Translations under genes and position numbers: made by a program
The notes under the pieces: model-generated
Databases searched by the model: none
The model's input: only the letters and a program-made list of their open reading frames with translations
What the model was told of the DNA's origin: nothing
From: a virus
Strand: one strand, 5' to 3'
Virus record (IMG/VR): IMGVR_UViG_3300025128_000346
Location: 1 to 23,442 of that record
DNA length: 23,442 bases
Shown here: positions 1-23,442 of the stretch, one piece after another
Numbering within the stretch: the stretch's first letter is position 1
How the letters are laid out: each line of letters opens with the position of its first letter

Positions 1-314
1 GACTTATAATTGCCAGAAAACGTATATATGTTCTCTGCAACGCCATTTTCCCCTAATATCTGCGCATTTTTCTGCTTACATACAAAACTACCGCATATTG
101 TTCGCACACACTTACGTTTTTCTTTAGAGTTGGGGACTGTAATGTAGTATACTTTAAGGATTTGCACTACATAATGGTCATCTGTGTAAACCCAATCACC
201 TTCATTAGCCTTACGCCAGTCAGGTTTAGGTGTTAATGCACCCTGAAAGGCACAAAACTCTTCATGACTATCATATAGCCTGTGTTCTACACCTTTTATC
301 TTTTTGATTTCCAT
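1..314 (-). CDS. Partial protein, possible small terminase subunit (runs off left edge)
   Basis: Reading leftward from an ATG at 314, the frame stays open for 104 codons to the window edge, so the C-terminus is missing. The visible part begins MEIKKIKGVEHRLYDSHEEF and contains a compact segment around residues 36-56 (GDWVYTDDHYVVQILKV) followed by a Cys-containing segment (RTICGSFVCKQ). I recall a similar 'DWV.TDD...QVLK' N-terminal domain in small terminase subunits of uncultured marine phages, but this is memory, not a search. No Shine-Dalgarno sequence is visible upstream. A -10-like TATATT (326-321 on this strand) would start the transcript at the A of the ATG, giving a leaderless message. 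Position at the end of the minus-strand block next to a gene-free region would suit terS. The open frame is well supported; the function is tentative. Confidence 0.55.
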   Translation of the reverse strand, partial: MEIKKIKGVEHRLYDSHEEFCAFQGALTPKPDWRKANEGDWVYTDDHYVVQILKVYYITVPNSKEKRKCVRTICGSFVCKQKNAQILGENGVAENIYTFSGNYK

Positions 315-343
315 TAAAATAATATACATTCAATTAATTATTA

Positions 344-372
344 TTGCATACAATATTTATTTTTAGTAATAT
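344..372 (+). promoter_or_regulatory. Candidate sigma70-like promoter for the plus-strand noncoding transcript
   Basis: A -35-like TTGCAT (344-349) and a -10-like TAATAT (367-372) are separated by exactly 17 bases. Transcription would start near 379-382, at the first hairpin of the structured region. The same geometry occurs at 1994-2022 and 5423-5451. The -10 match is only fair, so this is an inference. Confidence 0.4.
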
Positions 373-378
373 TACTGC

Positions 379-445
379 GCTATATGGGTTGGTTAGACAC
401 TTCTAGCGTATAGCGCACAACAATTGACTACTAGAAGGGGATTAG
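379..445 (+). repeat. Repeat module 1 (GCTATATGGG ... AAGGGGATTAG)
   Basis: GCTATATGGG at 379-388 is followed 56 bases later by AAGGGGATTAG at 435-445. The same two words in the same order recur at 528-578. The module also carries CTTCTAG/CTAGAAG arms (400-406 and 431-437). The exact word matches are seen directly; shared ancestry of the modules is inferred. Confidence 0.6.
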
Positions 446-527
446 TTACACAGTCAGAAGCAAGTCGAAGGTAATTGAGCTAGTAACAGAAAAGATTACC
501 CTACCATAATAAACAGGCTCCGAAACA

Positions 528-578
528 GCTATATGGGAATTGAGACTAATCTCTTTGTATTTATTATAAGGGGATTAG
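528..578 (+). repeat. Repeat module 2 (GCTATATGGG ... AAGGGGATTAG), plus a 12-bp direct repeat
   Basis: This is the second copy of the two words, at 528-537 and 568-578. Its left part also belongs to a 12-bp direct repeat, AAACAGCTATAT, found at 523-534 and 603-614. Between the words lies CTAATCTCTT (546-555), complementary to the right word allowing two G-U pairs, so the module folds as a hairpin. Confidence 0.6.
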
Positions 579-684
579 ATAGTCTCTACCCAAAACTCAC
601 CAAAACAGCTATATTAAACTATAGTAAGAAAAAAAATAGTAAACTTTTAAAAATAGTATTAGAATGTGTGTGACTGTTGTTTTA

Positions 685-699
685 CCTGCCCCCACCCCG
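685..699. other. C-rich island, possible cohesive-end (cos) or packaging element
   Basis: CCTGCCCCCACCCCG contains a single A and no run of T, and sits inside very AT-rich noncoding DNA. It lies upstream of the leftward gene that may encode the small terminase subunit, the usual place for cos. A G-rich tract on the minus strand or part of a structured RNA are alternatives. The composition is seen directly; the function is inference. Confidence 0.3.
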
Positions 700-798
700 T
701 TAAAAACCTGTGGTACCCTCGTAGTTAGGTTGAAAATTCTGTAAAAAATCCATCATTATAATAGTTAGCTAGAATTTTATAATTGTTTAGTAAAAGAC

Positions 799-829
799 AA
801 GCCCCAACCATTACGTCGGGGCTTTTTTT
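799..829 (+). terminator. Rho-independent terminator
   Basis: AAGCCCC (799-805) pairs perfectly with GGGGCTT (818-824) across a 12-nt loop and runs into seven T residues (823-829). The orientation is plus, so it would end the noncoding transcript of 376-798. The T run is poor in the minus direction, so minus-strand transcription of 862-1911 may pass through. Confidence 0.85.
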
Positions 830-861
830 GTGGGGTTGTTGTGGGCTTTGTATAGTGCGAA

Positions 862-1176
862 CTATGGAAGTCTATATAGTATATCACCTGTGTATTTATC
901 TACAATAATATTATCCTTAAACTCGGATATTTGTTTTGGTGTTTGCACATACCATACCCAACCCTTTTGATATACTAAGTAATTTAATTTATATAAATCT
1001 GAAGCTTGGTTCATTCTACGCTTAGTAGTTGGCGTACTCCAACCGCCACTATTTAATATTACATATCTATCATTAACTACTTGTACAACTGCGGTATTAT
1101 GAAACGTCACTATTAGTCTAGACTGTTCTGTTTCCATTGGTACATTTGCTATGGTTGTTCTATGTGTTCCTATCAT
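862..1176 (-). CDS. Conserved small phage protein (104 aa), function unknown
   Basis: A 104-residue soluble protein with no signal peptide or membrane segment. It begins MIGTHRTTIANV and has a central pattern, VVNDRYVILNSGGW followed by TKRRMNQASDLYKL, ending in a Tyr/Trp-rich stretch (VYQKGWVWYVQT). I recognise this pattern (an 'LnSGGW...TTK.RMNQAS' core) as a widespread uncharacterised protein of marine phages, including cyanophages; no activity is known to me. The start is supported by AAGGGAG about ten bases upstream of the ATG. It is the last of four small minus-strand genes reading away from the divergent control region. Confidence 0.85.
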   Translation of the reverse strand: MIGTHRTTIANVPMETEQSRLIVTFHNTAVVQVVNDRYVILNSGGWSTPTTKRRMNQASDLYKLNYLVYQKGWVWYVQTPKQISEFKDNIIVDKYTGDILYRLP

Positions 1177-1222
1177 TTTTATATACTCCCTTTTGTTATA
1201 CTCTTTATTTATAAGTTATCTA

Positions 1223-1381
1223 TTAATATTCTATTGATTCTTCGCCTAAGTTGTCAAATAAACATGCTTTCGCACATTCTTCATCATTACAGATATACAT
1301 ATCACTTATACCTGTAATTCTACTAACTGCGGGGTCTTCGCAATAATGGCACAATATTAAGCCTGTTTCGTCTTCATACAT
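1223..1381 (-). CDS. Small zinc-ribbon-like protein (52 aa)
   Basis: A 52-codon ORF starting at an ATG (1381-1379) with a good AAGGAG site about nine bases upstream. The protein has the spacing C-H-Y-C near residues 11-14 and C (31), C (36), C (40) further on, so it may bind zinc. The first residues are MYEDETGLILCHYC. Its start directly abuts the stop of the upstream gene (1383), as expected within an operon. Function is unknown; a small treble-clef or zinc-ribbon adaptor is possible. Confidence 0.7.
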   Translation of the reverse strand: MYEDETGLILCHYCEDPAVSRITGISDMYICNDEECAKACLFDNLGEESIEY

Positions 1382-1382
1382 A

Positions 1383-1649
1383 TTATTTATCTCCTTTTAT
1401 TGATTCTTTTAGCATATCAAGTCTTTTTAATACATCTCCATATGCTCCAATACTACCGTCTATGCTTTTTATTTCTAGGTCTATATGGTACGCGTCAACG
1501 TGTACAACTTCACCTCTTAAGTTGAATACCTTAATTACGTCAACGTCTAACTGTTCACGCTTTTTATATTTACTTTTTAATAATGTTTCTAGTGCGTTTA
1601 CATCATCTTGAATACGGTTTATAACTGCTTGTAATTTTCTCTTATTCAT
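1383..1649 (-). CDS. Hypothetical early protein (88 aa)
   Basis: An 88-residue protein with a basic, helical N-terminus (KRKLQAVINRIQDDVNALETLLKSKYKKR) that is probably coiled-coil, a short beta-like centre (GEVVHVDAYHIDLEIKS) and a helical C-terminus. Its ATG follows a GGAAG site. It belongs to the leftward early cluster. I do not recognise the family. The helix-strand-helix layout would suit a small DNA- or protein-binding factor, but nothing in the sequence proves this. Confidence 0.7.
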   Translation of the reverse strand: MNKRKLQAVINRIQDDVNALETLLKSKYKKREQLDVDVIKVFNLRGEVVHVDAYHIDLEIKSIDGSIGAYGDVLKRLDMLKESIKGDK

Positions 1650-1653
1650 ATTA

Positions 1654-1911
1654 TTACTTCCTTCCTAATATAATAGCGTGTAAGGTTTCCAACTGTTTTA
1701 AAATACTTTGAGTGTTACCACTTAAACCAAAATAATTTTTAACCGACTTTAACGTCCAATTACGATTTGGTTTAATGCCTTTAGTGAATAATTTTACACC
1801 ACCAATAGAAGTTATTAAGTTATATATACCTATTTGATTATTATTATTTAAGTCTGCCAAAAACTTGCAATCCTCATTCATATTTATTTTTACTTGTTTT
1901 TTCTGATTCAT
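1654..1911 (-). CDS. Hypothetical early protein (85 aa), first gene of the leftward cluster
   Basis: The frame opens at 1971, but I place the start at 1911 (MNQKKQVKINMNEDCKFL), because AAAGGAAG lies just upstream of it while the longer form lacks a binding site and begins in the AT-rich control region. The 85-residue protein has a hydrophobic middle (QIGIYNLITSIGGVKLF) and a basic C-terminal half containing NYFGLSGNTQSILKQLETL, which could be a DNA-binding helix pair. Codons 10-60 bases from the start are Asn-rich. No family is recognised. As first gene next to the divergent promoters, a regulatory role is possible. Confidence 0.65.
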   Translation of the reverse strand: MNQKKQVKINMNEDCKFLADLNNNNQIGIYNLITSIGGVKLFTKGIKPNRNWTLKSVKNYFGLSGNTQSILKQLETLHAIILGRK

Positions 1912-1975
1912 ATTACTACTTCCTTTTATTTGTTTTAGTTCGCAATAATAATATAATACTTTTTTATACATTAAC

Positions 1976-2004
1976 CTAATAAATATATATATGTTGTTTA
2001 TTAG
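1976..2004. promoter_or_regulatory. Dyad operator candidate over the rightward early promoter
   Basis: CTAATAAA (1976-1983) and TTTATTAG (1997-2004) form a perfect 8-bp inverted repeat with a 13-base spacer. The right arm covers most of the -35 hexamer of the rightward promoter, so a bound repressor would block it. The symmetry is seen directly; binding is inferred. Confidence 0.4.
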
Positions 2005-2022
2005 TTATATATATGATATATT
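1994..2022 (+). promoter_or_regulatory. Rightward early promoter
   Basis: TTGTTT (1994-1999), 17 bases, then TATATT (2017-2022), a close sigma70-type match. The start point would lie near 2028-2030, giving a leader of about 50 bases before the ATG at 2081. This promoter lies inside the upstream extension of that reading frame, which rules out the ATG at 1991 as the main start. Confidence 0.65.
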
Positions 2023-2080
2023 ATTAAGTGTTTTCAAGCACAATAACACGAAAAAACAACAAAAAGAAAGCGAACTTATC

Positions 2081-2533
2081 ATGGAAAATAAAATAGTAAG
2101 AGAGTGTGTTCAAGGTCTTATAAATGACAGTAAAATAGTAGATAAACTATCTAAACTACTTGATTGTCATCGTACAGAACTTGAAGAAAAAATAGTAGCA
2201 TTACAAGGAAATACTAATAATAATATATCCCTAGATATTATGAAGTCTTTACTAAATACAGTAAAAGATTTACAGTACAAAGTAGAGAGTGCAGAAAGCT
2301 ATGCAGATGAAGCTAAAAGTCAAGCAGATTATGCAATGGACGAGGCGTCAGAAGCAGGTCACGAGTGCGATATGGTAATAGAGTCAATAGAAGATATGAT
2401 GTCTAATATGGAAGAAGAAGTAGAAGAAGCACAAGAGGATGTAGACAACCATCAGAAGCAAATAGAAGAAACACAAAAAGAGATAGATAACAGTAACCAA
2501 TACACAAAAGTAACAGTAGATACAAACAAATAA
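2081..2533 (+). CDS. Acidic coiled-coil early protein (150 aa)
   Basis: I start this gene at 2081 (MENKIVRECVQGL). An in-frame ATG at 1991 lies upstream of the promoter's own start point. The protein is strongly acidic (36 Asp/Glu against 15 Lys/Arg). Residues 57 onward form a long helix with Ala/heptad character (ESAESYADEAKSQADYAMDE) and a Glu-rich segment, ending in a polar Asn/Thr tail. It is the only gene between a good promoter and a strong terminator, so it is probably made early and in quantity. No family is recognised. A DNA-mimic or host-takeover role would fit the charge and position but is only inferred. Confidence 0.75.
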   Translation: MENKIVRECVQGLINDSKIVDKLSKLLDCHRTELEEKIVALQGNTNNNISLDIMKSLLNTVKDLQYKVESAESYADEAKSQADYAMDEASEAGHECDMVIESIEDMMSNMEEEVEEAQEDVDNHQKQIEETQKEIDNSNQYTKVTVDTNK

Positions 2534-2550
2534 ATAAGAGAGGACTAAAG

Positions 2551-2580
2551 ACCTAGCTATTAATTTAGCTAGGTTTTTTT
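2551..2580 (+). terminator. Rho-independent terminator after the acidic coiled-coil gene
   Basis: ACCTAGCTA (2551-2559) and TAGCTAGGT (2566-2574) form a perfect 9-bp stem with a 6-base loop, followed by seven T residues. The next ORF starts only nine bases beyond, with no visible promoter, so some read-through is likely. Confidence 0.85.
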
Positions 2581-2588
2581 ATATCAAT

Positions 2589-2753
2589 ATGAATAAGAAA
2601 ATAAAAGAGCAAGAGATTAAAAACTTAAAAGAAGCAAAAGAAAAAGGCGAAGTATATATTAGCCCTGAAATTGTAACACCAATTAGAATTGAAGAGTTAT
2701 TTTTAAAAGCATTACAACAAAGTATAGCAGAAGATAAAAGAAAAGGAAAGTAA
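2589..2753 (+). CDS. Small hypothetical protein (54 aa)
   Basis: A 54-residue, highly charged protein: a Lys/Glu helix in residues 1-20, then a short segment (EVYISPEIVTPIRIEELFLK) and a basic tail. The ATG sits nine bases after a terminator T-tract with no ribosome binding site, so translation may be weak or depend on read-through transcripts. The coding call rests on the uninterrupted frame and tight spacing: its stop is followed one base later by the next ATG. Confidence 0.5.
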   Translation: MNKKIKEQEIKNLKEAKEKGEVYISPEIVTPIRIEELFLKALQQSIAEDKRKGK

Positions 2754-2754
2754 T

Positions 2755-2880
2755 ATGGAAAAGAAAGAAACAAAAAAAGATGTATTTGGATTTGAAAAAG
2801 CTATCAATTTTGAGGCTATAAATAATCTAAGCATAGAAGACTTAAGGAAATTAGAAAAAGTCCTTAAAAACATAAAATAA
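2755..2880 (+). CDS. Small hypothetical protein (41 aa)
   Basis: A 41-residue, Lys-rich protein starting MEKKETKKDVFGFEKAINFE, with a C-terminal helix (SIEDLRKLEKVLKNI). An AAAGGAAAG site precedes the ATG, and the ATG follows the previous stop by one base. No family is recognised. Confidence 0.55.
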   Translation: MEKKETKKDVFGFEKAINFEAINNLSIEDLRKLEKVLKNIK

Positions 2881-2887
2881 TGTCGAA

Positions 2888-2913
2888 ATACCTACAATCT
2901 AAATTGTGGGTAT
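2888..2913 (+). promoter_or_regulatory. 11-bp RNA hairpin in a short intergenic leader
   Basis: ATACCTACAAT (2888-2898) pairs with ATTGTGGGTAT (2903-2913) around a CTAA loop, with one G-U pair valid only in plus-strand RNA. No T-tract follows, so it is not a terminator. It lies between the stop at 2880 and the likely start at 2976. Confidence 0.5.
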
Positions 2914-2975
2914 ATAGTACAGAGTGGTTATCTGTATTACTGATGAGACAAACCAAGAAAGAAAAAGGAAAAAAT

Positions 2976-3236
2976 ATGTTAAAGAAAAGAAAAGTTATTG
3001 ATGGCGATTGTGCAACAGAATATAGATGTGAATATGGTTGTGGTAGAGACGCAACAGAAACAGAAATATCAGAAACACCTTATGGTAATTATATATGTGG
3101 GGAGATTGAATGTTGGAATGATTTTATGTTGTGCGAAGTTTGGTCTCCACTTGATGTAGAAGAAGAAGAGTGTGAATGTTGTGATGATTGTGAAGAAGAA
3201 ATAGAAGAATGTTATTGTGAAAAGGGGGAAGAATAG
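2976..3236 (+). CDS. Cysteine-rich acidic protein, possible zinc binder (86 aa)
   Basis: I place the start at 2976 (MLKKRKVIDGD), preceded by AAAGGA. The frame is also open from an ATG at 2880, but that extension has no binding site and contains a stable hairpin. The protein has about a dozen cysteines: C10, then CEYGC near residues 16-20, two around residues 39-43, and a Glu/Cys tail (EECECCDDCEEE). The first four look like a zinc knuckle. The acidic Cys tail could bind metal or be oxidation-sensitive. It overlaps no neighbour and is followed by another acidic gene. The family is unknown to me. Confidence 0.65.
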   Translation: MLKKRKVIDGDCATEYRCEYGCGRDATETEISETPYGNYICGEIECWNDFMLCEVWSPLDVEEEECECCDDCEEEIEECYCEKGEE

Positions 3237-3237
3237 T

Positions 3238-3537
3238 ATGAAAGTAACAATTAATTTTGATGGATTTGAAAGAGCGTTTCAAAGATATGGAAGAGGCGAA
3301 CAATTTTCATATGAGGGTTTACAAGCATTATTTGAATGGTTGGAAGACATAGAATCAGATATGGGAGAAGAACAAGAACTTGATGTGATTGGCCTTTGTT
3401 GTGAATTTGCAGAATTTGAAAACTTAAAAGAGTTTCAAGATGATTACGGAACGGATTACGAATCTATTGAAGATATAGAAAACGATACAATGGTAATACC
3501 AATTAACAAAGAATCATTTATTATACAACAGTTTTAA
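3238..3537 (+). CDS. Conserved acidic phage protein (99 aa), function unknown
   Basis: The ATG at 3238 is favoured over an in-frame GTG at 3217, because AAGGGGGAAG lies directly upstream of the ATG. The protein starts MKVTINFDGFERAFQRYGR and has an acidic centre (ALFEWLEDIESDMGEEQELD) followed by a conserved-looking DVIGLCCEFAEFENLKEF and an acidic tail. I recall this 'ALFeyLe..e...gee.eLDVIalCC.f.E' pattern from small uncharacterised proteins in many phages of different hosts. It is soluble, with no membrane segment. The acidity would suit a DNA mimic, but no function is established to my knowledge. Confidence 0.8.
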   Translation: MKVTINFDGFERAFQRYGRGEQFSYEGLQALFEWLEDIESDMGEEQELDVIGLCCEFAEFENLKEFQDDYGTDYESIEDIENDTMVIPINKESFIIQQF

Positions 3538-3552
3538 AGGGGGGAAAATAAT

Positions 3553-3732
3553 ATGAAAAGAAGATTTAAATACTTAACCAATAGACAATTAATAAATAGA
3601 ATAAATGATAGATTTGCAAAAGGTTTAAATGATGATGATGAAGTCTATGAATTATTTGAAAGAAAAAGACAACAAGGATTTAGAGTTATAATTGGATATG
3701 ATACATATGATATTGTAGAAAGGGGTAAATAA
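3553..3732 (+). CDS. Small basic protein (59 aa)
   Basis: A 59-residue protein with a basic N-terminus (MKRRFKYLTNRQLINRIND) and an aromatic C-terminus (VIIGYDTYDIVERGK). AAGGGGGGAAAA precedes the ATG. It is co-directional with its neighbours and one base from the next gene. The family is not recognised. Confidence 0.65.
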   Translation: MKRRFKYLTNRQLINRINDRFAKGLNDDDEVYELFERKRQQGFRVIIGYDTYDIVERGK

Positions 3733-3733
3733 T

Positions 3734-3898
3734 ATGATAATAGAAGACTATTACACAAAAGATGAGATTGATTATATTTGTATGTATTACGGGCAAATAC
3801 CCGAAAATTTAACATACAATATGAAAGTTATGTTAGTAGAAAAATTAGAGAATGAAATTGTTAGTAAAGTAGAGAAAATACAGGAAGGAATGTCATAG
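3734..3898 (+). CDS. Small acidic protein (54 aa)
   Basis: A 54-residue protein beginning MIIEDYYTKDEIDYICMYYG with a helical C-terminal half (VMLVEKLENEIVSKVEKIQE). An AAGGGG site lies upstream, inside the end of the previous gene. Its TAG stop is immediately followed by the next ATG. The family is unknown. Confidence 0.65.
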   Translation: MIIEDYYTKDEIDYICMYYGQIPENLTYNMKVMLVEKLENEIVSKVEKIQEGMS

Positions 3899-4027
3899 AT
3901 GAGTAAAAGAAAAAAAGAAGAGTTTAGTATGGTAGAATATGCAAATAGCTTATTCGACTTTCATAAAACAATAGACTTATCAAAAGTAAAACCAAAAGAA
4001 AAGAAAAGAAAAAGGAGTAAAAAGTGA
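3899..4027 (+). CDS. Small highly basic protein (42 aa)
   Basis: A 42-residue protein with Lys/Arg runs at both ends and a short hydrophobic/aromatic middle (MVEYANSLFDFHKTIDL). Its ATG abuts the previous stop, and AGGAAGGA lies upstream. The charge suggests nucleic-acid contact, but this is inference. Confidence 0.55.
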   Translation: MSKRKKEEFSMVEYANSLFDFHKTIDLSKVKPKEKKRKRSKK

Positions 4028-4179
4028 AAAAGAAAACCTTTAAGCTTGTAACAAAAAGAAAAAACCCTCAAGATGAACTAGATATATTTACCGCATGGCT
4101 ATATTGTTGCCCAGTTAAATGGGAAAAGCTAGATGGTGAGCATACTTATTTCTTTGATAAGGAGGACAATAATGAGTGA
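4024..4179 (+). CDS. Small hypothetical protein with GTG start (51 aa)
   Basis: Starts at a GTG sharing a four-base GTGA overlap with the previous stop, with AAAGGAG upstream. The 51-residue product is basic at the N-terminus (KKKTFKLVTKRKN) and has an aromatic/Cys centre (DIFTAWLYCCPVKWEKLDG). Its end overlaps the next gene by eight bases. The family is not recognised. Confidence 0.6.
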   Translation: MKKKTFKLVTKRKNPQDELDIFTAWLYCCPVKWEKLDGEHTYFFDKEDNNE

Positions 4180-4291
4180 TGTTACATATGAAGCTATGTA
4201 TGCAATAGATTTAATTATAACAATAATACTAAAAGTAATAGGCATATTGTGCTTATGTCTTTGGGTGATATTAAGAAAAGGAGAAAAGTAG
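4172..4291 (+). CDS. Single-pass membrane micropeptide (39 aa)
   Basis: A 39-residue peptide with a short polar N-terminus (MSDVTYEAMY), one hydrophobic segment spanning roughly residues 11-34 that includes two Cys, and a basic tail (RKGEK), so the C-terminus should face the cytoplasm. The ribosome binding site AAGGAGG is the best in this cluster and lies inside the upstream gene. The stop abuts the next ATG. Size and topology are compatible with a holin-like, antiholin or host-modulating peptide, but early-operon position argues against a simple lysis role. Confidence 0.65.
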   Translation: MSDVTYEAMYAIDLIITIILKVIGILCLCLWVILRKGEK

Positions 4292-4483
4292 ATGAGCATA
4301 AATGAAATATCGAAATGGCTAAAAGAGAGTGGTTTAGTAGCTATGTCGGGCGAAGACCTAGAACTAGTCAAAGATTATATAGATGATAAATGTATAATAA
4401 TAATACCGAAAAAATACTATAAAAGCGCTAGTCTTGATATGGGTACATCACATATCGAAGAAGCGCAGAAAAGGAGAAAGTAA
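4292..4483 (+). CDS. Small hypothetical protein (63 aa)
   Basis: A 63-residue protein starting MSINEISKWLKESGLVAMSG, with AAAGGAG upstream. A short beta-like stretch (DDKCIIIIPKKYY) lies in the middle and a basic tail at the end. The ATG abuts the previous stop and the last base is shared with the next start (TAATG). No family is recognised. Confidence 0.65.
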   Translation: MSINEISKWLKESGLVAMSGEDLELVKDYIDDKCIIIIPKKYYKSASLDMGTSHIEEAQKRRK

Positions 4484-4626
4484 TGGAGTATAAGTCAATA
4501 CAAATACCTATAACAGAAGAAGATATAAGAATGTTCCAGGAGTTAGTACATCATGGTAGAGAACCATTTATGTGGACATTTGATGGAGTAGATGTTGAGT
4601 TTATCAAAGAAGAAGAGGAGGAATAA
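4483..4626 (+). CDS. Small acidic protein (47 aa)
   Basis: A 47-residue protein beginning MEYKSIQIPITEEDIRMFQE and ending in five Glu. Start and stop both overlap neighbours as TAATG, indicating translational coupling. The family is unknown. Confidence 0.6.
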   Translation: MEYKSIQIPITEEDIRMFQELVHHGREPFMWTFDGVDVEFIKEEEEE

Positions 4627-4835
4627 TGGAAAAAGCAATAGGTTTATACGAATATGACTATTCTATAATGGTAGTTGCAGACACCTTAAAGGAGCGTGGC
4701 AATAAATACGAATCATACGAAGAAATGTATGATGACGCCACAATGGTTTATGAAGGTTGGGTTAGGTCAGATTCAAGCTTTGAAGTTGATTGGCTGACAT
4801 CATTAAATAAATATATAGAAAGGAGTGGGAAATGA
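4626..4835 (+). CDS. Small hypothetical protein (69 aa)
   Basis: A 69-residue acidic protein (MEKAIGLYEYDYSIMVVADT...), helical and soluble, with a Trp-containing C-terminal half (YEGWVRSDSSFEVDWLTSL). The GAGGAGG run of the upstream Glu tail doubles as its ribosome binding site. It overlaps the next gene by four bases. The family is not recognised. Confidence 0.65.
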   Translation: MEKAIGLYEYDYSIMVVADTLKERGNKYESYEEMYDDATMVYEGWVRSDSSFEVDWLTSLNKYIERSGK

Positions 4836-5035
4836 GAAAACCCGATTACGCAGAAATGCGAAACATGCTATCTTTTAGAGAAGCAGAAGACATGACACAT
4901 AGGGACATACAAGAAATATTATTATTTGGTACTAAACCATATTCAGAATTACCCGATGATGAGATTTTTGATATGTTTATAGCGACATTTGGTACAGCTT
5001 ATATACCTAAGAAAAAAGTAAAGGAGGATAAATGA
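4832..5035 (+). CDS. Small hypothetical protein (67 aa)
   Basis: A 67-residue protein, MRKPDYAEMRNMLSFREAED..., with acidic helices and a basic C-terminus (IPKKKVKEDK). It starts in an ATGA overlap with AAAGGAG upstream and ends in another ATGA overlap. The family is unknown. Confidence 0.65.
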   Translation: MRKPDYAEMRNMLSFREAEDMTHRDIQEILLFGTKPYSELPDDEIFDMFIATFGTAYIPKKKVKEDK

Positions 5036-5349
5036 ATATTGAGATTAAAAAATCAGAAGCATTAATATTGAGACGGGCAATAAGAGATGTTGCTTGGTTA
5101 GTATACACAGACAAAGAGTTGTGGGGAGACCGTATATATGATAGAGAATTAGACTATAACTATAAGACCTCTTTATTAAAAAATCTTACTCGTATAGAAC
5201 TAAAAATAAATAAAGAGTTCAGAGAGGCAGGTTATCTAAAAAAGAGGACAGGCAATTCAAGATGTATGTGGTTATGGACAACAACAAGTAAAAGATGGAA
5301 AAATAAATTTAGAAAAATGGAAGAAAAATATCAAAAGGAGGGGAAATGA
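5032..5349 (+). CDS. Hypothetical basic protein (105 aa)
   Basis: A 105-residue, mainly helical basic protein. The N-terminal helix (IEIKKSEALILRRAIRDVAW) is followed by a second helix region and a Lys/Arg-rich C-terminus with aromatic residues (SRCMWLWTTTSKRWKNKF). AAAGGAGG precedes the ATG. It overlaps its neighbours by four bases on both sides. It has no recognisable catalytic motif. RNA- or DNA-binding would fit the charge but is not shown. Confidence 0.65.
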   Translation: MNIEIKKSEALILRRAIRDVAWLVYTDKELWGDRIYDRELDYNYKTSLLKNLTRIELKINKEFREAGYLKKRTGNSRCMWLWTTTSKRWKNKFRKMEEKYQKEGK

Positions 5350-5414
5350 CAGAAATAATATTAGGAGCTATGGTTTTATTTATTTTCTATGATTTTGCTA
5401 GAAGATTATTTTAA
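5346..5414 (+). CDS. 22-aa membrane micropeptide
   Basis: A 22-codon ORF starting in an ATGA overlap with the previous stop, preceded by AAAAGGAGGGG, a very strong ribosome binding site. The peptide has acidic residue E3, a hydrophobic core over residues 4-17 and two arginines near the end (FARRLF), a typical minimal membrane peptide. The strong site argues for genuine translation. Function is unknown. Confidence 0.5.
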   Translation: MTEIILGAMVLFIFYDFARRLF

Positions 5415-5422
5415 AATAAATG

Positions 5423-5451
5423 TTGCTTATTATATTAAGCATTAATAAAAT
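5423..5451 (+). promoter_or_regulatory. Rightward promoter of the recombination/replication block
   Basis: TTGCTT (5423-5428), a 17-base spacer, then TAAAAT (5446-5451), which matches the -10 consensus at five of six bases. The start point would be near 5458-5460, where the long hairpin begins. The -35 box overlaps a small TGCTTA/TAAGCA dyad (5424-5429 and 5436-5441). Confidence 0.6.
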
Positions 5452-5459
5452 ATATAACA

Positions 5460-5494
5460 ATATGTGGGGTGATTACTTTAATTACCCTACATAT
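5460..5494 (+). promoter_or_regulatory. 14-bp hairpin at the predicted 5' end of the replication mRNA
   Basis: 5460-5473 pairs with 5481-5494 over 14 consecutive positions with a 7-base loop. Two of these are G-U pairs that exist only in plus-strand RNA, so the element is selected as RNA in this direction if at all. A-rich sequence follows, so it is not a terminator. A 5'-end mRNA stabiliser or a regulator's binding site are possible roles. Confidence 0.6.
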
Positions 5495-5524
5495 AAAAAA
5501 AAGAAAAAGGAGAGCGATTAAATA

Positions 5525-5692
5525 ATGAGAAATCTTGAGACTCAAGAACAGAATAAAACAAAAAAGAATGTAATCATAACAAATATGGATAAGAATCTTT
5601 GGAATAAATTCAAAGGAACGTGCTATTCTCGTGGAACTTCTATGAATAAAGCGATAGCAGAACTTATCGAATCATTTGTTTCTGAAAATTAG
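5525..5692 (+). CDS. Ribbon-helix-helix-type DNA-binding protein (55 aa)
   Basis: A 55-residue protein with a polar N-terminal tail (residues 1-14), a short beta strand (NVIITNM, 15-21), helix one (DKNLWNKFKGTCYSRG, about 22-37) and helix two (SMNKAIAELIESFVSE, about 39-54). This strand-helix-helix order and the 'TSMNKAIAELIE' second helix are typical of CopG/Arc-like repressors, which bind DNA as dimers through the strand. It is the first gene after the promoter at 5423-5451 and the two nearby dyads, so autoregulation is likely. GGAG lies about 12 bases upstream, slightly far. Confidence 0.7.
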   Translation: MRNLETQEQNKTKKNVIITNMDKNLWNKFKGTCYSRGTSMNKAIAELIESFVSEN

Positions 5693-5700
5693 GAGAAGCC

Positions 5701-6522
5701 TTGAAAAATAAATGTCCCGTTGATATAGAGTCAATCTATAACGACCATATTGTAAGAAAAAACGAAGAAAACTACAAAGAGAGATATGATGGTAAAGAAA
5801 ATCATTATCATGCCTCTGGAGCGGGCACTTGTTCAAGAAAACTTTATTACGAATCTATTGAGCTTGCTCCTACTACAAATCCAGCTAATGAAAAGTCATC
5901 TAGAATTATGAGATTAGGTACAATTGTACATGATGATTTACAACAAGCTCTTTCCGATACTACTATATATAGTACTACTATAAATAGTAATACTACATAT
6001 GAAGAATCTATATATAGTAAAGAAAAAGATATAAAGAATATCCAAAAAGAAAGTTTCAAATTCCACATTGAAGGTGAAGTGTTTATTACTTCCTTAAACG
6101 TCAGAGGTTTTTATGATTTAGTGGCGGTTAGTGAAGTTGATGGTAGCGTACATCTTATTGATTTTAAAACTATGGCTAGCTATTCTTGGTCAAGGAAGTT
6201 TGGATATAAAAATAGAGACCCTTATGCGTCTGTTCATCAAGAGTTACAGCTTGGAACTTATGGGTTAGCTATAAAAGAAAAATTTGGTAGGCTTGACAGT
6301 ATGTGGTTGTACTACTACAATAAGGACAATTCACAGATGAGGTCTTACCAAGTTCCAATGGTTATGCTTGAAAGAGCAAAAGCTTTTTGGACTAACGTAA
6401 ACGAAGAACATAAGAAAGGTCTTCCAATGTTTAGAGAAAAATTCAGTCCAGTAGAGGATTGGAATTGCAGTTACTGTAGATTTCTAGACCATTGTAAACC
6501 GCCTTTCTTTAAGAAAAAGTAA
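5701..6522 (+). CDS. Cas4/RecB-like PD-(D/E)XK nuclease with Fe-S cysteines
   Basis: A 273-residue predicted exonuclease. Motifs in order: C44 (GTCSRKLYY), H77 (LGTIVHD), D139 (GFYDLV), D154-x-K156 (IDFKT), and the Q180...Y187 motif (QELQLGTYGLA). A closing Cys cluster follows at C256, C259 and C265. C44 with these three gives the 4Fe-4S ligand set of Cas4 and AddB-type nucleases. It starts at TTG (5701), directly after AGGAGAAG, and no in-frame ATG occurs before residue 70. It is followed by an annealing protein and SSB, so it probably resects DNA ends for phage recombination. There is no sign of a CRISPR system, so a Cas4 role in spacer acquisition is unlikely. Confidence 0.85.
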   Translation: MKNKCPVDIESIYNDHIVRKNEENYKERYDGKENHYHASGAGTCSRKLYYESIELAPTTNPANEKSSRIMRLGTIVHDDLQQALSDTTIYSTTINSNTTYEESIYSKEKDIKNIQKESFKFHIEGEVFITSLNVRGFYDLVAVSEVDGSVHLIDFKTMASYSWSRKFGYKNRDPYASVHQELQLGTYGLAIKEKFGRLDSMWLYYYNKDNSQMRSYQVPMVMLERAKAFWTNVNEEHKKGLPMFREKFSPVEDWNCSYCRFLDHCKPPFFKKK

Positions 6523-6533
6523 AGGAGATAAAC

Positions 6534-7082
6534 GTGAGTGTATTTCAAAAACTAAAAGACGTTGACATCTCTAAATTAGCAGAGCAAAAAGGTAAGTTTG
6601 ATTACTTGTCTTGGGCACATGCAGTAAGAGAGATGTTGAAAGTATTTCCAGAGGCAACTTGGGAAGTACATGAATATGATAGTATGCCTTACATGCAAAC
6701 AACTACAGGCTACTACACAAAAGTAAGTGTAACAATTGATGGTATTACAAGGACTCAGATACATCCTGTTCTTGATAATAAGAATCAAACTATTGATACA
6801 CCTAACGCTTTTCAGATAAACACATCAATTCAAAGGTGTTTAGCAAAAGCAATAGCATTACATGGTCTTGGTCTTTCATTATTTGCTGGTGAGGATTTAC
6901 CAGATAATATAACAGATAAGCAAGAAAAAGAGTTTACTAAGCTTGCTAATCAAGTTAAAGATGAAAAGGCTAAAAAGGCTATGTTAAGCGCTCTTGAGAG
7001 CGGTAAGATAAACGAATCAAACTATGCAAAAAGTTTGGAACATTGTAAAACAATTATCAAAAATGAAAAAGGAGATAAATAA
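6534..7082 (+). CDS. Single-strand annealing protein, Sak3/DUF1071-like
   Basis: A 182-residue protein with the DUF1071 hallmark segments: YLSWAHA (24-30), a central strand region (YYTKVSVTIDGITRTQIHPVLD) and IQRCLAKAIALHGLGL (99-114), followed by a charged helical tail. DUF1071 proteins belong to the Rad52-like Sak3 group of phage recombinases, which anneal complementary single strands coated with SSB. Start is GTG at 6534 with AAAGGAG upstream; the next Met is too far in. The stop overlaps the SSB start by one base (TAATG). Between nuclease and SSB, it completes a Red-like recombination set. Confidence 0.8.
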   Translation: MSVFQKLKDVDISKLAEQKGKFDYLSWAHAVREMLKVFPEATWEVHEYDSMPYMQTTTGYYTKVSVTIDGITRTQIHPVLDNKNQTIDTPNAFQINTSIQRCLAKAIALHGLGLSLFAGEDLPDNITDKQEKEFTKLANQVKDEKAKKAMLSALESGKINESNYAKSLEHCKTIIKNEKGDK

Positions 7083-7708
7083 TGGCTAGTGAAACAGCTA
7101 AAATGTTTGACGATATGTTAAACGATACAGAGAGTTTCTTTGTTCCAGGCGAAGAAACTGAAACACAAAAACCAAAAAATGCACCAAACGTAAGAGGTGA
7201 GTTTTATGGTCACATGCAAGGAGCTACAAGCAAAGAAGTTTCATGGACTAGAGATGGTAAAACATTTAAAGCTTTAGTTTATAATTATGAGTTTGTAGTA
7301 GATGCAAAAAACGAAGAGAATGAATATACAAAAGGTGATGATACCTATAGCGGTAAAGAGTATGTTGGCAGAACTTATAGGTCTAATGGTATATTTAGGT
7401 TTTTAGAACCAAAAGAGGGCGATGACTTTGTGTCAAACTCTACTGGCAATAAAAGGTACTTTCAGTTTTGTGAGACCATTGGTGTAGAGATACCTAGAAA
7501 AGTAGTTAAAATGGACGGTAAAGATGTTGAGGTTCAAGTTTTACCACCACTTAAAGGAACTGATATTGATGGAGCTCCAGTAATAGCTCTTATAGATGCT
7601 GGAAAACCATATAAAAATAAAGATGGTGAAGAGAGAACACCACACGTTGTTAAATTTGTAAAGCAATGGGAAGGAGGGGTAAAGAAAGATGCAGACATCC
7701 CATTCTAA
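7082..7708 (+). CDS. Single-stranded DNA-binding protein (SSB-like)
   Basis: A 208-residue protein with a beta-rich centre (residues about 35-190) consistent with an OB fold and a C-terminus ending DADIPF. That acidic tip with terminal Pro-Phe is the hallmark of bacterial-type SSB, used to recruit helicases, nucleases and recombination proteins. The N-terminus (MASETAKMFDDMLNDT) is acidic and helical, unlike E. coli SSB, so it is a divergent phage type. The DADIPF codons overlap the start of the next gene. It is translationally coupled to the annealing protein. Confidence 0.75.
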   Translation: MASETAKMFDDMLNDTESFFVPGEETETQKPKNAPNVRGEFYGHMQGATSKEVSWTRDGKTFKALVYNYEFVVDAKNEENEYTKGDDTYSGKEYVGRTYRSNGIFRFLEPKEGDDFVSNSTGNKRYFQFCETIGVEIPRKVVKMDGKDVEVQVLPPLKGTDIDGAPVIALIDAGKPYKNKDGEERTPHVVKFVKQWEGGVKKDADIPF

Positions 7709-7844
7709 GAGAAGATACAGAAAAGTAGGATGGTCCAGAGAGTTTCTTATCAATGCCTTGTATGGTTTTGGTATGAAGGGCAAAAAAATAAGTAGAATTG
7801 TTGGAGTTTCCCCAGCAACAGTCTACAGACACATAAAAAGATAA
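7689..7844 (+). CDS. Tiny helix-turn-helix protein (51 aa)
   Basis: A 51-codon ORF starting at an ATG inside the last codons of the SSB gene (20-base overlap), with a GGAGG-type site at 7673-7677. The product is basic at the N-terminus (SKRRYRKVGWSRE), has one helix (FLINALYGFGM) and ends in a clear helix-turn-helix, KKISRIVGVSPATVYRHIKR (32-51). This resembles the C-terminal DNA-binding domain of Hin-type resolvases and small NinH-like phage factors. Regulation of the operon or site-specific DNA binding at the adjacent dyad is possible. Confidence 0.7.
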   Translation: MQTSHSKRRYRKVGWSREFLINALYGFGMKGKKISRIVGVSPATVYRHIKR

Positions 7845-7848
7845 TTAT

Positions 7849-7944
7849 ATGGGAGACTTTGTATATCGTGAGAATACATGGGTGGTTTTAACGTGGTCCT
7901 CTCTACCGCAATTCTTTTCCGCCTTTTCGGGTCTCCCATTTTTT
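7849..7944 (+). ncRNA. Candidate small structured RNA closed by a 9-bp stem and T-tract
   Basis: ATGGGAGAC (7849-7857) is perfectly complementary to GTCTCCCAT (7931-7939), enclosing 73 bases, and six T residues (7939-7944) follow, like a terminator. Smaller stems are possible inside (GTAT/ATAC at 7861-7864/7874-7877; CCG/CGG at 7919-7921/7928-7930). It fills the gap between the HTH gene and the next ORF. It lacks the T-arm of a tRNA. It could be a small RNA, a leader attenuator or an HTH-protein target. Confidence 0.4.
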
Positions 7945-7957
7945 AAAAGGAGAGAGT

Positions 7958-8116
7958 ATGAAATGTTGGCATTGTAATTCAGAATTAATTTGGGGTGGCG
8001 ACCATGATTACGAAGATTATGGTAAAGAGGGTGAAGGTATAGTAAGTAACTTCAGCTGTCCAGATTGTGAGTCGTACTATGAGTGTTACCTACCTTTAGG
8101 TGGACAAAGTGATTAA
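7958..8116 (+). CDS. Zinc-ribbon protein (52 aa)
   Basis: A 52-residue protein with two CxxC pairs: C3/C6 (MKCWHCNSELIWGGDHD) and C34/C37 (FSCPDCESYYECY), the standard four-Cys zinc ribbon. I recall the opening 'MKCWHCn.eliWGGDHD' from uncharacterised small proteins of many tailed phages. The acidic centre (DYEDYGKEGEG) separates the pairs. AAAAGGAGAG precedes the ATG. Probably a nucleic-acid or protein adaptor; exact role unknown. Confidence 0.75.
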   Translation: MKCWHCNSELIWGGDHDYEDYGKEGEGIVSNFSCPDCESYYECYLPLGGQSD

Positions 8117-8142
8117 TTTATTTAATATTATAGGAGAGTAAA

Positions 8143-8283
8143 ATGAAAAACCGTACATGGAAAAAGGTTCAAAAAATAAGGGCAGAATTAGAAAAAAGTC
8201 CTAACGGATGGCCATTGTGTAAGATGATAGGCGTCGAATACTTTGAGGTAAACAGAACAAAAAAGGGTTGGAAAGATGCGTAG
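8143..8283 (+). CDS. Small basic protein (46 aa)
   Basis: A 46-residue basic protein starting MKNRTWKKVQKIRAELEKSP, with AGGAGAG upstream. The middle (GWPLCKMIGVEYFEVNRTKKG) could be a short DNA-contacting segment. It overlaps the next gene by eight bases. The family is not recognised. Confidence 0.6.
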   Translation: MKNRTWKKVQKIRAELEKSPNGWPLCKMIGVEYFEVNRTKKGWKDA

Positions 8284-8626
8284 GTCAGATATGCAAGCCT
8301 TAATGACAAGAATTATGGATAAAATATCCGAAACAAGAGACGCAGGTCAGAAAGAATATGCAAGAGATTTAGATAATGTATTTGCAAATTTTGAACGAGT
8401 CGCCTCCTTTGTAGGCGTTAACAGGGAAAAGGCTCTGTTAACTTACATGATAAAGCATGTTGATGGTCTATGCGCTTATGCTGATGGACATCAATCACAA
8501 AGAGAAGATGTAAGGGGTAGACTGACAGATATTATAGTGTATTGTATTTTAATGTGGGGTATGGTTGAAGATAATGAAAACCCATTAAGCGGTAAATCTG
8601 CTCCAGGATATGAGCTCAAAGACTAA
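8276..8626 (+). CDS. MazG-like/DUF1599-like alpha-helical protein (116 aa)
   Basis: A 116-residue all-helical protein. The core runs from KEYARDLDNVFANFERVA (26-43) through LLTYMIKHVDGL (54-65) to SQREDVRGRLTDIIVYCILMWGM (74-96). The acidic pairs E77/D78 and D85 lie one or two helical turns apart, as in the metal-binding helices of all-alpha NTP pyrophosphatases (MazG, dUTPase-2 and DUF1599/Nmad families). Such enzymes clean or shape nucleotide pools. I recall close relatives, annotated only as hypothetical, in marine phages. The enzymatic assignment is tentative, because a full E-x-x-E...E-x-x-D set is not visible. Confidence 0.6.
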   Translation: MRRSDMQALMTRIMDKISETRDAGQKEYARDLDNVFANFERVASFVGVNREKALLTYMIKHVDGLCAYADGHQSQREDVRGRLTDIIVYCILMWGMVEDNENPLSGKSAPGYELKD

Positions 8627-9089
8627 AGAGTGTAGCAATTGTGAAAAACTTTATAAAATATCCGACTTTAGTTGGAAGATTAAGAGACTCAATAAAAGGA
8701 GCAATAAGTGTAAACAATGCACAAATGAGTACTCTAGAAAACATTATCATAAATATAAGCATAGCTATAAAAAAAGAGCTAAAATTAATAATGAAAAATA
8801 CAAGAATGAAAGAAGGGATTTAGTTTATGAGTTTAAGCTTAGTAATCCTTGTTCTTCTTGTGGTGAAAGCAATCCTATCGTCTTGGAATTTCACCATCTT
8901 GACCCGAAAGAGAAAAGAAATGATGTATCGAATATGGCATCACATGGATATTCAGTCGAGAGTATTGAAAAAGAAATTGAAAAATGCGTCATATTATGCG
9001 CAAACTGTCACAGAAAGAAAACAGCCAAACAACAAAATTGGCACTCACATAAGCGAAAAGAAAGGAGCAAAACGTGGGAAGAGCAATAG
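8610..9089 (+). CDS. HNH endonuclease with N-terminal zinc fingers
   Basis: A 159-residue protein. C8/C11 and C34/C37 form an N-terminal zinc ribbon. A Lys/Tyr-rich helix (residues 43-72) links to the HNH domain: C81/C84 (CSSCG), EFHHLDP (93-99) with catalytic-type H95/H96, and C130/C133/H134 (LCANCHRKKT). This layout is common in free-standing phage HNH nucleases, which behave as homing endonucleases or packaging helpers. It starts inside the preceding gene (17-base overlap) with only a weak ribosome binding site, consistent with a mobile gene inserted into an operon. Its 3' end overlaps the next ORF. Confidence 0.85.
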   Translation: MSSKTKECSNCEKLYKISDFSWKIKRLNKRSNKCKQCTNEYSRKHYHKYKHSYKKRAKINNEKYKNERRDLVYEFKLSNPCSSCGESNPIVLEFHHLDPKEKRNDVSNMASHGYSVESIEKEIEKCVILCANCHRKKTAKQQNWHSHKRKERSKTWEEQ

Positions 9090-9277
9090 ACATGGAAAAC
9101 GATATTATCAAGCTACAGCAAGAGGTATCAAAACTAAAAGAAATATTAGAACAAATATTAAATGAGGTAAAGAAAGATGAAAAGAAAAAAACCAACGTCA
9201 AGAGAAGTACAAACGGTAATAGAAAATCTGATAATGGAAAAGATGAAACTGGAACAGCTGATAACGGGTCTAAGTAA
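9074..9277 (+). CDS. Small coiled-coil protein (67 aa), overlapping reading frame
   Basis: Starts at GTG 9074, seven bases after AAAGGAG; an in-frame ATG at 9092 is the alternative. Residues 7-34 form a clear heptad coiled coil (ENDIIKLQQEVSKLKEILEQ), followed by a low-complexity polar tail. The start overlaps the HNH gene by 16 bases, and the tail overlaps the next gene in another frame by 101 bases. The coiled coil argues for a real protein; the tail may exist only because of the overlap. Confidence 0.55.
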   Translation: MGRAIDMENDIIKLQQEVSKLKEILEQILNEVKKDEKKKTNVKRSTNGNRKSDNGKDETGTADNGSK

Positions 9278-9398
9278 CGCTTTGATGGAGTATATAGACT
9301 TTAAGAAGGATACTAAAAAGTTTGAAACTTATTTAATGAAAAAGGAGAAAACTAATGATAGACAGAAAACTACTAGAAAAAATACTAACAGAAAATAG
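9177..9398 (+). CDS. Small helical protein (73 aa), overlapping reading frame
   Basis: A 73-residue helical protein, MKRKKPTSREVQTVIENLIM..., with an amphipathic middle (KLEQLITGLSNALMEYIDFK) and a basic tail. GAGG lies nine bases before the ATG. It overlaps the coiled-coil ORF at its 5' end (101 bases) and the next gene at its 3' end (44 bases). The helix pattern looks like protein rather than a shadow frame. I have no family name for it. Confidence 0.6.
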   Translation: MKRKKPTSREVQTVIENLIMEKMKLEQLITGLSNALMEYIDFKKDTKKFETYLMKKEKTNDRQKTTRKNTNRK

Positions 9399-9540
9399 TT
9401 GGGGTCTATACTTAAAAGGCAGACCTCTTGATGAAATAAATACTAATGTAGGTGTTATCTACAAGATATGTGAAGTGTCTGTAGAAAAATTAGTAGACGA
9501 ATATAATCAAGGTGTAGCTAATATGCAAAATGAAGAATAA
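9355..9540 (+). CDS. Small hypothetical protein (61 aa)
   Basis: A 61-residue protein, MIDRKLLEKILTENSWGLYL..., with two helices. The second part (VGVIYKICEVSVEKLVDEYNQG) resembles a small helix-turn-helix but is not diagnostic. AAAAAGGAG precedes the ATG. It sits 15 bases before the helicase gene, in the same operon. Confidence 0.65.
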   Translation: MIDRKLLEKILTENSWGLYLKGRPLDEINTNVGVIYKICEVSVEKLVDEYNQGVANMQNEE

Positions 9541-9555
9541 ATAAAAGGAGAAAAG

Positions 9556-10902
9556 ATGCAAGAGATAGCTGATGTAGCCACAGAAGATGTGGTTTTAGGG
9601 AGCGTTATCTTAAACCCAGAGACATATAGTACAATAGCGCCATATGTGCCAGATAGAAGAGTTTTTACACAGATAAAAGCTAAGAACTTATGGGACAAAC
9701 TAACTGATATGGTGAAAGAAAATAAAAATATAGATTTACCTATACTTTGCTCTTCACTTACGAGAGAAGATAATTTAAATGGTATAACTACAGGTTACTT
9801 GGTAGACATAACAAGCGATACAGGTAGTACCTCAATGGTAGAAGCTTATGCACAGGTAATCTATGAGAAGTATTTACTGAGAAAGATTGTACAAGAAACA
9901 GAGAATATTAGGCAAAACGCACTACATAAAGGTAGCGATGTCTATACACTAATCAACCAGGCCCACACACTTATGGGTGAGCTTATAAGAGTTAAGCCAG
10001 GTGAAAAATTTACTATCGACAAAGCTATGTCAGATACCCTTAACACTATGCAAGAGGGTAACAAAAAGATGATTAAGACTGGCTTTAAAGAGATAGATGG
10101 ACTTGCAGGGGGGCTAACTAGAGGAGAGATAAGTATAGTTGGGGGTAGACCTGGACATGGCAAAACAACTTTTCTTGTCAACCTCTTAGCTTCCCTTGTG
10201 AAAGGTGGTTATAAAGTCGCTATGTTTAATAGGGAACTACCTAATAGTGAGGTTATAAAAAAATTAATATGCATAGAGAATCCAAGATTAAATTACAGAG
10301 ATGTTAGAAAAGGTATTATTGATAAAACAAATATAGGATTTATTAATGAGCTTAAAAAATCTTCTAGAAAAATAGCAGACATATATGGTGAAGACAGGTT
10401 TGTTATGTTTGATAGTATTAGAGATTTACCTAAAACTGCATCAGAAGTAAAGAAGTTTGAGCCAGATGTAATTATAGACGACTACATACAGCTTGTAACT
10501 CCTGCTGGAAAAGAAACTGAGAGAAGGTTGCAGTTAGAGCGTATCTGTAATGAATATAAATGGTTGGCAAAAGAGGCAAACTGTGCAGTTGTGTTAGCAT
10601 CACAGTTAAACAGGTCATTAGAATCTAGAAATAAAGAGGCTAAAAGGCCACAATTGTCTGACCTTGCAGAGTCGGGAGCTATAGAGCAGGTAGCAGAGAA
10701 TGTATTCTTTGTATACTATTCTTATAAAGTAGACCCGTCAATGCACTCAAAAAATGAAATAAGACTAATCGCAAGTAAAGTAAGATATGGAGAGTCTTCT
10801 GAGATTACACTTCACTACAATGGTGATATATGTACAATCTATGATAACTGGTCCATACCACACGCAAAGGAGCTAGATGAAACAAAAGAACTACCATTCT
10901 AA
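9556..10902 (+). CDS. DnaB-like replicative helicase
   Basis: A 448-residue protein. The N-terminal DnaB domain (about 5-140) opens with EDVVLGSVILNPETY. The RecA-like ATPase domain contains GFKEIDGLAGGLTRGE, the Walker A loop GGRPGHGKTT (196-205), a Walker B DVIIDDYIQL (304-313), a motif-3-type VVLASQLNRS (345-354) and SDLAESGAIEQVAE (368-381). Length and order are those of DnaB/gp41-type ring helicases that unwind DNA 5'-3'. No primase is visible in the window, so primase is elsewhere or from the host. It ends in ELPF, resembling an SSB tip. AAAGGAG precedes the ATG, and it overlaps the resolvase start by 26 bases. Confidence 0.9.
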   Translation: MQEIADVATEDVVLGSVILNPETYSTIAPYVPDRRVFTQIKAKNLWDKLTDMVKENKNIDLPILCSSLTREDNLNGITTGYLVDITSDTGSTSMVEAYAQVIYEKYLLRKIVQETENIRQNALHKGSDVYTLINQAHTLMGELIRVKPGEKFTIDKAMSDTLNTMQEGNKKMIKTGFKEIDGLAGGLTRGEISIVGGRPGHGKTTFLVNLLASLVKGGYKVAMFNRELPNSEVIKKLICIENPRLNYRDVRKGIIDKTNIGFINELKKSSRKIADIYGEDRFVMFDSIRDLPKTASEVKKFEPDVIIDDYIQLVTPAGKETERRLQLERICNEYKWLAKEANCAVVLASQLNRSLESRNKEAKRPQLSDLAESGAIEQVAENVFFVYYSYKVDPSMHSKNEIRLIASKVRYGESSEITLHYNGDICTIYDNWSIPHAKELDETKELPF

Positions 10903-11374
10903 AGCATTTATAGGCATAGACCCAGGAAAATCTGGTGGTATATGCTGTATTAAAGGAAACTTATTAAGGTCTGCTAAATGCCCAGACTCTGTATTAGGAA
11001 TGTCTGAACTCCTCCGAGATATACTACAAGACACATCTGTTGAGAATGTAATCCTATGTATGGAAAAGGTCTGGGCAAGACCTCATGACGGTAGAAGTTC
11101 AGTCTTTACTTTCGGACAAAATTATGGCCAATGGGAGGGGGTTATAGCATCGTTTAACATAATCCCTACATATGTAACCCCTTCTCTTTGGATGAAGCAC
11201 TTTGATATACAAAAGGGATTAGATAAAAAAGATAGAAAAAACTTAATAAAAAGTATGGCGCAAGACTTTATGGAATCAAATAAGTATGTAGCATATCAAT
11301 GGAAAGGAGTCGCTACATTAGCAACAGCAGATGCTATTATGTTAGCGAAGTATGCAATTGATAAAACTGACTGA
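10877..11374 (+). CDS. RuvC-like Holliday junction resolvase
   Basis: A 165-residue RNase H-fold protein with the RuvC motif order: GIDPGKSGG with D15, CMEKV with E63, and ADAIMLAKYA with D152 near the C-terminus, the expected acidic metal ligands. The middle (SSVFTFGQNYGQWEG) matches the RuvC-type helix after the second motif. It would cleave four-way junctions or branched replication intermediates, including before packaging. It starts within the end of the helicase gene (AAGGAG upstream), so the two are coupled. Phage members of this family often replace T4 endonuclease VII or T7 endonuclease I. Confidence 0.85.
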   Translation: MKQKNYHSKAFIGIDPGKSGGICCIKGNLLRSAKCPDSVLGMSELLRDILQDTSVENVILCMEKVWARPHDGRSSVFTFGQNYGQWEGVIASFNIIPTYVTPSLWMKHFDIQKGLDKKDRKNLIKSMAQDFMESNKYVAYQWKGVATLATADAIMLAKYAIDKTD

Positions 11375-11432
11375 TGTACATGAAGTGTTTGGTAGCCTAA
11401 GTTTAATAACAAACGATTGGAGGAAAATACCG

Positions 11433-11825
11433 TTGGATTACGAAGAAATGAAAAAGTTTGACCTTGATTTAAAGTTTGGACAAATGGGAGAGAAATTTGT
11501 AGAAGACTTGCAAAATGGCAACACCATGATTGAGGTAAAAACAGAGAGAGATATATGGAAAACTACAGGTAACATAGCTGTAGAAATAAGATGTAGCGGA
11601 AAGCCTAGTGGTATCTCTACTACAGGTTCTGCGATATGGATTCATTTACTGTCTGATAATGACAAGATTGTAGGTGGATATATATTTAGTGTAGACTATT
11701 TAAAACAAAAGATAATAGACCTTAAAAAAGAGGGTAAATTAAAGATGACTATGGGTGGCGACTTTAATGCTAGTCAGATGGTATTGATACCTAGAGAAGA
11801 GCTGTTTAAAGATTATAGAACATAG
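11433..11825 (+). CDS. PD-(D/E)XK-like nuclease-fold protein (130 aa)
   Basis: The frame is open from an ATG at 11352, but I favour the TTG at 11433, because GGAGG lies nine bases upstream and the residues before it look noncoding. A later in-frame ATG at 11448 is also possible. The protein contains FGQMGEKFVEDL followed by MIEVKTERDIWKTTGN. An E-x-K core (EVK) after a helix with a conserved Glu is the PD-(D/E)XK pattern, and the 'ktTGNiavE' segment is known from phage-type nucleases. Its 3' end overlaps the opposing virion gene by 20 bases. Probably involved in DNA processing with the resolvase. Confidence 0.6.
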   Translation: MDYEEMKKFDLDLKFGQMGEKFVEDLQNGNTMIEVKTERDIWKTTGNIAVEIRCSGKPSGISTTGSAIWIHLLSDNDKIVGGYIFSVDYLKQKIIDLKKEGKLKMTMGGDFNASQMVLIPREELFKDYRT

Positions 11826-14800
11826 AATGTTTTTTAAATTTATCTGAAGTTGTTGCACCGTTAACTAGTTTTCTTTTTCTATAAAAGAACTCATCTTTTA
11901 CTTTTTTATATTTAGATTTTAGCTTATCATCTTTTAAATACTTTATAAATTCTTTGTCTGGATTCATACCTTTTTTTATATCAAAAACGTCAGACAATTT
12001 AGAGGGACTATAACTATTAAGATGCGAGTCTAAAGCTCTTTTTGTGATTTTATGTATATGATGTGGAGATAGCCCATTTTGGTTGCCTCTGTATTCTTTT
12101 ACAAATGTCGTAGCAATATAATTGTATGCTGCCCAGTAAGCTCTGTCAAAATCTTTTTGATTACCATTATAAAAACTATTTCTTAAAGACCTAAAAAAAG
12201 GTGTCCTATCATTTTTACTGTAAGGCATTTGACTTTCTTTGTATCCATTTTCAGTTTTCCATCTTCTAGCATATGTACTAAACTCTTTATAATCTTTATA
12301 AAGTTTATCTTGTTTCCAACCTAATCCAAATGGTTCTTGAAAGTTTTTACGATACTGAGCGTATAAAACTACTGTGTTACTTAAGTAATCATCAAGAGCT
12401 TGACCAGCAAACTTTCTTTCTGCTGTAGGAAATAATTTTGGTGTAAATACTTGAGCAAACAACCCTGCTGCAGTTGTTAAATTACCAATCACAGCGCTCC
12501 CGTATATAGGATTAAATGAACTAGCCATCATTTGGTCATCATAATTAAGGAAGCTAAATTTATCTTTTTTTGAAAATAATGTATTTCCATAAGGGTTTAA
12601 AACCATATCTGTTCCTAGCTGCAACCATTCAGAACGCCATAAGTAAGAAGATATTTTTGTCAAAGCGTCTTCATTTTCCATAGGGTTTTTAGTATCAAAT
12701 AGCGCATCATACATTGCCCATAGTGCCCAACCAGACAAGGCGTTTCCTACCGTAGCTCTAGCTAAAGGAGCTATGTTTTGATGTTTCACTATTGGTTTCA
12801 AATGGTTTTGGTACATATCAAAAGTTGTTGAATATGCCATTCTATAAAATAATGACAAAGGTTTTGCTACAGGGTGAGACATCCAAGATGGCAATAGTTG
12901 TGGCCCTGTTCCACCTGATGTAGATACATGTGAGTAATGTGATATTTTTGACCTAAGATAATCCATTTTAGCTGTTGTTTCTACATCTAATAATCCATCT
13001 TGTATTTTTCTGTAATTTTTTTTGTCTAACAAAAAATCTATTTCATCATCAGAAAGTTTAAAAACATTTTTCCAAAAGTCTTTAATTTGATTTTTAGCTG
13101 TTGTAGGTAATATATTTTTAACACCATGGATTTTATCTAGTTGTAATTCAAATGACATAAGGCCAGCCTGTACCTGCGCTACACGACCTACACCTTCTGT
13201 AAAAGTCATTAAATTTAAATCAAATAATTTTTCCATACTAAATTCGCCAACATTAAATGGTAGCTTAATAGCTTTATCTTGTAGTGCCAATGTTTTAGTT
13301 TGATAGGTAGTAAAACCTTCTCTTCTAGCTTGGTCCATTAATGAGCCATAATTATTATACAATCTCAAAAAAGCTCTAGCTGTATTTATTGCACCAAATG
13401 TTCCTAAGCTTCTAGGAATAGTAATAAGTAAATTTTTAACCCCTGCAGTAGGAGAAGATAGTCCTGCGGCAGCAGATAAGGTTGAGCTGACAGACAAAAA
13501 GTTTGTTATTGCATTGCCTTTGTTTTTAGTAATACCTAATATTTCTTCTATTTGTTTTGCGGCCCATTGAGCTTCTTTATTAGAAGAATTATACATATCA
13601 GCTAATAAAACTTTCCCGCCTCCAGATACTTTGAATTTAGTTCCAAAATTAGTAAACTCTGGAAAGAATTTTGATACTGCTATAAATTTAGAGGTTACAG
13701 TAGAATATCTATCCATAACGCTACCGTAATCTTCTACATATGTTCTGACTTTTTTTGTTTTTTGACCTGTTAATTTTTGCTTAATAATATTAACTGGTAT
13801 TTCAGTTTCATAATCTAATAATATTCCTCTTTCTTTGAAATGATTGTTTACAACTCTTGCGGGATTGTAGGTCATAATATTATAAGCTTCTTCTTTTATT
13901 TCGTCTAAAAGTTTTTTGTCATTTAAATTTTTATCATACTCAGCTTGCCATTTATTAGGGTTTTGTTTTTTGTTAAACTTTTTAGAAGCTATTTCATTAG
14001 CTCTTTCTTTTATTTTTTTATTGGCTATTTTAACAATTATAGGATTGTTTGATGTAGATTGAGCTATATATTGTAAAACCTCTGCACTTATCGCCCTTGT
14101 CATATAATTCTGGATATACTTTTGGTCGAACTCTTTTTTCCACTCTTCATACTTAAATTGTGAAGTATTTCTTTTTACTTCTGTTTGTATTCGTTTCCAA
14201 TAATAGTCTGTCATTTGTTTGTGAAAGTTTCTAGCAGTTATATGACGCTTAGTAAAATCATCCAAACCGTCAAAACCCTCATCATTAATAGACCATAATT
14301 TTTTTGTTTTAGGGTTAACTAAATCAAACGCTTCAATAGCTTTTCTTTGCCTTACCGTTAAAGGTCTACCCTTTTGGGTTCTCATTTCAGGCTCTAGGAG
14401 CTCCATATTATTTAAATCTTTACCTAAAATATCTCTTACTTGTATAATAGTTTCATCAGCAAAGGCTTTATCTTTTGTGTAGACTACATCGTAATCAAGT
14501 AAATCATCTGCTAATTTTTGTGAAGCTTTGCCACCTTTAGATAAAACGTAATAAACTGGATAAAATATTTTTCTAAATGCAAATGTAAAATCAGAAGCTA
14601 CTGGGTCTTCATCGGCAATGTCTCTCATGCTAGGGCTATCAAAGTTGAAATCATCAATCTTTTTATAGTTATCATAAAATTGTTTTACCATGTCTAAAGT
14701 TTTTTGTCCTGAAATGTTTTTTATCTCACCATCTTTAACACCTAAAGCTTCTAATAGCTGAACCGATTCTGACGCAGGAACATTTTGTTTTTTTCTTAAT

Positions 14801-14874
14801 TTTTCTAAATTAAACTTAGCGACATAAAGCTCATCATCTTCTAAAAGATTTAAATTTAAACAAGGTTCTGCCAT
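11806..14874 (-). CDS. Very large internal virion/DNA-ejection-like protein (1022 aa)
   Basis: A 1022-residue, mostly helical protein, last gene of the minus-strand block in this window. It opens MAEPCLNLNLLEDDELYVAK. A hydrophobic Ala/Ser/Gly-rich stretch at 457-487 (FLSVSSTLSAAAGLSSPTAG is part of it) and a second Trp-rich one (GWALWAMYDALF) could insert into membrane. The C-terminal third is basic and aromatic. Length, helicity and pairing with another giant protein recall the T7 gp15/gp16 and other podovirus internal core or ejection proteins, but no lysozyme or transglycosylase motif is seen. The start overlaps the previous stop by one base. The role is inferred from context. Confidence 0.65.
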   Translation of the reverse strand: MAEPCLNLNLLEDDELYVAKFNLEKLRKKQNVPASESVQLLEALGVKDGEIKNISGQKTLDMVKQFYDNYKKIDDFNFDSPSMRDIADEDPVASDFTFAFRKIFYPVYYVLSKGGKASQKLADDLLDYDVVYTKDKAFADETIIQVRDILGKDLNNMELLEPEMRTQKGRPLTVRQRKAIEAFDLVNPKTKKLWSINDEGFDGLDDFTKRHITARNFHKQMTDYYWKRIQTEVKRNTSQFKYEEWKKEFDQKYIQNYMTRAISAEVLQYIAQSTSNNPIIVKIANKKIKERANEIASKKFNKKQNPNKWQAEYDKNLNDKKLLDEIKEEAYNIMTYNPARVVNNHFKERGILLDYETEIPVNIIKQKLTGQKTKKVRTYVEDYGSVMDRYSTVTSKFIAVSKFFPEFTNFGTKFKVSGGGKVLLADMYNSSNKEAQWAAKQIEEILGITKNKGNAITNFLSVSSTLSAAAGLSSPTAGVKNLLITIPRSLGTFGAINTARAFLRLYNNYGSLMDQARREGFTTYQTKTLALQDKAIKLPFNVGEFSMEKLFDLNLMTFTEGVGRVAQVQAGLMSFELQLDKIHGVKNILPTTAKNQIKDFWKNVFKLSDDEIDFLLDKKNYRKIQDGLLDVETTAKMDYLRSKISHYSHVSTSGGTGPQLLPSWMSHPVAKPLSLFYRMAYSTTFDMYQNHLKPIVKHQNIAPLARATVGNALSGWALWAMYDALFDTKNPMENEDALTKISSYLWRSEWLQLGTDMVLNPYGNTLFSKKDKFSFLNYDDQMMASSFNPIYGSAVIGNLTTAAGLFAQVFTPKLFPTAERKFAGQALDDYLSNTVVLYAQYRKNFQEPFGLGWKQDKLYKDYKEFSTYARRWKTENGYKESQMPYSKNDRTPFFRSLRNSFYNGNQKDFDRAYWAAYNYIATTFVKEYRGNQNGLSPHHIHKITKRALDSHLNSYSPSKLSDVFDIKKGMNPDKEFIKYLKDDKLKSKYKKVKDEFFYRKRKLVNGATTSDKFKKHSMFYNL

Positions 14875-17800
14875 TATTTACACTCCATATCTTTCAATAT
14901 TCTAGTTAATATACCTTCATCAACCATCTCATCTTGTAAACTAATTTTTTTCATTTTTTTAATATCCATATCAGTCATACCATAATGTCTTAAAATTAAC
15001 TTTAAGTTTGATTCATACTTTTTATTTCCTAGTTTTGCCCTAGAGAAGTCTCCATGACGACCACCAGTTATTAATATTTTAGCCTTAGCTTTTAATGTGT
15101 TTATGTCATCAGCAGAATTTTTAGCTAAAGATGACTTTTGAAATTTATCACCAGGCTTAGGCTTTAATGTGTTTAAATTTATTTCATCTAAACCTTTACC
15201 AACTTCAATTCCTAAACCTACTTTTTTAGCTAAACTTTCAAGAGATTTAGATATAAAGACACCGCTATCTGTAACAGGCATTTTTCTTTTATTGACTGCC
15301 CTTGCAACAATATCAGTTATTCTTGCTGATGTTTCTGAAAAAGTTCTAAATAAACCTTCTAAAACATCCTTATGTATAGCCATTTTAACAGACTTACTTT
15401 TTGCATCTGTTATGATTTTACCATCTTTACTGAAATAAATATAACCCTGCTTATCCGCATTTTTAACAATATTATTTAGCTTCTCATAACCTTTTTTCAT
15501 TTGATATATAGAAACACCTTCTGAATACTCTAGTGCATTTTTTGCTAAATCATATTTTTTTAGTTGAGCACTACTCATTTTTTCTAATTGAGCAGATGTC
15601 TTACTATCAAAGATTAATTTTTGATACTCATTTTGTAACGCTTGTAACTCTTTAAAAGCTTTTGGGTTTCTAGGTAAGCCTGTTTTTTTATTTATTTTAA
15701 GTGCATCTACATAAGCTTCAGTTTCTTCTCCAACCTTTGATAATTTGTGCCCTAAACCAAACTTATCAACTAATACAAACTTTTTGCTTTCTATTCCATA
15801 ATTACCCTCTACCCATGTAGAGAATCCTTTTCTGTAAGCTTTACCTGTAACACCAAAAATAGAATTAGACAATTGTTTAAATGTTTCTTCACCAATTGCT
15901 TTGTTTGTAAGATTATCTGTAGCTTTTGTTTTAGATTTTGCAAAAAACGGAACAACAAATTGTTTAGCTCTGCCTAAAGCATCAACGCCTTGTATTTTAT
16001 TTTTTTCAGCTACGCTTAATACTTTTTTCATTAATCTAGAATAAGAAAGTTTCTGAGTTATATTAGCTTTTATTTTAGATGCAATTATACCTGCAACTCT
16101 TTTGCCTTTTGTTTTACCCATTGGGTAAGAAACTTTGATTGTTCCATTCTTAAATTCAAAAGATTTGCTTTCCATACCTATACCTAAAGGCGTCTTAACT
16201 TGCGATTTTTCTTTGTATAAAGTAGAAAGAGTAGTTTTAACTTCTGGACTTGTTAGTCCTTGGTCATTTAAAAATCTGTAAAATTTTACTAAACCTAACC
16301 GTTCTTTTCCTGTTAGTTGACCAGCATAATTTTCTAACCTAGCTCTCTTTATATTCCCTAAGAAAGAATCATCTCCATCTTTAATCATGCTATTTATGAC
16401 ATTTAAAACACCTTTAGAGTATTTATTAAAGTCTTTAGGCTTTAAATAAGTTCCACCACCACCTCCACTTTTTACTTGAACTTCAGGTAAAAACTCTGTA
16501 ATAAATGTTTGAGCCATAAGCAAGTTTTGTCTAGCCATATTTTTTTCAGAGTCTGTTAAATCTAAATCATCAAGCTTTTGTATTTCAATATCTATTTGTG
16601 ATTTATTGTTTTGAGCTTCTCTTAGATTAAGTAATATATCTTCTGCTGACCCTTCAGGATTAGTTCTCATTTCATCTGAACGTCTTTTTATCTGCGCAGC
16701 TAACTGCTCATCAGTTCGATTTAAGTCTTCTATAACCCTATTTACATTAGCATCATCTACAGGTTTAGATACTTTCATTCCTAGTTTTTCTTTTAACCTT
16801 AATTGTAGCATATCTACAGTTTTTTGTAAAACCTCATCATCAGAAAGGTTAGGATTTTCTCTTTGAATTGTATCTTCTATTTCATTTATATTTACATCTT
16901 GTGCACGTTTCTTACCGTCAGGACCTGTAACATCCATTTTAACAGTTGGACTTTCAGCTTCCAGTCTATCCAAAAGTCTTATTTTTGTGTCACTTAAGTC
17001 TGCTGTTTGTAAGCTTAACGATTTAAGTGCACTCTCATTACCTTGCTCCATCCATTTATCTAAAGCTTCAATCTCATCAAACATACCACCAGCTTCATCA
17101 AAATAGTTTCTTACTGTAGCAAAATTAGCCATTCTCTTTTCATAAAACTCAAGCGCTTCTTTGGCGTTTATCTTTTTACCTTCTTTAATTTTTCTTTTGT
17201 TATTTGTTTCAAACGCATCTATTTCTTTTTTAATATTTAAATATTCTTTATACTCTGGAGACTCTTCCCACAACTGTCTTCTTTGGTCAATATCAGAAAG
17301 TGTTTCATTAAGTGAGGCTTGTCTAGCTTTTATTTCTACATCCGAATCTAATTGGTCTATAGATTTTTCATTTATACTATTTTGTATAGCCTCTTCTTTT
17401 TCTAAGTACCTTTTTCTTTCATCAAATTTTTGTTTATATATTTTCTGTGCTTTTTCTAAAGGTTCATTAACAACTTTTTTAAGACCTATACCAGCGCCTC
17501 TAGTAGCCCCTGTAAAACCTCCCATAGTTAAAAGACTAACCATCATTTCTTCTGCAGATTTTAGCTGGCCATAAGCAACAGCTGTACCTGTAATATCACC
17601 AAGAGTTAGGCCTGCAACATCAGTAGCATACTGAGCTAGGTTACCAGTATATTTCATTTTATCTTTTACTTTTAATAGTCTTCCTTGACTTGCTCCGCTA
17701 AGCTTTTTTTGCATTTCCATATTATCAACATGCTTTAAGATTCTTGCGTGTTTAGCTGCTAAGAAAGGCCTTGTAGAACCGCCCATTACCCCCATAATAC

Positions 17801-18524
17801 TACCATGAACAATGCTTGCAAAAGTTTCTTTTCTTATGTCCGCATCAGATAAAGGTTCTGGAAAACTTTCTGGTTCTCTTATATGTTGAGTTCTAGCATA
17901 CATATTACCTTTTGCTCCTTCGTAAGGTATATACATAAACTCGCTACCAATAATGTTTCTAATAGAAGATTCAACAGCCGCTCTACCACCTGGAGCTTTT
18001 GCTAAACCAGGAATTTTTTTGACTACTTGTTTTGATAAGTATTTAGTAGCACCTTTCTTAGCCAAAGCTGATACAGCTGCTTTACCTACAATACTACCAC
18101 CACCAAATAAACTTAATGCATCAAGTGGCATACCAAAAGCCATAATTCCTGCAACAGCTTCTTCCCAAATTGCTGGCTGTTCATCAAATGTAAATTTAGG
18201 TTTACCTCTATAGAAGTCATCTACCATCCCTTGTAAAGACCTACTGTATGCTAGTCTTGCTAAATAAGAACTATCTTCGTCTATACCATACAAGTTAAAC
18301 TTATCCATAAAACTATCTTCATCTGTTTGTTGTAAATATATATCAGAAGCGTCTTCTTTTGGGGTAGCAATAGTTTTGTAACCTATTTTGTCCCAGTCTT
18401 GTATAGGAGCATCAGGATATTCATTTCTAGCTATACGATAAACTATTTCGTCTGTAACATATTTATATTTTTCAGGAAAAGCTTCTCTTAACTGCTTTAT
18501 TGCACTTTCAGGAGATATTAACAT
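14874..18524 (-). CDS. Very large internal virion/DNA-ejection-like protein (1216 aa)
   Basis: The longest gene here, 1216 residues, beginning MLISPESAIKQLREAFPEKY. Features along the chain: a hydrophobic Gly/Ala-rich zone around 120-160 (AGIMAFGMPLDALSLFGGG), another near 230-250 (SIVHGSIMGVMGG), a long charged coiled coil at about 350-480, a Gly run (GGGGGTY) near 690 and a Lys-rich C-terminal region. No enzyme motif is recognised. Coiled coils plus membrane-active segments match proteins stored in the capsid and expelled to form a conduit. It directly precedes the 1022-aa gene (one-base overlap), suggesting a pair. The family assignment is by analogy. Confidence 0.65.
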   Translation of the reverse strand: MLISPESAIKQLREAFPEKYKYVTDEIVYRIARNEYPDAPIQDWDKIGYKTIATPKEDASDIYLQQTDEDSFMDKFNLYGIDEDSSYLARLAYSRSLQGMVDDFYRGKPKFTFDEQPAIWEEAVAGIMAFGMPLDALSLFGGGSIVGKAAVSALAKKGATKYLSKQVVKKIPGLAKAPGGRAAVESSIRNIIGSEFMYIPYEGAKGNMYARTQHIREPESFPEPLSDADIRKETFASIVHGSIMGVMGGSTRPFLAAKHARILKHVDNMEMQKKLSGASQGRLLKVKDKMKYTGNLAQYATDVAGLTLGDITGTAVAYGQLKSAEEMMVSLLTMGGFTGATRGAGIGLKKVVNEPLEKAQKIYKQKFDERKRYLEKEEAIQNSINEKSIDQLDSDVEIKARQASLNETLSDIDQRRQLWEESPEYKEYLNIKKEIDAFETNNKRKIKEGKKINAKEALEFYEKRMANFATVRNYFDEAGGMFDEIEALDKWMEQGNESALKSLSLQTADLSDTKIRLLDRLEAESPTVKMDVTGPDGKKRAQDVNINEIEDTIQRENPNLSDDEVLQKTVDMLQLRLKEKLGMKVSKPVDDANVNRVIEDLNRTDEQLAAQIKRRSDEMRTNPEGSAEDILLNLREAQNNKSQIDIEIQKLDDLDLTDSEKNMARQNLLMAQTFITEFLPEVQVKSGGGGGTYLKPKDFNKYSKGVLNVINSMIKDGDDSFLGNIKRARLENYAGQLTGKERLGLVKFYRFLNDQGLTSPEVKTTLSTLYKEKSQVKTPLGIGMESKSFEFKNGTIKVSYPMGKTKGKRVAGIIASKIKANITQKLSYSRLMKKVLSVAEKNKIQGVDALGRAKQFVVPFFAKSKTKATDNLTNKAIGEETFKQLSNSIFGVTGKAYRKGFSTWVEGNYGIESKKFVLVDKFGLGHKLSKVGEETEAYVDALKINKKTGLPRNPKAFKELQALQNEYQKLIFDSKTSAQLEKMSSAQLKKYDLAKNALEYSEGVSIYQMKKGYEKLNNIVKNADKQGYIYFSKDGKIITDAKSKSVKMAIHKDVLEGLFRTFSETSARITDIVARAVNKRKMPVTDSGVFISKSLESLAKKVGLGIEVGKGLDEINLNTLKPKPGDKFQKSSLAKNSADDINTLKAKAKILITGGRHGDFSRAKLGNKKYESNLKLILRHYGMTDMDIKKMKKISLQDEMVDEGILTRILKDMECK

Positions 18525-18527
18525 AAT

Positions 18528-20030
18528 TTAATTTTTGTTTAATTTTGAATTTAGATTAGACAATATTTGAGGAACTCTATTTAATGTTTGAAGCATTATA
18601 AATGGAACTGATTTATTTTTATTTTTAAATTCATCAATAATAGTATTTCTCATATCAGAATATAATTTTTGTAATTTTTCTAAGTCTTGAGAATTTATTT
18701 TTTTTGGCACATTATCTTCACCAAATAGTTTGACTAACTCATCTCTAGGGCCTTTGTTTAAAGGTGTTGATTTAAATTTAAGATAATCAGGCATTTTATT
18801 TTTATTTACACTTACATCTTCCTCTCTTTCAAGATAATCAGGAATTTTGTTTTGATTTTTATCCTCTAATTGAAATTGAAAATTTTTCTCTTTTGTCTCC
18901 CATGGCCACTTACCACTAGAATCTAGCTTATTAACGTAAGACCTAGGCTCACCATAAGCTTGTGCACTATAACTTTTATACTCTCCATCTTTTTTTTCAA
19001 TAGCTAATTTTAACTGATATAATTTACTATTTAAAACTTCTAATGTTTTTTCTTTTGTCCCATAATTGACACCATCAATATAATAAACAGGAGGGATTGC
19101 AGATTTCTTTTTTTTATCATCAAATTCTTGTACATAAGTAAGCACTTTATCTTTTTGTAGGTCAGGAATATCAGCATATTTAACAAGACTATTATCTTCT
19201 ATTTGGCTAGTAATGTTGTTAATAGGTATATATTCTTTTACATATAAATTGCTTATTTCATTACCTAATAAAGGCATAGATTCTGTAATTAATCTGCCTG
19301 TAGTTTTATTGTAGTGTGACTCTAACGCAGCATTAAATTGCGATTCTGTTATTTGATTATTTAAATAATCAGAATATAGTTTTCTTTCAACTGAATCAAA
19401 AACTTGATTAAGCTCTTTTGGAAGCATTTGCAATACAGTTTTTAAACCTAAAGCATTTTCTGCAAGTTCTAGATTAGAATCTGGCATTATAGAGTTAAAC
19501 TGTCCAGCTTTTAAGTTATACCTGTTAACTAATTTTGAAGTTTTTGTAAATTGTTCTTTAAATTCTTGCTCACTTCCATTAAATATATATTCTCCATTTT
19601 CATCAACGCCTAATATCATATTATTCATATCTTCTTGAGCAGTCATTATTGAATTTTGAAATTTATTAAATTCTAAATGAGTTTGTTTTACTGGGTTTAT
19701 TTGAGTAGAAAGGATAGTACCATAAAAAGCGTCAGCTTTATCTATAAGTCCAGGATTTTCTTCTACAAACCTGTCTCTTATTGATTTTAGACTATTTTCA
19801 GCAGCAGAAACACTAGCAATATTTGAATTGTCTACACCACTTAATGAGTTTAACATAATTGTTTGAAACGACTCTTCTTTAATTGCTTCACGCTTATCTC
19901 TTTGAAGTTGAGCTTGATTTACAACATTTTGAACTTGTGAAGCTACCCTTAAGGTATCCATTAACCTGTCCATAGGGTCTTTCCCTAAGTTTAAATTTAC
20001 ATTAGCTCCTGCGGGTAATATTTTAACCAA
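18528..20030 (-). CDS. Virion-type protein with Ca-binding-like D-x-N-x-N motif (500 aa)
   Basis: A 500-residue helical protein starting MVKILPAGANVNLNLGKDPM. Residues about 20-130 look coiled-coil (Gln/Asn/Leu-rich). Near residues 390-420 two related segments occur: DKNQNKIPDYLERE and NKNKMPDYLKFK. The D-x-N-x-N-x-I-P-D-Y-L-E pattern is that of thrombospondin-type-3 or bacterial Ca-binding loops. It is followed by a charged C-terminus. It sits between the 283-aa and 1216-aa genes with only 3-base gaps, so it belongs to the virion operon. I do not recognise the family; a tail or internal virion protein is likely. Confidence 0.65.
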   Translation of the reverse strand: MVKILPAGANVNLNLGKDPMDRLMDTLRVASQVQNVVNQAQLQRDKREAIKEESFQTIMLNSLSGVDNSNIASVSAAENSLKSIRDRFVEENPGLIDKADAFYGTILSTQINPVKQTHLEFNKFQNSIMTAQEDMNNMILGVDENGEYIFNGSEQEFKEQFTKTSKLVNRYNLKAGQFNSIMPDSNLELAENALGLKTVLQMLPKELNQVFDSVERKLYSDYLNNQITESQFNAALESHYNKTTGRLITESMPLLGNEISNLYVKEYIPINNITSQIEDNSLVKYADIPDLQKDKVLTYVQEFDDKKKKSAIPPVYYIDGVNYGTKEKTLEVLNSKLYQLKLAIEKKDGEYKSYSAQAYGEPRSYVNKLDSSGKWPWETKEKNFQFQLEDKNQNKIPDYLEREEDVSVNKNKMPDYLKFKSTPLNKGPRDELVKLFGEDNVPKKINSQDLEKLQKLYSDMRNTIIDEFKNKNKSVPFIMLQTLNRVPQILSNLNSKLNKN

Positions 20031-20033
20031 CTG

Positions 20034-20885
20034 TTATTCTCCTTGCTGTTGACTAATTAATCTTCCATAATCATCTAGTTGTGAATATAAATCTTGTAAT
20101 GCTTGAGCTCTTTGTTGTGCTACACCACTATAAATGTCTTGTACACCTGATTCATATTGTTGTTGTGCTAACTCTTGCGCTGCTGTTCTTCCTCCATATC
20201 CAGCAAAACCACTGCCAGCTTGTTGTGCACTTTGCTGTTGTGCAACTAGCCTATCAGCTAATGTGCCTCTTTGTTCAGACACTTCTTTAGTATAGCTACC
20301 TGGGTCAATTTTTCTTAAGGATTCTAGCGCAGAAGCCGTTGCCATATCTGCATCAAAATCAGAAACTCCAGCCTGTCTAAAACCTTCGGCTAATGAACCA
20401 GAAGCAAAAGGGTTTACTACCGCTGTATCTTGAGGGGCAATAAAGGCGTCTTCTACAACAAGGTTAAGGTCATCAACATAATCTTGGCCTTCCATCAAAC
20501 GGGCCATACCGTACTTTGAAGTATAGTTCTCTTTTAAGTCTTCCATCTCAGTTTTTTCAGCAGCCGTCAAAGTTTCTCCAGCATCTTCTAGAGCTTTATA
20601 CATTGTGTACATATAAGAGCTAAGCAAGGCACTTCTTTTAGCTTCGTTGCCAGGGCTTCCAAACCCACCTTCACCAGCTAACCTTTGAGCCATTTGTTCT
20701 GAAGGATTAATTCCTGCGTCTTTTAGTCTGTTGTACAAATTATATATATTTTCGCCTTCACCAAATCCAGGTAAAAAATCTTCTTCTCCTGTTGGCCCCT
20801 GAACAAAGTCGTAACTCTTAGGTCTAAACGTTGCCTGAACATTAGATAAATAATTTTGAGGTAATAATCTGTCTAGTAATGACAT
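20034..20885 (-). CDS. Gln/Ala-rich virion-type protein (283 aa)
   Basis: A 283-residue protein opening MSLLDRLLPQNYLSNVQATF. The first 180 residues are acidic with Gly-rich turns (GFGEGENIYN, GEGGFGSPG). The C-terminal 90 are strongly Gln/Ala-rich and helical (VAQQQSAQQAGSGFAGYGG; QQRAQALQDLYSQL), as in phage structural or internal proteins. An AAAGGAAAG site precedes the ATG. It sits between the 330-aa and 500-aa genes. Function is unknown. Confidence 0.65.
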   Translation of the reverse strand: MSLLDRLLPQNYLSNVQATFRPKSYDFVQGPTGEEDFLPGFGEGENIYNLYNRLKDAGINPSEQMAQRLAGEGGFGSPGNEAKRSALLSSYMYTMYKALEDAGETLTAAEKTEMEDLKENYTSKYGMARLMEGQDYVDDLNLVVEDAFIAPQDTAVVNPFASGSLAEGFRQAGVSDFDADMATASALESLRKIDPGSYTKEVSEQRGTLADRLVAQQQSAQQAGSGFAGYGGRTAAQELAQQQYESGVQDIYSGVAQQRAQALQDLYSQLDDYGRLISQQQGE

Positions 20886-20905
20886 TCTTTCCTTTCTAAT
20901 ATCTT

Positions 20906-21898
20906 TTAATAATACCTAGGAGCTGTTGCTTCTGTCATAATAGGAGCCCCTGCTGGTTTTGTAAATTCTCTTAAAGCATAGTTTGACAATAATGGTGTTG
21001 CAAACATTCCTAAAGGTGTCTGTAAATCTTCAATTTTCAATAATCCACCAGTATAAGGTACGCTATACTCTCCTGCTTTAGTTGCAAAATCTGCAATCAT
21101 TTGTGAAACAGAGCTAGGCTGTATAGCTGAATCTCCTATTGAGGCAGCTAAATTAGGAGTTAACATATCAGAACCAGTTAAGGGAAGAATTTTATCGGGC
21201 CCAACCATATTAGCTGGTAAAACAGCTTCTTTTCCACGTTCAATTATACCTTTTTCTATTTTAGCAAATAGTCTATTTAAAGCTTTATCGCTATCTAATC
21301 CTTTAGGAAAATATCTCATAGCTTGTTTTTCTAAACTTTTTTGAGCTACGTCCCCTATTTTTTGGCCTACTTTTTTTCCAGCCTGTCTTAAAGCTTGTTC
21401 TGCTTGTGGTAATGACTTGGCTGCCCCTAATGCTGTTGGGATTAAAGATGCGATTCCCATTTTTAAACCCATATCTTTTTGTGCTTCTAAATTTTGTTGT
21501 AATTGAGCAGCTCCACCCATAATACCACCTCTTAGATAGTCTTCTAAAAATGTTCCTTTATATTTTACTGGGGCACCAGTAGACATTTTTTTAGCTTTTT
21601 CTATTTGTTTCTTTTTAAAATCTTGTTTCTTCTTTAAGTCAGCAGCACCTAATGCTAAATTTATTATTTGCCCTCCTGGAACAAAGCTCAACCCAGCACT
21701 AACTAAACCTTTTACAAAGTCTGATTTAAATAAACCTTTACTTTCTTTTTTAACTTCATTTTGCATTTCTTTTAAACGTTTAGCTAATTCAGCAGTAGCT
21801 TCTCTAGCTTGCTTATTAAACATATCTTGTCTTGATTGCTCTTGAGCTATGTTTCTAGCGCCTCTAAATTGTCTTTCTAATGAAAATGGTGTTGCCAT
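20906..21898 (-). CDS. Virion-type protein with hydrophobic segments (330 aa)
   Basis: A 330-residue protein. Residues 1-60 are a charged helical, coiled-coil-like region (REATAELAKRLKEMQNEVKK). Then comes a Gly/Ala hydrophobic stretch (FVKGLVSAGLSFVPGGQIIN, about 61-80) and later a second (MGLKMGIASLIPTALGAAKS, about 147-166), which may touch membrane. AAGGAG precedes the ATG. Position beside the tail fibre and ejection-type proteins suggests a virion role. No named family is recognised. Confidence 0.65.
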   Translation of the reverse strand: MATPFSLERQFRGARNIAQEQSRQDMFNKQAREATAELAKRLKEMQNEVKKESKGLFKSDFVKGLVSAGLSFVPGGQIINLALGAADLKKKQDFKKKQIEKAKKMSTGAPVKYKGTFLEDYLRGGIMGGAAQLQQNLEAQKDMGLKMGIASLIPTALGAAKSLPQAEQALRQAGKKVGQKIGDVAQKSLEKQAMRYFPKGLDSDKALNRLFAKIEKGIIERGKEAVLPANMVGPDKILPLTGSDMLTPNLAASIGDSAIQPSSVSQMIADFATKAGEYSVPYTGGLLKIEDLQTPLGMFATPLLSNYALREFTKPAGAPIMTEATAPRYY

Positions 21899-21906
21899 AA
21901 TTCTCC

Positions 21907-21993
21907 TTACAGTTCTGCATGTAATTTATAAAAATTAATTATATATTCATAACAAATATTTCCCAATAATCCAAGCGTTTTGTTCTTAAGCAT
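21907..21993 (-). CDS. 28-aa micro-ORF between virion genes
   Basis: A 28-codon frame starting at an ATG (21993) that overlaps the end of the tail-fibre gene by eight bases. A GGAG site lies six bases upstream, within the codons for the fibre protein's last residues. The peptide begins MLKNKTLGLLGNICYEY and continues as an amphipathic helix ending KLHAEL. Its stop codon overlaps the ribosome binding site of the next gene. It fills almost all of an 87-base gap that would otherwise be unusually large for this operon, which supports a real gene. Function is unknown. Confidence 0.5.
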   Translation of the reverse strand: MLKNKTLGLLGNICYEYIINFYKLHAEL

Positions 21994-22999
21994 CTTCAGC
22001 TCCTGTTGGGTTGCTTAATGAAAACCAAGATGTTCCGTTACAATATAATGTAAATCCACCATAACCTACAACTCTATCGTCTGAGCCTGATGTTAAAAAT
22101 ATATCTTGTGAACCACCACCTTCATTATGTTCTAATTGTATAAAATTTGCTGAATTAGTTTTTACTATGTATAATATTTGTCCTTGCACTCCCCCTGACA
22201 AGCCCCCTATAGTTACATTATTACTTGATGTGTCTACTTCTAAAACAGTAGTGCCAGAAACATCTACATTATCTGTAGGTCCTGCTGTGCTAAATGCGGT
22301 ATGTTTATATGATACAGTACCTTCTACGTCAAGGGTAGTAGTTGGTGCAGTAATACCTATACCTATTTTACCGTCATTTTTAATTGTTAACTCAGGGTCT
22401 GCTAACGTTGTTCCGCTAGATATATAAAATTTAGTAATATCGTTGCCTATAAATCCTGATACCCATCTTTTAGTGCCACCATTCCACCATGACATTTCAA
22501 TATCTGAACTGTCTAATCCTAAACCGCTTATACCTAATGTTGCTCCATTTTCTGATGACGTAAATCTTGAGGCGCTAGTAGTAAGCGAAGCGAGTGCCAT
22601 ACCTTGTGTTAGCGTTCCTCCTGAAACTGTACCAGTTTTAGCTATATCTACTGGTGCGTCAGCGGCATCTGTAGAACTTCTAAATGATACTGCTCCTTTT
22701 TTATTTTGAATAGCAACAGCAGAAGTTGAACCTGGTTGTCTAAGAAGTATTTTATCTACTACAGGAGTATTATTTGTTTTTTTAGACAGTCTTTTAACTT
22801 CTTTTTCTAATTTACTTACTGTTGATACTAAATTTTTTAAGTCTACACCCAAATCAATACTATGCCATCTATTAGATTCTTTTACATAAAGCTTTATACC
22901 TTTTAAAGATGAGCGTATAGTTACGTCTCCATTTTGCCCTTGAGATGCTTGTGGAGTACCTTTCCCTATTGTTATTCCTCTTGGTTCTCTAATTGACAT
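21986..22999 (-). CDS. Tail fibre-like protein (337 aa)
   Basis: A 337-residue protein. The N-terminus (SIREPRGITIGKGTPQASQG) precedes a segment (SLKGIKLYVKESNRWHSIDL) that I recall from marine phage fibre-type proteins. Residues about 50-75 are a trimer-type coiled coil (VSTVSKLEKEVKRLSKKTNN). The rest is beta-rich and low in Cys, with a repeat-like GKIGIGITAPTTTLDVEGTV typical of fibre shafts or regions before chaperone domains. The C-terminus (TLYCNGTSWFSLSNPTGAED) closes in a Trp-rich beta fold. It should bind the host surface. Its start overlaps the preceding stop (TAATG). Confidence 0.75.
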   Translation of the reverse strand: MSIREPRGITIGKGTPQASQGQNGDVTIRSSLKGIKLYVKESNRWHSIDLGVDLKNLVSTVSKLEKEVKRLSKKTNNTPVVDKILLRQPGSTSAVAIQNKKGAVSFRSSTDAADAPVDIAKTGTVSGGTLTQGMALASLTTSASRFTSSENGATLGISGLGLDSSDIEMSWWNGGTKRWVSGFIGNDITKFYISSGTTLADPELTIKNDGKIGIGITAPTTTLDVEGTVSYKHTAFSTAGPTDNVDVSGTTVLEVDTSSNNVTIGGLSGGVQGQILYIVKTNSANFIQLEHNEGGGSQDIFLTSGSDDRVVGYGGFTLYCNGTSWFSLSNPTGAEDA

Positions 23000-23442
23000 T
23001 ATTTAATACTTTTTTCTCTATAAACTATACTTATATCGTTTATTTGAAATGATGAAGGTATATAACCTATGTCATATGCAGTTCGTACACTTACAGATTC
23101 AGATAGCGCTGAATTTAATGTAGCTACTTTAGTGCTACCATTATAATCAGTAATTGTTCTAACTTGCCCCTGCCCAGGTCCTTTATAAAAAAATATAGGC
23201 ATACCATTATAGTAATCGTCTGTAGATGAACTGCTTGTTAAAGTAACTGTTCGAGATGATGGTTGAGCAGCCACATATTGTACAGTACCTGCATTTGTAT
23301 AGCTAAATTGCAATGCTATTGAGTAAACATTTTTAATACTAGATGTTGGCTTTAACCCTACTGTTATCCAATCGTTAGAACTTGTCCCTGCATTATAGGA
23401 ATCAAAACCTTTGGCATTACTGTAATATGTAGTATCTTCAAA
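22999..23442 (-). CDS. Partial tail protein, beta-rich (runs off right edge)
   Basis: The minus-strand frame is open from the right edge (23442) to the stop at 22999, giving 147 residues without a start; the apparent TTG start at 23313 is internal. The visible C-terminal part is Ser/Thr/Tyr-rich and beta-like. It contains FFYKGPGQGQVRTITDYNGS followed by TKVATLNSAL, a 'G.GQ.R.I.dYngsTkvatl' motif I recall from tail fibre and baseplate-type proteins of marine phages. It is upstream of and overlaps the tail fibre gene (TAATG). It is probably a tail tube-associated, baseplate or fibre protein. Confidence 0.65.
   Translation of the reverse strand, partial: FEDTTYYSNAKGFDSYNAGTSSNDWITVGLKPTSSIKNVYSIALQFSYTNAGTVQYVAAQPSSRTVTLTSSSSTDDYYNGMPIFFYKGPGQGQVRTITDYNGSTKVATLNSALSESVSVRTAYDIGYIPSSFQINDISIVYREKSIK

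Follow-up and report, generated by a model that had tools for sequence, protein, structure and literature searches.

A conserved RNA with a pseudoknotted fold was found on the plus strand between two phage genes, one of them the terminase small subunit gene (terS). That it is such an RNA and that its family is not in Rfam is close to certain from the comparison of homologues. The window, which is the whole stretch of DNA analysed, is an IMG/VR viral record of 23,442 bp. The RNA lies in a gap from 330 to 860 that no long ORF crosses. The genes on either side, terS and a Kyano_Gp96 family gene, are both on the minus strand and therefore opposite the RNA, as had been observed earlier (Table 1). 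A full-length TerS homologue from contig L063 matched the terminase small subunit family phrog_51 (E 2.1e-8). Strong covariation combined with several pseudoknots is uncommon among new RNA classes, and the phages that carry this one are uncultured.

Table 1. Features of the terS-adjacent RNA and its surroundings in the window.
Feature	Position	Strand	Remarks
terS (terminase small subunit), N-terminal part	3..329	-	Truncated by contig end; start at 314 by homology (tblastn)
Promoter, sigma70-type	344..372	+	TTGCAT (344-349)-N17-TAATAT (367-372); ends 6 nt 5' of H1
H1	379..414	+	379-386/407-414; loop GGUUGGYUARACRCUU; 100% paired; two-sided changes at 6/8 pairs
PK1	400..437	+	400-406/431-437; 100% paired; pair 403/434 is CG, TA, GC, AT and GT
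H2	425..456	+	425-429/452-456; 97.9% paired; AU to GC and GC to AU changes
H3 and H3' (pseudoknot helices)	445..487	+	445-449/483-487 and 459-461/479-481; 100% paired in the close set
H4	470..500	+	470-475/495-500; 100% paired; two-sided changes at 3/6 pairs
R1	521..530	+	cGAAACAGCT; preceded by GGCTC, followed by AT; identical to R2 within each phage
H5 hairpin	542..586	+	542-546/582-586 and 547-554/570-577; 100% and 95.8% of cells paired
R2	601..612	+	CAAAACAGCTAT; preceded by CTCAC; identical to R1 within each phage
Conserved box	645..675	+	AAAAATAGTATTAGAATGTGTGTG; separate from the RNA core; shared by relatives with and without the RNA
Intrinsic terminator	797..829	+	AAGCCCC/GGGGCTT + T7
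Kyano_Gp96 family gene (PF23790 / phrog_554)	862..1176	-	E 1.4e-10 and 6.4e-13

Homologues and Distribution

The same intergenic region was found in about 50 contigs at 67-100% identity by protein- and motif-guided scans of a viral collection. Alignment of TerS led to further divergent relatives, in which the RNA profile matched at E values of 1e-35 to 5e-8. The homologues total about 69 viral contigs, counted from contig names, and range from near-identical to very divergent. Pattern matches in L058, L071 and L076 covered only 21-23 nt and were taken as chance. One RNA copy was present per searched genome. The RNA is divergent from terS and nearly always its immediate neighbour. In L159 an inserted 275-aa ORF (2174-3001) separates terS from the promoter region of the RNA.

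Scans of prokaryote genomes for the RNA motif and TerS returned no relatives, and a TerS search among deposited phages returned none. The window DNA matched none of about 50,700 phage records. Literature searches gave no description of this terS-adjacent RNA. In the TerS proteins (window 3-314; L063 6511-7275) about 100 residues at the N-terminus form an extra domain outside the PHROG terminase profile match. Contigs of 34-51 kb (G001-G011) have differing start points relative to terS, which could reflect circular permutation or simply fragments.

Fold of the RNA Core

In the predicted fold, interlocking pseudoknots form a chain (H1-PK1-H2-H3-H4), and a 3' hairpin, H5, follows. The strand order is H1a PK1a H1b H2a PK1b H3a H2b H3'a H4a H3'b H3b H4b, so that H1 and H2 are interlocked by PK1, and H2 and H4 by H3. 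H1 is kept in divergent homologues. The earlier note had given the first stem nine base pairs (376-384/409-417); all nine exist in the window but only 379-386/407-414 are conserved. The extension 376-378/415-417 was rejected, as only 35% of its cells were paired and it lies 5' of the probable transcription start near 379. Pairing of the loop with 431-437, also proposed there, proved to be a real pseudoknot with compensatory changes, in which CTTCTAG/CTAGAAG is replaced by CTTTTTG/CAAAAAG, CTTGTTC/GAACAAG or CTTATTG/CAATAAG. The remaining proposed stems, at 425-429/452-456, 470-475/495-500 and the 542-586 hairpin, were all supported by comparison across homologues. By inspection, H5 is redrawn in divergent homologues yet present. 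Competing helices, also part of the earlier note, were not supported: the one at 432-446/545-559 had 87% of cells paired, equal to shuffles, and zero two-sided changes. The pseudoknot helix H3 with H3' is an addition that had been overlooked, and H3 takes the forms GTTAG/CTAAC in L031, ATAGC/GCTAT in L106 and GAATC/GATTC in L165.

RNAalifold, which cannot draw pseudoknots, independently found H1, H4, H5 and a mini-hairpin at 391-393/399-401 in which pair 393/399 covaries. The sequence GGGGATTAG occurs twice in the core, at 437-445 after PK1 and at 570-578 in the 3' strand of H5.

Covariation

Among 40 distinct close homologues 99.1% of cells were standard pairs and 19 of 47 pairs had two-sided changes. 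The covariation score of this set was 0.258 compared to 0.141 ± 0.005 when shuffled. None of 500 shuffles reached the observed values, a count that is not a probability since the homologues are phylogenetically related and shuffles ignore kinship. Pairing fell to 35-48% in controls with slid partners. A second set of 23 haplotypes included divergent homologues; its strands were listed by hand with their order checked against the sequences, and H5 was excluded. Here 766 of 782 cells in six helices were paired (98.0%; shuffled maximum 83%) and two-sided changes were seen at 25 of 34 pairs (shuffled mean 14.8, maximum 21). Homologous regions lacking covarying stems would have refuted the earlier note; covarying stems were present in both the close and the divergent sets.

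An all-pairs G statistic with a conservative tree-based null, dominated by clade splits, gave no column pair at E < 0.05. Its top 15 included helix pairs 472/498 and 427/454 and hairpin pair 393/399. Single-sequence folding gave z scores of only -1.6 (370-830) and -2.4 (360-600), on which the structure could not be accepted without comparison. The case for the predicted fold rests on the many compensatory states per pair, as at 403/434, and on the slid controls.

There were 51 G-U cells and 7 A-C cells in the 23 haplotypes, and the plus strand was therefore taken as the folded strand. This bias, two-sided compensation in six helices and indels that keep no reading frame largely refute the view that there is no functional RNA and that a DNA site or an alignment artefact was conserved. 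Even with a conserved DNA-like box (645-675) beside terS in the same region, that view is hardly credible. An antisense regulator, with the RNA lying opposite terS and late transcripts and dampening the late operon, would fit the minus-strand flanking genes and the near-constant position next to terS. Such a mechanism requires neither a conserved fold nor G-U tolerance, however, and the covariation points to selection on the plus-strand fold itself. The inserted ORF that separates RNA and terS in L159 also argues against antisense action, which is considered very unlikely.

Transcription Unit

The upstream promoter-like element with 17-nt spacing that had been described earlier is present. Among the 19 representatives for which a scan gave a result, TTGCAT/C-N17-TATATT-like promoters ended 6-7 nt before H1 in 11, and in 10 of the 19 both the spacing and a distance of exactly 6 nt recurred. 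In several other representatives a higher-scoring AT-rich pair masked the site, and no comparable site was seen in the scan of L165 and L167. The recurrent distance suggests that position 379 of the window, where H1 begins, is the transcription start. The terminator placed at about 799-829 in the same direction is likewise present. About half of the representatives had a GC-rich hairpin and T-run according to a simple scan that misses some by design. The opposite-strand version of the window terminator also scored.

From the conserved promoter, terminator and strand polarity we infer transcription of the plus strand. The unit has the features of an independent phage ncRNA, namely a promoter, a conserved plus-strand fold, a terminator and no conserved ORF. 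An independent plus-strand RNA of about 450 nt had been proposed; the unit with its promoter and terminator stands, but the conserved structured core is only about 240 nt (379-612).

Direct Repeats R1 and R2

Two short direct repeats flank H5, standing after GGCUCC (R1) and after YYCACC (R2; CCUCC in L153). In the window both read AAACAGCTAT. Elsewhere the pair reads AAGGAACT, CAGAAACTA, AATGAGCAG, AAGAGCA, AATAAAACAG or ATGAGCAA, with AAGAAACAAG, AAGAAGCAA, AGAGACTA, AATAAGCAA and AAAAAGCAA as further variants. There are about a dozen R sequences across the phages and the identity of R1 and R2 is preserved within each. In 12 haplotypes R1 and R2 were identical at 82 of 84 positions, compared to a mean of 53.8 and a maximum of 72 with R2 shuffled. 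Both repeats are altered together between L158 and L165, which have nearly the same core, and between L159 and L165, which are 93.5% identical over the repeat segment.

This joint change is the least explained feature of the RNA. The simplest reading of the sequences is that one partner would bind both R1 and R2 in trans; gene conversion, between repeats as short as these, is less probable. No consistent complementary strand was found near the RNA, and nine long phage contigs gave no consistent complement site. None of the phage protein families followed the RNA strictly, the two best candidates being absent from the RNA-bearing contig G007. As a tentative working hypothesis, given somewhat less than an even chance, R1 and R2 are docking sites for a variable partner. 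The knotted 5' domain might act as a rigid scaffold for two identical single-stranded sites. Each phage might have its own version of one sequence-specific partner for both sites, either a protein or a base-pairing host RNA. A new class of phage RNA machine, a guide or decoy with two arms, is possible but doubtful; on a pseudoknotted scaffold it would carry repeatedly re-targeted repeats that co-evolve with a phage- or host-specific partner, and it would serve as an accessory factor against the host or its defences. The paired evolution offers a specific and testable clue, namely that R1 and R2 share a binder, which has gone through about a dozen changes. Close relatives such as L158 and L165 provide a natural experiment for a partner search. 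Should the RNA prove to act on the host, phage biology would gain an RNA-based tool.

Comparison With Known RNA Classes

The earlier note recognised no known RNA class, and Rfam gave no credible match in three family members (the window, L063 and L066). There were no matches to Rfam 15 at the gathering threshold in any of them. A search to E = 5 gave sub-threshold matches only. The best was MicC at 696-838 (35.8 bits, cutoff 90), which was driven by the terminator and lies outside the core. ARAGORN predicted no tRNA and no tmRNA in the 23-kb window. The novelty is that of the RNA class, since structured phage ncRNAs with no assigned function already form a recognised broad category. This RNA could have been listed in a survey outside Rfam.

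Phi29-type pRNA is a structured RNA encoded by a phage. The RNA described here is also a structured phage RNA near a packaging gene, but these phages have a TerS gene, one TerS clade is without the RNA and no Rfam pRNA match was found. ToxI, the RNA of type III toxin-antitoxin systems, consists of tandem whole repeats before the ToxN RNase gene. Pseudoknots, direct repeats and sometimes a small ORF afterwards are shared with such RNAs, whereas here there is one large fold with two repeats of 7-10 nt. A type III antitoxin was rejected, as no ToxN-like toxin gene is adjacent and the ORF is usually absent and has no family match. The P4 CI and P1 c4 immunity RNAs have duplicated short sites, like R1 and R2, that must match one partner, and the complementary strand is in the same transcript. 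No complement was found near the RNA here, however, and there was no Rfam c4 match. A group I intron was rejected, with no Rfam match, a strand order (H1-PK1-H2-H3-H4) that by inspection differs from P3/P7, and an intergenic locus. A tmRNA was rejected with neither a tRNA-like domain nor a tag ORF.

ROOL is an ornate phage and prophage RNA with multiple pseudoknots, of which a 659-nt example has been studied (PMC12286853). Like this RNA, GOLLD and ROOL are elaborate phage-borne ncRNAs to which no function is assigned. GOLLD members are often longer than 800 nt and both classes are often near tRNA islands, whereas the core here is about 240 nt, lies beside terS, folds differently and has direct repeats that co-vary. 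The Rfam models of GOLLD and ROOL did not match, and the neighbouring tRNA genes that are frequent but not universal there are absent. Phage-encoded trans-acting sRNAs have been reviewed (PMC12197685). The present RNA resembles them as a phage-encoded regulatory RNA with presumed seed pairing, but differs in its large pseudoknotted fold, backed by covariation, and in having a pair of identical candidate seeds.

Modularity and Possible Role

The core is wholly absent in L145, L146, L149-L152, L154 and L160-L162, which retain a promoter in the same position, the conserved box, a C-run and a terminator-like hairpin. One 48-kb RNA-less record had no core elsewhere on the contig. The TerS tree groups these contigs in one clade amid RNA-bearing ones; the adjoining nodes are weakly supported. 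The simplest account of this placement is that the RNA was lost. Since one terS clade lacks it, the RNA is accessory. A terminase component or co-factor, by analogy with phi29 pRNA, is highly improbable for the same reason: the clade without the RNA has the same kind of TerS. The packaging idea draws on the position of the RNA, which in homologues with flanks lies upstream of terS at a distance of no more than about 1 kb.

Thirteen relatives (L063 at 7572-7805 and 12 others) have an ORF of 77 aa in the interval from R2 to the box, with R2 (AAAGGAACT; AAAGGA) positioned as its Shine-Dalgarno sequence. It had no Pfam family above the cutoff and no PHROG match. A different ORF of 57 aa occupies the same slot in L158 and L159 (L159 1689-1862). 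Most lineages have no ORF after the RNA, and L059 has the core with an ORF remnant only. The RNA-less clade, the ORF-less lineages and this remnant indicate that core and ORF can be lost separately.

The two ORFs and termination of the unit at the terminator would suit a cis-acting leader, in which a signal sensed by the core would govern read-through or translation of the small downstream ORF, with ORF-less forms as remnants or acting on the terminator. However, the core is fully compensated in the ORF-less majority (e.g., H3 of L031), R is mostly not Shine-Dalgarno-like (AAACAGC, CAGAAAC, AAUAAGC) and the 77-aa ORF matches no family, so the leader is regarded as unlikely. The RNA probably acts in trans, given that most lineages lack a downstream ORF and that core and ORF are lost separately. 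Against trans action, the RNA of ORF-bearing relatives is located in a 5' leader, where R2 can act as the Shine-Dalgarno sequence. The full reading, an accessory trans-acting phage ncRNA made as an independent unit (379-829) and presenting R1 and R2 to a putative partner, is given slightly better than even chances.

The conserved box has the form AAAAATAG..TTAGAATG.GTGTG, followed by a C-run and GGTTGAAA (window 645-675; L063 7800-7835; L149 upstream of terS). No second good copy was found within the window. The box outlasts loss of the RNA and of the ORFs, and may be a DNA site of the pac type or one used in regulation close to terS. AT-rich palindromes such as TACTATATAGTA follow the promoter or R2 in L149, L145, L106 and L063; a repressor site might look like this.

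Follow-up and report, generated by a model that had tools for sequence, protein, structure and literature searches.

The plus strand at positions 7849–7939 of the window, a 23,442-base virus record analysed as a whole, specifies a folded RNA of some 91 nt that is conserved among related phages. The RNA forms a three-way junction made up of a closing stem (P1), a hairpin with a GNRA tetraloop (P2) and a long arm (P3–P4) that carries a U-rich internal loop. That the element, referred to here as E1, is a conserved folded RNA at all is practically certain. It represents an RNA family without an Rfam entry that occurs in two groups of uncultured phages, and structured RNAs of phages are themselves a known kind. 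The case rests on covariation among relatives, which preserve the fold more than the sequence, and E1 is often arranged in tandem with a second undescribed element (E2) and is independent of the gene that follows.

Genomic setting

The early genes of the window lie on the plus strand and encode a PDDEXK exonuclease, a Sak annealing protein, an SSB-like protein and a 51-aa HTH protein; further early genes on this strand encode a 52-aa zinc-ribbon-like protein, an HNH protein, a DnaB-like helicase and a Holliday-junction resolvase. E1 is co-directional with these genes and fills the gap from a stop codon to the next ribosome-binding site, which in some relatives it shares with E2. The features of the locus are as follows.

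7082–7708, plus strand: gene for the SSB-like protein, of no known family
7689–7844, plus strand: upstream HTH ORF, 51 aa, with its stop codon at 7842–7844
7849–7939, plus strand: whole structured RNA element E1, subfamily A (model match 7847–7941; covariation)
7849–7857, plus strand: P1 5′ strand, 9 bp in the window, with 7 bp (7851–7857) modelled for the family
7860–7878, plus strand: P2 hairpin with a bulged A and a GNRA tetraloop at 7868–7871 (fold, covariation)
7881–7923, plus strand: P3 arm, 7881–7885 pairing with 7919–7923; two-sided changes in 5 of 5 pairs (alignment A6)
7886–7918, plus strand: internal loop between P3 and P4 (7886–7892 and 7910–7918), U-rich on both sides in subfamilies A and B, as judged by eye
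7893–7909, plus strand: P4 hairpin, GTGGT/ACCGC with loop CCTCTCT; two-sided changes in 4 of 5 pairs (alignment A6)
7931–7939, plus strand: P1 3′ strand, containing UCUCC, the complement of GGAGA in the Shine-Dalgarno region of the next gene
7948–7952, plus strand: Shine-Dalgarno sequence AGGAG of the next gene, read from the sequence
7958–8116, plus strand: downstream zinc-ribbon-like ORF, 52 aa, ATG at 7958; only weak matches; absent here in several relatives and so not a constant partner

The "SSB" label that the original prediction gave to the upstream gene is unconfirmed. Its product has no Pfam match and a single weak match to PHROG 10094 (function unassigned), no convincing relative among solved structures (one match at E 0.58) and no relative among named phages; in our reading, its C-terminal DADIPF recalls the acidic tails of SSB proteins. 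The zinc-ribbon-like protein, on the other side, is widespread in virus contigs, with at least 599 relatives, and 18 named records contain it, cyanophages and pelagiphage HTVC027P among them. When positions 7500–8300 were compared with named-phage DNA, the sole match, in pelagiphage HTVC027P, comprised the ribosome-binding site and the zinc-ribbon gene, with the element lying outside it. No promoter-like site was found 5′ of the element on the same strand within 7500–8300, and a −10-like GATAAT upstream of the element is not kept among relatives, as judged by eye.

The element in a single sequence

Positions 7849–7857 (ATGGGAGAC) are the perfect reverse complement of 7931–7939 (GTCTCCCAT). The stem encloses 73 bases (7858–7930), runs into six T residues (7939–7944) and sits between the HTH stop codon (ending at 7844) and the next ATG (7958), exactly as the original prediction had described it. 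By itself, however, the 9-mer stem is not significant, since the window holds 18 perfect 9-mer inverted repeats with spacers of 50–100 nt against 13.6 ± 4.8 in 200 dinucleotide shuffles. Repeats with at least five G/C per arm number two by hand count, as compared with 0.31 expected from 100 shuffles. The fold of 7849–7950 reaches −30.2 kcal/mol (z = −3.03, with one of 200 shuffles equally good), and the fixed 100-nt segment 7851–7950 gives only z = −2.3. Single-sequence evidence for the element is weak, and its significance rests on its relatives.

Other segments between 6.9 and 9.2 kb reach z = −3.3 (7101–7200, at the start of the SSB-like gene) and z = −4.8 (8401–8500, coding, inside ORF 8276–8626 of PHROG 6802), the latter exceeding the element's own value.

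Comparison with known RNA families

An Rfam scan had been proposed as a check on the candidate; it was run on the window and relatives, and no family matches the element. Rfam 15 at the gathering threshold gave no matches in the window or in 11 loci with E1 of either subfamily or E2, and the element of the window, of L042 and of L046 drew no match even at E values of up to 10. In L136 there was one sub-threshold microRNA match (14.7 bits against a threshold of 90). Likenesses to hammerhead, TPP and tmRNA were considered and found no support in Rfam. ARAGORN finds no tRNA or tmRNA genes in the window, in agreement with the earlier view that the element is not a tRNA. A literature search conducted mostly at the abstract level found no paper on such an element.

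Relatives and covariation

Two scans with the SSB-like protein as query identified 13 IMG/VR contigs, 12 with the protein at 80–99% identity and one (L124) at 70%, and the element lies behind the HTH gene in all 13. Within the window's own lineage, the element is roughly as conserved as the two preceding genes, and less so in L124. Its length across relatives is 88–92 nt. Every member comes from an IMG/VR contig whose completeness is not stated.

A covariance model, R1, was built from ten sequences, which are near relatives with little variation. Outside its training set, R1 matched L010 (91 bits), L124 (56 bits), L046 (47 bits), L042 (39 bits) and L043 (35 bits), as well as additional members among loci fetched with the E2 pattern described below. 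The window's E1 scores 107 bits with R1 and 100 bits with a second model, R2, both of which include the window sequence.

Alignment A6 holds 17 of the 21 members of this group, subfamily A; L001, L006, L008 and L141 were omitted as their element letters duplicate others. (L010 was left out of alignment A3, where its 3′ half is misaligned.) Across the 17 distinct sequences, 96.8% of 407 cells are paired and two-sided changes occur in 16 of 24 pairs (59 cells). A6 was fitted to R1, which favours the structure, but R1 itself derives from low-variation relatives. None of 500 shuffles reached any of the five measures used, and slid controls gave 2–6 such pairs. The P2 tetraloop, GUGA in the window, is GUGA or GCGA in all 17 rows. 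The pairs of subfamily A include 19 G-U cells and no A-C cells, which identifies the plus strand as the functional one. Single-sequence folds gave, in our reading, the three-way junction in eight of ten members, with L127 and L133 differing (z from −2.1 to −5.6). The proposal of a small structured RNA is thus borne out by covariation in homologous phages, the check named for it, by strand-specific G-U pairs and by single-copy conservation.

A divergent subfamily

Eight records (L125, L129, L132, L133, L136, L139, L140 and L143) carry a divergent form of E1 preceding E2. In this subfamily B the closing stem, UGAGCAGUA/UACUGCUCA, differs from that of subfamily A, and the layout is the same, including the GCGUGAGC tip. 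R2 found four B members in the right place with weak scores (E 0.005–0.42 in 549 kb) that overlap chance matches in L045 (E 0.47) and L051 (E 0.51). A third model, R3, trained with those four members, recovered the remaining four at E 9e-9 to 3e-5, and gives one match per record in all eight B records, four of which lie outside its training set. The match covers the whole element in L129 and L139; the nearly identical L132 and L140 have an insert of some 36 nt after the 5′ strand of the closing stem, and there the R3 match omits that strand.

In alignment A10, which joins eight A and four B sequences, 19 of 24 pairs show two-sided changes, a count reached by one of 500 shuffles; no shuffle of the 500 reached any of the other four measures. 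Slid controls across A6 and A10 ranged from 1 to 10 two-sided pairs. Outer P2 is the weakest helix over both subfamilies (73.7% paired), with the L143 and L125 rows visibly shifted there. Five B members folded with their flanks gave z values of −5.5 to −1.1, the fold of L129 alone being unremarkable (z = −1.1, 30 of 200 shuffles equally good). Among the eight B phages, similarity to the helicase of the window is weak at best, with E 6e-5 to 8e-4 in five of them, and L133 has a 589-aa primase-helicase-like gene in place of that helicase.

Copy number and neighbouring genes

The survey covers 35 records selected for carrying the SSB-like gene, E1 or E2, so that its counts are no measure of the element's abundance. 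Run over whole records, R2 matched 24 of the 35, always at a single place (which in G010 scores on the opposite strand as well), and R2 and R3 together place E1 in 29, the other six having E2 only. Subfamily A is present as a single copy in all 21 records positive for the SSB-like gene and in none of the 14 others. In all 21 members, its P1 starts at the fourth to sixth base past the HTH stop codon; in subfamily B, the stop codon of the preceding gene falls within the P1 5′ strand or at its end in all eight members, the upstream frame of L139 being only 29 aa long.

What follows the element varies. Six genes occur behind subfamily A: the zinc ribbon and those whose products begin MSKNKTW, MKKYCTK, MKKESSH, MISKIY and MKYYKH. 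BLASTP detected no mutual similarity among the six, and hence the element is not dedicated to any one gene. The genes that precede subfamily B differ from those that precede subfamily A; the downstream genes of L132, L133 and L139 were read by hand, the automatic calls there starting inside or beyond E2. The constant is thus the RNA and not the following gene, and the preceding HTH gene is constant within subfamily A only. Riboswitches are found before genes of one pathway; the six dissimilar small genes here speak against that arrangement without strictly excluding a shared pathway.

The idea that E1 controls the zinc-ribbon gene in particular can be rejected: relatives carry other genes in its place, L124 (5861–6040) lacks it behind the element and has instead a homologue of window ORF 8143–8283 (69% over 32 aa), and 6 of 80 zinc-ribbon loci have the element (three of the window's lineage plus L042, L043 and L046). 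R3, applied with L081–L100 set aside, gave no match in the full records of another 36 zinc-ribbon loci. In 18 more such loci and nine other records it gave one, a T-rich stretch of 67 nt in G047 (E 0.0035) that we read as chance.

A second element

Behind E1, many records carry E2, with the layout GGUARC...GUUACC-CUC-GUC-GAAAA-GAG-AAY-hairpin-GAC-UC. E1 and E2 occur together in 15 of the 35 records, E2 alone in six and E1 alone in 14, the window included. E2 is present once in each of its 21 records, with an extra one-mismatch match in G025; examples are the region of L128:748, L131:8119–8196 and L144:2270–2328. It usually ends beside a Shine-Dalgarno sequence, and in L137 some 70 nt before it. 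To judge from the letters, GUC and GAC could pair as a pseudoknot; GAC is absent from the E2 of L126 and L138. The motif letters were set by the search pattern, and their constancy is accordingly not evidence.

No Rfam match to E2 was found in the loci scanned. L134, one of 22 virus matches to the E2 pattern, was dropped as a GC-rich sequence without flanking hairpins, and the 32 matches in GTDB genomes likewise had no flanking hairpins by eye. The pattern GAGCAGTAGAGARYTG matched 47 virus stretches, of which six are known members; three with a distant closing match were read as coding and 38 had no closing arm in range. Divergent E1/E2 stretches compared with named phages gave nothing, or 26-base pieces in lactobacillus phages.

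Possible functions

The reading that we favour, at a little short of an even chance and from sequence comparison, is that E1 may be an autonomous folded RNA module of the early operon rather than a private control element of the next gene. This is suggested by its occurrence as a single copy, by how strongly its structure is conserved and by its indifference to which gene comes next. E1 would be transcribed together with the early genes and act as a folded RNA, either free after processing or as the scaffold of an RNA–protein complex, whose partner protein would perhaps read the GNRA arm and the U-rich loop. Several points count against this reading. A cis-acting leader would likewise be expected to occupy the space from stop codon to ribosome-binding site, and the lower Shine-Dalgarno accessibility predicted upon P1 release in nine E1-only records speaks against it as well. 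Varied neighbours also count against it, given that the manA and wcaG RNAs of marine phages have varied neighbour genes and are nevertheless read as cis elements in the account of PMC2864571.

A second possibility, plausible but rather doubtful, is that E1 would act in cis as an intercistronic switch. Upstream ribosomes, a protein or a metabolite would open P1, whereupon its 3′ strand (UCUCC) or nearby letters would pair with the next Shine-Dalgarno sequence and shut the gene; with P1 formed, that sequence would be free. This role is suggested by the stop-codon-to-ribosome-binding-site packing, with P1 placed at the stop codon in both subfamilies and the ATG 19–30 nt past P1 in the 14 E1-only records, and by modelled Shine-Dalgarno accessibility. 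In all nine E1-only records folded of the 14, the mean unpaired probability of the Shine-Dalgarno sequence is 0.59–0.99 with P1 and 0.11–0.46 with the 5′ strand blocked, while blocking other 9-nt stretches leaves means of 0.48–0.92. However, blocks over the P1 3′ strand cut accessibility as much or more (window, L003, L123, L124), and unrelated blocks also cut it in L002 and L007. The blocking control therefore supports P1 as the main guard of the Shine-Dalgarno sequence in these models, not a specific pairing of the P1 3′ strand with it, and leaves the balance between the two readings where it was. Moreover, GGGAGA/UCUCCC of P1 is kept in seven A records where E2 and not a Shine-Dalgarno sequence comes next, the closing stem of subfamily B is without UCUCC, and opening P1 would cost 5–11 kcal/mol.

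A further, unlikely proposal takes E1 and E2 as the two modules of a single phage non-coding RNA that would belong to a new functional class, either a stand-alone ribonucleoprotein or a catalytic RNA. Such a cassette would move between phage groups with different replication genes into any free intercistronic slot, the window's lineage retaining E1 only.

It is improbable that E1 acts in cis on RNA polymerase to bring about antitermination or pausing, by analogy with the put RNA of HK022. Both are phage-encoded structured RNAs of an early operon, and a single-copy structured RNA independent of the next gene would suit such a role. As far as they are described in PMC9378689, put RNAs are about 70 nt long, form two stem-loops and lie downstream of early promoters. 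E1, by contrast, folds as a three-way junction and sits in mid-operon, the first long plus-strand ORF of the early block being more than 5 kb upstream, and does not have the features that define put.

Equally small is the likelihood of an mRNA processing or stability element that would shape the 3′ end of the upstream mRNA. The model here is the ENE, in which a U-rich internal loop clasps an A-rich tract as a triple helix. The internal loop of E1 is U-rich on both sides in both subfamilies and might clasp such a tract, and A-rich stretches follow E1 in many members, but its U stretches are short, with interruptions, and in genomes as AT-rich as these an A-rich tract is nothing unusual.

A chance stem, an ordinary terminator or a short coding gene can be dismissed: a 9-mer stem within chance expectation, a terminator-like inner hairpin and the 42 codons opened by the ATG at 7849 are outweighed by covariation in A6 and A10, a U-run that is not kept and two reading frames among relatives. 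The six-T run is found in the window, L001 and L009 and is shorter, interrupted or replaced in other relatives, so that the element is no ordinary terminator. Only the inner hairpin at 7893–7909 scores as terminator-like, with a poor tail, and the closing stem spans 73 nt; the suggestion of an operon attenuator is not supported. The original prediction had named a conserved ORF from 7849 as the outcome that would count against an RNA. Two different frames occur among 12 sequences, with element lengths of 88–92 nt among relatives, and a short coding gene is likewise rejected.

Relation to other phage RNAs

The packaging RNA of phi29, GOLLD and ROOL are stand-alone structured phage RNAs. E1 has no Rfam match to them, is smaller and lies among early genes. 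Like E1, manA (RF01745) and wcaG (RF01761) are conserved structured RNAs of marine metagenomes and phages beside varying genes, and the part of PMC2864571 that concerns them links them to sugar, photosynthesis and chaperone genes. E1, unlike these, has no Rfam match and lies among small phage genes without an assigned function. The c4 antisense RNA (RF01695, in a table of PMC2864571) is, like E1, a structured phage non-coding RNA, and the Rfam scan gave no match to it.

As a covariation-backed family, the element offers a defined target for asking what a folded RNA does for phages in early infection. The covariance models from this analysis provide a direct route to it in other collections, isolates and transcriptomes.

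A small protein near the elements

Window ORF 8143–8283 (SPNGWPLCKMIG) may be related to a small, mostly basic protein of 39–78 aa with the motif NGCWW(V/I)E, although BLASTP of the ORF against the L130 protein showed no link. The motif protein itself belongs to no clear family and could be a partner protein. It is encoded within about 1.1 kb downstream of E1 or E2 at 10 of 27 distinct loci, namely L133:3465–3689 and L138:2042–2266 (both on the minus strand), L130, L142, L128, L127, L129, L139, L132 and L126.
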